Part shown: positions 1 to 41,611 of the stretch, one piece after another | Position numbering within the stretch: position 1 is the first letter of the stretch | Layout of the letters: the number at the start of each line of letters is the position of its first letter | DNA from: a virus | Virus record (IMG/VR): IMGVR_UViG_3300027596_000105 | Coordinates: 1 to 41,611 of that record | Reading direction: 5' to 3' (one strand) | Length of the DNA: 41,611 nt | Position numbers and translations under genes: made by a program | Notes under the pieces: model-generated | What the model was told of the DNA's origin: nothing | Databases searched by the model: none | Seen by the model: the letters and a program-made list of their open reading frames with translations, nothing else

Positions 1-1278
1 CTAGCCTTCAAATTGGTAGACGCCTACCTGCCCCGAATTTCTACCGAGCCGGTCTGCAGTGATAATGTTGACTTCTACCACCACCATCCCCGTCAAATGC
101 CACACAGCCGCCATCATGACCCCCATATTTAATGCAAACTCATTCGCACAGCTTTGCTTGAAGAACTCCCCCTCGAGGAACATGCAGGACCCTTTGCAGA
201 GCTGAACGACGGGGCAAGACATGCACTCTTCCCGGAACGCAAAATGCGTCGCGGTATCGAGCGCGATGGCGTCAAAATCAGCCACATGACCGATCTTGTG
301 CGCCCCCTTGGCCCCCGTGTTCTGACAGGTCATAACGTTCCCGCGCAGATCGACGGCGATGGCGTCCGGGCTGTCCATCCCGCATTTCTGGCCAAGGGCG
401 TCGATTGGCCGCCGGCGTTGGATCGAGGCGTAGAATTCGTTGATGCGCTCGCCGAGGCCGAAAGCATTCGGATCCTCGACCAGCGCTTCAAAGATCGACC
501 ACGTCAGGCTGTTCAGTTCTGCAGGCTCGAACCGCCCCGTCCCGATGGCGGTCGCGGCGTCATAAACGTTCACCACGCCCTCGAGCCCCACGACGATGTC
601 CGGTCCGACCTTTTCAGCAAACCAGGCCTTGAGGGCCCGAAGGTCGTGATTCTGGCGCGTCAGAACCGCGTTGAAGCCAGTCCTCCCCGGTCGCTCGGCC
701 AGCAGGGCTTCAATCCAGCGCCGCTTTTCGGGATCATCAAGCGGATCAGGCCCGCGCAAATGCTGCCCTGGCCCGTCATGCGAGATCGTGATGGCGATGT
801 CATGCGCGGCGATGAAGTCGAGCTTCTCGCGGTCAAGAAGTGAACCGTTGGTGATGATCGAGAAGGCTGCCCTAGGGAACCGAGCCGCAAGCGCCGGCAC
901 CAACCGCTTGATCTTGGCCCAATACAAAAATGGCTCCCCGCCCCAAAGCTCAATCTTCTCCGGGGCTTGGGCAATCCAGCCGTCGAGCTCGGTCAAGAAG
1001 TGCTCGACATCCGCCAGCTTTGAGACCGTGGCATCCGCGATCTGGAAAGCCTGACTGCAATAGGCGCAGGCATAGTTGCACGACAGGCCCAGCTGGATTT
1101 TGAGCACCCGAGGCGCGCGGGATTTTCCGAGGGGCTTGTCTTTGGCCACCCGGGCGACCTGCGCGAAGGTTCCCGGGCTAACAGGCAGCGGCAGCCCCTC
1201 ACATTCCGAGGTGTGCGGGTTGTAGCGGACGGAATGCCGGCTGCCATCCCGCGCTTCCAGCGTCAAATCAAACCACAT
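1..1278 (-). CDS. Radical SAM/SPASM maturase-like enzyme
   Basis: A 425-aa radical-SAM enzyme expected to cleave S-adenosylmethionine and modify a peptide or protein. The AdoMet cluster motif CX3CX2C is at C67, C71 and C74 and is followed by a GGEP motif at about 113-116. The C-terminal half carries a complete SPASM signature: C299-X13-G-X4-C318, then C352-X2-C355-X5-C361-X3-C365 and C377, enough for two auxiliary [4Fe-4S] clusters. SPASM proteins include sactionine/thioether RiPP maturases, PqqE and anaerobic sulfatase maturases. The stop codon is at base 1. The ATG overlaps the stop of the upstream oxygenase by one base (TGATG), so the two are translationally coupled. It is the last gene of the late operon in this window. 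Enzyme class is sure; substrate is inferred to be a phage protein, the adjacent Cys-rich small protein being the best candidate. Confidence 0.9.
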   Translation of the reverse strand: MWFDLTLEARDGSRHSVRYNPHTSECEGLPLPVSPGTFAQVARVAKDKPLGKSRAPRVLKIQLGLSCNYACAYCSQAFQIADATVSKLADVEHFLTELDGWIAQAPEKIELWGGEPFLYWAKIKRLVPALAARFPRAAFSIITNGSLLDREKLDFIAAHDIAITISHDGPGQHLRGPDPLDDPEKRRWIEALLAERPGRTGFNAVLTRQNHDLRALKAWFAEKVGPDIVVGLEGVVNVYDAATAIGTGRFEPAELNSLTWSIFEALVEDPNAFGLGERINEFYASIQRRRPIDALGQKCGMDSPDAIAVDLRGNVMTCQNTGAKGAHKIGHVADFDAIALDTATHFAFREECMSCPVVQLCKGSCMFLEGEFFKQSCANEFALNMGVMMAAVWHLTGMVVVEVNIITADRLGRNSGQVGVYQFEG

Positions 1279-1904
1279 CAGTCAAAAAGCCTTTCTTCGA
1301 TCACCACGGGTAGGTTGACGCGGAAGTTCGCGACGACCTGTACATGCGGTGCGCTGCCCTCGTAGGGGTGCTGGTTGTGGGGAATGTGGGAGGGGAAGAA
1401 GACTGAGAGCCCTGGTCGCGGATTGACCGTGTAGCCGTGGCGGCTCTCATAGGGCAGCCGCCCCTCATCGAAGTAGCGCGACGGATCCTCGATCACGAAG
1501 CGCGGACTGCCGACGGAGTTCACCGGCTGGCCTGCCCCGCCACCGGTGAGGAAGTGCACGCAAGTGAGGTCCCCCTCCCGGCTGTCCTTGTGGGTCGAGA
1601 TGAAGCCGCCCGGCTCAATGACGAGGGCGCGGTTCTCGCAATGGTGGGGGTCGAGGTATTGGGCCCAGGGGCCGAGCACGGCGCGCGCGCAGGCGAAGAG
1701 GTGGGATTTCAGGGCTTGGCCGGCTTCACTACGCTCGAGAATGCCCCGCACTCGGCGCTCGGCCGCAGACAGGCGCGTAGAATTGCCCGTTACAGCCGCG
1801 ATTGCTTCGTCGGCAAGCCGCCGGTTAACGTCCCAGTCCACCGGCGTTTCAAAGAAGGTGACCCACGTCGGCCAGAGCTCCAAAGTGGTGCTGCGAACTT
1901 CCAT
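1278..1904 (-). CDS. 2OG-Fe(II) oxygenase (HxD...H type), tail-cassette copy B
   Basis: A 208-aa protein of the prolyl-4-hydroxylase-like 2-oxoglutarate/Fe(II) dioxygenase fold. The iron triad is visible as H105-x-D107 (GGFISTHKDSRE) and a distal histidine, probably H176, in PSHIPHNQHPYEG. R195 (ANFRVN) is the likely 2-oxoglutarate anchor. Such enzymes hydroxylate protein side chains or small molecules. I chose the ATG at 1904, two bases after the stop of the 102-aa gene; a GTG three codons upstream is possible. It sits between the Cys-rich small protein and the radical-SAM gene, which argues for a role in modifying a protein made by the same operon. It is only distantly similar to the second oxygenase (2205-2945), with a different proximal metal motif. 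Confidence 0.85.
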   Translation of the reverse strand: MEVRSTTLELWPTWVTFFETPVDWDVNRRLADEAIAAVTGNSTRLSAAERRVRGILERSEAGQALKSHLFACARAVLGPWAQYLDPHHCENRALVIEPGGFISTHKDSREGDLTCVHFLTGGGAGQPVNSVGSPRFVIEDPSRYFDEGRLPYESRHGYTVNPRPGLSVFFPSHIPHNQHPYEGSAPHVQVVANFRVNLPVVIEERLFD

Positions 1905-1906
1905 GG

Positions 1907-2215
1907 TCAGCACCGGCAGGCACAGTTGCAGTTGAAGGTTTTGCGGTTGGCCGTGATGGTGACCACTCCGGTTGAGCCGCCGCCTGAGAGGCTTTCAACG
2001 TAGCAGTTGTAGGTCGTGGTTCCGCTGAAGTTTGTGTTGATGGTGCCCGTTCCATAGACAGCGGTTGTGCCGGCTCCGCCAGAGGTGGGAACCCCGTTCA
2101 CGACAGTCACATCCGTGACATCGCCCGTGCCGATGACCGGTTTATTGGTGATCCGCGCCCAGTCGATAAGTCCGGTATCGTCGATCACGATGGTTGTTCC
2201 GACCTTATAAGCCAT
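1907..2215 (-). CDS. 102-aa small protein with C-terminal CxCxCxC tail, candidate modification substrate
   Basis: Small protein with two parts. Residues 1-28 contain VIDDTGLIDWARITNKP, a phrase that from memory resembles N-terminal segments of phage fibre proteins. Residues 29-90 are rich in Gly, Thr, Val and Asn and look like beta structure. The chain ends in KTFNCNCACRC, giving cysteines at 96, 98, 100 and 102, with one more at 71. The ATG at 2215 overlaps the end of the upstream oxygenase gene by 11 bases, and the downstream oxygenase starts two bases after its stop, so it is embedded in the enzyme operon. The size, position and cysteine-dense C terminus suit a RiPP-like precursor or a small tail-tip protein modified by the adjacent radical-SAM and 2OG enzymes; an alternative is an unmodified metal-binding tip. 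No function is established. Confidence 0.75.
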   Translation of the reverse strand: MAYKVGTTIVIDDTGLIDWARITNKPVIGTGDVTDVTVVNGVPTSGGAGTTAVYGTGTINTNFSGTTTYNCYVESLSGGGSTGVVTITANRKTFNCNCACRC

Positions 2216-2945
2216 GGCTGCCTCCTTGCGCCTGATGGGCCAGGATCTCCGTGAGACCTGCCTTGCAGTGAGAATTGGGAAGGTCGAGCGCACAAAGGAC
2301 TGGTATGCACATCCGCTCCTCGCCCTCGAAGTAGGTACTGTCGTGGGGAACATGCCCTTCGAAGATGAGCATTGAGCCCGTCCTTGGTTCGACCGCATAC
2401 CAGCCGCCAGTGTAGGCGTCCGGGTTGCGACAGGGCCAAAGCCGCTTGCCGACATTTGCCGGATCATAGAAGCGCACCGCCCCGCGATGAAGCGAGGTCC
2501 CCGGGCAATCGGTGTCCAGCACCACACGCGGGTAATAGGTACAGACGATGTCGGTCTGGATATGAGTGTGGGTGTTAATGCCGACGTTCTCGCGCAACGA
2601 CCTACGCTGCCAGAAGGTATCCGACATCATGCGGATGTCGCCGGTGTAATCGTATCCATAGGCCAGTTGCAAATATTCCCGTACGCCAGCCGCCACCATC
2701 TGCGCCAGCACCGCAAGCGCCGTGTCCTGCCGGTCCATCAGGAAGTTATGGCGCAGATGCCCGAGGTGGTTGGTCTGGTCGCCGACATTGCGCCCATCCC
2801 CCGCCTCCCGGATGCGATTGGCCTCGGCATCCTCTGCCGCCAGCGCGTGTAGGCGGTCATTGAAGCCATCGGGCATCTCCCAATGCTTGTGCAGCACAAA
2901 GCTTGGATAGATCAGCTGGAATTCACTCGTGGTTGCGATTTCCAT
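2205..2945 (-). CDS. 2OG-Fe(II) oxygenase, tail-cassette copy A
   Basis: A 246-aa protein resembling the 'putative 2OG-Fe(II) oxygenase' group (PF13759-like). A proximal histidine cluster at H126/H128 (NTHTHIQTD, with D132) and a distal FEGHVPHDSTYFEGEER segment with H201 and R211 match the metal and 2-oxoglutarate sites of that group. The intervening strands include a YYP turn and a FYDP motif, as is usual there. It starts on an ATG overlapping the stop of the 300-aa gene by one base. It could hydroxylate the upstream 300-aa protein, a fibre tip, or the downstream Cys-rich small protein. Family placement is fairly sure; the exact metal ligands (HxH versus HxHxxxD) need a structural model. 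Confidence 0.8.
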   Translation of the reverse strand: MEIATTSEFQLIYPSFVLHKHWEMPDGFNDRLHALAAEDAEANRIREAGDGRNVGDQTNHLGHLRHNFLMDRQDTALAVLAQMVAAGVREYLQLAYGYDYTGDIRMMSDTFWQRRSLRENVGINTHTHIQTDIVCTYYPRVVLDTDCPGTSLHRGAVRFYDPANVGKRLWPCRNPDAYTGGWYAVEPRTGSMLIFEGHVPHDSTYFEGEERMCIPVLCALDLPNSHCKAGLTEILAHQAQGGSHGL

Positions 2946-3847
2946 CAGATGACCTCCAGCACGATCTTGCCGATCGCGGTGTAATGCTCGGTGTTGAGCT
3001 TCACGGCGATGCTGTCGCCTGGAGAGAGACCCAGCGCCTCGATGGCAAAGCTGCCCGTGCCATCAGCGGCAGTGACCAGACGGCGTTTCGGCAGATAGCC
3101 CGCGTCGCTTTCCAGTTTCAGCGCGATGGCATGGGCAAAGGCTGAACCATCCGCGTTCCACCTGAGCGCGACAGGCACATCCACCCGACCGCCGGCTGGC
3201 ACGGTGGCAGCCTCTGGGCCCAAGGCGTGGAAGTAGAACTGCTTGTACCAAAGCCCGTCCTTCGGGATCGAAGCATCGTCGATCGTGCCCGCTTGCACTG
3301 TGCCGTTCAGCAAAATCGGCGGGATTTGGCACAGGACCTCGATCCGGGCCTGATCGAAGGGCACCACCACAGGCAGAAACACCACCAGCGCGTTCGAGAT
3401 GCCTTCGAGTGCCCTGTACCGGAACGAAGTGTCGATCTTCTCGCGGGCGGATCTGGCAAAACGGTTCCGCCACGAGAGCGGCCGGCCGTCAGCGCCGACA
3501 GCCATGTCGATCAGCGCGTGATCGACGATTTCGTCATGACCCCGCATGCCGGTCGCAAAGAGACCAGATCGGCCCTTGTAGATCGCCCCCATCGGCGCGT
3601 CAGGAAGGTCCGGGATAAAACATTCATTGTGGGCCAGATCCACAAAGCCCGCCTGATTGCCAAAGGCAGGCCGAGCCTCGAGATGCGGCAGAAGATCTGC
3701 CCAGAGCATGACCCCGCCCATGCCAGTTGCCGTACCAGGGTTTGCGAACTCGAAGACGGCAATCGAGACATAGTCTGGTTTGACATCGACCGCGTAATGG
3801 CGCGGCACTCCGCAATTGGTGATGGCATAAAGCCCGGTCTCGATCAT
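2945..3847 (-). CDS. Unknown 300-aa protein downstream of the tail fibre
   Basis: I do not recognise the family. The N-terminal 200 residues form a mixed alpha/beta region without signal peptide or membrane segment. The last 95 residues (from about GPEAATVPAGGRVDVPV) look like a beta-sandwich ending in a VLEVI strand, similar in style to phage carbohydrate-binding or Ig-like modules. It overlaps the preceding S74 fibre gene by 4 bases and the following oxygenase by 1, so it is co-translated with both. Its position makes it a possible fibre-associated receptor-binding or accessory tail protein, and a possible substrate for the two oxygenases. Coding status is well supported by the coupled frame and length; function is unknown. 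Confidence 0.7.
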   Translation of the reverse strand: MIETGLYAITNCGVPRHYAVDVKPDYVSIAVFEFANPGTATGMGGVMLWADLLPHLEARPAFGNQAGFVDLAHNECFIPDLPDAPMGAIYKGRSGLFATGMRGHDEIVDHALIDMAVGADGRPLSWRNRFARSAREKIDTSFRYRALEGISNALVVFLPVVVPFDQARIEVLCQIPPILLNGTVQAGTIDDASIPKDGLWYKQFYFHALGPEAATVPAGGRVDVPVALRWNADGSAFAHAIALKLESDAGYLPKRRLVTAADGTGSFAIEALGLSPGDSIAVKLNTEHYTAIGKIVLEVI

Positions 3848-4437
3848 GGCGCGGTCCTTTTCAGCTGATCGACCTCTTGGGCGAGGTCCTTGATGGCCTC
3901 GACGAGGAGGCCCACGAGATTGCCATAAGCGAGGCGCAGCACGCCTTCGGCTTCGATCACGGCCTCCGGCGCGACCGCATGGACCTCTTGCGCGATGAGG
4001 CCCATCTGCCGCACATCGCTGCCCGCCATGGTGAAGGTGACGCCGGTTAGCGCATGAACTTTGGCTAGCGCATCTGCGATGGGCGCGATGTCGGATTTGA
4101 GCCGTGCGTCCGAAGAGGAGACGAAGTTCGGCGCCGTGACTGTGCCGGAGAAGGTCGCCCCAGCGAGTTGCGCAAAGGCGCTCGCATGGGTGCCATCGAG
4201 AAGATCGGCATTGAGACCCGAGCCAGGCCCATCCTGCGCAGTCACCTTGGCGAAGAGTTCGGCATCGGTCATGCCGCCAGCAGTGACATCGACGATGCTC
4301 TCGACGCCGCTCGTGCTTTTCTTGAGGTAGAGCTTTCCGTCGGTCACGTTGACAGCGAGTTCCCCCAACACAAGATCAGCCGGAACTGGCGCGCGTCCAG
4401 CCACGGTGCTGCGCTTCAACAACAGGATGTTCGGCAT
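3844..4437 (-). CDS. Tail fibre with C-terminal S74 intramolecular chaperone domain
   Basis: A 197-aa fibre protein. The N terminus (LLLKRSTVAG ... LGELAVNVTDGKLYLKK) resembles phage fibre anchoring segments. The C-terminal third begins with SSDARLKSDIAPI and continues through GLIAQEV and a coiled-coil end (LVEAIKDLAQEVDQLK). This is the Peptidase_S74 / endosialidase chaperone domain, which trimerises the fibre and usually cleaves itself at the Ser of the SSDxRLK motif. A short GATFSGTVTAPNF fibre strand precedes it. It starts two bases after the stop of the long fibre gene, and its stop overlaps the start of the 300-aa gene. A second protein with the same C-terminal domain lies at 9178-9837. 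Confidence 0.88.
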   Translation of the reverse strand: MPNILLLKRSTVAGRAPVPADLVLGELAVNVTDGKLYLKKSTSGVESIVDVTAGGMTDAELFAKVTAQDGPGSGLNADLLDGTHASAFAQLAGATFSGTVTAPNFVSSSDARLKSDIAPIADALAKVHALTGVTFTMAGSDVRQMGLIAQEVHAVAPEAVIEAEGVLRLAYGNLVGLLVEAIKDLAQEVDQLKRTAP

Positions 4438-4439
4438 GG

Positions 4440-6080
4440 TCAGAACGTCCCACCGTCGAGCGCCACGCCATCGATAGACCCACCGGTAATGGCGACCGAG
4501 GCGGAGGATTGCGTGGCGAGTGTCCCGAGCCCAAGGGTGCCGCGCGCCGTTGCGGCGTCGGCATCATCCAGAATCGTGCGCGCAAAAGCCGTCAGGGTCG
4601 CCAGGGCCGCGGCTGAGGCCCCAGTGTAGTAAGCGAGACGATCCGCGGCCGGTGCCAAACTCCCGACACTTGCCAACGCTGCGGTGAGGGTGAGTGTCGG
4701 GTTTCCGGCAACGGCATCGCCATTCGAGACAGAAAGCCCGGTGCCGCTGACAGCAATGGATCGTGCCGCCACCGTGGCGGCAGCGGTGCGTGCGACAATA
4801 CCGTTGGTGGCAAGGTTATGAAGCGCCAGGGCCTGCCCCGTCAGCCCAACCGTATCGGCCGCCACCGCAATGCCGGTGCCTGCGCCCACATCCAGCGTGT
4901 TGCCGGATTTGGTCAGACCCGCGCCTGCGAGGATTTGTCCCGCCCCCGTGAACTGCACGAAGGCAACAGCCGTGGTGCCAAGCGCGCCGCCGGGATCCAC
5001 CGTGGCGAGATAGCCCATATCGGCATTGACCGTGCCGCTTTCCACAAAGACATAGGCTGAGACCAACTCGCCCCAGGTATCTGCATCTGGAGAGCGCGCC
5101 CAAGCCCCGGCCGCAACGACATAGATGCCGTTTTGGCCGGCGGTCGTCTGATCCTTCACGAGCACCCTGTCGCCTGCGACAAGCGCAACCCCGTCAAGCG
5201 TCATTGGGCCAGACAGGGTGGCGATATTCGCCGTGCTGGCCGCCCGCACCGATTGCTTGGGCTCAAGCCCCTGCACCGTAAGGTCCACATAGGCCTTGGT
5301 CACGGCATCCTGCGCGCCTTGCGGATCGCCGAGCCCTGTCAGACGAAAGCCGCCGAGGGCGATATCCGCGGCGGGCGCGGTAAGCTGATCGAGCCGGGTC
5401 GCCCTTACGAAGGCCGTCGTTGCGATCTGCGTCGTGTTCGTGCCGTTTGCCGGTGTCGGCGCGGTGGGCGTGCCTGTCAGCGCGGGAGAGGCCAGCGGCG
5501 CGCGTGAAGTGTCTGTTGGATGGACATGATCTGCGCGGGCAAAGCGCGTGGCTGTGCCGATTGCAGCCGTGCCGTCCATTCCTGGAGCGGTCGCAGCAGC
5601 TTGGCCGAGCACAAAGGCGGTCGTCGCAAGCTGGGTGGTGTTGGTGTCGGTTGTCGCCGTGGGAGCCGTCGGCGTGCCGGTCAGGCCGGGCGATGCCAGC
5701 GGTGCTTTCGCATCGAGCGCCGATTGCAGCCCCGTCACATCGCTGACCACATGGGAATGCGCGAGCGCGGCCTTCGTGGCCAGTCCCGCATCGAGTTGCG
5801 ATTTGCGCACGAGGTCTGTCGCCGCACTCGCGTCCTCGGAGGACTTCGGGACGGTGGCGAAGGTCTTGACCCCGGCAATGCTTTGCGAAGCCGTGAGATC
5901 GACAAAGGCGCCTTTGCCCGCAAGAGGGATAACCGAGGTCGCATTGCCCGTCCCATCATCGCCCTTGCCGACATAGAGCGTGTCATCAACCTCGTTATGG
6001 GCAATCTCGCCGGATTTGAGCGCAGTTGGCGCACCGGCCATGCCGGAGACACGGCGTTTGAGTTGGATCGAATTTGCCAT
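4440..6080 (-). CDS. Long tail fibre protein with repeated TATTAFV units
   Basis: A 546-aa, Ala/Thr/Gly-rich fibre. The N terminus (IQLKRRVSG ... LKSGEIAHNEVDDTLYVGKG) matches the anchor style of the S74 fibre. Two copies of a repeat of the type APLASPxLTGTPTAP...TTAFV lie at about residues 126-157 and 194-225, a repeat family typical of phage fibres. A central region with DPQGAQDAVTKAYVD and a VLVKDQT...NGIYVV module is also usual in fibres. The C terminus is a low-complexity beta-rich region without the S74 chaperone, which is instead supplied as a separate gene just downstream. It overlaps the upstream collagen-like gene by one base. Confidence 0.88.
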   Translation of the reverse strand: MANSIQLKRRVSGMAGAPTALKSGEIAHNEVDDTLYVGKGDDGTGNATSVIPLAGKGAFVDLTASQSIAGVKTFATVPKSSEDASAATDLVRKSQLDAGLATKAALAHSHVVSDVTGLQSALDAKAPLASPGLTGTPTAPTATTDTNTTQLATTAFVLGQAAATAPGMDGTAAIGTATRFARADHVHPTDTSRAPLASPALTGTPTAPTPANGTNTTQIATTAFVRATRLDQLTAPAADIALGGFRLTGLGDPQGAQDAVTKAYVDLTVQGLEPKQSVRAASTANIATLSGPMTLDGVALVAGDRVLVKDQTTAGQNGIYVVAAGAWARSPDADTWGELVSAYVFVESGTVNADMGYLATVDPGGALGTTAVAFVQFTGAGQILAGAGLTKSGNTLDVGAGTGIAVAADTVGLTGQALALHNLATNGIVARTAAATVAARSIAVSGTGLSVSNGDAVAGNPTLTLTAALASVGSLAPAADRLAYYTGASAAALATLTAFARTILDDADAATARGTLGLGTLATQSSASVAITGGSIDGVALDGGTF

Positions 6081-6307
6081 CAGAAGAAGCCTCCGTTGAT
6101 GGGAGCGTCGGTCGGAAGAATGGTGATGCCAGGTGTGCCCTGATCGCCCTTGTCGCCTTGCAGACCCGTTCGCCCCTGAGGCCCGGGCTGACCAAGAAGC
6201 CGCACAGCCACCGGACCCGCCAGAACGCGAAGCCGGATCGGTTCGTTGGATCTCAAATGCAGGCGGATCGGCCCGGTCAGGGGTCGAAGTTCAAGTGCTG
6301 CCACCAT
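6080..6307 (-). CDS. Short collagen-like tail protein
   Basis: A 75-aa protein. Residues 1-36 are a basic/hydrophobic beta-like segment. Residues 39-60 form Gly-X-Y triplets (GQPGPQGRTGLQGDKGDQG), a short collagen-like triple helix common in phage fibre connectors. The C terminus ends in NGGFF. It lies between the 119-aa protein and the long fibre, overlapping the fibre start by one base, and is likely a trimeric linker or collar of the fibre. The role is inferred from repeat type and position. Confidence 0.7.
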   Translation of the reverse strand: MVAALELRPLTGPIRLHLRSNEPIRLRVLAGPVAVRLLGQPGPQGRTGLQGDKGDQGTPGITILPTDAPINGGFF

Positions 6308-6310
6308 GGC

Positions 6311-6670
6311 TCAGAGACCCCCAGAACCAGGGAGCCTCGTCACCGGCAGGACCACAGGGATTTCCAGAACGAAGCCGAGGTGCTGGTCGGGTGTCAGATC
6401 GGTGCGGACGAGATCCAGAACAATACCGCCGGGCCCGAGGCTGGCTGTCACGTCAGGGGCAAGAACGATTTCCAGCGTGCGCACATCCACGCGCAGCACG
6501 CTGCCCGCCGCACTGGACAGTTCTGCCACCACCGTCGCGGTGCTGATCGCGCTGCGCACTTGGCCCACAAAGCTGGCCCCCTCGGGGAAGAGATCGGCCT
6601 CGGCCTGCAACTGCAGCCGGTATTCATAACCGATCAGGATCACCGGACCTTCTTGAAGTGACGTGGTCAT
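6311..6670 (-). CDS. Unknown 119-aa tail-region protein
   Basis: A predicted beta-rich protein (for example ILIGYEYRLQLQAEADLFPEG and RTLEIVLAPDVTAS) with no recognised family. I place the start at the ATG at 6670 because GGAGG lies about 5 bases upstream; an in-frame ATG four codons earlier would overlap that ribosome-binding site. It is the first gene of the left fibre block and is followed by the collagen-like gene after 3 bases. It is probably a small tail or fibre-base component. The 100-bp gap upstream separates it from a divergent plus-strand gene and must hold promoters for one or both. Confidence 0.6.
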   Translation of the reverse strand: MTTSLQEGPVILIGYEYRLQLQAEADLFPEGASFVGQVRSAISTATVVAELSSAAGSVLRVDVRTLEIVLAPDVTASLGPGGIVLDLVRTDLTPDQHLGFVLEIPVVLPVTRLPGSGGL

Positions 6671-6772
6671 GCATGCCTCCACGGACCATTCGAGCGGCCG
6701 GGTCAGAACGAGTTCGATTGAGAATTCAGCCCATTTCGCCTAAAGGATGCGCGGCCACGGGAGGGACGCATC

Positions 6773-7456
6773 ATGGATCAGGACGACGAACGGCTCGACC
6801 GTCTGGAAGAACTCTTGCAGGCGCTGCCCGTCGAGAACGAACCGATGACAGTGAGCGAGCTCGATGGTTTTATGACGGGACTTCTGGCCTGTCCCGAGAT
6901 GATCCCGCCTTCGGACTGGCTCTCACAGGTCTGGGGCGTCACGGGGGACGCACAATTCCCCGACCTCGCCACGGCCCAAGAGACGATCGGGGCGGTGATG
7001 GCCCATTACAACGATGTCGCTGCCCGGATCACGCAATCGCTCTGGGTCGAACCGATCTACGAGATCGATACGAACAGCGACGAGACCCTCTGGGAGCCTT
7101 GGGTTGACGGCTTCACACGCGCCATGGCTTTGCGGCCCAAGGCCTGGGAAGAGCTGCTGGACCGGGCCGACAACGAGGCCCGCGAGACCATGATATTCAT
7201 CATGGCGCTGCAGGACATCTACATCGGGAACAGCAAGTTCAGCGATGAAGAGATCGACCAGATCGATGAAGAGGCCCCCGATTTGATCCCGAACTGCGTG
7301 GCGACGATCCTGCACCAGTCACGCCCCGAACTGGCCCGCGCGATGCCTGCCAATCTCCCCGGCCAGCCGTTCAAATCGGAGCCCAAGACAGGTCGCAACG
7401 ATCATTGCCCCTGCGGCTCGGGTCGCAAATACAAGCAGTGCTGCGGCAAGAACTGA
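6773..7456 (+). CDS. YecA/UPF0149 family protein with SEC-C zinc motif
   Basis: A 227-aa plus-strand protein inside a block of minus-strand late genes. Residues 5-180 fit the UPF0149/YecA fold (LDRLEELL ... [22 protein letters not shown] ... WVDGFTRAM). The C terminus is a SEC-C metal-binding motif ([18 protein letters not shown]), the same zinc module as at the end of SecA. GGGAGG lies just upstream of the ATG. The stop is 16 bases from the convergent Rz1 gene. Bacteria encode such proteins outside phages, so this is probably a cargo gene (moron) with its own promoter, perhaps interacting with Sec or ribosomes; the function is not established. Confidence 0.88.
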
Positions 7457-7472
7457 TCGGTGAGGTAGATTT

Positions 7473-7673
7473 TCACGGGCGCCAGCCGCAGAGTTCTGCG
7501 CCTGTCTCGTTGTGCGCAAGGATCTGGCGCGCGGTCCCACTGCTCAACTGATCCGCCCGCGACGGCCGGATCGGCTCTGCCCAGTCACAGCCCGAGCGCA
7601 AACCGGGATCAGTCGCGCATCCAGCGATCAAGACGGAGATCACGCTCAGCCTCAGGCAAAGTCTCGATCTCAT
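7473..7673 (-). CDS. Rz1: Rz1-like outer-membrane spanin lipoprotein
   Basis: A 66-aa protein starting at the ATG at 7673. The N terminus MRSRLCLRLSVISVLIAGC is a lipoprotein signal peptide with a VLIAGC lipobox; the Cys would be lipidated and anchored in the outer membrane. The rest is short and contains several prolines and two further cysteines. It begins inside the Rz-like gene and runs out of frame with it for 65 bases, the nested architecture typical of Rz/Rz1 pairs. Together the two span the periplasm and fuse the membranes at the last step of lysis. Confidence 0.75.
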   Translation of the reverse strand: MRSRLCLRLSVISVLIAGCATDPGLRSGCDWAEPIRPSRADQLSSGTARQILAHNETGAELCGWRP

Positions 7674-7866
7674 GGTGAACCTCGCGGGATGTGCGCAGCG
7701 CGCGAATGCGGGCCTCGGCCGCGCGAATGGCAAACTCTGCCTCGGCTGCTTGCCGCCCCTGGCGTGTGGCGATGCGCAGGGCAGAGACCAGGATCAGGAT
7801 GAGGGCGGCCCACAGCGCAACGCGCTGGCCAAAAGCGGTGACGAGCCGCCTGACGATTGCGATCAT
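7609..7866 (-). CDS. Rz: Rz-like inner-membrane spanin
   Basis: An 85-aa protein from the ATG at 7866, which overlaps the endolysin stop (ATGA). Residues 15-32 (VALWAALILILVSALRIA) form one membrane segment with a short basic N terminus. Residues 35-75 are charged, Ala/Glu/Arg-rich helix suited to a periplasmic coiled coil. This matches an i-spanin. The outer-membrane partner overlaps its 3' end. The sequence is too short and divergent for a firm family name, so the call rests on topology and position. Confidence 0.72.
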   Translation of the reverse strand: MIAIVRRLVTAFGQRVALWAALILILVSALRIATRQGRQAAEAEFAIRAAEARIRALRTSREVHHEIETLPEAERDLRLDRWMRD

Positions 7867-8795
7867 GGTGTCCGCCCCGTCCGATGATCCTCGATCCGGG
7901 CCGCGCGGGCTTTCCATGCCAGCACGATGACCGCAAGGAAGATTGCTGCCCCGAGTACGGGCATGATGACCGGGGCGTGGCTTCCGAGCCCCACGACGTC
8001 GAAGAGGCGCGTCACCAGATCACGTCCTTCCTCGGCCTGACCAACCAGCGGTGCGACGTCGCTGATCGCTATGCCGGCATAGCCCACAGCCCCAAGCGCG
8101 ATCTGGGCGTTTGACGCGGCCAAGATGCGCGAGCTCTCCGGCCCGCCCGTCGCACGCTCAATCGCCACCGTCCTCGGACGCGCCGTGGTCAGGGCGTCGA
8201 TCAGCGCCACATCGATGATCGGCACGAGGGCAAGATCGTTGTCCTGCCGAAAGGCCAGGATGGCGGCGCGGGTGCGCGGCCCGATCTTTCCATCGATTTG
8301 ACCCACCTCGTGATAGCCGAGGTCCTTCAGCCGTCGCTGTACCCCCTTTACGGACATCGTCACGACAGGCGCGACATTGCCTGCGCGCCGTATCCCGAGG
8401 AGCTTTGCGACTGGATAGCGCTTCACATTGACGGCGTCGTCCTGATTGCCGCCGAGGCCCCAGACCCATTGTCCCTCGATCCGATCGATGAAGAAGACAT
8501 GGCCCTGCCAGCGGGAACTGCCGCGGGGGATCACGCCGATATCCCCTTGCTGGGCCTCCGCCACCTCCACCGGCACGCCCCAGTCGAGATAAGACCGCGC
8601 GGTCAGCTTGCGGGTCGAGCGGATCCCGGCTCGCTCGAGGCAATGCCCGACAAACGCCGCGCACCAGGCCACAGAGTCATGTTCTACCCAATCGTGGCCG
8701 ACGGAGGCATACATCTCCATGATGACGGGATTGTCGGCGGGGCCCGGCCCCTCGGTCGTGCCGATATAGCTGCGGGCGATGTCGAATGGCGTCAT
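7863..8795 (-). CDS. Endolysin: NlpC/P60-CHAP-like domain, peptidoglycan-binding domain and C-terminal membrane segment
   Basis: A 310-aa lysis enzyme. The ATG at 8795 has GGGAGAAG upstream. Residues 1-145 resemble the TIGR02594 group: the catalytic Cys is in VAWCAAFVGHCLERAG and the His in GHVFFID, with a GNQDDAVNVKRY segment. Residues about 150-195 are a peptidoglycan-binding module (VKGVQRRLKDLGYHEVGQIDGKIGPRTRAAILAF, seen as two shorter pieces). Residues about 275-298 form a hydrophobic membrane segment (PVIMPVLGAAIFLAVIVLAW) with a basic tail. The C-terminal anchor means the enzyme could be held at the inner membrane before lysis. It lies between the holin and the spanins. Confidence 0.85.
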   Translation of the reverse strand: MTPFDIARSYIGTTEGPGPADNPVIMEMYASVGHDWVEHDSVAWCAAFVGHCLERAGIRSTRKLTARSYLDWGVPVEVAEAQQGDIGVIPRGSSRWQGHVFFIDRIEGQWVWGLGGNQDDAVNVKRYPVAKLLGIRRAGNVAPVVTMSVKGVQRRLKDLGYHEVGQIDGKIGPRTRAAILAFRQDNDLALVPIIDVALIDALTTARPRTVAIERATGGPESSRILAASNAQIALGAVGYAGIAISDVAPLVGQAEEGRDLVTRLFDVVGLGSHAPVIMPVLGAAIFLAVIVLAWKARAARIEDHRTGRTP

Positions 8796-8869
8796 GGTCT
8801 TCTCCCATGCAAAGGAAAACGCCGCCCCGGATGGGACGGCGTGCAGGATTTCTGTGAGTGGTGGACGGG

Positions 8870-9181
8870 TTATTTCTTGCGGCAGAGCCAGGCCGCGAGC
8901 AGAGCCTCTGCCCCACGCGGGCCCAGGTAGGCAAGCGTTGCTACAAACCCTGTCGAGACGGGCTGCGAGAGGCCGATGTAACGCGCCGCCGCCTCCCCGA
9001 TTAACGCCATGCCGACGGCGACGGGGATTTCCCAAAGGAGCTCCTTGCCGAAGAAGCGGCGGTTGCCGAGCTTCACCTCACCCGAATGCCACATAAGCCG
9101 TCCCGTAAAGGCGCCGATCAGTGTGGTCACTGCGCCTCCGAAGAACGAGTTGATCATGTCGATGAACCCACCATCATTCAT
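8870..9181 (-). CDS. Holin
   Basis: A 103-aa protein with hydrophobic stretches at about 12-28, 49-70 and 75-98 and a basic end (WLCRKK). The central MWHSGEVKLGNRRFFGKELLWEIPVAVGMALIG segment, seen as loop plus helix, resembles LydA-type holins (superfamily III). It directly precedes the endolysin and follows an S74 fibre gene with a 4-base ATGA overlap, so it belongs to the late operon. Family assignment is moderate; the role follows from membrane topology and position. Confidence 0.72.
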   Translation of the reverse strand: MNDGGFIDMINSFFGGAVTTLIGAFTGRLMWHSGEVKLGNRRFFGKELLWEIPVAVGMALIGEAAARYIGLSQPVSTGFVATLAYLGPRGAEALLAAWLCRKK

Positions 9182-9837
9182 GGGCGTGCCTCCTCGAGCG
9201 CCGCCACCCGGGCGGTGAGTTCCTTGACGGCCTCGATTAGAAGGCCAGTGATATTGCCGTAAGCGACAGAAAGCTGACCCGCCTCGTTCCCCCGCACCAC
9301 TTCGGGCAGCACGGCCTCGACCTCTTGCGCGATGACGCCAATCTGGCGGCTGCCATCCATCGTGAAGCGCACGCCGCGCAAGGCCGAGACCAGGGCCAAC
9401 GCATCGGCGATGGTCTCGACCTCGGATTTGAGCCGCGCGTCTGAGGAGGACACAAAGTTCGGGGCGGTCACGACACCCGTGAAGGTCGCGCCGGAGAGCG
9501 CCGCTTTTGCCGCGATCGCCGCGTCGTAGTCGGCTGCGGATTTCGTGGCCATTGTGCCGAGGCCAAGGTTCGTGCGCGCCATGGCCGTGTTTGCAAGCCC
9601 CGCTAGATTACCTGCCGCATCGAGAAGCGCGTCCCAGCCCGTGTTCGTGGCATTCCGGCGGCGCAGAACTGGCGGAGAGACCGAGGTATCGACCCAGAGC
9701 ATGCCCGCCGTCGTCGCTGTTGGCGCCGAGGCCCCGGCACTCGTCGACTGCAGCGCCGAAATCACCTCATTGATCCGCGCCCGAACAGCCGCGCCCGCAT
9801 CGTTCGCGATCACAAAACTCGATGTCTGCGCCATCAA
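9178..9837 (-). CDS. Second tail fibre with C-terminal S74 chaperone domain
   Basis: A 219-aa fibre protein. The N-terminal half (SALQSTSAGASAPTATTAGMLWVDTSVSPPVLRRRN, seen as a short fibre motif) carries an MLWVDTS...LRRRN pattern common in phage fibres. From about residue 115 it matches the left-hand S74 fibre: TFTGVVTAPNFVSSSDARLKS, then IGVIAQEVEAV and a coiled-coil end. The SSDARLK autocleavage site is intact. Its start overlaps the stop of the J-like gene and its stop overlaps the holin start. Two S74 fibres in one genome suggest either two fibre types or module exchange around the lysis genes. Confidence 0.85.
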   Translation of the reverse strand: MMAQTSSFVIANDAGAAVRARINEVISALQSTSAGASAPTATTAGMLWVDTSVSPPVLRRRNATNTGWDALLDAAGNLAGLANTAMARTNLGLGTMATKSAADYDAAIAAKAALSGATFTGVVTAPNFVSSSDARLKSEVETIADALALVSALRGVRFTMDGSRQIGVIAQEVEAVLPEVVRGNEAGQLSVAYGNITGLLIEAVKELTARVAALEEARP

Positions 9838-12380
9838 ACGACCTCATCGGCATAGAGCCGCAATTGACTGACGATGGGCGTGTAGGACGCATCTTTCGTC
9901 GTGAGAAACGCCCGCGCCTCCACCGCGCGGGCCTCGATTTCGTGGTTGTCGAGACGGCCCCAGGGACCCCAGTTCGGCGAGGCGGCCGGATCGTCATCGG
10001 TCTCGCGGATCTCGAAGAGCACATCGATTTCCGCACCGGCCGACCCATCGAAATCGGCCCAGCTGTCCATCAGCGTGGTTCTGGAATCGATCCGGTCATT
10101 CAGTGCGAGCGCGGCAACGCCGATTTCGGATCGGAGGCGGACACGTTTCACCGCGCCGAGATCAAGCCCGGCGGCGAAGCCATATTGCCCCTCCATCGTA
10201 CTGACCTGCGTCACGCCGTTCGCGGTCGCCGTGGCCAGCGTCAGGTTCGAACCCGTGACCTGCAGCCCGGATTTCGGGCCGAAGAAGCCGGGATCGGCCT
10301 GAAGGAAGTCCAAGGTCGAGAAGGCCAGCACCTGCGCGCCCTTGGTCGAGACCCGGGTCTCAGGCCCGGAACGGCCGCCGCTGTCCTCAGCCCTCACGAG
10401 ATAAGTGCCGGGTTTCAAAGGCACAACGGCGATGGCTTCGCCGCCGGAAACCCGGTCCATCGAATAGCTGTCGGCCCAGGTGGCCGTCGCTTCCTTGGAA
10501 TGCCGGATCACGATGTTGCCACCGACCCGCACATCGGGATCAACTGAGCGGGTCCATTTCAGGATCGCAAGGCCACCAGCCGTTTGCAGCGTCACGTTCT
10601 CGAGCTGCGCCGGAGGGGCGGTGAGCCCGAGGATTTCAACGGTGCTCGTCTGCCAACTTGACGAAACGCCCAGAACCGAGATCGCCTTCACGCGGAAGGA
10701 CCAAGCTCCGGGAGCGATGTCGCGGATTTCAAGCACAGTTCCGTCGGTGCGGCCATAGTCGATCCAGTCCCCGATCCCGCCTTGCCGCGCCTGCAGCTGA
10801 TACTGCGCCACGAATCCCGACGGCGACGCCTCCCAGGTGATCCGCGCCAGAACCTTCAGCCCGCCCCCGTCCCGCGTGACATAGAGGTCCTCGGTGACCT
10901 GCGGTGCGCCGGGTGCTGGGATGTCATAGGCATTGGGCAGGGCTGTTCGCGGAGCGGCAGCATAGATCTGCTGCTCGGACGCTGACCAGTCATAGACGAG
11001 GGGCGAGGTCTCGCGCAGGACCAGTTCCGGCAGGAGCAGCGCCCCGTCGCCCGAGGCCGTCAGATCAAGGCTCACCCCGTGCACCTCGAAGGGCTTCGCG
11101 GCAAAGCCCCAGCGCGCATAGGACAGAGTCACCACGTCGCCGACGGTGGCCGCCCAGGCCGACAGCTTCCCCGACAGACGCACCGTCATCTGCCGACGCG
11201 CGCGCTCGAGCTCAATCTTCGCAAGCCGCTGGGCCATCGAGGCCGAGATCGTGAATGGCAACGAGATGTCGCGCCACTTTTGTTCGCCACCGTCCTCGGC
11301 CACATAGACAGCGCTCGAATAGGCCGGGAAGTCATCCGGCTGCCAATCGTTCTCGGGGCTGACGAACTGCCCGCGCACGCCGTTGAAGTTCGAGGACATC
11401 GTCACACGCGTCGCCAAGGTCAGCCCGCCTTCGCGGACATGGTCCGAGGTCAGCGCCACATCAGGCGCCCGCCAAGCGCCTGCGTGGATGCGCCAGGACC
11501 CGCCCGAGAAGGCGCAGCGGCCGGCGAAGCTCGAAAGCATCCCCTCGATGATCGTCTTCGGGACCTCCGAGAGGGTGATCACCCCGTTACAGGCATAGCG
11601 CGGCTCGGATCCACCACTTGCAAGGGGAACGATCTCGTCGCAGATGTTCGCCGCTTCGACGAGGGAAAGCTCATCAATGCCGTCAGACTGGCCGATGCGC
11701 GCGCCGATGCCCAAGGTCGGGTTCGCCATGTAATCGGCAAGGCAAAGGGCTGGGTTTTCCGAATAGCCCGCGGTTTGGGTCCGCGGGTCCCAGATGTCGT
11801 CCTTGCCCTCGAGATCGACCGTGATGTTCGGGATGCCGCCCGGGAAGGCGTCTTGGTCATAAGTGAGCCGCAGCCGGATTGCGGCACAGCCCCGCAGCCG
11901 ATGGTTCTCGGTCCACTTGTCGGGCAGCGCGACCTTCAGACCCGCGAAGGCGGTCTGGTTTGCGGCGCCCAGTTTCTTCTCGACGACGACCTTTCCGGCC
12001 CAGCGGCCCTGCGCAGTCCCGGCGGCAGTCACCGCCACTTCGCCTTCGAAATAAATCGCGCCGATCGATTTGACCCGATGCGTGGCCAGCACGATCACCA
12101 GATCGAGGTATTGGTTCTCTGATCCCGAGGAGTGCAGGAAGACGATGACCCCGCCCTTGCGAGTGCGGCCGTAGACGAGGTCGCGCGGCACGACGGGCTC
12201 GCGGATCGTCACTGTTCGCGGCTGCATCGTGGTCTGCGGTTTTGGCATGAGAGCCTGCGCCGCGTAGGACAGCAGAAGCGTCCCGCCAATCCGCAAGAGT
12301 GCTGCGCCAATGCCACCTGCAGCCAGTACGCCGCTGATCGCCCCCGCGATCGCGGTGACGGCTGTCACAATGAAGGGCAT
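9834..12380 (-). CDS. J-like tail tip / host-specificity protein
   Basis: An 848-aa protein at the position of lambda gpJ. An Ala/Gly-rich hydrophobic stretch fills residues 4-45. The PRDLVYGRTRKGGVIVFL motif near residue 70 is characteristic of the hub domains of J-like proteins. A central region (about 100-480) forms the tail-hub domains. Residues about 500-690 contain two fibronectin type III-like domains (GGGLKVLARITWEAS; ENVTLQTAGGLAILKWTRS). The C-terminal part is a beta-sandwich. No separate gpI gene is visible, and the N-terminal hydrophobic stretch may represent it. It would close the tail tip and carry the fibre proteins encoded just downstream. Confidence 0.87.
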   Translation of the reverse strand: MPFIVTAVTAIAGAISGVLAAGGIGAALLRIGGTLLLSYAAQALMPKPQTTMQPRTVTIREPVVPRDLVYGRTRKGGVIVFLHSSGSENQYLDLVIVLATHRVKSIGAIYFEGEVAVTAAGTAQGRWAGKVVVEKKLGAANQTAFAGLKVALPDKWTENHRLRGCAAIRLRLTYDQDAFPGGIPNITVDLEGKDDIWDPRTQTAGYSENPALCLADYMANPTLGIGARIGQSDGIDELSLVEAANICDEIVPLASGGSEPRYACNGVITLSEVPKTIIEGMLSSFAGRCAFSGGSWRIHAGAWRAPDVALTSDHVREGGLTLATRVTMSSNFNGVRGQFVSPENDWQPDDFPAYSSAVYVAEDGGEQKWRDISLPFTISASMAQRLAKIELERARRQMTVRLSGKLSAWAATVGDVVTLSYARWGFAAKPFEVHGVSLDLTASGDGALLLPELVLRETSPLVYDWSASEQQIYAAAPRTALPNAYDIPAPGAPQVTEDLYVTRDGGGLKVLARITWEASPSGFVAQYQLQARQGGIGDWIDYGRTDGTVLEIRDIAPGAWSFRVKAISVLGVSSSWQTSTVEILGLTAPPAQLENVTLQTAGGLAILKWTRSVDPDVRVGGNIVIRHSKEATATWADSYSMDRVSGGEAIAVVPLKPGTYLVRAEDSGGRSGPETRVSTKGAQVLAFSTLDFLQADPGFFGPKSGLQVTGSNLTLATATANGVTQVSTMEGQYGFAAGLDLGAVKRVRLRSEIGVAALALNDRIDSRTTLMDSWADFDGSAGAEIDVLFEIRETDDDPAASPNWGPWGRLDNHEIEARAVEARAFLTTKDASYTPIVSQLRLYADEVV

Positions 12381-12396
12381 GGATGTGGTTCCGAGG

Positions 12397-12810
12397 TCAG
12401 ATCGGCCAGGAAAGTCGGCAAGAGGTCAGTGGAACGGTCACGAGGCCTTTAGGGGCCATGCCAACTGCTGTGGCCCCATTGCAAATGCCGAAGCCGAGGC
12501 CAGTGTCGGCCAGAACGATGTCGCCGCGTTGGGCGAGGAGCACGGCTGGCCTCGGTTCGCCTAAAAGTGCGCGACCCATGTCCTCGAGCGAGGCCCAGCC
12601 CAGGCGGCGCATCACACGCTCTCCGCCGAGTGCGGTGGTGTAGCGTCTGCGCCAGAGAACAGCGATATCTGCGCCGCCCGTGAGGATCATACGCGTTTCA
12701 AAAGCAAAGGTGGGGCAGTCGTGTACGCCCCAGATGAAAGGCTTTGCCCGTGCGGTATCGATCGCCGCTGCAAGCAGGCGTTCCCAGTTTTCAACGCGGA
12801 GGAGCATCAT
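12397..12810 (-). CDS. DUF6950-like tail assembly protein (lambda K position)
   Basis: A 137-aa protein with FIWGVHDCPTFAFE near residue 28 and RGDIVLAD near residue 95. This Cys and the WGxHDC context place it in the DUF6950 family, which resembles a reduced NlpC/P60 cysteine peptidase. It occupies the place of lambda gpK between the tip proteins and J. It may trim peptidoglycan or process the tail tip; the second catalytic residue is not obvious. Two adjacent ATGs (12810 and 12807) are possible starts, with GGAGG upstream region partly overlapping the previous gene's end. Confidence 0.75.
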   Translation of the reverse strand: MMLLRVENWERLLAAAIDTARAKPFIWGVHDCPTFAFETRMILTGGADIAVLWRRRYTTALGGERVMRRLGWASLEDMGRALLGEPRPAVLLAQRGDIVLADTGLGFGICNGATAVGMAPKGLVTVPLTSCRLSWPI

Positions 12811-13367
12811 CCACGCCCCCAGGTGATTTCGCGGTCCTGGATCGCGGTCACATATTCGAAGCCGAGATCGCCCGGGAATAAGACCTGCTGGCTTTCATGG
12901 GTATAGCGCCACGTTCTTGCGACGGTGAGATCAATGAGCCGGCTTTCATAGCTGATCGTAATCGTGCAGGTATCAACGTCATCCTTGATTTCTGGCACAT
13001 CGAGCCGCCCGGAGAAGGCCTGAACCGGATCAGCGATGATGCTGCCATTCTCGGCCAGAAGCCCCAGCCATATCCTACCCGGGAGGCCCTGACGCGCCTC
13101 CTCGATCGCCATTTGCACGAGATCCAGCGGCACGCCCGACAGCGACACCGCCGTTCCACCGGCCACGACTTCGCCGGTCTCATCAATGCCACCGATGCCG
13201 AGCAGCGAACCAGCCCCGGCCCAAGTTTGTCCGTTCCAAGTAATAGACCCAAGACCAGACCAAATCCGCACCCAGCCCGTGGCGAACTGCCCTCCGAAGA
13301 AGATGACGGGTAGAAGGCTTTGGTCTGCCAGCGCGGTGGCGAAGGCGAGGGTCAAATCACGGCTCAT
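12807..13367 (-). CDS. Tail tip hub protein (lambda L position)
   Basis: A 186-aa beta-rich protein without a family I can name. Visible features are IWSGLGSITWNGQTWAGAG (a hub-barrel type segment) near residue 33, PGRIWLGLLAENG near residue 95, and ITISYESRLIDL, followed by WRYTHESQQ. Proteins of this size and style lie between the tape measure protein and J in many Rhodobacterales phages and form the distal tail hub. The gene overlaps the start of the DUF6950 gene by 4 bases and follows the 195-aa gene after 16 bases. Function is inferred from synteny. Confidence 0.65.
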   Translation of the reverse strand: MSRDLTLAFATALADQSLLPVIFFGGQFATGWVRIWSGLGSITWNGQTWAGAGSLLGIGGIDETGEVVAGGTAVSLSGVPLDLVQMAIEEARQGLPGRIWLGLLAENGSIIADPVQAFSGRLDVPEIKDDVDTCTITISYESRLIDLTVARTWRYTHESQQVLFPGDLGFEYVTAIQDREITWGRG

Positions 13368-13383
13368 CAGAGCGCCTCGCTGG

Positions 13384-13971
13384 TTAAAGGGCTTCGCGGG
13401 CGGAAATCGTGAAGCGATGCTGATCCGCCCGACCGATGACCGAGGGGACCGGGGCCGTCAGCCGCAACAGGACCGACGGGGCATCAAGGCCGAGGAGCGT
13501 GCCGACCGGCACTGACACCCGGAGCGGCGGCACGAAAACGAGCGTCGCCTCGCTGCCTACGGGCGTCACGTCCGCTGTCAGTTGATAGAGCCGCGTGGTT
13601 GTATCGCCGCCCAGCTGGAAGAAATCCCCTGCGCGCAGACCAAGTCCCCATCCAGCAGTGCGCAGGGTGGAGGCTCCTGCGACTTGGGCTTCGGTCACAT
13701 AAGGATTGCCCGCCGCCACCGGCACCTCGATCGAGGGATCGGGGAAGAGGAACCGACCCCGCAATCCGCCAAGCGCGGTGAAGAAGGCCGAAAGCCGCCG
13801 GGCCTTGGCCCCTTGGGTTACCGCCATCTCGATCTGGTACTCCCACCACGACGCGCCCCAGTCCTGGATCTGGGACGTGCCGGTGAACGGAGAGCGCGCC
13901 TCCGCCACAGACGTGACCAGGCGCCGCTCGAGCGAAGACACGAGCGTCAGCGGCAAGACAGGAATGGCCAT
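13384..13971 (-). CDS. Minor tail protein downstream of the tape measure (lambda M position)
   Basis: A 195-aa protein, unrecognised by family. It contains WWEYQIEMAVTQGAKARRLSAFF and GRFLFPDPS, separated by a turn, then a beta-rich second half (GDFFQLGGDTTTRLYQLTADV). The FFTALGGLRGRFLFPDP segment is reminiscent of distal tail proteins that cap the tube. It starts 4 bases after the tape-measure stop, and the order tape measure - this gene - hub - K-like - J is that of lambda M-L-K-J. The role is inferred from gene order. Confidence 0.65.
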   Translation of the reverse strand: MAIPVLPLTLVSSLERRLVTSVAEARSPFTGTSQIQDWGASWWEYQIEMAVTQGAKARRLSAFFTALGGLRGRFLFPDPSIEVPVAAGNPYVTEAQVAGASTLRTAGWGLGLRAGDFFQLGGDTTTRLYQLTADVTPVGSEATLVFVPPLRVSVPVGTLLGLDAPSVLLRLTAPVPSVIGRADQHRFTISAREAL

Positions 13972-13975
13972 GTTT

Positions 13976-16468
13976 TTAGATCACCTGACCCCGGCGTCGG
14001 CCGTCGGCCACGCTTTCCTTTGCGATGCGGGCGATTTCTGGGATGGCAGCCCGCAGCCGCGCATCGATCTGCTCGGCGACCCCCATCTGCGCGCCGCGCG
14101 CGTCGATGTTCACGGTCACGCCGGTGCCAGCGCTGACACCACGTCCATACCTAGCCGCCTCACGACGGTTCAGCACCCGTTCTCCGCTCTGCAAGATCGC
14201 AGGAACCTCATCAGGTCGAAGTCCTGCCCAGCCACCTGAATGCAGGCGGGGGGCATCGGCAAATGCGGTGACTGGAACCGCGCGCATCGGTGCGCCCGCA
14301 CCCACTATCCCGCCCGTGTGCCAGATGCTCGCATTCACCATCGGGTTTGCGGCAGCCGCTGCCCCACCGCCAAAGATCCCACCGCCGAAGACGCCGGAAA
14401 GCGCTGAGGCCAAGGGGCCCAAAACCGCGTTCTTGAAGGCAAGTGTAGCAAGGTCCGCCAAGATCGAGGAGACCAGCGATTTGAAGTCGAACTTGCCGGT
14501 GGTGACAAACTGGCGGAAGGCGCTTTCCGCCGAGGAGAAGGCGGAGGTCAGCGTCTCGCCAAGCCCTTTGCCCCAATCCATCGCGCCTTTGGCATAGTCA
14601 GCCAGGGATTTCGTGACCTGGGCCCAGCCGGTTGCAGCCTCTTCGGCAGCCTTTTTGGCGGCGCCGCCTGCTCCACCTGCGGCTTGGCCAGCATCTTCAA
14701 ACCCGTCTGAGAGCGCACCAGCCGCCGCGGCCGCGCCGGCCAAAGCGTCTTCGCCCTCGGTCCCGGCGCCGGTGATCGCCGCCTTGAGGGCTTCCCAAGC
14801 TGTCATCGGGCGGGAGGCTGCCTCAGAGAGCATACCCGCGGCCTCGGCATATCCCGCCGCGCGGCCACGTGCAGCGTCAGCCATGCCCCCGAAGAGATCC
14901 GGCGTCTCAATGTAAGTCTCGCCCATGGCCGCACGGAACGCATCAGCCGCCGCCGTACCTGCAGCCGAGGCTGCGCCCTCGAAGGGATTGGTAATCCCGC
15001 CAAGATCCACCGCCTCTAGCGTGCCGATCTTCAGACCACCCTCACCGGTAGCCCAGTCAGGCAAGAGGGCCAGCGCTGCGTTAAGCCCCTCAATGAAGCT
15101 GTTGATGCGCGTGACCACCGCATTCAGCATGGACTCGACGCCACCGATGAGCCCATTCGCCGCCTGATAGGCATAATCCCCGATCGCCTGTGGCAGCGCG
15201 CCCCAGATCGCCTTCACCCCGTCAAAGGCACCTTGGAAGGTCCCAACCGCAGAATTGCCCCAGCCGACAACAGCCGACAGCGCTGATTGCAGGCCGTCGT
15301 AAATCCCCGCTTGCGCGCCCGCCCAACCCGCCTCGACGCGGGGCCAGGCGGCTGTGGCCGCCAGCGCCAGGCGATCCCACGCCTCTGCCGCCACGTCGCG
15401 CAAGAGGCTGAAGGCCGCACCAACCCCGCCGACTTTGCCCGCCAGTTGGGTGAACTGGTAAACAAGCTCACCCGCGCCGACGATAAGCGCGCCGATCCCT
15501 GTGCGGATCAAGGCGCCGCGCAAAACCACCAGCCCGGTTGCCAGACCCTTGACCGACAGCGCAGCCGCCGCCAGCCCCGCGACCCAGCGTCCGGCCATCA
15601 GTGCGGCAAATGTTGCGGCATAGGTTGTCAGCCGCCCCAGATTGTCAAAGACCGCCGTCACCGCCTGGCCAAGAACGCCCGTGCCACGGGCCGCATCCCC
15701 AAGCGCATTGGCAATGGTTTCCAGCGCAGGCGCGACCGCCGCCGTGAGGCGATTGGTCAGGCCCAGCCAGATCAGGCTGAGCTTGGCAATCGCATCCCCC
15801 GTCCTTTCGATCTGTGCCGCATCGGTCGCGCTCACGGCCACCCCGAAGTCGCGCACGTCCTTGACCGCCTCTCGCAAGGTGGCAGGATCAATCCGCAAGA
15901 AGGCGAGCGCTGCCTTGTCGCCAAAGAGGTCCGAGGCCACGGCCGCGCGTTCCGCCTCAGGGACAAGTCGGGCCAAGGCCTCCTGGATCGTGACGATCCG
16001 TTCATCCAAGGGCAAAACCTGAAGATCCCGCGCCGAGAGACGCAACCGCTCCAACGCCCCAACAGCAGATCCTGAACCCAACGCGGCTTCAGACAGCCGC
16101 GTGGTCAGCTTCTTCGTCGCCTGTTCGATCTCGCCCAGTGAGACCCCGGCCAATTCACCCGCCAGGGTCAGGACCTGCAGGCTTTCCACCGATGTCTTCA
16201 GCGAGGCCGCCATGTCAGCCTGCGCACCAATCGTGTCGAGGCCCGAGCGGATCATCGCCACACCGGCCGCCGCTGCTGCGGCGGTCATCGCCGCAACAGC
16301 GATCCCGGCCTTTGTTGCAAAACCCGCAAGCCGCGTGTTCGCCCGCTCCATTTCTGAAGACAACCGACCAAAGCCCTTGGTGCCAGCCTCGCCGATTCCC
16401 TCAAGCTCGGCACGAACCTGACGGCCGCCTACAGCCGCAAGCCGGACAGAGATGCGTTTTTCGGCCAT
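13976..16468 (-). CDS. Tail tape measure protein
   Basis: An 830-aa Ala-rich protein, the largest structural gene after J. The N terminus (MAEKRISVRLAAVGGRQVRAEL) and the long predicted helices of residues 1-180 are typical of tape measure proteins. Hydrophobic segments occur near 45-65 and 270-330. A Gly/Ala-rich region around 690-740 (GVFGGGIFGGGAAAAANP) and the conserved end VTVNIDARGAQMGVAEQIDARL complete the pattern of TMP C termini. It fixes tail length, is held inside the tube and is threaded by the G/GT chaperones encoded immediately upstream. Confidence 0.88.
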   Translation of the reverse strand: MAEKRISVRLAAVGGRQVRAELEGIGEAGTKGFGRLSSEMERANTRLAGFATKAGIAVAAMTAAAAAAGVAMIRSGLDTIGAQADMAASLKTSVESLQVLTLAGELAGVSLGEIEQATKKLTTRLSEAALGSGSAVGALERLRLSARDLQVLPLDERIVTIQEALARLVPEAERAAVASDLFGDKAALAFLRIDPATLREAVKDVRDFGVAVSATDAAQIERTGDAIAKLSLIWLGLTNRLTAAVAPALETIANALGDAARGTGVLGQAVTAVFDNLGRLTTYAATFAALMAGRWVAGLAAAALSVKGLATGLVVLRGALIRTGIGALIVGAGELVYQFTQLAGKVGGVGAAFSLLRDVAAEAWDRLALAATAAWPRVEAGWAGAQAGIYDGLQSALSAVVGWGNSAVGTFQGAFDGVKAIWGALPQAIGDYAYQAANGLIGGVESMLNAVVTRINSFIEGLNAALALLPDWATGEGGLKIGTLEAVDLGGITNPFEGAASAAGTAAADAFRAAMGETYIETPDLFGGMADAARGRAAGYAEAAGMLSEAASRPMTAWEALKAAITGAGTEGEDALAGAAAAAGALSDGFEDAGQAAGGAGGAAKKAAEEAATGWAQVTKSLADYAKGAMDWGKGLGETLTSAFSSAESAFRQFVTTGKFDFKSLVSSILADLATLAFKNAVLGPLASALSGVFGGGIFGGGAAAAANPMVNASIWHTGGIVGAGAPMRAVPVTAFADAPRLHSGGWAGLRPDEVPAILQSGERVLNRREAARYGRGVSAGTGVTVNIDARGAQMGVAEQIDARLRAAIPEIARIAKESVADGRRRGQVI

Positions 16469-16495
16469 TGGGAGGACAGGTCCTGTTGATGAAGG

Positions 16496-17160
16496 TCAGT
16501 CGTGGTTTGCGGCGATCTGCGCGTTCACGCAGCGCACCATCACCGCCTCGACGGCGGGCAAGAGTTCTGCGATAGCGGGGGCCGGCACACCTAAGGCCGC
16601 ACCAAGCGCAAAGGCCGCGTTCATGTCCCAACCGATCACCGCGCCGGGGACGATGCGAAGTTGGCCTCCCATGCGGCCGACCAGGTCCCAGACCTGCCAG
16701 CCCTCAAGTGTGAGCGGCTGGTTCAGTCGTGCAGGGCAGTCAGGGCAGACGGCTCCGCAGGCTGCGCAGTAGCTGTCGCCCCCGCCGAACTCCCACTCGG
16801 CACGGGCGATGAGGCGTTTTTTTCCGCGTCCAAGAGCAGGCCCTTCGCGACATAAACGCTCTGGAAGGCCTCAAAGATCGGCCAGATATCCAAAAGCGCG
16901 TCGATGGCATCAGGGCTTACCGGCAATGGCTCGCCCTCGGCATCCCCAATCCCCTCCCAGTCGAGGATCGCCGAGCGCGCCAGTGCCTTGGCCATCGCCA
17001 ATGCCGCCTCCTCCGTCCTCGCCTCTTTCGGCAGGTCGGTAATCGCGGGGTCGCTGCGTGCCGCGACCATCAGCGCCGTGGTGAGCGGGCGAAGCTTTAC
17101 GCGTACGCCGGGGGCGAGGTCGCACCAAAAGGGTGCGTTGGTGAGATCAAGTGTCAGCAT
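16496..17160 (-). CDS. GT tail assembly chaperone made by -1 ribosomal frameshift
   Basis: Fusion product read from the ATG at 17160 to the slip at 16816-16822 (A AAA AAC), then continued in the -1 frame to a TGA at 16496-16498. I translated the second frame by hand: 106 codons, no stop, starting RLIARAEWEF and ending IAANHD. It carries CX2CX3CX2C (YCAACGAVCPDC), a zinc-ribbon-like motif, followed by a helical segment. The -1 frame has no ATG, GTG or TTG before the cysteines, so the motif can only be made by frameshifting. The product is about 221 aa. This matches lambda gpG/gpGT, in which the T part recruits the tail tube protein to the tape-measure-bound chaperone. The tape measure starts 27 bases downstream. 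Confidence 0.85.
16723..17160 (-). CDS. G-like tail assembly chaperone (0-frame product)
   Basis: A 145-aa protein starting at MLTLDLTNAPFW; an in-frame extension upstream of 17160 overlaps the tail tube gene and is not needed. It is mostly helical, with LRPLTTALMVAARSDPAITDLP and DALLDIWPIFEAFQSVYVAKGLLLDAEKN pieces typical of phage tail assembly chaperones that coat the tape measure. The Ser/Thr/Ala-rich tail after residue 115 is what is replaced in the frameshift product. It starts 11 bases after the tail tube stop. By analogy with lambda most ribosomes make this form and a small share make GT. Confidence 0.82.
   Translation of the reverse strand: MLTLDLTNAPFWCDLAPGVRVKLRPLTTALMVAARSDPAITDLPKEARTEEAALAMAKALARSAILDWEGIGDAEGEPLPVSPDAIDALLDIWPIFEAFQSVYVAKGLLLDAEKNASSPVPSGSSAGATATAQPAEPSALTALHD
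16816..16822 (-). promoter_or_regulatory. -1 ribosomal frameshift slippery site A AAA AAC
   Basis: On the minus strand the G gene reads GCG GAA AAA AAC GCC. A AAA AAC is a strong bacterial -1 slippery heptamer (X XXY YYZ), and slipping one base back opens the T frame. A weak stem (GCCGA/TCGGC, 8-nt loop) lies about 20 bases downstream and might stimulate the slip, but I do not rely on it. Confidence 0.85.
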
Positions 17161-17171
17161 GGGTGGGTGTC

Positions 17172-18110
17172 TCAGTAGGAAGCGACAGTGTTGACGAGGA
17201 CGGCGGTACAAAGGCGCGCAGGACTTGCGGCCTTGGCCGCCTGCCATTCGAAGGTGGCCTGAATGCCCTGCGGCCCGGGGATTTCGATCCGAGGGCGCGG
17301 CAGGTAGACAGCATGGGCCGTGAAGGTGAAGCTGGCACTTGCCCCAAGGCTATAGGCAAAGACCAACTCACAAGGCGTGCCGTCCAGGGCTTGGGTGATG
17401 AGGGCGGTGTCGGCAAAGCGAACCTCCATCCGCCCGGTCAGGGACGCCATGCCGGGATCAGCGCCCTCGATCTTGCCGTCAGCGCGGATGGTCTCGATCC
17501 GATCGAGCCCGTTGGAATAGGTGACCTCCGCCGAGATGACATTGCCGAGCGGCGTCCCGTTGCGGGTAATGGATCCGTTGAAGTGGCCAAAGCGCTGCTG
17601 CGCCAGAGCCGTGGTCGTACCTGCAGCCGTTGCAGCGGCGGCGCTCTCCCCTTGCGCCACCAGCCGCGCGGTTGCGGTCAGAAGCCCTGACCGTGACATC
17701 TGCCAGCTTAGCTGATCGCAAACGCAGCCCGTGTACATCGCATAGCGCGGCACTTCGGGCATGCCCGTCTCGATCGCCATACTCGGCAGCGACCAGTTCC
17801 CCGACTGGAACGTGTGGGTCTTAGGCGTCGTGCCGGTGGTGGTAGGACCTCCGAAGGCGGCCTTCAGCCAGAGGCCAAAGTTCTCAACATCGATCGGTAC
17901 GACGACATCGCCATCCGCCGTGACCGCATCCTTGATCGGGGCTAGTGGATCGCGCCCTTGGCCCAAGAGCTCCGAGGCAATCAAGGGCTGCTCGGACCCA
18001 AGCGTGGTGCTGGCAAAGGGCACCGTGCGGAACCCTGTCGCGGGCGCAGTGCCATAGACAGTCTCGAACGCCAGCGCCATTTGCGCCCGCGCCCCATGGG
18101 CTCGTGCCAT
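17172..18110 (-). CDS. Major tail tube protein
   Basis: A 312-aa protein expected to polymerise into the tail tube. MARAHGARAQMALAFETVYGTAP at the N terminus, FGLWLKAAFGGPTTTG near residue 78 and VEVTYSNGLDRIETIRADG-type beta hairpins are typical of siphovirus tube proteins that carry an inserted or C-terminal Ig-like domain. A purine-rich GAGGGGAAAAGAGG precedes the ATG. It is followed after 11 bases by the G chaperone, as in lambda (V, G, GT, H). The gene upstream on the same strand is the tail terminator, with a plus-strand nuclease gene inserted between them. Confidence 0.85.
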   Translation of the reverse strand: MARAHGARAQMALAFETVYGTAPATGFRTVPFASTTLGSEQPLIASELLGQGRDPLAPIKDAVTADGDVVVPIDVENFGLWLKAAFGGPTTTGTTPKTHTFQSGNWSLPSMAIETGMPEVPRYAMYTGCVCDQLSWQMSRSGLLTATARLVAQGESAAAATAAGTTTALAQQRFGHFNGSITRNGTPLGNVISAEVTYSNGLDRIETIRADGKIEGADPGMASLTGRMEVRFADTALITQALDGTPCELVFAYSLGASASFTFTAHAVYLPRPRIEIPGPQGIQATFEWQAAKAASPARLCTAVLVNTVASY

Positions 18111-18179
18111 CCTCTTTTCCCCTCTAAAGATTGATTGTGTTCACGGCGCAGCCTGCCATCTTCTCGACAAGGGTGCGGA

Positions 18180-18620
18180 ATGAACAGATTATCGAGATAT
18201 ACGGCCGACTTGGCCGGGTCGCAGACGTCGCGTGGCCTTTCTTACGCTGCGGTCATGGCGACGTGCATTTCCATGATGCTCGCGCCCACATCGGCGACCG
18301 CCGAAGAGTTTTCAGGGACTGTGACGCGCGTCACAGACGGCGATACCTTCCATTTGAGCGGGGTCGACCCCGCAATCCGCGTGTGGGGCCTTGATGCTCC
18401 AGAACGTAATGAGCGTGGAGGTTCTGCCGCCACCCGGGCCATGCGCAGCTTGATCGGCGGCCAGCCTCTGACCTGTGTGCTCGTCGACATTGATCGCTAC
18501 CAGCGCCTCGTCGGCCAGTGTTTCTTGCCAAATGGCCGCGACATCGCCGAAGCCATGATCTCCATGGGCGTCGCCACCGAATATTGCCGCTATTCTCGCG
18601 GCTTTTACGGCAATTGCTGA
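18180..18620 (+). CDS. Secreted staphylococcal-type nuclease (thermonuclease family)
   Basis: A 146-aa plus-strand protein with a signal peptide (to about ...APTSATA-E) and an SNase fold. VTDGDTFHL, the IRVWGLDAPE motif (R67, D72, E75) and R109 match the calcium-binding and catalytic Arg/Glu/Arg residues of staphylococcal nuclease, so it should be active in the periplasm or outside the cell. An internal ATG at 18255 would give a shorter signal peptide; a TTG at 18135 is less likely. It is inserted, opposite to transcription, between two tail genes and is probably a cargo gene that degrades incoming or environmental DNA. Confidence 0.87.
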   Translation: MNRLSRYTADLAGSQTSRGLSYAAVMATCISMMLAPTSATAEEFSGTVTRVTDGDTFHLSGVDPAIRVWGLDAPERNERGGSAATRAMRSLIGGQPLTCVLVDIDRYQRLVGQCFLPNGRDIAEAMISMGVATEYCRYSRGFYGNC

Positions 18621-18642
18621 GCGAAGACACGCGTTTTGCAGC

Positions 18643-19062
18643 TCACCCGAGTGGGTCTGTCGTCGAATAATGCAGGATGACCGGGATGACTGCCGCTTTC
18701 AGGCTGGCCGCGCCTTCAACTGGCAGATCGACGGGCTGCGGTGCTTCGGCCTCGACCCAGTCGCAGAGCCCCTCCAGCGTGCGGCCAGCAGCAATGACGG
18801 CGCCGATGCTGGCGCAGAGGGCATCGAAGGTGGCGTCGCGGTTCGCGCCCTGCACAACTGCCTCGATTTCGGCGCGGTGCCGGTAGTGATAGGTCAGCGG
18901 CGACAGTGTCACTTCCGGCTCGCCGGGTTCACCGTCGCGCAAGATCATCAGCCCTGCGGGTGGGATGCGGTCCGGCAAGACCTCGCCCCGCAAAACCGGC
19001 ACATGCGGGATCGTGCGCAACAGAACCGCCAGGGCGGTGAGGATGGTTTCTCGTTGTGTCAC
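18643..19062 (-). CDS. Tail terminator protein (lambda U-like)
   Basis: A 139-aa protein that starts at GTG (19062), overlapping the end of the neighbouring gene as GTGA. Helix-rich N terminus (TILTALAVLLRTIPHVPVLRGE), the ILRDGEPGEPEVTLSPLTYHYRHRAEIEAVV segment (in two pieces) and a final beta strand match phage tail terminators that cap the tube at the head-proximal end. Homologues are sometimes mislabelled 'acyl-CoA transferase'; nothing here supports that. Its stop is 22 bases from the convergent nuclease gene. Confidence 0.75.
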   Translation of the reverse strand: MTQRETILTALAVLLRTIPHVPVLRGEVLPDRIPPAGLMILRDGEPGEPEVTLSPLTYHYRHRAEIEAVVQGANRDATFDALCASIGAVIAAGRTLEGLCDWVEAEAPQPVDLPVEGAASLKAAVIPVILHYSTTDPLG

Positions 19063-19668
19063 CAGCCCCTCCCTTCAATCCAGTTCGCAGCAATCGCACC
19101 GGGGATGCGCTTTACTGCGGTCTCGGCTGACCGTGACAGATCCAGCCGTTTGGTAAGTTTGACCTGCCGAACCAGCAGAAAGATTGGCACCGTAGCCATT
19201 CCGCGACCGGTTTTCGCGCGCGAGGCAACGCCAAGGCCGTGGCTGTTGAGCCTGCCCTCTGCCACCAGCAGGCTGGGACCACGCGATCGATAAACGCTGT
19301 TCCCACTCTCTCGGTGTGATGCGACCACCCCGAGTAGACTTGCCAGCCGCTGCCGTCGGAATGGCCAGCCATAGGCCACTTTTTGAGCGAATGAGTGGGC
19401 CAGTTTCGTGTGCACCCACAATCATGGGAGCGTTGGACCAAACGAGGGCCGCCGCATTGAGGCTGGCCTTGCCCTTGGGGTATTGCGCCGATCGGATGGT
19501 GCGCGCCAAACGGTCCCCAAGGCCCGCACCGGTGATCTGGCGGCGCCAGTCTGACTTGAGGCCCGAGCTCGCTTCAAGGATTGCTGCCGATACCGCTCGC
19601 TCGCCCGCATTGATTTCCGCCTGCATCATTGCGACCAAGTTGAGATCAATGCCAAGCGTCAGTTTCAT
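19059..19668 (-). pseudogene. DUF6441 tail-completion protein, frameshifted
   Basis: The reading frame from the ATG at 19668 matches DUF6441 through KSGLWLAIPT and GRITPREWEQR (to about 19295), then runs into an arginine/serine-rich nonsense tail ending at 19075. In the +1 frame the expected family C terminus appears: YRSRGPSLLVAEGRLN, ATVPIFLLVRQVKLTKRLDL and IPGAIAANWIEG, ending at a TGA (19059) that overlaps the GTG of the next gene exactly as coupled phage genes do. So one extra base, or a larger 3n+1 change, near 19285-19300 splits the gene. It may be a real mutation that disables the tail, or a sequencing error; about ten residues usual in the family between WEQR and YRS also seem absent. 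Confidence 0.75.
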
Positions 19669-19675
19669 GCTGGGG

Positions 19676-19987
19676 TCACGCCGGGTTAAGGTCAATGCTC
19701 CAGATCAGCCGTTCGCGGTCACGGCGCGGCTCGCCCTGGATCAGGAAGGTCTCTTCCCCGATCAGGATCTGTTCCTGTGGGCGCGGATCAGGAATATCCA
19801 CCACCCGAACGTCAATCCGGGTGGTGTCAGAAAGCAGCCGTGCCGACCCAAACTCTGTAATTTCGTCGGGACGTCGCAGAATGCCGCGCGCGCGGGTGAA
19901 CTGCCCCTTACCATCCCGATGCCACAACTCGACCGAGATGTTGGGGTCGGTAAAAAGAACCCCCAGCGCGTCTGCAAAGGCGGTCAT
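19676..19987 (-). CDS. Head-tail joining protein (lambda FII-like position)
   Basis: A 103-aa protein lying between the major capsid gene and the tail genes, overlapping the capsid stop by one base. The pattern VELWHRDGKGQFTRARGILRRPDE, then LLSDTTRIDVRVVDIPDPRPQEQILIG in pieces and a closing RLIWSIDLNP, gives a small beta barrel like the head-tail attachment proteins of lambda and Gifsy phages (Phage_attach group). It should form the ring between connector and tail terminator. Confidence 0.72.
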   Translation of the reverse strand: MTAFADALGVLFTDPNISVELWHRDGKGQFTRARGILRRPDEITEFGSARLLSDTTRIDVRVVDIPDPRPQEQILIGEETFLIQGEPRRDRERLIWSIDLNPA

Positions 19988-21000
19988 CAGGTCCGCCGCG
20001 CAGAGCGCAGAACCTGAGGACGGGTGCAGATCGGCAGCGGGTTGCTTTCAATCTCGAGCCGCACCCATTCGTCACGGTCGCGGTCTGGGATCATGCGCGC
20101 ATAGAGCGGCAGGCCGAGCGTATTCACCGTCTCGAACGTGTCGGCGGGGGCGTAGTAGATCTCGAAGAGCCCCTCGACCCCCTCGGGGTAGAAATACGCC
20201 TTATCCGTCGGCACACCGAAACCGAGGCCTCCGCGATAGCGGCGGAAGGTAATGCCGCCGAAGCTGACCTCTTCGCCCACACGCCCGCGCAAATCGGCAG
20301 CGGCAGCGGTGTTGAGATAGGTCTCGCGCACCTCCTTGTGGGCAACGAGATCGGCGAAGAAGGCCGAGCCGCATTCGGCGCGCAATTGAATCTGCCCCGC
20401 AGCAAGACCGCCGAGGCTGTCCTCGACGCTTTCGATCAGCGCCTGGCAGCGTTTGCGCAAGGCGCCCGAGGCGGGGGTCGCGTTGTCGAGGTCGAAGTCA
20501 ACCTCCGCGGCCGGCGTGATGCCGAACTCGGTGTAGTAGTTGACGACCGTGGCCCCATCCTTGGGGTCCTTCACCACGCCCTGGATGCCGTTGAAGAGGT
20601 GGAACTCGAAGGTGGCTTCCGCGTCGTTGCGCAGGCGACCCATCTTGCGGGCTACTTCGGTTTGCACCTGCTGGGTCGCAGTCTCGGAACCGAAGTCGCG
20701 GATCGCCTGGATTTCGGAGGCCCAAAGCACGTCCTGCTTCTTGAACTGACGGCAGACGAAGGCGCGCATGTCGCGCCGCTCAGGCACTTGGCTCTCATAG
20801 GCCGAGCCACGTTCTGAGAACGGGATCAGCGACAGTGTGCCATCGCGGCTTTCGATCATCACGGTGCGTTGGCGCACGCCACGCGATCCGAAGAGGCCTG
20901 CACCCGACAGGATTGCCGGTTTGAACGGGATGTTTTCCAGAGCCCGGGTGAGCTCGATGATGCTGAAGGCGTCGCCCTCAAAGATGTCCATGGTTGCCAT
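19987..21000 (-). CDS. Major capsid protein (gpE family)
   Basis: A 337-aa protein of the lambda gpE family (PF03864). The N terminus with IIELTRALENIPFKPAIL, the QRTVMIESRDGTLSLIP segment, the RRDMRAFVCRQF helix and the central LRNDAEATFEFHLFNGIQG all match the family. It forms the icosahedral shell, stabilised by the decoration protein encoded just upstream (24-base gap). The length is normal for the family and no break is seen. Confidence 0.92.
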   Translation of the reverse strand: MATMDIFEGDAFSIIELTRALENIPFKPAILSGAGLFGSRGVRQRTVMIESRDGTLSLIPFSERGSAYESQVPERRDMRAFVCRQFKKQDVLWASEIQAIRDFGSETATQQVQTEVARKMGRLRNDAEATFEFHLFNGIQGVVKDPKDGATVVNYYTEFGITPAAEVDFDLDNATPASGALRKRCQALIESVEDSLGGLAAGQIQLRAECGSAFFADLVAHKEVRETYLNTAAAADLRGRVGEEVSFGGITFRRYRGGLGFGVPTDKAYFYPEGVEGLFEIYYAPADTFETVNTLGLPLYARMIPDRDRDEWVRLEIESNPLPICTRPQVLRSARRT

Positions 21001-21024
21001 GGGTGTGTCCTTTCAGTGGAAGGG

Positions 21025-21396
21025 TCAGCGCAGCACGATGCCGAGCGCAGCGAGGGAGGTGGTTGCAGTCGTGATCTGCGCCTCGGTCGCGCCCGCAGGC
21101 CAACCGATCTGGTGTCGGCTGACGATGGCAGGGCCGCGCAGTACGACGACACCAGAGGCATCGGCGGCTGACGCGTCAACGCCCGCCCAGAGAATGCCAG
21201 CGGCATTCTGACTGCCGTTCGTCGCCGCCGGTGCGAGCCCGGTGTATTTACCGCCCGTGGAGATCTTTCCGAGAACGGTCCCAGGCTCGAGCTTTCCAGC
21301 ACCGGAAGTGATGGTGACGGTTTCTCGGGTGTAATCGCGCAGGACTTCCCAGACGAGGAAGCCGCCCGCGTGTTTGCCTTCAGTGAGCGTGGTCAT
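21025..21396 (-). CDS. Head decoration protein (gpD family)
   Basis: A 123-aa protein of the lambda gpD family (PF02924), which trimerises on the outside of the expanded capsid. TITSGAGKLEPGTVLGKIS and GILWAGVDASAAD are family features. Gene order protease - gpD - gpE is as in lambda. It lies 6 bases after the protease stop. Confidence 0.9.
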   Translation of the reverse strand: MTTLTEGKHAGGFLVWEVLRDYTRETVTITSGAGKLEPGTVLGKISTGGKYTGLAPAATNGSQNAAGILWAGVDASAADASGVVVLRGPAIVSRHQIGWPAGATEAQITTATTSLAALGIVLR

Positions 21397-21402
21397 GGAC
21401 GC

Positions 21403-22383
21403 TTATCCTTTCGTCTTGAAGGTGCGGGCGATGACCTCGCCCCAGGGATTTGTGGTGGCCACCCGCCCGGGCTGGGCATGCGCAGCGGTGATGTCGGGAG
21501 TTGCCTCGGCCTTTGCCGCCAGAAGCAGGTTGCGGACCTCGTCCAGGCTGGCATCCTCTTCGAGGAATCGCCCAGCCATCTGCGGCTGGCCTGCAAGGCG
21601 ACAGAGATCGATCACGGCCCGTGCATGGGCGATGGCCTGGGCGCGGATCCCGACGGCATCCGAGGCCATTAGATTATCGTCGCCCGAAGGCGGTTCTTCA
21701 GGTTCAACCTTTGCGAGGTCAGGCTGGGTGTTGGCGTCGGCAACACGCTCGGCCTGCGGCTCCGGGATTGCAGGCTCATCGGGTTCACTTGCCGCGTCCA
21801 CCACTTCCGGCGGGGCGTTGCGGAACCGCGCCACATCAAAGGACGCGGCGAGTTTCACCGGCTCGGCGATGCGATCGATAAACCCGAAATCCAGTGCGTC
21901 TTTGGCATCGAGCCAGGTCTCTGCCGCCATCAGAGCGGCGATCTCGTCATCCGGCTTTCCAGACTTAGACGCATAGCCTTGGATCAGGCTGCCCTTCACC
22001 TTGTCGAGCGCCTCGGCCGTTGACCGCATATCCTCGGCCGTGCCCATGACCAGCCCCGAGGGGTCATGGATCATCAGGAAGGCGTTTTCCGGCATGACGA
22101 TGGTGTCACCTGCCATGGCGATATAGCTCGCCGCTGAGGCCGCGATCCCATCGATCCAGACGGTGATTTCACCCACATGGCGTTTGATCGCGTTGTAAAT
22201 TGCGACAGCATCAAAGACCGAGCCGCCAGGGCTGTTGAGGCGCAGGTCGATCGCCGCATCGTCGGGCAGCGCGCCCAGCTCTGCCAGAAAGCCTTTCGCC
22301 GTGACGCCGTAAGCGCCGATTTCGTCATAGATCAGCACTTCCGTGCCTGACGCGCGGGCACGGATCGAGTACCAGGATTTCAT
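21403..22383 (-). CDS. ClpP-like prohead protease with C-terminal scaffold region
   Basis: A 326-aa S49/ClpP-type capsid maturation protease. LRLNSPGGSVFDA, the nucleophile S83 in DGIAASAASYIAM, H106 in MIHDPSG and an acidic residue near 155 (AAETWLDAKDALDFGFID) form the active site. After about residue 190 a Pro/Glu-rich linker leads to a helical segment (QAIAHARAVIDLCRLAG) that probably serves as scaffold, as the C-terminal part of lambda gpC shares sequence with the scaffold protein Nu3. An internal ATG near residue 242 could produce a separate scaffold, but I see no clear ribosome-binding site for it. Confidence 0.9.
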   Translation of the reverse strand: MKSWYSIRARASGTEVLIYDEIGAYGVTAKGFLAELGALPDDAAIDLRLNSPGGSVFDAVAIYNAIKRHVGEITVWIDGIAASAASYIAMAGDTIVMPENAFLMIHDPSGLVMGTAEDMRSTAEALDKVKGSLIQGYASKSGKPDDEIAALMAAETWLDAKDALDFGFIDRIAEPVKLAASFDVARFRNAPPEVVDAASEPDEPAIPEPQAERVADANTQPDLAKVEPEEPPSGDDNLMASDAVGIRAQAIAHARAVIDLCRLAGQPQMAGRFLEEDASLDEVRNLLLAAKAEATPDITAAHAQPGRVATTNPWGEVIARTFKTKG

Positions 22384-22387
22384 GAGT

Positions 22388-23893
22388 TTACTCCTGCTGC
22401 GGTGTCGTGGACGACCCGCTGCCGTCCTCGTTGGGGGTATTCGGGTCAGGGATCCCAGTTGGTGTGGCGCGCGCGCCCTGCGTCTCGCCGGGACTGGCGC
22501 GATAGGTCAGTCTCAGATCAGATGCGCGCTTGGCATCCGCTGCGTTCTCGCGATCAACCTCTTCGATGTCGTAGCCGGTGGCCTCGACCACCTTGCGCCG
22601 CGAGGTTAGCCCGGCCTCCATTGCCAGCACCTGCGCTTGAATGTCCTTCAACGGATCCACCCAATCCCACCGGGGCGGGATCCATTGAACCGGCCGAGCC
22701 GTGACAGGATCTGCATCCAGAGCCCCCGAGAGCACGACCGTGTCCAGCCAGCGCCGCCAAACGGGACGGCAAAGCTGATGGGCCATGACCCCATGCTGCA
22801 ACTGGCCAACGCGGCGGCGGAACTCCACCAGTTCGGCCCGCAGGCTCGAATAGTTCGCCTGCCGAACGTCGCCGGTGACGAGGTGATACGGCAGCCCCAG
22901 CGAGGCCGAGACCGCAAGCAGCGTGCGGTATTGGAACGCCTCATAGCCCCCGCCCACATCGGCGGGGCTCGAGAACTTCACATCCTCGCCGGGCAACAGC
23001 ACCTGCATGGTGCCGGGCTCAAGGCTCGCAATGGCGGCACCATCGAGATCAGCTGCCCCTTCGCCCATCATCGGGTCTTCGGGTGCCGTCTTGGTGATGA
23101 AGCCCGCGAACATCGCCGCGGTCTTTTTGCGGTCGAGTTCAGCGTCATCGTATTGATCGAGAAGGAACAGCCGCACCATGGCGGGAGCTACATGCGGCAG
23201 GCCCCGTATTTGACCCGCATCGATCGGCCGATAGATGTGCAGAACCTCTTCGGCTGGCACGCGGACAGTATCTGGCACCGCCACCCGCTGATCCGTGCTG
23301 TCGCCCGGATGGCGGCGGCGGAAGTGATAGGCCACTCGCCGCCCAATCAGGTCGAACTCGATCCCGCAGCGGATACGGTTCCCGTTTGGATCCGTTTCGG
23401 TTTTCTCAAACGGCAGCATCTCGGATTGCAGAAGCTGCAATTGCAGTGGAACCAGCAGCCCGTCTTCCGCCCGTCTGGGCCGAAGGCGAACGAAGCACTC
23501 GCCCGCAACAAACATCTCGCGCGCGACCATGGCCTGCAGGCCGTAGAAATCGGTCAGCCCATCGGCATCGGCTTCGTCAGTCCAGGCGAGCCAGAGCTTC
23601 TGGACCCGGTCACGCAGTGCCGCATCCGTAATGAGCGAAGACGGTTTGATGCCGTCGCCGACGAGATTTGCTGCGAAAGCCTCGCAAGCATTGGCGGCAT
23701 AGCCGTTGGTCACCACCAGTTCACGCGAGCGGGCCAGCAGTCTGGGCCCGCCAGAGGCGACCAACGCATTGATGTTTTCGAGCGGCGGGTTCCAGCCGCG
23801 CAGGCGGCGCTTGGCCATCGCCCCTTCGAGACGCGCGCGCATGGCTTCAGGGCCGCCTGGCTTGGAGCGGCGAAACAGGTCAAACATCCCCAT
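22388..23893 (-). CDS. Portal protein (lambda gpB family)
   Basis: A 501-aa protein of the lambda portal family (PF05136). Characteristic parts are RARSRELVVTNGYAANACEAFAANLVGDGI (in pieces) near residue 55, GIEFDLIGRRVAYHF near 180, EEVLHIYRPIDAGQIRGLP near 215 and the LVTGDVRQANYSSLRAELVEF wing region. Twelve copies form the vertex channel through which DNA is packaged. It follows the gpW-like gene after 5 bases and precedes the protease by 4. Confidence 0.92.
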   Translation of the reverse strand: MGMFDLFRRSKPGGPEAMRARLEGAMAKRRLRGWNPPLENINALVASGGPRLLARSRELVVTNGYAANACEAFAANLVGDGIKPSSLITDAALRDRVQKLWLAWTDEADADGLTDFYGLQAMVAREMFVAGECFVRLRPRRAEDGLLVPLQLQLLQSEMLPFEKTETDPNGNRIRCGIEFDLIGRRVAYHFRRRHPGDSTDQRVAVPDTVRVPAEEVLHIYRPIDAGQIRGLPHVAPAMVRLFLLDQYDDAELDRKKTAAMFAGFITKTAPEDPMMGEGAADLDGAAIASLEPGTMQVLLPGEDVKFSSPADVGGGYEAFQYRTLLAVSASLGLPYHLVTGDVRQANYSSLRAELVEFRRRVGQLQHGVMAHQLCRPVWRRWLDTVVLSGALDADPVTARPVQWIPPRWDWVDPLKDIQAQVLAMEAGLTSRRKVVEATGYDIEEVDRENAADAKRASDLRLTYRASPGETQGARATPTGIPDPNTPNEDGSGSSTTPQQE

Positions 23894-23898
23894 CTCTG

Positions 23899-24126
23899 TC
23901 AGAGCCCCTTGGCCGTTGTCACGCGCACCTGCCGCACAATCCGCCGGCCCTCTGCCAAGGCGATGTCACGATCGAGCGCTTCGATGGCCCGGTCGATCTC
24001 GGCAAGGCTGCGATAGTCCACCGTTTTGCCGTCGTAGCTGACGCGAGCAACGCCCGAGGCGCGCTGCGAGGTTAGGGCCTCCCGGCGGAGTTTCAGTGTC
24101 GCCAGATCCGCCATGCCCAAACTCAT
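23899..24126 (-). CDS. gpW-like head-tail connector
   Basis: A 75-aa protein with a coiled LATLKLRREALTSQRASG helix, a VSYDGKTVDYRS beta hairpin and a second helix (LAEIDRAIEALDRDIALAEG). This is the gpW/phage head-tail joining layout, in the lambda A-W-B-C order. Its ATG overlaps the terminase stop by 4 bases; an in-frame ATG at 24114 is an alternative start. Confidence 0.82.
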   Translation of the reverse strand: MSLGMADLATLKLRREALTSQRASGVARVSYDGKTVDYRSLAEIDRAIEALDRDIALAEGRRIVRQVRVTTAKGL

Positions 24127-26096
24127 CCCATGTATGTTGACCGCGAAACGCGGCGCACCTGTGCGTTGCGTACAGATTGCGGGCCTGTGGTAGAGGCCGT
24201 GCCCCTGCCATCAGCGACCGCAAACTGCGCCGCGAGTTCTTCCCACCTCGCGTCTGACCAGCGATCGGCTCCGAGGATCCAAGCGGCTGCCCGCGCATAG
24301 ACACGGCAGTCGAGTGCTTCGTTGCGTTCCCTCAGCTTTTGCCATTCGAGCTTAGCGAACCCGCGCTTGTTCTTGACCGTCACCAACTGCTCGGCCGTGA
24401 GCTGTTTCAGCCATTCAGCGTCGACCCAGCCCGGCAGATGAAGAAAGCCGGGAGGAAACCGCTCCCCATCCCCCGGGCTGGTGATCTCCGGCGGATCGAG
24501 CCGCAGGAAACGATAGGTCTCGGCCTTGAAAGTCGAGGTGGCGATGGTCCAAAGCCGCGCCCCCCTGCGCAGACGTTTGCCCGCGATCGTCGCGTCGACA
24601 AACGTCGGCCCCGTCACCGGGCTTGCCCGATTGAAGCCCTCAACGCCCTTAACAGGTGCGACCTGCGCAAAGCCAACCTGACGCGCCCAAGCGTAGACGG
24701 CTGCGGTTTCATAGCCGGTATCGATCGCGAGCCGCGCGATTGTCATCGGCGTGCCACTAGCGTGAACCCAAGTTCGGCCGAGTAGGTCAGTCAGTTTCTG
24801 CCAGCACGCCTGATCGCCCGGGCCGCCGTCGATGACGATGTGATCAATGAGCCAGCTTTGCAGGCCTTTGCCCCATGCCCAGACATCAACCTCGATCCGG
24901 TCTTTCTGGACGTCGACCCCGGCAGTCAGGAACAACCCGCCCGCCGGCACCGTGCCTGCACGCCAATCTTCCTTCAGACCCTGCAGGCGCTGCCAATCCG
25001 GGGCCTCCCCGCTTTCCATCCAGGTCTCGCCGAGGGAGGTGTTGATGAAGGTCTTCATCGTCTCGTCCCCACCGGCGCGCGCCGATAGAAACGCCTTGGC
25101 CATGGCCTCGAGCCGCACCCACGGCGAATAGATTTCATTTAGATGGAACCCTGCAGTCCCGTTGAACGGCGCATCCGCGATCCAGCGGCCCTTCGAGATT
25201 GCGGCCCAGCGGGTCTCATCCTTCCAGACGGCTTCGCAGTCCGCGCAGTGGTAGCGCGCGGTTTCCGGGCGGTGGCCGCCGTTCTCGTCCTTGTCCCATT
25301 TGACCTGGCCCCAGGTCAGCAACTGTTCTGCGCCACACGCGGGACACGGGACCCAAAACCGGCGCTGGTCGCTTTCCTCAAAGGCCACCTCGATCCGGCT
25401 CGCGCCCTTGTTCGTCGGCGTCGACACGAGCACGATCTTGCGGTTCCAGAACGTCACCGTCCGCTTTTTCGCGAGGTTGACCGGGTCGCCCTCGGCCCCT
25501 GCGCTGAACGGATAGCGGTCGACCTCGTCGCAAAGCAGCAGCCGGATCGGTCGGCTCGCAAGTCCCGAGGGTGCGTTGGCCCCGACGATGGTCAGATGCC
25601 CGCCCGGGAACCGCTTGTGCAGGATCTTGTTGTTGCCATCCCGCGAACGCGGATCGGCGATCTTGCCCTGCAGGCAGGGCGTGTCCCGCGCCATCGGCGA
25701 GAAGCGGTCTTTCGACCAGGTTTCGGCATCCCGTTCGGTCGGCATCACCACCATGATCGGCGCCGGATCGTGGTCGATGTGATAGCCGACCATATTAAGG
25801 ATCGACTCACTTTTCCCGATTTGACTGCTCGACATGATCACGACGGTTTCGGCCGCCGGATCCGAAATCGCATCCATGATCCCGCGCTGGTATTCGGCGC
25901 GGCTCGTGCGCCACTGGCCGGGCTCGGCGCTGGCCTCAGAGCTCAGCCGGCGGTTCTGATCGGCCCAATCGCTGATCGTCAGATCCGGCGGCGGCTTCAG
26001 AACTGCCAGTGCTTTCGCCACAGTCCGCTTCAGGATCGGTGACCCCTGCAAGGTCAATATCGGCGTCAAGTTCAATGTCTGGCTGCGCGAGATCAT
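24123..26096 (-). CDS. Terminase large subunit (GpA family)
   Basis: A 657-aa packaging motor of the GpA family (PF05876). The N-terminal ATPase has a Walker A-like SSSQIGKSE, a Walker B LLLCDEVDRY and a CPACGAEQLL zinc-ribbon-like pair followed by CADCEAVW. The C-terminal nuclease starts near 400 (GVDVQKDRIEVDVWAWG). GpA terminases cut cos sites. The ATG at 26096 lies 161 bases inside the small-terminase gene; family similarity begins around PPPDLTISDWAD (residue 36), so a later start such as a GTG near residue 25 is possible. An overlap this long between the two terminase genes is unusual. Confidence 0.9.
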   Translation of the reverse strand: MISRSQTLNLTPILTLQGSPILKRTVAKALAVLKPPPDLTISDWADQNRRLSSEASAEPGQWRTSRAEYQRGIMDAISDPAAETVVIMSSSQIGKSESILNMVGYHIDHDPAPIMVVMPTERDAETWSKDRFSPMARDTPCLQGKIADPRSRDGNNKILHKRFPGGHLTIVGANAPSGLASRPIRLLLCDEVDRYPFSAGAEGDPVNLAKKRTVTFWNRKIVLVSTPTNKGASRIEVAFEESDQRRFWVPCPACGAEQLLTWGQVKWDKDENGGHRPETARYHCADCEAVWKDETRWAAISKGRWIADAPFNGTAGFHLNEIYSPWVRLEAMAKAFLSARAGGDETMKTFINTSLGETWMESGEAPDWQRLQGLKEDWRAGTVPAGGLFLTAGVDVQKDRIEVDVWAWGKGLQSWLIDHIVIDGGPGDQACWQKLTDLLGRTWVHASGTPMTIARLAIDTGYETAAVYAWARQVGFAQVAPVKGVEGFNRASPVTGPTFVDATIAGKRLRRGARLWTIATSTFKAETYRFLRLDPPEITSPGDGERFPPGFLHLPGWVDAEWLKQLTAEQLVTVKNKRGFAKLEWQKLRERNEALDCRVYARAAAWILGADRWSDARWEELAAQFAVADGRGTASTTGPQSVRNAQVRRVSRSTYMG

Positions 26097-26532
26097 CGAG
26101 CACCTCGCGGATGGCGGCGCGGATCAGGTTCCGGGTGTCTCCGACGGTTGATTGTTCAAAGGCCTGAGGTGCCAGCCGGTCCGGCAGTGCCAGCAGGCGG
26201 GTGCGCAAGAGCGCCAACACTGCGATCCAGGCCACCTCGATCTGTTCGGCCGCGATCAGGGAGCAGCGCTTTTCTTCGGCCTCCATCTCGGCGAGGTCAG
26301 CCCGCGCTCGGATGAACCGCGCACGTTCAGCGGCATAGTCTGGCGCGCCCGCCTGCGCCTTCAGCGCCTGATCGCGCAGATAGCGGACATAGCCACGCAC
26401 AGACCCGATCAGATCATACTGGCCACGCTCAGCTTTCGGGATCACGCCCTCGCGGCTCAGTTGCTGGACCCGCCGTTCCGAAAGGTCGAGCAGCCGCGCG
26501 ATCACGCCGATGGGCTGTGTGGCTGTCGACAT
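25936..26532 (-). CDS. Terminase small subunit (Nu1-like)
   Basis: A 198-aa protein. Residues 8-50 form a MerR/Nu1-type winged helix (IGVIARLLDLSERRVQQLSREG ... YDLIGSVRGYVRYLR, in pieces) that binds the packaging site. A middle helical region (RADLAEMEAEEKRCSLIAAE) is the expected oligomerisation domain. The last 40 residues are acidic, low-complexity and overlap the large-subunit reading frame. It recruits GpA to cos, which by analogy should lie just upstream, around 26533-26645, but I cannot identify it there. Confidence 0.85.
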   Translation of the reverse strand: MSTATQPIGVIARLLDLSERRVQQLSREGVIPKAERGQYDLIGSVRGYVRYLRDQALKAQAGAPDYAAERARFIRARADLAEMEAEEKRCSLIAAEQIEVAWIAVLALLRTRLLALPDRLAPQAFEQSTVGDTRNLIRAAIREVLDDLAQPDIELDADIDLAGVTDPEADCGESTGSSEAAAGSDDQRLGRSEPPAEL

Positions 26533-26645
26533 GCGCGCCCCCGAACCTTCGATTAACTATATGTAATTGCGTCGAACTCACTGGATAAGCCTGACCACTA
26601 GAGCGAAGCTCAAGACAGCAGAAAACGCATTCAGGACGCCTCCAG
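26533..26645. other. Divergent gap upstream of terminase; expected cos region
   Basis: 113 bp between the small terminase (-) and two small plus-strand genes. It contains an AT-rich patch (26551-26569, around ATTAACTATATGTAAT) inside otherwise GC-rich DNA, flanked by TTCGA (26548-26552) and TCGAA (26572-26576). It is the natural place for a cos/packaging signal and a divergent promoter, but no consensus is convincing. Confidence 0.35.
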
Positions 26646-26858
26646 ATGAGCCACCGCCCGACAGCCCAAGACGCGTTCATCGCCAAGAAGGCCGCGATCG
26701 ACACGATGCTCGCGCGGCTACAGGCGCTGAGCGACGATCACTTCGACACCCACCCCGACGAGGTTCATTGGGGCCATGTCGGCAACCTTGACTACTACGC
26801 CGAGCTCCTGAAGCGCATCACCGACAGCGCCTTCAAGGAAGGCGAGCACGCAGAGTGA
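26646..26858 (+). CDS. Unknown 70-aa plus-strand protein
   Basis: A small, mostly helical, charged protein (AFIAKKAAIDTMLARLQAL; VGNLDYYAELLKRITDSAF) with no recognised motif. It is transcribed against the surrounding operon and its stop overlaps the GTG start of the next gene (GTGA), so the two form a small operon. The helix pair and the coupled partner suggest a pair acting together, but nothing identifies the function. Coding status is supported by the coupled frame and codon style. Confidence 0.6.
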   Translation: MSHRPTAQDAFIAKKAAIDTMLARLQALSDDHFDTHPDEVHWGHVGNLDYYAELLKRITDSAFKEGEHAE

Positions 26859-27082
26859 ACCCCATGGAAACCACCAGCATTCGCTTCCCCATCCGAAACC
26901 TGCCCGAGCATTTTGACCGCAGCCGCATAACCGTCGTCCTTGAGGAGATCGAAATGGCATTGATGGACGATGGCGGCGTTTACTGCAGAACCTTTGCGGA
27001 CAGCTTCACCATCACGGTCGAGGTCCCGACCCATCAGCTGATGGACACAGCCAGCTGCCTGAAAGGCCTCGGCCTGATCTAA
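26855..27082 (+). CDS. Unknown 75-aa plus-strand protein
   Basis: A small protein with a predicted beta-alpha-beta-beta layout (TTSIRFPIRNLPEHFDRS; GGVYCRTFADSFTITVEV). The start is GTG at 26855, coupled to the upstream gene, or ATG at 26864. Its TAA is interlocked with the TAG of the convergent DUF7220 gene (CTAA), leaving no room for a terminator. No family recognised. Confidence 0.58.
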   Translation: MNPMETTSIRFPIRNLPEHFDRSRITVVLEEIEMALMDDGGVYCRTFADSFTITVEVPTHQLMDTASCLKGLGLI

Positions 27083-27306
27083 CTGCGTCGCTCGGCAACG
27101 CGGAAGGACTCAAAGAACCGCCGCAGAGCGAACGATCGGAGCAGGCTGACGATCGTGAATATCCCGCCCATAGCAAGATTTTGTCCCAACGTCGTTTGCA
27201 GCCCAAAGATCGGAAAGATCAGTATCTGCGTCAGAACCGCGACGCCATAGCCGACGACCACGTTGGTGATGGCCTCAACCATCGACATGAGACGGGACTG
27301 TTTCAT
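27079..27306 (-). CDS. DUF7220-like small membrane protein
   Basis: A 75-aa protein with two membrane segments at about 11-33 and 44-60 (AITNVVVGYGVAVLTQILIFP; NLAMGGIFTIVSLLRSFAL) and a basic end (FRVAERRS). It resembles the DUF7220 family of small phage and plasmid membrane proteins of alphaproteobacteria. It starts inside the stop of the methyltransferase gene (ATGA). Function unknown. Confidence 0.7.
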   Translation of the reverse strand: MKQSRLMSMVEAITNVVVGYGVAVLTQILIFPIFGLQTTLGQNLAMGGIFTIVSLLRSFALRRFFESFRVAERRS

Positions 27307-28535
27307 GCGGCCACACGTTTAGTTTTCAGGGCATCGAACGTCTGCTCTCCGCCGTCAAGAATGGCCTGCTTGCCTGTAAATTTCTGCCAGCGCGCAACCG
27401 CCACATCAACGTAAGCCGGATTCAACTCGATGCCGTAGCAGACGCGGCCAGTCGTCTCGGCCGCAATCAGCGTAGTTCCTGATCCCATGAAGGGCTCATA
27501 GACTGCCTGACCCGGGCTCGAGTTGTTCAGGATCGGGCGGCGCATGCATTCCACCGGCTTCTGCGTCCCGTGGACGGTTTTCTCGTCCTGATCCTTGTTG
27601 GCAATTTGCCAGAGCGTCGTCTGCTTGCGGTCCCCGGCCCAGTGGCCCTTGCCGGATTTGCGCACGGCATACCAAGCGGGCTCGTGCTGCCAGTGGTAAT
27701 CACCCCGGCTCAGGACAAGCCGATCCTTGGCCCAGATAATCTGGGACCGGATGGTGAAGCCTGCGACCTCCAAGCTTTCGGCCACTGTCGCTGCATGCAA
27801 AGCACCGTGCCAGACGTAGGCGACGTCGCCGGGGAAGAGCGCCCAGGCCTCGCGCCAGTCAGCGCGGTCGTCATTCAGCACCTTGCCCGTGCGTTTGGTC
27901 TTGGCCGCGCCCGCCTGGTTGCGCCAGCTGGGATCGTATTCCACACCGTACGGTGGATCGCTGACAAGCAACAGCGGCTTTACGCCGTTCAGCACTCTCT
28001 CGACATCCGTGGCCACGGTGCTGTCGCCGCAGAGCAGCCGATGGTTACCAAGGATCCAGAGATCGCCCGGGCGGCTGATCGGATCCTCGGGGGGGTCTGG
28101 AACATCGTCCTCACCCTCCTGCGGGCCGGCGCGGTCCTCGAGGCTGTTCATCAGCGCGTTCAATTCGTCGTCTGTGAAGCCCGTCAGCCCGAGGTCAAAA
28201 TCCGCCTCAAGCAGATCCGCCAGTTCGAGGTTCAGAAGGTCTTTGTCCCACTCGGCGTTTTCGCTGGAACGGTTGTCCATGATCCGGAAGGCCCGCGCCT
28301 GGGACGTCGTCAGCCCTTTGGCCACATGCACCGGCGCAGTCTTGAACCCGAGCTTGCGCGCCGCTTCCAGCCGCGTGTGCCCGGCGAGAACCACCATCGC
28401 CTCGTCGACAACGATAGGCTGGCGCCACCCGAATTCCTGGATCGACGCCGCGACCGTCGCAATCGCCTGCTCGTTCCGGCGCGGGTTGCGCGCATAGGGA
28501 ATGATCTGCTCGAGCGGCAGGTCGACGACGTCCAT
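27303..28535 (-). CDS. ParB-domain DNA methyltransferase
   Basis: A 410-aa fusion. Residues 1-90 are a ParB/Srx-like nuclease domain (LPLEQIIPYARNPRRNEQAI; VLAGHTRLEAA), and residues 155-385 are an N6-adenine/N4-cytosine methyltransferase. DPPY is at 193-196 and the AdoMet-binding FMGSGT at 349-354, so the catalytic motif precedes the AdoMet motif (beta class). There is no partner restriction gene; this type usually protects phage DNA or controls packaging and gene expression. It is the first gene of the packaging block and starts after a 419-bp gap with several hairpins. Confidence 0.9.
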   Translation of the reverse strand: MDVVDLPLEQIIPYARNPRRNEQAIATVAASIQEFGWRQPIVVDEAMVVLAGHTRLEAARKLGFKTAPVHVAKGLTTSQARAFRIMDNRSSENAEWDKDLLNLELADLLEADFDLGLTGFTDDELNALMNSLEDRAGPQEGEDDVPDPPEDPISRPGDLWILGNHRLLCGDSTVATDVERVLNGVKPLLLVSDPPYGVEYDPSWRNQAGAAKTKRTGKVLNDDRADWREAWALFPGDVAYVWHGALHAATVAESLEVAGFTIRSQIIWAKDRLVLSRGDYHWQHEPAWYAVRKSGKGHWAGDRKQTTLWQIANKDQDEKTVHGTQKPVECMRRPILNNSSPGQAVYEPFMGSGTTLIAAETTGRVCYGIELNPAYVDVAVARWQKFTGKQAILDGGEQTFDALKTKRVAA

Positions 28536-28954
28536 GGTGATGTCCTTGAGGATGCTTGATGCGCGAACTCGAGGTTCGCAAAGCGAAATGGGGTCGGCTC
28601 CCCGTTTCGGTTCAGGCGGGTTGTGTCAGACCGTCAGGCCTTTGTTTTGTTGGGTGTCGTGTGAAAGCGAAACGAAACGGGTGTTTTCAGGGGTGTCACT
28701 GGGAAACCCTCGGGCCTCGCCCCCCCGAATACGGTCACGAACAGGAGGGACCCATTCAATTTCAATGGGTTGCGAGGCGGATCATTTTGTGCGGAGACAG
28801 TTTTTCGGAAAGCCGATCACCGGTTGCACTGCTTCGACCACCCAAGTCCAGAACAGAAAAGGGGAGATACGTCTTCCCGACGCACTCTCCCCATCATGCC
28901 TTTCAGATAGCATGAATTTGTTGCAAATGTCGAAAGGAAAAGTGTTGCAACACT
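28536..28954. other. Gap of about 420 bp with three hairpins; probable late control region
   Basis: No coding region is convincing here; the plus-strand frames are shadows. Seen on the plus strand: a 10-bp stem with one G-U pair (28584-28593/28600-28609, 6-nt loop); a 7-bp stem (28750-28756/28764-28770, 7-nt loop); and a 7-bp stem (28861-28867/28886-28892). The sequence GTTGCAA occurs at 28920-28926 and again at 28944-28950 within the palindrome. It separates the HTH gene from the methyltransferase/packaging block, so late promoters or terminators are likely, but no -35/-10 pair is clear. Confidence 0.5.
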
Positions 28955-28956
28955 TT
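28939..28956. promoter_or_regulatory. 18-bp perfect palindrome, candidate operator
   Basis: AAAGTGTTGCAACACTTT reads the same on both strands and overlaps the stop codon of the DUF6362 gene. A related half-site, GTTGCAA, lies 24 bp away (28920-28926). Perfect palindromes of this length are typical of dimeric repressor sites; a role in controlling the packaging block downstream is inferred. As RNA it would be a loopless stem, so a terminator is less likely. Confidence 0.5.
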
Positions 28957-29341
28957 ATGCACCTGCAGCATTTAGCCGGGCTGCTATCTTGGTCAGCGCA
29001 AGCTTGTGCTGCCGCCAAGCGGTGCTGCGATCGACGCCCAATTCGTAGGTGATCTCCTTCCAGGAGCGGCGGGCTGCCCGCCACCAGACCAGCCTGCGCT
29101 CGGCCTCATCAATCCAGAGCACCCAATCGAACGTCTGCTCAAGCCGGGTGATCGCAGAGGTCGAAGGCCAGACCCGCATCGGCTGCGGCTCCATCGCGAG
29201 GATCTCCTTTTCCGACCGCACGATGTCGGGCCAGGCGTTGAAATATCCCTGCACTCTTACCAGCGGCAGCTTGCGCAGGGTTCGGAACGCCTCCTCGAAA
29301 TGATCGGCGACGTCGTCGGCGGTCCAGGTGCGGTCAACCAT
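28955..29341 (-). CDS. DUF6362-like HTH protein
   Basis: A 128-aa protein starting at the ATG at 29341 with AGGAGG 7 bases upstream. The N-terminal half is helical (WTADDVADHFEEAFRTLRKL); the C-terminal 40 residues form a helix-turn-helix (SWKEITYELGVDRSTAWRQHKLAL). It resembles DUF6362, a family of phage and prophage proteins from alphaproteobacteria. As the last gene before the packaging block, with an operator-like palindrome at its 3' end, it may regulate late transcription. Confidence 0.72.
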   Translation of the reverse strand: MVDRTWTADDVADHFEEAFRTLRKLPLVRVQGYFNAWPDIVRSEKEILAMEPQPMRVWPSTSAITRLEQTFDWVLWIDEAERRLVWWRAARRSWKEITYELGVDRSTAWRQHKLALTKIAARLNAAGA

Positions 29342-29534
29342 GGCGCGCCTCCTTTGCCGGGCTCCGCTTGCCGTAGAGCTTGGAGCCCAGCTGTTCGACC
29401 AGCGCAAGCTCCGGCCAGGTTAACCGATGATCGTCGATGCTGACAGCAAGCAGGCCCTGTTCGTGCCAACCGTCGCGCTTTACCTGCTCAGGATCTCTGC
29501 GCTGGCCACCGTAACCTTTGGGGTAGAGCCTCAT
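29334..29534 (-). CDS. Small conserved protein between resolvase and HTH gene
   Basis: A 66-aa basic protein (MRLYPKGYGGQRRDPEQ ... DDHRLTWPELALVEQLGSKLYGKRSP). It overlaps the resolvase stop as ATGA and the DUF6362 start by 8 bases, so it is coupled at both ends. The RRDPEQVKRDGW and LTWPELALVEQLG segments look like a short nucleic-acid-binding protein; the family is not recognised and no function is assigned. Confidence 0.6.
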   Translation of the reverse strand: MRLYPKGYGGQRRDPEQVKRDGWHEQGLLAVSIDDHRLTWPELALVEQLGSKLYGKRSPAKEARHG

Positions 29535-30067
29535 GCCACACCTCCCCGGGTGTCTAGGGCCCAGTGCAGGATGGCGATCGCATCGGCCTCGTTGTCGTCC
29601 GCCGGGCAGTAGCCGCGGGCACGTGCCGAGGCGATCATGGCCTCTTTGGGAGCATTGCCGCGGCCAGTGGCATGGCGTTTGATCGTGCCCACCGGCACTC
29701 CCTCGTAGGGAGTGCCGCGCAATTCGCCCCAACTGGTCAGTGAGGCCATCAGCCCACCGTAGACATGGGCCGCGTCAGTGCCTGCGTGGCGGCGCACTTC
29801 CTCAAACCAAATCGCCGAGATTGGCCCGGACAACCTATCGAGTTCTGTCAGCCAGTTCGTGAAACGCAAAAAGCGCATGCCGCCGCCGTCATAGCGGCCG
29901 GGCTTAAACGATGCGGTGCCACTGGTGATCAGGCCGTCGAAGCCACGAAGCGCCCAGCCAGTAGTGGTGCCGAGATCAAGTGCAAGGATCGTGCGTGCCG
30001 GTTCGGACCGTGACGGCGTTTTCAGGGTTGCATCAGGATTGACGCTAGGGAGAGTCGGGTCAGCCAT
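29531..30067 (-). CDS. RuvC-like Holliday junction resolvase
   Basis: A 178-aa nuclease starting at the ATG at 30067 with AGGAGG upstream. The RNase H-fold acidic residues are visible: D31 in ILALDLGTTTGWAL, E89/E90 in IWFEEVR, and D148/D152 in DDNEADAIAI. Such phage resolvases clear branched DNA before packaging and act with the recombination proteins encoded upstream. An upstream in-frame extension exists but lacks a ribosome-binding site. Confidence 0.85.
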   Translation of the reverse strand: MADPTLPSVNPDATLKTPSRSEPARTILALDLGTTTGWALRGFDGLITSGTASFKPGRYDGGGMRFLRFTNWLTELDRLSGPISAIWFEEVRRHAGTDAAHVYGGLMASLTSWGELRGTPYEGVPVGTIKRHATGRGNAPKEAMIASARARGYCPADDNEADAIAILHWALDTRGGVA

Positions 30068-30404
30068 GTGCGGCCTCCTCTTCTGGTTGGCTGCTCGGGT
30101 GGAAGACGACGGCGGTTGATGCTTGGCGGTACCGGCCGCCGTCGTCGGATCAGAATGCAATCCGCACCAAGTGGTGGCCCCCGCGATTGGGCCTGACGCA
30201 CGGGAGGAGAGGCCAACCCCAGGGGGTGGCCTCCCCATACGTAGTATGGGGGTTTAGCACCTAACTGCTCCTGAACGGCCAATATACTGAAATCATTACA
30301 AAAAATGACTTCAGGAAGTCTTCGGCTATGACATAGGCGCCAAAGACATATCATATGGTAACACATTGATTTTATTGAGCTCACACATACCGATGTCATA
30401 TGAG
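30068..30404. other. Gap of 337 bp with inverted repeats; probable promoter/operator region
   Basis: No gene. It contains an 11-bp inverted repeat (30105-30115/30136-30146) in the leader of the resolvase gene; an 8-bp stem with a 3-nt loop (30233-30240/30244-30251); a GACTTC/GAAGTC palindrome (30307-30320); and TCATATG at 30351, in 30396-30404 and in 30415-30423, the last two forming a 9-bp inverted repeat that spans the stop codon of the helicase gene. The 30260-30400 part is AT-rich compared with its neighbours. It most likely carries the promoter of the resolvase-HTH operon. Confidence 0.55.
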
Positions 30405-32726
30405 TTAGGCCTCACTCATATGAGATGGGTCGTCTTCAGCACCCTCCGGGTAGACCCAGACAGTGGGGTTTTCGACCTGCAGCGAGACCCCGGATTGGGG
30501 GCATTTGAAGTGGCTCGGCAGCACCGGGCGGGCCTTTGTGGTGATCTCCCCAGTGATCGGATCGACATGGTCGATGGGCGTGCCGAACTGCATGCCTTCG
30601 ACGCAGAGGTAGCCAAATCGTGACCGGGTCATGGGGTAACCAAACTCGGACGGATCGCGCAGGAATTTCACGAAACCTTTGGTTGCCAGCACGCTGAGGC
30701 GCTCGCGGATGGTGTGCTTGCTGCCCAGACCGCTCTGGTTCTCGAAGCTCTCAGCGAACTGCGTTCCGGTGTAGAGGCGTTCGCTGGCAGCTTCATCGAG
30801 CAACATGCCTAGGATGACGTCGTGCTTGCGCAGGCGTTCGGCATCGAAGCGTGCGCCCACTTCCTTCCGCACCAGGCGTTCGTTCATCGGGTTCAATTCG
30901 ACCCATTCACCATTTACCTTGTCGATGAGCTTGCCTGGTAGCGCGGGGCCGTTCCTAAGCTCGATTTCCAGCCGACGTGCGCTGCTCTCCTCCTCCGGCC
31001 GATGCATAAGAAGCCCGGAGGTGTAGAAGCCCCGAAGCGCACTTGCGCCCGAGAGCGCAAGGAAAGGGTCTTCCTTCACCTGTGTCTTCGACGCTTTCCG
31101 GGTGTGGTGGGCGAGAATGATGCCGGCGTCCGGATTGACAGCCTCGCGCAGGGGCTCCACCCTGTCCCTCAGGAAGAACATCATGGCGGTGTTGTCGTTC
31201 TCACCGCCCCCCTCAGGGCCGCCATCGAAGATATTGCGTATCGGGTCGATGACAATGACGTCAGGCGGCGCCTCTGGAAAGGCGGCCCGGATAGCATCGG
31301 CCACACGGGCGACGCCCTCTGCATCAAGCAGGATTTTCAGCTTTGGCGTGGCGATGAAGGTATCGCGCGCAGCGGTAATGACGGCGGCCGGCAGCGCTAT
31401 CTGGCGTATGCGCTCGCGCAGGTAGTGATACTGGATTTCGGCCTGAAGGTAGAAAACGCGCAGCGGTTGGGGCGGCGTGAAGCCGAGGAACGGCACGCCA
31501 GCAGCCATGTGCACGAGCCAGGAAATCAGGAAATCGCTCTTGCCCACCTTGGGTGCGCCGCCGAGCACAAGAAGACCGCCAGGCGTCAGAACACGTGGCC
31601 CAATGATGTCCTCGGGCATCGGGCTGGTATCATCCAGCAGTGCACCTAGACTGAAGGCCGGCAATGGCCCGGCAGGTGTATCCGCACGGGGCAGTCGCAG
31701 GAGCGGTGGGCCGTTTCTTTTGACATGTAGCGCCCAGAGACGCTCGGACTCGGCCTGCAGTCGGTCCAGCGGCCAGGACGGGCGCAGCATGGCAGCGTTG
31801 TAGCCGCAGATGGCTTCCCAGCCTTCCAGCGGATCCAAGCGGCCTTCATGGACCAGACGAACATAATGTCCGATAGCAGCGCTGGCGCCTTGAAATCGTG
31901 ACCAGTCGTCAGCAGCGCCCTCCCGGACCGGCGTCGTCAACACGGCCTCTAGTGTGGGTTTGGAGGGCACAGATGTGGTATCGCTCGCGAAGCCCACACC
32001 AGGCAGCGGCGGCATTTCGGCGACCCGTTCGGCCAAATCCGAAAGCTCAATCTCGACGTCGCGATGTTCGCGGATCTGCACGAGGCGCTGGTGCCCGTGC
32101 TTATGATAAACTGTGCCTGGGACCCGGATCGGCTGGTGCGCTGAGCGAAAATGGGTATCGCCACCAACCTTTACGGCGATGTCGCCCCGCAAACGGCACA
32201 GGGTGACGAGGTCCTCGCCCTCCACCGGCTCTGTCAATTTCCACCACACATGAAGCTTGGCCGCCCCTTCAGGCGTGCGGCCGCCACTTTCAATCAAGAG
32301 GGTGGGCGTTCCGAGGTGGCGGGTAACATGCTCGAGCTTGGCGGGAATGTCGCCAGCATCGAGGTCAACAATAATGGCCTGCATCTGCAGAACATCTGCG
32401 GCACGGGCCTGTCCCTGCTCGGCAACTGTGCCCGGGATAACATAGACAGCCGCGCCCTCGCGGTTTGCCCAGGCAGCGAAGGTTGCGAGTTTTTCGGGCG
32501 CGGTGTCGTCGGCCGAGATCCAGATGTTATGCGGTTTGCCATCCCGGCCTTGCCCTTTGTCGACAAAGCCCCTCAGCGGGATGAGCCCCTCACACCAGCT
32601 AAACACCGTGTCGAGGAAGATGGCGACCTGCTCTGGTTCGGGATCGCAGCCAAAGGGGTTACCAGACGGTGGGCCGTCGTTGAAGTCCATCCACGGGTTG
32701 AAATGCAGGATGCTGTCGTCGCTCAT
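30405..32726 (-). CDS. Primase-helicase: AEP-like primase fused to RecA-like replicative helicase
   Basis: A 773-aa replication protein. The N-terminal 230 residues have the archaeo-eukaryotic-type primase pattern: IIVDLDAGD (D121, D123) and HFRSAHQPIRVPGT (192-205). The C-terminal ATPase belongs to the RepA/AAA_25 helicases: Walker A GGAPKVGKS at 389-397, Walker B VIVIDPIRNIFDGG, and the ILAHHTRKAS motif. The last 150 residues look like winged helices. Such fusions initiate and unwind replication in plasmids and phages. It overlaps the nuclease gene upstream by 4 bases. Confidence 0.85.
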   Translation of the reverse strand: MSDDSILHFNPWMDFNDGPPSGNPFGCDPEPEQVAIFLDTVFSWCEGLIPLRGFVDKGQGRDGKPHNIWISADDTAPEKLATFAAWANREGAAVYVIPGTVAEQGQARAADVLQMQAIIVDLDAGDIPAKLEHVTRHLGTPTLLIESGGRTPEGAAKLHVWWKLTEPVEGEDLVTLCRLRGDIAVKVGGDTHFRSAHQPIRVPGTVYHKHGHQRLVQIREHRDVEIELSDLAERVAEMPPLPGVGFASDTTSVPSKPTLEAVLTTPVREGAADDWSRFQGASAAIGHYVRLVHEGRLDPLEGWEAICGYNAAMLRPSWPLDRLQAESERLWALHVKRNGPPLLRLPRADTPAGPLPAFSLGALLDDTSPMPEDIIGPRVLTPGGLLVLGGAPKVGKSDFLISWLVHMAAGVPFLGFTPPQPLRVFYLQAEIQYHYLRERIRQIALPAAVITAARDTFIATPKLKILLDAEGVARVADAIRAAFPEAPPDVIVIDPIRNIFDGGPEGGGENDNTAMMFFLRDRVEPLREAVNPDAGIILAHHTRKASKTQVKEDPFLALSGASALRGFYTSGLLMHRPEEESSARRLEIELRNGPALPGKLIDKVNGEWVELNPMNERLVRKEVGARFDAERLRKHDVILGMLLDEAASERLYTGTQFAESFENQSGLGSKHTIRERLSVLATKGFVKFLRDPSEFGYPMTRSRFGYLCVEGMQFGTPIDHVDPITGEITTKARPVLPSHFKCPQSGVSLQVENPTVWVYPEGAEDDPSHMSEA

Positions 32727-33493
32727 ACGGGCAACCCCCAGCAGCGGTCAGACCACGGACAGAAGCGGCATTCGAAGAAGTCGGACGTGGTCGCGATGCG
32801 AGGCAGCAACTCGCCCGCATCAGTCGCCTGCAGGATCCGCACGCCCCTGTCGGACATGCGCTGCGCGAGGTCGGCGTCGAAAGGCACCAGTTCGTGGTGC
32901 AGTTCTGCTGTGTCCTTGTTGATCGCCGTGAAGAGCGCAGGCGCGGTGCTGATGCCGGGCACGCTCGTTTCCATGTAAGCCTGATAGACCGCGATCTGGG
33001 CGGCGTAGACCGGTTTCGACTTGGTCACGCCGTCCTTGACGCAGGCCCGCCAGTTCTTCGCGTTCATGGTTTTGCATTCCCAGAGAGCGGGAACAGCAAG
33101 CCCGAAGCCATCGGGGCCATCGGCAATGATGCCATCGACATGGCCCCGAATGCGTCCGCCCGCGACCGAGAAGCCGAACTGACCACCATCAGGGCGATTG
33201 CCCTTGCGGGTGAAGAGATCAAACCCTGCCTGCCTCAGCCAGGCGACAGCGAGGTCTTCAAGGACATGCCCGATGGCAAAGATGCGCAGCGACTGGCCAC
33301 TGAAGTCCTTGCCATCGTCCTTGTGTGTTGCCGTGAGTTCGAATTGCAGTGCGCGTTCGCAGGCATGACCGAGGCGGGACCCTCCAAGATAATCGCGGGG
33401 CGTCCGCGTGGCCTGATCGGCGGTGAGTGCGCCGTCCACAGCTTCATTGATACGGTCGGCAAAGCTGGGCTTGTGGTTGAAGTCCAAGGTCAA
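32723..33493 (-). CDS. Cas4-like PD-(D/E)XK nuclease with Fe-S cysteines
   Basis: A 256-aa nuclease. Active-site residues are D120 (GHVDGII) and E139-x-K141 (WECKT). C45 in the N-terminal SRLGHACERAL and C242, C245 and C251 in ECRFCPWSDRC form a four-cysteine set as in Cas4/AddB nucleases, which hold a [4Fe-4S] cluster. Phage Cas4-like enzymes process DNA ends for recombination and replication. Coupled to the helicase gene (4-base overlap) and to the DUF6511 gene upstream. Confidence 0.87.
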   Translation of the reverse strand: MTLDFNHKPSFADRINEAVDGALTADQATRTPRDYLGGSRLGHACERALQFELTATHKDDGKDFSGQSLRIFAIGHVLEDLAVAWLRQAGFDLFTRKGNRPDGGQFGFSVAGGRIRGHVDGIIADGPDGFGLAVPALWECKTMNAKNWRACVKDGVTKSKPVYAAQIAVYQAYMETSVPGISTAPALFTAINKDTAELHHELVPFDADLAQRMSDRGVRILQATDAGELLPRIATTSDFFECRFCPWSDRCWGLPV

Positions 33494-33900
33494 AATGGCA
33501 CCTCCAGCGCGTTCGCCTTTGCGATGTCGGACATGGCTTCCCGGAAGCCTTCGATGGCTTCCTCAATCAGCGAGCGCACCTGCGCCTCAGAGAGATTGGC
33601 CAGTGAAGTGCCCCAGCCGATCTCCTCCATCAGCAGCGCCATGCGCTTCATGGTGGTTGTGATCGCGGCATGTTCTTCGTCGGTGAGATCAACCATGGCG
33701 AAACTCTCCTTGGCCAATCGCGTCCAATAGGACTGACAGGGCATCGAGCAGAACCAGACCGATGGCCGGGGCCGTCTCGAACGAACCGGGTCGAACCAAC
33801 CCAAACCACGGGTGGGTTGCCGGCAGACAGCACACAGCGTTCCACGCGGATGCCAGAGCTTGCGCCGCTCCTCGGCGCTGAGGGGAGCGGAGAACGTCAT
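33490..33900 (-). CDS. DUF6511-like zinc protein
   Basis: A 136-aa protein. C23/C26 in LCAVCRQ and C51/C55 in FCSMPCQ form a zinc-binding CX2C...CX3C set; the remaining helical half (from MVDLTDEEHAAITTTMKRMA) may oligomerise or bind DNA. Resembles DUF6511, found next to Cas4-like nucleases in phage replication blocks. Function unknown. Confidence 0.75.
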   Translation of the reverse strand: MTFSAPLSAEERRKLWHPRGTLCAVCRQPTRGLGWFDPVRSRRPRPSVWFCSMPCQSYWTRLAKESFAMVDLTDEEHAAITTTMKRMALLMEEIGWGTSLANLSEAQVRSLIEEAIEGFREAMSDIAKANALEVPF

Positions 33901-33903
33901 GGA

Positions 33904-35598
33904 TCATGCCGCCCTCCGGTCCGGGGCTACCGCGCTGTTGATCAGCTGGCTGATGCCCTGCTTGTTGAAACCGAAGGTCATAAGCGCCGAGGCACGATAG
34001 CGCGTCAGGCCAAAGTCCTGTCGGCATTCAGGCGGCAGGTATTTCAGCTGCTTTTCAGTCGGGGGCTGCCCCAGCCAGCCGCGCGTCTTGAAGGCGCTCT
34101 CATCGGTTTCGTGGGTGTTCAGCCAGTCATCCGCCTGAGCCAGGCACACAGTGCGCTCGCCGATGCCAAGAAGATGCGGACGCACGCCCTTGGCCCCACC
34201 GATCGCGTACCAGACACCATTTTTCCAGAAGATGCCGCCCCAGCCATTGAAGCCTGCCGCCATCAATGCGGCGTCGGTTCCGAAGAGATCGACCCAAGCG
34301 AAGCTCGAGCGCTCCAAGAGGTCAATTTCGGTCATCATGAAGCCTGACAAAGGCGCAGCAGCGTTGCCTTCGCCGGCCCCCTCCTCCTCACGTGGGAAGG
34401 CCTCACCGCAGAGCGGGCATTCCGTGGAAGCGAGAGGAATGTCCGCCTCACAACAGGGGCAGGTCTTGGTGGGCGCGTCGCCACCCTCTGTCCTGCCCTC
34501 GAGATCGACGTCCTGTTCCAGTGTGCCGTGGATCAGGCTTGATGTACCGAAATCCAGCACAATGCAGTCTGTCTTGACGACGCCCGGGTGTTCCTCCGGG
34601 TCAACCGTGCGCAGTCCCCGGCCAACCATCTGGATCATCGTGGACTTGTAGGAACTGGGGCGCAGCAGTACGACGCAGGAGGTGGGCGGGTGATCCCAAC
34701 CTTCGGTCAGCACGGCCACATTCACGATAATGCGGATGCTGCCCTCGGCGTAGTCGGCAAGGATCGCCTTGCGGGTCTCAGCCGCGAGGTCGCCGTGAAT
34801 CAGCGCGGCGGAAACACCCGCCGCCCGGAATGCATCGGTGACGTGCTCGGCATGGGCGACGGTGGAGCAGAACACTACAGTCTGCCGGTCGCCCGCCTTC
34901 TCCTTCCAGTGGCGGATCACTTCGTCGGTCACAGGGGCGCGGTCCATAATCCCAGCCACCTCAGCCATGTCAAAATCCGACATCGACTTGCGGACTGACC
35001 GCAGCTCGTCTTGCACGCCGACGTCGATGACGAAGGTGCGCGGCGGCACGAGGTGGCCAGAGGCGATGAGCTCGCCCAGCCGCACCTGGTCGGCGACGTT
35101 GTCGAAGACCTCACGCAGTCCCTTCCTGTCGCCCCGGTTCGGTGTCGCTGTGACCCCGAAGATGCGGGCATCGGGATTGGCCTCGCGGACCCGGTCAATA
35201 ATGCGGCGATAGCTGTCGGCAACGGCATGATGGGCTTCGTCGATGACCAGCAGATCAAGGCGCGGCATGTCGGCGAGGTTCGAGGCGCGTGCCAGGGTGG
35301 GAACCATCGCGAAGGCGACCTGTCCGCCCCAAGATTTCTCGCTCGCATCAATTACCGATGTGGCGACACCCGGCACCACGCGCTGGAACTTGGCGCGGTT
35401 CTGCGCAGTCAGCTCGTCACGATGCGCGAGCACGCAAGCCTTGGCACCGTCGCCGATCATCTCACCGGTCACTGCCGAGAGCATGACCGTTTTGCCCGCG
35501 CCGGTTGGCGCGACACCCAGTGTGTTGCCGCGGCCGGCGAGCGCAGCCAGGCTGCGATCGACGAATGTCTTTTGGCGGGGACGCAAACGCATGGCCAC
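33904..35598 (-). CDS. SF2 DEAD/DEAH helicase with zinc ribbon
   Basis: A 564-aa helicase. Motif I PTGAGKT at 31-37, DEAH at 120-123, TATP in motif III and MVGRGLR in motif VI are all present, so both RecA-like lobes are intact. A zinc ribbon follows at about 382-403 (CPCCEADIPLASTECPLC). The final 150 residues contain a repeated WxxxxxW-rich module, probably for partner binding. Acts in phage DNA replication or recombination with the neighbouring Sak4-like ATPase. Confidence 0.88.
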   Translation of the reverse strand: MAMRLRPRQKTFVDRSLAALAGRGNTLGVAPTGAGKTVMLSAVTGEMIGDGAKACVLAHRDELTAQNRAKFQRVVPGVATSVIDASEKSWGGQVAFAMVPTLARASNLADMPRLDLLVIDEAHHAVADSYRRIIDRVREANPDARIFGVTATPNRGDRKGLREVFDNVADQVRLGELIASGHLVPPRTFVIDVGVQDELRSVRKSMSDFDMAEVAGIMDRAPVTDEVIRHWKEKAGDRQTVVFCSTVAHAEHVTDAFRAAGVSAALIHGDLAAETRKAILADYAEGSIRIIVNVAVLTEGWDHPPTSCVVLLRPSSYKSTMIQMVGRGLRTVDPEEHPGVVKTDCIVLDFGTSSLIHGTLEQDVDLEGRTEGGDAPTKTCPCCEADIPLASTECPLCGEAFPREEEGAGEGNAAAPLSGFMMTEIDLLERSSFAWVDLFGTDAALMAAGFNGWGGIFWKNGVWYAIGGAKGVRPHLLGIGERTVCLAQADDWLNTHETDESAFKTRGWLGQPPTEKQLKYLPPECRQDFGLTRYRASALMTFGFNKQGISQLINSAVAPDRRAA

Positions 35599-35604
35599 TC
35601 CCCC

Positions 35605-36228
35605 TTACTTCGCCCAGCTCGGCCGACCGGAATGACCGGGCGCGGAAGCGGACTGAATGGTTTGGGGGGCACTGGCGAACTGCTGGGGCGCATAGCCCTG
35701 CGACAAGGCCACAGGCGTTTGCGGGTTTTCCGCACCCATCACCGCGGCATAGTCCCGATGATCCGGCGTCACGGCGGCGCGGATCTCGTTCTTGTCGTCG
35801 CCGTTTGTGTCCTGGCCGATGTCAATGCGTGCGACAAACTCAAGTCCATCAAGATCGCCAAAGCCGTTGATCCGGCGGCGGAGCTGAGCCTCGGGAGAGT
35901 TGTCCTTGTCAGACACGCCGCGTGCAGAGTTCAGCATGCCCCGAACCAAGCCACGCCCCATGTTGCCCCACTCCGGTCCCTTCGGGCTGTAGAGCCCGAT
36001 CAGCGACCAAATCTTGCGACGGGCATAAGGGCCCTCAAGAACTGTGTATTCGGCATCGAGATAGACGGCGCCGGTCGTGGCGCGACGCGCCCATCCTCCA
36101 GTCCACCCCTGCGAGGCATCGTCAAAGCCGCCGGGACGCAGGGTCAGGCGAACCTTGGCAATCGTGCCTTTCGGGATGACGTTGGTGTTCGATTGCGCCG
36201 AGTTGAAGTCGTTCCATGGTCCGGTCAT
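35605..36228 (-). CDS. Probable ssDNA-binding accessory protein
   Basis: A 207-aa protein starting at the ATG at 36228. The core (IPKGTIAKVRLTLRPGGFDD ... VYLDAEYTVLEGPYARRKIWSLIGLYSPKG, in pieces) is a beta barrel, and the Gln/Pro/Ser/Ala-rich, flexible C terminus (from about residue 165) is the form seen in single-stranded DNA-binding proteins. Its place between the Sak4-like ATPase and the helicase supports this, but I cannot name a family with certainty. A duplicated leader element lies just upstream (36258-36308). Confidence 0.6.
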   Translation of the reverse strand: MTGPWNDFNSAQSNTNVIPKGTIAKVRLTLRPGGFDDASQGWTGGWARRATTGAVYLDAEYTVLEGPYARRKIWSLIGLYSPKGPEWGNMGRGLVRGMLNSARGVSDKDNSPEAQLRRRINGFGDLDGLEFVARIDIGQDTNGDDKNEIRAAVTPDHRDYAAVMGAENPQTPVALSQGYAPQQFASAPQTIQSASAPGHSGRPSWAK

Positions 36229-36257
36229 TGCGCGGCTCCGTGTGTGTTGATGGGGGA

Positions 36258-36308
36258 CGCTCAGGGGCGTCGAATGGGAAAAGCCAACCCGGAGCCCCGA
36301 TCGGGACA
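36258..36308. repeat. Intergenic leader element, copy 1
   Basis: Shares GGGAAAAGCC, a 13-bp gap, then GATCGGGACA with copy 2 at 37451-37503; the outer parts are also similar. It lies in the leader of the ssDNA-binding-like gene on the minus strand. A CCCGATCGGG palindrome is present in this copy only. Confidence 0.6.
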
Positions 36309-36329
36309 CCGGGTGCCGCTGCAGGCTTT

Positions 36330-37199
36330 TCAGCCGCGGTCAGACTCGTTCGAGGGATCGGCCGGGGTCACCACAGGCCATGCGAGCCGCCCAGAAGCCG
36401 GCCGAGACGGGCGTTGGATCTTTTCCATAAGGCGGCCAAGATGCGGGGGTTCGACCAACTCAAGACGGCCTGAGCGGTCCTTGGCCGGAAACCCCCACAT
36501 GTTCAGCGTCTGACAGACAAATGCCCGCTGCGGCTTGCCATCTGCATCGGGGATATCAGCCATAGTGACGACCTGATCGACGATGCCTGGCAGTTCGAGG
36601 CCAGTCTTGCTGCCGTCGATCTGCGGCTGGAAAACCTTGCGATTGAAGTCATCAAGCTTCTCGTCAAGGATTCCTACAAACCAGACATTTTTGCCGCGCG
36701 TGTGCTGCAGATGCGTGAGCCAGGCGATCATTTCGCGCCCATGGAGCCCATAGGCACCGCGAATGTCGGCCTTGCCAGTTTTGTCCGAGAAAGCTTCCGG
36801 TTGCCCGCGACACCATTGAAAGCAGAGCCGGCCGGCCACGGTGATCGAGTCAATAAAGACGGTTTGATACTTTTCGATTACCGCGGCGTCGCCGTACCGG
36901 CTGCACACTTCCGCGAAATGCGCCTCGCTATAAGGCTGGTCGTCGCGAAGTGCGGGGTTTGGTCCACCGATGAACACCGCGAAATCGCGGCACTCCTTCC
37001 ATGTGCGCGGCCTTAGCGTGTCGATCTCCAAGCCTTCAACGGAAAGATCGCCAGCCTCCAGGTCCAGAAAAAGCGTGGTCTGGGCATCCAGGGTCCACAA
37101 AAGTGACGTTTTGCCGATACCAGACCGGCCGAAGATGACGCCCTTGATGCCTTTGCGCTGCGCGAGTCGTTCATCGGCGCTGATGATCGGGAGGCTCAT
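36330..37199 (-). CDS. Sak4-like RecA-fold ATPase
   Basis: A 289-aa AAA_24/Sak4-type protein. Walker A GRSGIGKT is at 24-31 and Walker B TVFIDS at 113-118, with a YQTVFID core strand and a TLEAGDLSV-like region after the A motif. Sak4-type phage proteins stimulate single-strand annealing with an SSB partner, fitting the adjacent beta-barrel gene. Coupled to the small upstream gene by a 4-base overlap. Confidence 0.82.
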   Translation of the reverse strand: MSLPIISADERLAQRKGIKGVIFGRSGIGKTSLLWTLDAQTTLFLDLEAGDLSVEGLEIDTLRPRTWKECRDFAVFIGGPNPALRDDQPYSEAHFAEVCSRYGDAAVIEKYQTVFIDSITVAGRLCFQWCRGQPEAFSDKTGKADIRGAYGLHGREMIAWLTHLQHTRGKNVWFVGILDEKLDDFNRKVFQPQIDGSKTGLELPGIVDQVVTMADIPDADGKPQRAFVCQTLNMWGFPAKDRSGRLELVEPPHLGRLMEKIQRPSRPASGRLAWPVVTPADPSNESDRG

Positions 37200-37423
37200 T
37201 TGCGCACTCCACTCATCAGCACTTCGTTCGTGCCCAGGTCCGTACCCGCGTATGCGGCTTCGCCGACGTAAATCGCCAGAAGCGGCGTACCGTCGGCATG
37301 GGTTCCCGCATCCTCGATCTGATAGTTGCGGTTGGGCTCGCAGACCTCTGTCAATTCCCAGCGGCGGTACAGCCCCGGGAGGCGGCGGTAGTTCTCAAGC
37401 GATAGATCGGCAGTCATGTTCAT
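37196..37423 (-). CDS. Unknown 75-aa protein
   Basis: A small protein with SLENYRRLPGLYRRWELTEVC and a mixed beta end (LLAIYVGEAAYAGTDLG). No family recognised. It starts 84 bases after the sigma-like gene, behind copy 2 of the duplicated leader element, and is coupled to the Sak4-like gene, so it belongs to the recombination block. Confidence 0.55.
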   Translation of the reverse strand: MNMTADLSLENYRRLPGLYRRWELTEVCEPNRNYQIEDAGTHADGTPLLAIYVGEAAYAGTDLGTNEVLMSGVRK

Positions 37424-37450
37424 GCATGTCCACTTTCGGTTGGAGGGACG

Positions 37451-37503
37451 GCGCTCCAGGCGCTCAAGTGGGAAAAGCCGACGGCGGAGCCAGATCGGGA
37501 CAT
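37451..37503. repeat. Intergenic leader element, copy 2
   Basis: Second copy of the GGGAAAAGCC-N13-GATCGGGACA element, between the sigma-like gene and the 75-aa gene. Both copies precede early genes and are oriented alike relative to transcription, which suggests a shared promoter or RNA element rather than chance similarity. Confidence 0.6.
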
Positions 37504-37507
37504 GCGC

Positions 37508-38230
37508 TCAGGGGATGTCTGCGAGGGCGTCGCGCAGTTTGCGAAGCGCACGTTGGTAGCGTTTGCGAGCAGCGGCCTCAGTCAGGCCCAGCTCAACACC
37601 AGCTTCGACTTGCGAATAGCCCTCGATGGCAACGCGGATCACCAGAAGCGCATCCGCGCCGAGCAGTTTGTGCAGATGGCCAGGGAGAGCCGCGTCCTCG
37701 GGCAGCGATTGCAGTCCGAGTTCGTGGGCGGAGACTTCATCAGGCGCGATGTCGCTGCCAAGTTTAGCCCGCCCAGCTTCGCGGTTGCGTGCCCGGATCA
37801 TATCCCGTTCGACGTTCCGCAAAACCGTGGCGGCAACCCAGTTGACGCGGCCCAGATCCAGGCTGCGCAAAACGTCAACGGTTCGCGCCAAGACGTCGGA
37901 GGCGATTTCATCGATGGTGCCCAGCTTGCGCCAGATAGACCGCCGCCGGATCGCATCGAGCCCTGGCCAGAGCGCCAACAACAGGAACGTCAGCGCCGTA
38001 TCGGCGGAAGGATCATCAGCTTGCGCCGCTTCAATCAAAGCGACGAGGATGCGGTTTTTCGCATCGCCGTCACACGTTTTGCGGTGCAACGCGTCAAGCA
38101 ATGATGCCGGATCGCGGTAGGGTTTCAGCGAGGCCTGCGAACGCCGGATGGCATCGAAGCCACGCTGAAAACTGAACGTAGTAGAAGAAACCGTGATCTG
38201 ATCACGGATCTCGTGCCATGCGAGACACAT
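37508..38230 (-). CDS. Sigma-70-like RNA polymerase factor
   Basis: A 240-aa protein. The middle (TIDEIASDVLARTVDVLRS ... VNWVAATVLRNVERDMIRAR) resembles sigma region 2. The C terminus (VIRVAIEGYSQVEAGVELGLTEAAARKRYQRALRKLRDAL, in pieces) is a region 4 helix-turn-helix. It is probably an ECF-like or anti-/pro-sigma factor that directs host RNA polymerase to phage promoters. A strong hairpin covers the ribosome-binding region of its start (38232-38258), suggesting translational control. Confidence 0.72.
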   Translation of the reverse strand: MCLAWHEIRDQITVSSTTFSFQRGFDAIRRSQASLKPYRDPASLLDALHRKTCDGDAKNRILVALIEAAQADDPSADTALTFLLLALWPGLDAIRRRSIWRKLGTIDEIASDVLARTVDVLRSLDLGRVNWVAATVLRNVERDMIRARNREAGRAKLGSDIAPDEVSAHELGLQSLPEDAALPGHLHKLLGADALLVIRVAIEGYSQVEAGVELGLTEAAARKRYQRALRKLRDALADIP

Positions 38231-38231
38231 T

Positions 38232-38258
38232 GGACGCCTGCCTTACGGCCAGGCGTCC
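38232..38258 (-). promoter_or_regulatory. Hairpin over the start region of the sigma-like gene
   Basis: GGACGCCTG (38232-38240) and CAGGCGTCC (38250-38258) form a 9-bp stem with a 9-nt loop whose 3' side ends one base before the ATG at 38230. The AAGGCAGG that could act as the ribosome-binding site lies within it. No T-run follows, so RNA-level control of translation is more likely than termination. Confidence 0.6.
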
Positions 38259-38346
38259 AGCGCCTTCTCGTGGCCAGGTCAGGACGTCATGCGTCTCTAG
38301 GTTTAGAGGGAATGTTCTGGGCTGCTGAGCGTCGGTAAGCGCGCGC

Positions 38347-38583
38347 CTAGCCGCTGTTGCGCAGGTTCAGCCGAGTGCAACCGGGACACCTTGCCGTCAC
38401 CGGAAAGCTCGCAAAAAGCTCGAAGGGCTTACGAAGGATGTGCATTTGTCCACCCTTGGCCTTTCCAAGAAGTTTGCCACAGTGGTCGCACCGCCATTCA
38501 GCGTTGCTGGAAACTTCGGTGGCGTGATGGCCGTGGCGTTGGCCGCAGCCGCTAACCTTTCTGCCGGTGTCGTCGAACATCAT
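38347..38583 (-). CDS. Com-like zinc-binding translational regulator
   Basis: A 78-aa protein with CDHCGKLL (C32/C35) and ARCPGCTRLN (C66/C69), the four-cysteine frame of the phage Mu Com protein, which binds mom mRNA and activates its translation. AGGAGGGCACAAG precedes the double ATG (38583/38580). The insert between the cysteine pairs is longer than in Mu Com. Its target in this phage is unknown; the methyltransferase at 27303-28535 is a candidate by analogy. Confidence 0.65.
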   Translation of the reverse strand: MMFDDTGRKVSGCGQRHGHHATEVSSNAEWRCDHCGKLLGKAKGGQMHILRKPFELFASFPVTARCPGCTRLNLRNSG

Positions 38584-38675
38584 CTTGTGCCCTCCTTTGG
38601 GCGTCTTTGGGCATGAGGGGGTTGTTCGGAGCAGCGCTTACCGCTCCGGCCTGTATCGAATTTGCGTTTGATGCC

Positions 38676-39194
38676 TTAAGCGGCGCGAGTTTTCGGCGCA
38701 GATTTCCTAGCTTTGGCCGCTCTGCGGGCTGACACCTCTGCAACTGCCTTATCGGCCGCCTCATCCTTCTCGGCCTGAACCCGCTCCAGTTCCTGAAGCT
38801 TTTTCACCAGGCCTTCCAAGAAATAGAAATTGGACATCCGGGCGTGGTACTTGTTCCAGCGCTCGCCGCGTTGCACGAGGCCAGACTTCTCAAGTTTAGC
38901 GATGATGCGCTGAACTTGCCGCTCCGTAACATCCAGCCGCATCGCAAGTTCGGCTTTGCCCGGAAACGGCGTATTTGCCGCTTGCCACCAATGGTCAGCA
39001 ATTTGCAGCAGTAGCACCAGCTCTGCAGCACTGAGCTTGAGCGTGTGTTGCTCTCTCAGAAGCAAGGACGGTACGATGCAAAAGCCCCTATCGATGACCT
39101 TCTTACCCCACTTTTTGTCAGCCTCGGTAAGGTTCTTCTTCTTTGAGACCGCCGGAGCAGTTTCATCCGATTCTTCTTGATTTTCTGCGCTCAT
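38676..39194 (-). CDS. Winged-helix replication/regulatory protein
   Basis: A 172-aa protein starting at the ATG at 39194 with AGGAGG upstream. Residues 45-110 form a winged helix (LKLSAAELVLLLQIADHWW ... MRLDVTERQVQRIIAKLEKSGLV, in pieces). The C-terminal 60 residues are a charged coiled coil ending in basic residues. Proteins of this layout start replication or regulate early genes in prophages. It is the first gene of the early operon, next to palindromic operator-like sites. Confidence 0.75.
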   Translation of the reverse strand: MSAENQEESDETAPAVSKKKNLTEADKKWGKKVIDRGFCIVPSLLLREQHTLKLSAAELVLLLQIADHWWQAANTPFPGKAELAMRLDVTERQVQRIIAKLEKSGLVQRGERWNKYHARMSNFYFLEGLVKKLQELERVQAEKDEAADKAVAEVSARRAAKARKSAPKTRAA

Positions 39195-39254
39195 TTCGGC
39201 CTCCTGTGCGAGAAGAATATGGAATGCGCAGTCAATTACAAGACACGAGCATCG

Positions 39255-39266
39255 GACATAAATGTC
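39255..39266. promoter_or_regulatory. Operator-like palindrome GACATAAATGTC
   Basis: Inverted repeat GACAT-AA-ATGTC. It shares the GACAWWWWTGTC frame with the 18-bp palindrome at 39275-39292; the two centres are 23 bp apart, about two helical turns. They lie in the control region upstream of the winged-helix gene and are likely bound by a dimeric repressor. Confidence 0.6.
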
Positions 39267-39274
39267 TATACAGG

Positions 39275-39292
39275 AGAGACAAATTTGTCTCT
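39275..39292. promoter_or_regulatory. Operator-like palindrome AGAGACAAATTTGTCTCT
   Basis: 18-bp perfect palindrome. A TTGTCT within it could serve as -35 of the early promoter on the minus strand, with TATGTC-like sequence about 17 bases downstream, so a bound protein would block that promoter. Confidence 0.65.
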
Positions 39293-39636
39293 ACCTCCGA
39301 GGCGTGATTGTCTCCTGATTCAGACAGTTTGATCTAGGACGAAGCTGAGCCGGACAAAATAAGCAAGACCCACTGGACAAAAATACCTCCCCAACAGCTC
39401 AAAAAAACGCCGACCCCTCAAAACAAGAAACTTCGAATCTGCCGGGTGGCTGAAACAATCAGGTAAAAAATGACGCAGATAAGCTTTCCGGCATCACCCG
39501 CTGGATTGTTGCGGACCAAGGCAATCTTGCGGTTTTGGGCGTAAGAAACATCCTTCCGAACTGTCTCGTTCCAAGCAAGTAGGTGGCTTTTGCCAAGTAG
39601 AAGCCGACTGATGGTCGGCGCTAAGGCGAGGCCAGA

Positions 39637-39840
39637 ATGAAACGTCCCAACCCGCTGCATCCCGACCGCATGACGGCGCATGAACGCCGCACCGAACTGC
39701 ATGGTCTACTGGCCACGGCGGTGGTGCGCTTGGCAGGCCGCGATCGCGACCATCTATCGCAGAATACTGGAGACAGTTCGCTACACTTCGCGGGCAAACA
39801 GAGCGGTACTGCAACTCCAACTCCGAGGAGATCTGCATGA
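39637..39840 (+). CDS. Small protein preceding DUF2924/recombinase
   Basis: A 67-aa basic protein (MKRPNPLHPDRMTAHERRTELHGLLA ... DSSLHFAGKQSGTATP in pieces). I recall similar short proteins directly upstream of DUF2924 and serine recombinase genes in Rhodobacterales. Its stop overlaps the DUF2924 start (ATGA). Function unknown. Confidence 0.68.
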   Translation: MKRPNPLHPDRMTAHERRTELHGLLATAVVRLAGRDRDHLSQNTGDSSLHFAGKQSGTATPTPRRSA

Positions 39841-40292
39841 CCACACATGAACCAATCCTGGCGCGTTTGGCTGCCTTGAAATCCATGTCTGTCAATGAAC
39901 TAAAGACCGAATGGCAGGCGCTGTTTGATGCGCCCGCCCCGAACAACAGCCGCACGTTCCTAGAAAGCCGTTCGGCCTATCGGATCCAGGAACTGATCTA
40001 TGGCGGCCCGGACAAGCAAACCCGCCGGCTGCTGGACCTGCTGGCCGACGAAGTAGAAGGCACACTGAAGCGTAAGGCCCAGATTGCCGATCCCCGTAAC
40101 CCCGTGGTGGGCACCAAGTTGATCCGCGAATGGGATGGTGTCGCCCACACTGTTACCGTGCTGAAGGACGGCTTCGATTGGGGCGGGCAGCGCTACAAAT
40201 CGCTCTCGGCTGTTGCCCGCGCCATCACCGGCACACGCTGGAACGGCTATCGCTTCTTCGGGCTGCGAGAGATGAAACGAGGTGAAGCATGA
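39837..40292 (+). CDS. DUF2924 domain protein
   Basis: A 151-aa protein of DUF2924 (PF11149). Visible: MSVNELKTEWQALFDAPAP, RSAYRIQELIYGG, and the closing WDGVAHTVTVLKDGFDWGGQRYKSLSAVARAITGTRWNGYRFFGL (in pieces), whose SLSAVARAITGTRWNG pattern resembles DNA-binding homeodomain-like or intein-type hairpins. Coupled to the recombinase (4-base overlap). A role in integration or excision control is inferred from constant association with such recombinases. Confidence 0.85.
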   Translation: MTTHEPILARLAALKSMSVNELKTEWQALFDAPAPNNSRTFLESRSAYRIQELIYGGPDKQTRRLLDLLADEVEGTLKRKAQIADPRNPVVGTKLIREWDGVAHTVTVLKDGFDWGGQRYKSLSAVARAITGTRWNGYRFFGLREMKRGEA

Positions 40293-41611
40293 AAGATCAT
40301 GTGACAAAACCCGCCCGCCGCCTGCGCTGCGCCATCTACACCCGCAAATCGAGCGAGGAAGGCCTCGAGCAAGAGTTCAACTCGCTCCACGCGCAGCGGG
40401 AGGCTTGCGAGGCCTATATCGCGAGCCAGAAATCCGAAGGCTGGGCCTTGGTTCGCGATCAATATGATGATGGCGGCATCTCAGGTGGCACATTGGAGCG
40501 CCCTGGGCTGAAGCAGTTGCTGGCCGACATTGAAGACGGGTTGGTGGATGTGGTTGTCGTCTACAAGATTGACCGTCTGTCGCGCTCTCTGATGGACTTT
40601 TCCAAGCTAGTGGAGGTCTTTGATCGCAACGGGGTTACCTTCGTCTCGGTGACGCAGTCCTTCAATACGACCACCTCGATGGGACGACTGACGCTGAATA
40701 TCCTGCTCAGCTTCGCCCAGTTCGAGCGTGAGGTCACCGCCGAGCGCATCCGTGACAAGGTGAAGGCCTCGCGCATGAAAGGCATGTGGATGGGAGGCTA
40801 TGTGCCCCTGGGCTATAATGTCGTCGACCGCAAGCTGGTAGTGAACGAAGAGGAAGCCGCCAAGGTCCGCATGGTGTTTGAGCGTTTTGTTGAGGTAGGC
40901 TCTGCCACCGTTCTGGCCCGCGAACTGCGCAACGATGGGTTCCGCAGCAAACAAGGCGCGCTGATCGATAAGGGCTACCTCTACCGCCTGCTGAACAACC
41001 GCGTCTATCGCGGTGAAGCCGTTCACAAAGGAGAGGCATACGCTGGAGAACACGAGGCCATCATCGACAATCGCCTGTGGGAGCAGGTGCATGACATCAT
41101 GGGCGAAAGCCCTCGAAAGCGGGCAAACAACACTCGGACGCAAACGTCCGCATTGTTGAAGGGGCTTCTCTTCACTGCAACGGGTGCGGCCATGACACCA
41201 TCCAGCACCAAGAAGGGTAGCCGAAGATATCGGTACTATGTGTCGATGGACCTTCTAAAGAACCGCGAAACGCCTGAAGATGGCATTCCTCGCCGCCTCC
41301 CTGCTGATATTGCCGAGGCGGCGGTGGTTGCCGAAATCCGCAGGGTGCTGCGGACACCAGAAACCGCAGCCTACGTTATCGCTGCATTGGGCCGGGATGA
41401 CATTCAAGAGGCTGATGCAATCGCAGCACTAAGGGACTTTCCAGAGCTGTGGACGCAGCTGTTCCCGGTTGAACAGGCGCGCATCATTCAGTTGCTTGTA
41501 CGGCGTGTCACAGTGACCGCAGAGGGGCTCGTCATCGACCTGCGTACTGACGGCATCGCGGGCGTCATGCGCGAAATGATGACCCCACGACAGCTTGAGG
41601 CGGCAGAGTAA
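40289..41611 (+). CDS. Large serine recombinase (phage integrase)
   Basis: A 440-aa recombinase ending at the last base of the window. The catalytic N-terminal domain has CAIYTRKSSEEGLEQEFNS with the nucleophile in the YTRKS motif (S21), and VVVYKIDRLSRSLMDF. The recombinase domain follows (GYVPLGYNVVDRKLVVNEEEA; VYRGEAVHKGE). A region at the usual zinc-ribbon position (KGLLFTATGAAMTPSSTKKG) lacks cysteines. It should integrate the phage at an attB site; the attachment site is not identified in this window. Confidence 0.92.
   Translation: MKDHVTKPARRLRCAIYTRKSSEEGLEQEFNSLHAQREACEAYIASQKSEGWALVRDQYDDGGISGGTLERPGLKQLLADIEDGLVDVVVVYKIDRLSRSLMDFSKLVEVFDRNGVTFVSVTQSFNTTTSMGRLTLNILLSFAQFEREVTAERIRDKVKASRMKGMWMGGYVPLGYNVVDRKLVVNEEEAAKVRMVFERFVEVGSATVLARELRNDGFRSKQGALIDKGYLYRLLNNRVYRGEAVHKGEAYAGEHEAIIDNRLWEQVHDIMGESPRKRANNTRTQTSALLKGLLFTATGAAMTPSSTKKGSRRYRYYVSMDLLKNRETPEDGIPRRLPADIAEAAVVAEIRRVLRTPETAAYVIAALGRDDIQEADAIAALRDFPELWTQLFPVEQARIIQLLVRRVTVTAEGLVIDLRTDGIAGVMREMMTPRQLEAAE

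Follow-up and report, generated by a model that had tools for sequence, protein, structure and literature searches.

A phage gene cassette predicted to mature a cysteine-alternating tail-fibre tip

Introduction

The sacti- and ranthipeptide maturases RumMC2, CteB and PapB combine a radical SAM CxxxCxxC motif with SPASM cysteines, and their genes lie next to one for a protein whose C-terminal run is rich in Cys. CteB (5wgg) is a thioether-forming enzyme. Some RiPP maturases lack an RRE, and radical SAM/SPASM enzymes also catalyse other reactions such as formylglycine formation and epimerisation. The SPASM enzymes anSME and QhpD carry out radical modification of a large protein encoded nearby, as is proposed below; their targets are sulfatases and an amine dehydrogenase, not virion proteins, and the motif differs.

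On the phage side, the tip of the long tail fibre gp37 of T4 also has alternating metal-capable residues at a fibre C-terminus. Its HxH metal sites use His, not Cys, and gp37 is not known to have a dedicated modifying enzyme. Phage receptor-binding tips are generally regarded as built from the 20 standard residues alone, apart from metal ions or glycans. The cultured Achromobacter phages JWF and 2-1 encode a phrog_1802 protein, for which no function was described in the papers searched. No described phage system of the kind reported here was found in open-access papers.

Results

Layout of the cassette

The window is the whole 41,611-nucleotide stretch analysed (IMG/VR record IMGVR_UViG_3300027596_000105). 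A five-gene cassette lies on the minus strand at one end of this provirus-like record, directly downstream of an S74 fibre gene. The features are as follows.

1..1278, minus strand: radical SAM/SPASM enzyme, 425 aa; CxxxCxxC and 7 SPASM cysteines; phrog_1802
80..94, minus strand: GACGGGGATGGTGGT, close to where the radical SAM gene ends; probable attachment-site junction, where the relatives' similarity breaks
1278..1913, minus strand: 2OG-B, 2OG-Fe(II) oxygenase-like protein, 211 aa, GTG start; HxD...H metal triad
1907..2215, minus strand: 102-aa fibre-tip protein, predicted substrate; matches other (xC)n tip proteins by profile
1910..1933, minus strand: C-terminal run NCNCACRC of the (xC)n type; predicted site of modification; invariant columns in 29 relatives
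2205..2945, minus strand: 2OG-A, 2OG-Fe(II) oxygenase-like protein (PF13759-like), 246 aa; HxH...H metal triad
2945..3847, minus strand: 300-aa partner protein (P300); novel N-terminal domain and Ig-like C-terminal domain
3844..4437, minus strand: 197-aa S74 fibre protein (endosialidase-type chaperone), immediately upstream of P300
4440..6080, minus strand: tail-fibre protein, 546 aa, in the operon of the cassette

The ORF coordinates bear out the sequence-only reading of five coupled genes that continue from the S74 fibre gene. That reading had joined the genes by overlaps or gaps of 1-11 bases; the overlaps stand (1, 7, 11, 1 and 4 bases from the radical SAM gene up to the S74 gene) and the gaps do not, as every junction overlaps. 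At least 24 related phages preserve the gene set, with radical SAM identities of 67-95%. Because of this conservation, and because the pairing of an (xC)n run with a radical SAM enzyme is kept across the family, the cassette is more than a chance arrangement. Close relatives match up to GACGGGGATGGTGGT and differ beyond it, hence its reading as a probable attachment-site junction. A second, right-hand copy of the attachment site was not found within the window.

The radical SAM/SPASM enzyme

The radical SAM motif of the enzyme reads CNYACAYC and all seven SPASM cysteines are present; these cysteines and the CxxxCxxC motif are invariant across 26 sequences of the enzyme and its relatives. Profile matches to PF04055 (E 3.5e-9, above the cut-off), TIGR04085 SPASM (31.5 bits, cut-off 27) and phrog_1802 (E 2.5e-53, residues 45-385) assign the enzyme to the radical SAM superfamily, the SPASM subfamily and phrog_1802. 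The equivalog cut-offs of the named NCBIfam RiPP maturases (nif11, PapB, SCIFF, anSME and others) were not reached; the best scores were 66.3 bits for nif11 (cut-off 518.7) and 65.9 for PapB (cut-off 340).

The closest solved structures by profile include CteB, anSME and 8vpo. In the profile alignment the CteB core starts at about residue 90, and the radical SAM core of the phage enzyme begins after only about 50 residues, so that a canonical RRE peptide-binding domain would appear not to fit. Non-phage relatives of the enzyme sit in RiPP-type clusters, with a YcaO-nitroreductase and an ATP-grasp-like protein in Variovorax and with a C39-peptidase ABC exporter in Sulfuritalea.

The cysteine run and its linkage to the enzyme

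The 102-aa protein matched nothing in any profile library searched. It ends in NCNCACRC, and N95, C96, N97, C98, C100 and C102 are invariant in 29 relatives. A profile match with 99% probability connects it to other short (xC)n tip proteins. With hhalign, its family aligned to long-fibre C-termini only over a 16-residue WxxIxxKP patch, so homology is not claimed beyond that patch. Searches of cultured phages by tblastn gave no matches for the 102-aa protein or for the HTHxxDDY-type small protein. The AlphaFold model of the 102-aa protein had a mean pLDDT of 62.7 and about 31 at the tip, giving no interpretable tip structure.

In nearly every phage or prophage that has a relative of the enzyme, its gene closely follows one whose protein terminates in (N/A/D-C)n. 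Radical SAM loci with 3 kb or more of upstream sequence numbered 124 and were searched from -8 to +4 kb; 105 had a same-strand run of (xC)4 or longer, nearly always within 4 kb upstream, and the opposite strand gave 10 locus counts. Several of the remaining loci have shorter or irregular tails. The linkage was also recovered by a search blind to the enzyme, in which C-terminal NCNCNCNC in 2.9 million viral contigs gave 88 plausible genes. The enzyme lies beside 69 of these, always on the same strand, and downstream in 68 of the 88. The contigs of the other 19 end nearby, with at most 3.7 kb of downstream sequence. An NHNHNHNH control found the enzyme at 0 of 120.

Most runs end 0-4 residues before the stop codon, and the x residue is N in 210 cases, A in 77 and D in 39. 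Synonymous codons are mixed in 50 of 56 runs, which points to conservation of the protein rather than of a DNA repeat and rules out a microsatellite origin of (NC)n.

In other phages, full tail fibres carrying a T7-type N-domain or collagen repeats end in the run. The run-bearing proteins include one with PF03906 and collagen (L066) and three with collagen (L143, L154 and L031), and have PHROG tail-fibre matches. By these domains the carriers are classed as phage tail fibres. Of 79 clusters, 66 have the enzyme adjacent to an (xC)n fibre gene. A role of the cassette in auxiliary metabolism or host takeover, with no link to the fibre, would leave this adjacency unaccounted for. The authors of the CP220 genome interpreted the radical SAM genes there, which may be of another family, as metabolic (PMC2853527); together with the moron/auxiliary filing of the 2OG family by PHROGs, this is what speaks for such a role, and we give it hardly any credence.

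A Hint domain (PF05203/PF01079) directly follows the run in 7 of the 79 clusters and in JWF. In JWF and 2-1 the fibre has (NC)n followed immediately by CFPAGT...Hint, and the phrog_1802 gene lies two genes on. The JWF fibre is gp28, with the stretch NCNCDCNCNCS, and no homologue of P300 or of the 2OG enzymes was identified in JWF. Their enzymes are 39-40% identical to that of the window over 81-85%. These phages thus share with the window the enzyme family and its place behind a run-bearing gene, and differ in the Hint domain, which the window lacks, and in the gene between fibre and enzyme. The existing annotation of the JWF enzyme is anaerobic sulfatase-maturating enzyme. Bacterial intein-like domains splice, whereas a Hint domain beside the run would expose a modified fibre end.

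The accessory proteins

As single sequences the 2OG assignments are weak (PF13759 below cut-off; phrog_81 with E 7e-7 and 7e-9). 2OG-B has HxD and 2OG-A has HxH, compared with the family triad HxD/E...H, and the two histidines of the metal site do not vary among 74 relatives. PHROGs classes the 2OG family as moron/auxiliary. The Asn fraction of the runs is 0.67 in loci with a 2OG gene and 0.42 in the others, a comparison uncorrected for kinship. For P300, fold searches of the PDB gave only partial Ig-like matches, and the best full-length match was an uncharacterised Caudovirales protein (TM 0.83); its role is therefore a prediction.

Absence of co-occurrence would have counted against the five-gene set. 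Co-occurrence is strong, with P300 in 51 and 2OG genes in 47 of the 79 clusters. The core pair is the enzyme and the (xC)n protein; the P300 and 2OG genes are frequent and optional.

Discussion

We consider it likely that the cassette is a tail-fibre-tip maturation system, and the run is very probably the substrate that the enzyme chemically modifies. This interpretation is built entirely on genomic linkage and motifs. The phage would make the tip protein as a separate 102-aa chain here and as the C-terminus of a full fibre in other phages, with Cys at every second residue of the run and mostly Asn, Ala or Asp between. Late in infection, the SPASM enzyme would act on the run, most likely by taking hydrogen from x residues so that these bond to Cys sulphurs in sactionine- or ranthionine-like thioethers. 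The outcome would be a compact, reduction-proof tip. One or two 2OG enzymes probably hydroxylate the x residues, Asn first, or adjacent fibre residues, and the probable part of P300, with its Ig-like domain, is to present or cap the tip or to assemble together with it. The sequence-only reading had listed P300 among the possible targets, a place now given to the fibre tip. Where Hint follows the run, self-cleavage would put the run back at the C-terminus.

The thioether chemistry has a precedent in RumC2, in which the CxC donors Cys22 and Cys24 are bridged to Asn35 and Glu31 and Ala is tolerated as an acceptor (PMC8188230); the x residues of the run likewise include Asn and Ala. As a counterpoint, a bridge between neighbouring Cys and Asn within one chain cannot easily form. 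The tip run may instead be modified to another product, namely formylglycine, alternate-residue alpha-carbon epimers or C-methylated residues. Strict alternation at i,i+2 would fit a D,L-alternating beta-helix or reactive aldehydes in a row, and both the place of anSME among the closest solved structures and the JWF annotation point in this direction. The CxPxR sulfatase motif is absent, however, and the top NCBIfam scores, though far below cut-off, are to nif11-type and PapB (ranthipeptide) maturases. We regard a product other than a thioether as possible but doubtful.

At the C-terminus of a fibre, residues alternating on one face of a beta-strand recall metal-binding trimer tips. On this analogy the CxCxC run could be a metal- or Fe-S-binding tip like the HxH of T4 gp37, with the adjoining enzymes acting elsewhere. 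That would explain neither the same-strand, downstream adjacency of the enzyme in the NCNCNCNC search, absent for NHNHNHNH, nor the RiPP clusters around its relatives, and is unlikely; the run could also both bind metal and be modified.

The earlier suggestion, that a tail protein is matured or a RiPP-like product made, is upheld by gene neighbourhood in its first branch, with the chemistry a prediction: the runs end bona fide fibres, are conserved as protein and adjoin the enzyme even in the enzyme-blind search. The second branch would make the 102-aa protein the precursor of a secreted RiPP, a bacteriocin or signal carried as prophage cargo. The cassette is indeed at a probable provirus edge beside an attachment site, and relatives of the enzyme occur in RiPP clusters, one with an exporter. 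Counterparts for leader removal and small-product export are missing: the cassette encodes no exporter, transporter or protease, and this speaks against a secreted peptide. Moreover, the identical run type ends full tail fibres in other phages and the cassette extends the tail operon through overlaps, making secretion highly improbable. As in RiPP radical SAM maturation systems, a conserved candidate precursor gene with a conserved, potentially modifiable run lies beside the enzyme. The cassette departs from RumMC2, CteB and PapB in its predicted substrate, a fibre tip rather than a small secreted peptide, as well as in the lack of exporter and protease, the apparently little room for an RRE and the NCBIfam maturase scores.

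In its fullest form, the proposal is that tailed phages of a widespread class use enzymes to build a RiPP-like, thioether-crosslinked and partly hydroxylated poly-(Asn/Ala/Asp-Cys) fibre tip, displayed on the virion, host-contacting or envelope-piercing, presumably to the benefit of host binding, and exposed by Hint in some lineages. We hold this picture to be evenly balanced between right and wrong. Enzymatic finishing of a host-contacting fibre tip would be undescribed in viruses. If a fibre-tip radical SAM enzyme is confirmed, virions display chemically modified peptides, recombinant fibres produced without the enzyme would be unfinished and host-range predictors overlook a modification step. 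The cultured phages JWF and 2-1 and lysogens of the Roseobacter group and Limnohabitans offer testable material. The family phrog_1802, now annotated by domain only, would gain a function, and the radical SAM family would gain many natural substrates.

Gene content and the cassette

The window, 41,611 bases long, comprises an entire IMG/VR virus record and represents a tailed phage that is probably temperate. Its genes include those for the large terminase, the portal, the tape measure, a J-type central fibre and two S74 proteins, with a serine integrase gene finishing at the right-hand edge. The minus-strand tail operon terminates at the left end in six genes with mutual overlaps of 1-11 bases.

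4437-3844, minus strand, S74 (chaperone-type fibre) protein, ORF at the end of the tail operon
3847-2945, minus strand, P300 (300-aa partner protein), ORF
2945-2205, minus strand, 2OG-A (2OG-Fe(II) oxygenase-like), ORF
2215-1907, minus strand, 102-aa protein, ORF
1913-1278, minus strand, 2OG-B (2OG-Fe(II) oxygenase-like), ORF
1278-1, minus strand, radical SAM/SPASM enzyme, ORF

The sequence-only reading had this gene set and order right but described some junctions as gaps; every one is an overlap. Within the minus-strand tail region, a plus-strand ORF at 6773-7456 (227 aa, SEC-C-like end) looks like host-type cargo.

The (xC)n run

The 102-aa protein ends in an (xC)n run, in which every second residue is cysteine. 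All close relatives place the small protein between both 2OG genes; its N-terminus (MAYKVGTTIVIDDxGxVxWxRIxxxP) and C-terminal NCNC-x-C-x-C are invariant, and its middle differs in length and sequence. Next to distant enzyme relatives (36-49% identity), neighbouring proteins likewise terminate in runs such as NCNCNCNCLC, NCACACACACGK and NCNCDCNCDCNCACND. Mixed synonymous codons encode 50 of 56 runs, so it is the protein that is under selection. A second class of small proteins, with C-terminal HTHxFxDDYSTACNCNCNCNC, occurs at five loci (L193, L199, L232, L240 and L256); at L193 and L232 a distant radical SAM protein (~170 bits) lies several kb off.

Across the family, run and enzyme are linked in both search directions. 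Of the 124 loci that extend at least 3 kb upstream of the enzyme, 105 carry an (xC)4+ run on the enzyme's strand, nearly always within 4 kb upstream; opposite-strand runs gave 10 locus counts in the same set. Several of the 19 loci lacking an (xC)4+ run have shorter or irregular tails, e.g. CDCANC and NCNCNCANCDCSTC. Clustering the enzyme at 90% identity gave 79 clusters, 66 with a run (one, L126 CCFCSC, apparently spurious), 51 with P300, 47 with a 2OG gene, 35 with an S74 gene and 7 with a Hint domain immediately 3' of the run. The commonest gene order is fibre(xC) > P300 > 2OG > enzyme, and that of the window clade is S74 > P300 > 2OG > xC > 2OG > enzyme.

An enzyme-blind scan for DNA encoding NCNCNCNC across 2.9 million viral contigs yielded, among the matches listed, 88 ORFs that were at least 60 aa long and carried the run no more than 20 residues from the C-terminus. 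The enzyme family was present in the fetched loci of 69 of these, always on the run's strand and downstream in 68; the other 19 all had 3.7 kb or less of downstream sequence in the locus. A control scan for NHNHNHNH found the enzyme at 0 of 120 loci.

The carriers are tail fibres. The L066 protein has a T7 tail-fibre N-terminal domain followed by collagen repeats and the run, and other carriers have collagen repeats or match PHROG tail-fibre families. In JWF and 2-1, two cultured Achromobacter phages, the (NC)n run of the fibre leads directly into a Hint domain (CFPAGT...), and a single gene separates this fibre from phrog_1802. Hint domains cleave at their own first cysteine, and such cleavage would make the run the C-terminus again. 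Along the enzyme tree the Hint label switches five times or more, indicating that fibres with and without Hint interconvert. A Hint autoprocessing domain lies right behind the run in tail-fibre proteins of L108 (5676-7124), L031, L062, L068, L159, L167, L171 and L175. At L070 (9303-10220), L073, L076, L077 and L081 the run precedes a C-terminal domain of ~175 aa that is not Hint; the L070 protein had no Pfam match.

The enzyme and its partners

The window enzyme matches phrog_1802 (E = 2.5e-53) and PF04055. It retains CxxxCxxC and the seven cysteines of SPASM, none of which varies in 26 diverse relatives, and has only ~50 residues N-terminal to the radical SAM core. The nearest solved structures by profile comparison are 8vpo, anSME and CteB. 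Among the best 25 of 51 NCBIfam matches, no equivalog maturase model reached its cut-off. At the enzyme's 3' end (window 80-94), most close relatives (L002-L025, L109-L119) are similar as far as GGGGATGGTGGTGGT and then each diverges. The site looks like an attachment-site junction, in which case each lysogen would take the enzyme's final residues from its host DNA; the window's opposite end holds the serine integrase.

P300 has a high-confidence predicted structure (pLDDT 91.9) with an Ig-like C-terminal domain and an N-terminal domain that returned no PDB match; over its full length it best matches an uncharacterised Caudovirales protein (TM 0.83). Two metal histidines are invariant in both 2OG proteins. 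The motif is the usual HxD in 2OG-B and HxH...H in place of HxD...H in 2OG-A (2205-2945), a form shared by 42 of 74 relatives of this protein pair. The asparagine fraction of runs is 0.67 with a 2OG gene in the locus versus 0.42 otherwise (p = 0.0004, a statistic that ignores kinship), a hint that asparagine may be the residue hydroxylated.

Outside phages, enzyme relatives from Variovorax, Ramlibacter and one gammaproteobacterium form a coherent clade. Relatives from these bacteria (L125, L127, L128, L130 and L141) and from Sulfuritalea (L177) occur without an (xC)n fibre. YcaO-nitroreductase and ATP-grasp-like neighbours and C39-peptidase ABC exporters are hallmarks of RiPP clusters. The Variovorax relative (L130) adjoins a YcaO-nitroreductase fusion and an ATP-grasp-like protein, and a C39-peptidase ABC exporter lies near the Sulfuritalea one. 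These settings support peptide modification as the family activity, and L130 and L177 are apparently undescribed RiPP clusters.

Proposed chemistry

We infer that the run is the enzyme's substrate and that the enzyme would act on it at the fibre tip. With less certainty, the products would be thioethers joining cysteines to asparagine, alanine or aspartate of the run. Such bonds have precedent in the sactipeptide RumC2, where a CxC pair is bridged to Asn35 and Glu31 and alanine is tolerated as acceptor (PMC8188230). Formylglycine as the product, or epimerisation as the reaction, are live alternatives to this thioether chemistry. A thioether-crosslinked tip would remain rigid and oxidation-proof once outside the cell.

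The enzyme class is known and the cassette logic parallels RiPP maturation, but here the predicted substrate is a viral fibre, and neither leader removal nor export was seen for the cassette. In the open-access papers searched, phage radical SAM genes appear solely as metabolic or unexplained; the authors of the pelagimyophage study noted that the host-recognition region holds radical SAM cassettes and offered no explanation. Confirmation of the tip chemistry would make a chemically matured virion tip a new biological category.

Follow-up and report, generated by a model that had tools for sequence, protein, structure and literature searches.

Asn-Cys arrays of phage fibre proteins and their radical-SAM/SPASM partner: a candidate fibre-tip modification

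Why should a small protein encoded among the fibre genes of a phage end in closely alternating cysteines, with a radical-SAM/SPASM enzyme encoded almost beside it? The question is raised by an IMG/VR virus record (IMGVR_UViG_3300027596_000105), analysed here over a stretch of 41,611 nucleotides (the window). The phage is temperate; its genes include those for terminase, portal, tape measure, and central fibre J, and its integrase matches DNA-invertase families too. Many phages carry small fibre proteins that end in alternating Asn and Cys, almost always beside a cross-linking-type radical-SAM enzyme. Because these Asn-Cys ends so nearly always adjoin the enzyme, we suggest that phages chemically modify the fibre tips that touch the host.

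The Cys-tail gene and its neighbours

The protein in question (P0001, 102 aa) is encoded at 1907..2215 on the minus strand; on the plus strand, the frame is interrupted by stops. An earlier sequence-only reading had picked out the ORF and its KTFNCNCACRC end without giving the strand, and the call is correct. The protein starts MAYKVGTTIVIDDTGLIDWARITNKP and ends GGGSTGVVTITANRKTFNCNCACRC, with the Asn-Cys array NCNCACRC (1910..1933, minus strand) at the extreme C-terminus. Four Cys do lie within the last seven residues (C-N-C-A-C-R-C), behind a Gly/Thr-rich centre, as had been described; a fifth lies upstream of the tail, in TYNCYVES, and the sequence contains no His and hence no HxH motif. 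A perfect Shine-Dalgarno sequence (AAGGAGG, 2221..2227, minus strand) can be read 5 nt upstream of the ATG, and the ORF overlaps the flanking oxygenase genes by 11 and 7 nt. No matching family was found in Pfam, NCBIfam, or PHROG, and tblastn against 50,697 phage records returned no relative of this protein.

The gene sits within a tightly packed minus-strand fibre block, past the fibre and S74 genes. The block opens with a small protein that is present in relatives as well (6311..6682), followed by a short collagen-like fibre protein of 75 aa (6080..6307), a tail fibre protein of 546 aa (4440..6080), and a fibre protein with a C-terminal S74 self-cleaving chaperone (3844..4437). Next come an associated protein with an Ig-like domain at its C-terminus (P0005, 300 aa, 2945..3847; domain at residues 205-300), a 2OG-Fe(II) oxygenase-like protein (a, 246 aa, 2205..2945), the Cys-tail gene, a second oxygenase-like protein (b, 211 aa, 1278..1913, HxD...H), and the radical-SAM/SPASM enzyme (P0002, 425 aa, 1..1278, phrog_1802), with array and enzyme genes on the same strand. 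We regard the 102-aa protein as a probable small tail-fibre (tip) protein. The sequence-only reading had found most of it unlike a RiPP leader, and this view stands. Incidentally, a protein with a terminal SEC-C-like zinc motif is encoded next to the block on the opposite strand (6773-7456, plus).

The assignment of P0002 is based on a match of the radical-SAM barrel to PF04055 (3.5e-9) and of the SPASM region to TIGR04085 (31.5 bits, cut-off 27). Among 72 relatives, C67 and C71 of the CxxxCxxC motif are invariant and C74 nearly so, as are, without exception, seven SPASM Cys (C299, C318, C352, C355, C361, C365, and C377). The structure model (pLDDT 94) fits CteB best of the solved structures (Z 23.4 over 349 residues), followed by ChlB (22.3) and anSMEcpe (21.4), with TigE also close. 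It should be noted that the SPASM fold alone does not fix the chemistry, as in these model comparisons anSME, an enzyme that makes formylglycine from Cys, comes close to the score of CteB. The model contains no fused RRE; its N-terminus (residues 1-50) consists of three short strands, with no helices. An RRE on a separate protein is conceivable. The last ~20 residues (window 1-60, minus strand) are not common to the relatives, whose matches stop near residue 405, and this part of the window is a contig or prophage end.

The two oxygenase-like proteins fall below the PF13759 cut-off of 27 bits (P0004, 25.1; P0003, 17.9), and an aligned relative (L118:8679-9353) scores 79 bits. The metal-binding His of P0004, H126 and H201, are invariant in 26 aligned proteins, and a profile search finds the solved structures 3bvc/2rg4. 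Of 91 non-redundant enzyme loci, 45 have an oxygenase of the PF13759 type and 62 a P0005-like protein; among 120 control loci, the respective counts are 1 and 0. Thus, the enzyme is the constant partner of the array, and the P0005-like proteins and oxygenases are common but not universal; a 2OG partner is not essential, as roughly half of the non-redundant loci do without one. For residues 1-204 of the P0005 model, neither Foldseek nor VIA-align gave a clear match. Two cassettes without a 2OG gene encode a fatty-acid-desaturase-like membrane protein with His motifs (L079:4654-5385, L102:4576-5298) that has no Pfam match above cut-off.

Co-occurrence of array and enzyme

Close relatives of the Cys-tail protein were collected from 25 viral loci and 12 genome loci, the latter nearly all from Rhodobacteraceae. 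They share the N-terminus MAYKVGTTIVIDD.G..DW.RI.NKP, followed by a centre that, unlike the tail, differs in length and sequence. The (N-C)n tail is kept in all 23 complete viral relatives, in the form of (NC)nAC-RC, (NC)n-RC, QCYC, and similar endings. A chance Cys tail can be ruled out on the basis of this conservation and the matched control described below. The cassette order (P0005, 2OG-a, Cys protein, 2OG-b, radical-SAM enzyme) is conserved in the close loci where the contig is long enough, and in five further host loci. The exception, L036, is disrupted; it is a decaying prophage copy (L036:5253-8791) with frameshifts in the P0005 and 2OG genes and, upstream, a transposase-like gene; a search of its genome gave no relative of the enzyme. 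At another locus, L037, the same N-terminus directly follows the S74 gene and leads into a different, Cys-free C-terminus, and the genome that contains it returned no relative of the radical-SAM enzyme. As the only natural tail-less homologue, L037 is informative: tail and enzyme are absent together. The enzyme is present in 3 of 198 Rhodobacteraceae genomes and is therefore an accessory prophage gene.

Three scans were made, each selected differently, by array only, by enzyme only, or by N-terminal fibre scaffold only. For the array-only scan, we used the pattern [N]C[ND]C[ND]C[ND]CxC, which is found in IMG/VR at 120 or more loci (120 matches listed), with a matched Asn-Ser (N-S) pattern at 120 loci as the control. 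The same radical-SAM family accompanies 88 of the 120 listed Asn-Cys loci and none of the 120 control loci (p=1.6e-38; like the p-value given below, only indicative, because rows share ancestry and hypotheses and patterns were refined on the same data, not preregistered). The array lies within 30 aa of the ORF end in 101 of the 120 listed loci, compared with 17 of 120 for the control. Among the matches listed, 20 of these 101 C-terminal arrays initially had no enzyme nearby; nine of them have it elsewhere in the record, three are spurious ORFs of 35-46 aa, and for the remainder the record mostly ends close to the array. Cys tails with no neighbouring radical-SAM gene, which would have spoken against the sequence-only reading, are thus largely accounted for by distant enzymes, spurious ORFs, or record ends.

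Selecting by enzyme only (L064-L118) gave a C.C.C.C ORF on the same strand in 43 of 55 loci and on the opposite strand in one. Enzyme homologues down to 36% identity adjoin ORFs with C-x-C-x-C tails on unrelated scaffolds.

The scaffold-only scan took the N-terminus MT.PASG.I..S, searched as a DNA pattern. Array and enzyme were both present in 19 cases and both absent in 82, with two cases of array only and one of enzyme only (indicative p=1.4e-17); for complete non-redundant ORFs, the respective counts are 15, 57, 1, and 0. As for the three exceptions, in L508 the enzyme is located elsewhere in the record, the record of L514 stops 196 bases past the array, and L509, which keeps the enzyme, has the tail of L463 in frameshifted form. 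Two cases counted as having neither do have both, L461 further along its record and the jumbo record of L408 with the array on another small protein. A second scaffold (FGDGT) gave only five array-bearing matches, four with the enzyme and the fifth at a contig end. Homologues that lack the cysteines yet keep the enzyme, the other pattern that would count against the earlier proposal, are therefore represented solely by the frameshifted tail of L509. Overall, array and enzyme are linked in both directions, and are also absent together, across many unrelated fibre scaffolds. The conservation of C-terminal Cys and their link to the radical-SAM gene, for which the sequence-only reading had advised a survey of homologues, thus extends far beyond one family.

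Position and sequence of the arrays

The array is either the extreme C-terminus or is placed directly before a Hint domain, an S74 chaperone, or a domain of ~170 aa; internal arrays usually precede one of the two self-cleaving types. In Achromobacter phages JWF and 2-1 and in L068, L099, L105, L159, L171, and L224, the array runs directly into a Hint domain whose first residue is the catalytic Cys/Ser; in L138 (and near copies) and L198, it runs into an S74 self-cleaving chaperone. JWF, L068, and L138 pass the Pfam cut-off for these domains and L105 is below it; the calls for L099, L159, L171, L198, and L224 were made by eye from the sequence. Judging from what is known of the two families, the array-adjacent copies probably cleave themselves, and such processing would therefore leave the array as the mature C-terminus. 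The ~170-aa domain (L107:7315-8223, L108:4636-5631, L118:7482-8378) begins with SKI(I/V)CAKL(Y/F)D(F/L)G immediately behind the array and has no match in Pfam or PHROG; it may serve as a further domain for self-processing or as a chaperone.

Residue composition was counted in array proteins found solely through the enzyme, with other ORFs of the same loci as controls. Of all Cys, 55% have Asn directly before them, and outside C-x runs (172 Cys) the share is 62%, compared with 4.7% in the control ORFs. Within CxC, the intervening residue is N (101), A (39), D (18), or R (13); Asn is not a strict requirement, because Ala is the second most common residue. NxxC was considered as a strict motif and rejected, because every (NC)n repeat includes it and isolated Cys outside runs show an Asn bias at -1 and none at -3. 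For the same reason, Asn-Cys is the better description. In some small fibre proteins (L138:3956-4633, L159:291-1286, L198:12721-13347), many Asn-Cys dipeptides are scattered over the whole length (e.g., NCNNGNCTNNCNCGN), as though modification covered the entire protein.

At three loci (L181:2048-2972, L211:7111-8282, L226:3830-4710), exactly three tandem paralogous array proteins lie beside one radical-SAM gene. One might speculate that the three paralogues form a heterotrimeric tip. Because the N-termini are unrelated, and one enzyme can lie beside three paralogues, recognition by the enzyme is probably directed at the Asn-Cys repeat and not at a leader peptide.

Proposed modification and its alternatives

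We consider it likely that the radical-SAM enzyme modifies the Asn-Cys arrays of fibre tips, with thioether cross-links as the most plausible product. The earlier proposal of a fibre-derived substrate for the neighbouring SPASM enzyme is supported by the co-occurrence across scaffolds, from which we infer that the enzyme encoded two genes downstream acts on the C-terminal (Asn-Cys)n array. Less certainly, a thioether would run from the Cys sulphur to a neighbouring Asn or Asp, as in the products of NxxcA, freyrasin, and QhpD maturation. Reviewed examples of such S-C-beta bonds link Cys to Asn in NxxcA, to Asp in freyrasin, and to Asp or Glu in the QhpD product (PMC8326336), which makes Asn/Asp known acceptors for the SPASM fold. 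In the roughly half of loci that have them, 2OG oxygenases may hydroxylate the same or an adjacent fibre protein. The fibre would then touch the host envelope with a short, rigid tip, held by cross-links and resistant to proteases or reduction. We lean, with rather less assurance, toward a broader reading in which this is a separate and widespread viral modification: phages' own radical-SAM enzyme and oxygenases would remodel or cross-link the poly(Asn-Cys) tips of unrelated receptor-binding fibres, leaderless and sometimes exposed by S74 or Hint.

The arrangement resembles that of the ranthipeptides (SCIFF/CteA-CteB, freyrasin, NxxcA-NxxcB), in which a Cys-rich substrate is encoded beside a SPASM radical-SAM enzyme, and CteB is the closest solved fold. 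However, the candidate substrate here is a tail fibre, not a secreted peptide, and its motif is an Asn-Cys repeat. There is also no shared leader among substrates of related maturases, the arrays being carried on many N-terminal scaffolds whose domains are unrelated. A classical RiPP with a leader is thus unsupported, and "RiPP" is the wrong label, because both a fused RRE and a common leader are lacking. QhpD provides a SPASM enzyme whose cross-linking target is a protein, not a peptide natural product, as predicted here, but that target is a cellular enzyme subunit (quinohemoprotein amine dehydrogenase) with no Asn-Cys arrays, and P0002 matches the QhpD model TIGR03906 weakly, with 47.9 of 453 bits, far under the family cut-off.

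Several other explanations must be weighed. The alternating Cys of a fibre trimer could face inward and bind iron or zinc, with the enzyme having some other target. The C-x-C alternation would suit a beta-strand with all Cys on one face, and phage fibres are known to have HxH iron sites, for example at the T4 gp37 tip (PMC11705849), a precedent for repeated metal-ligand-like residues in that position. However, those tips use His where P0001 has Cys, and they have no maturase. Metal binding alone seems unlikely to us, as it leaves unexplained both the near-obligate pairing with one SPASM enzyme across unrelated scaffolds and the Asn-Cys bias outside runs, although it could occur in addition to modification. 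Oxidation of Cys to formylglycine by an anSME-like enzyme, with aldehydes formed that could bond to amines on the host surface, is suggested by the rank of anSMEcpe among the structural matches and by the former annotation of the JWF enzyme as a sulfatase maturase. Like the reaction proposed here, that of anSME takes place on a protein (at Cys or Ser). The anSME substrate motif is CxPxR, which is absent here, and anSME acts at one site in a sulfatase, whereas this locus encodes no sulfatase; a repetitive array suits multi-site cross-linking at least as well, and we judge formylglycine quite unlikely.

The array might instead be changed in some other way, by epimerization to D-residues or by C-C cross-links of Asn, with its Cys remaining as thiols or paired in disulfides. 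Epimerases and C-C cross-linkers of the radical-SAM class have related folds, and EpeE and SuiB are among the structural matches, but the full SPASM Cys set and the top match to CteB speak for a mechanism like that of CteB or anSME, and the Cys are the invariant part of the array; such changes are very improbable. Finally, fibre cassettes move as modules, and the enzyme could merely travel with them while modifying a host molecule or another phage molecule. This is hard to credit when arrays on unrelated scaffolds pair with the enzyme and, within one scaffold family, the enzyme goes with the array-bearing copies (the 19/82/2/1 counts above).

If the proposed cross-linking is correct, some phages build host-contacting tips by radical chemistry that had been seen in peptide natural products and a small number of enzymes. 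Their cross-linking enzyme would work at protein scale, apparently without need of a leader, on a simple repeat motif. It would also add a new layer to the setting of phage host range, because array fibres would not mature fully when the enzyme is missing. What phage 2OG oxygenases do beside fibre genes becomes testable, and a cultivated phage, JWF, already has the array-enzyme pair.

In JWF and 2-1, the gene order is a fibre with array and Hint, an unknown protein, and the radical-SAM enzyme, and the array of JWF gp28 reads NCNCDCNCNCSC. Both phages share with the window a fibre array and the same radical-SAM family; unlike the window, the array is followed by Hint, and profile searches found no 2OG gene. 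Their record annotations do not remark on the pair, and we found no earlier description of Asn-Cys fibre arrays with a radical-SAM enzyme in the open-access PMC literature. A tblastn search with P0002 against the 50,697 phage records exceeded 80% coverage only in these two, and the system is therefore rare among isolates, though IMG/VR has at least 120 array loci. At some loci (L143:5437-6459, and similarly L095, L162, L225, and L233), a second, shorter radical-SAM gene adjoins the main one.
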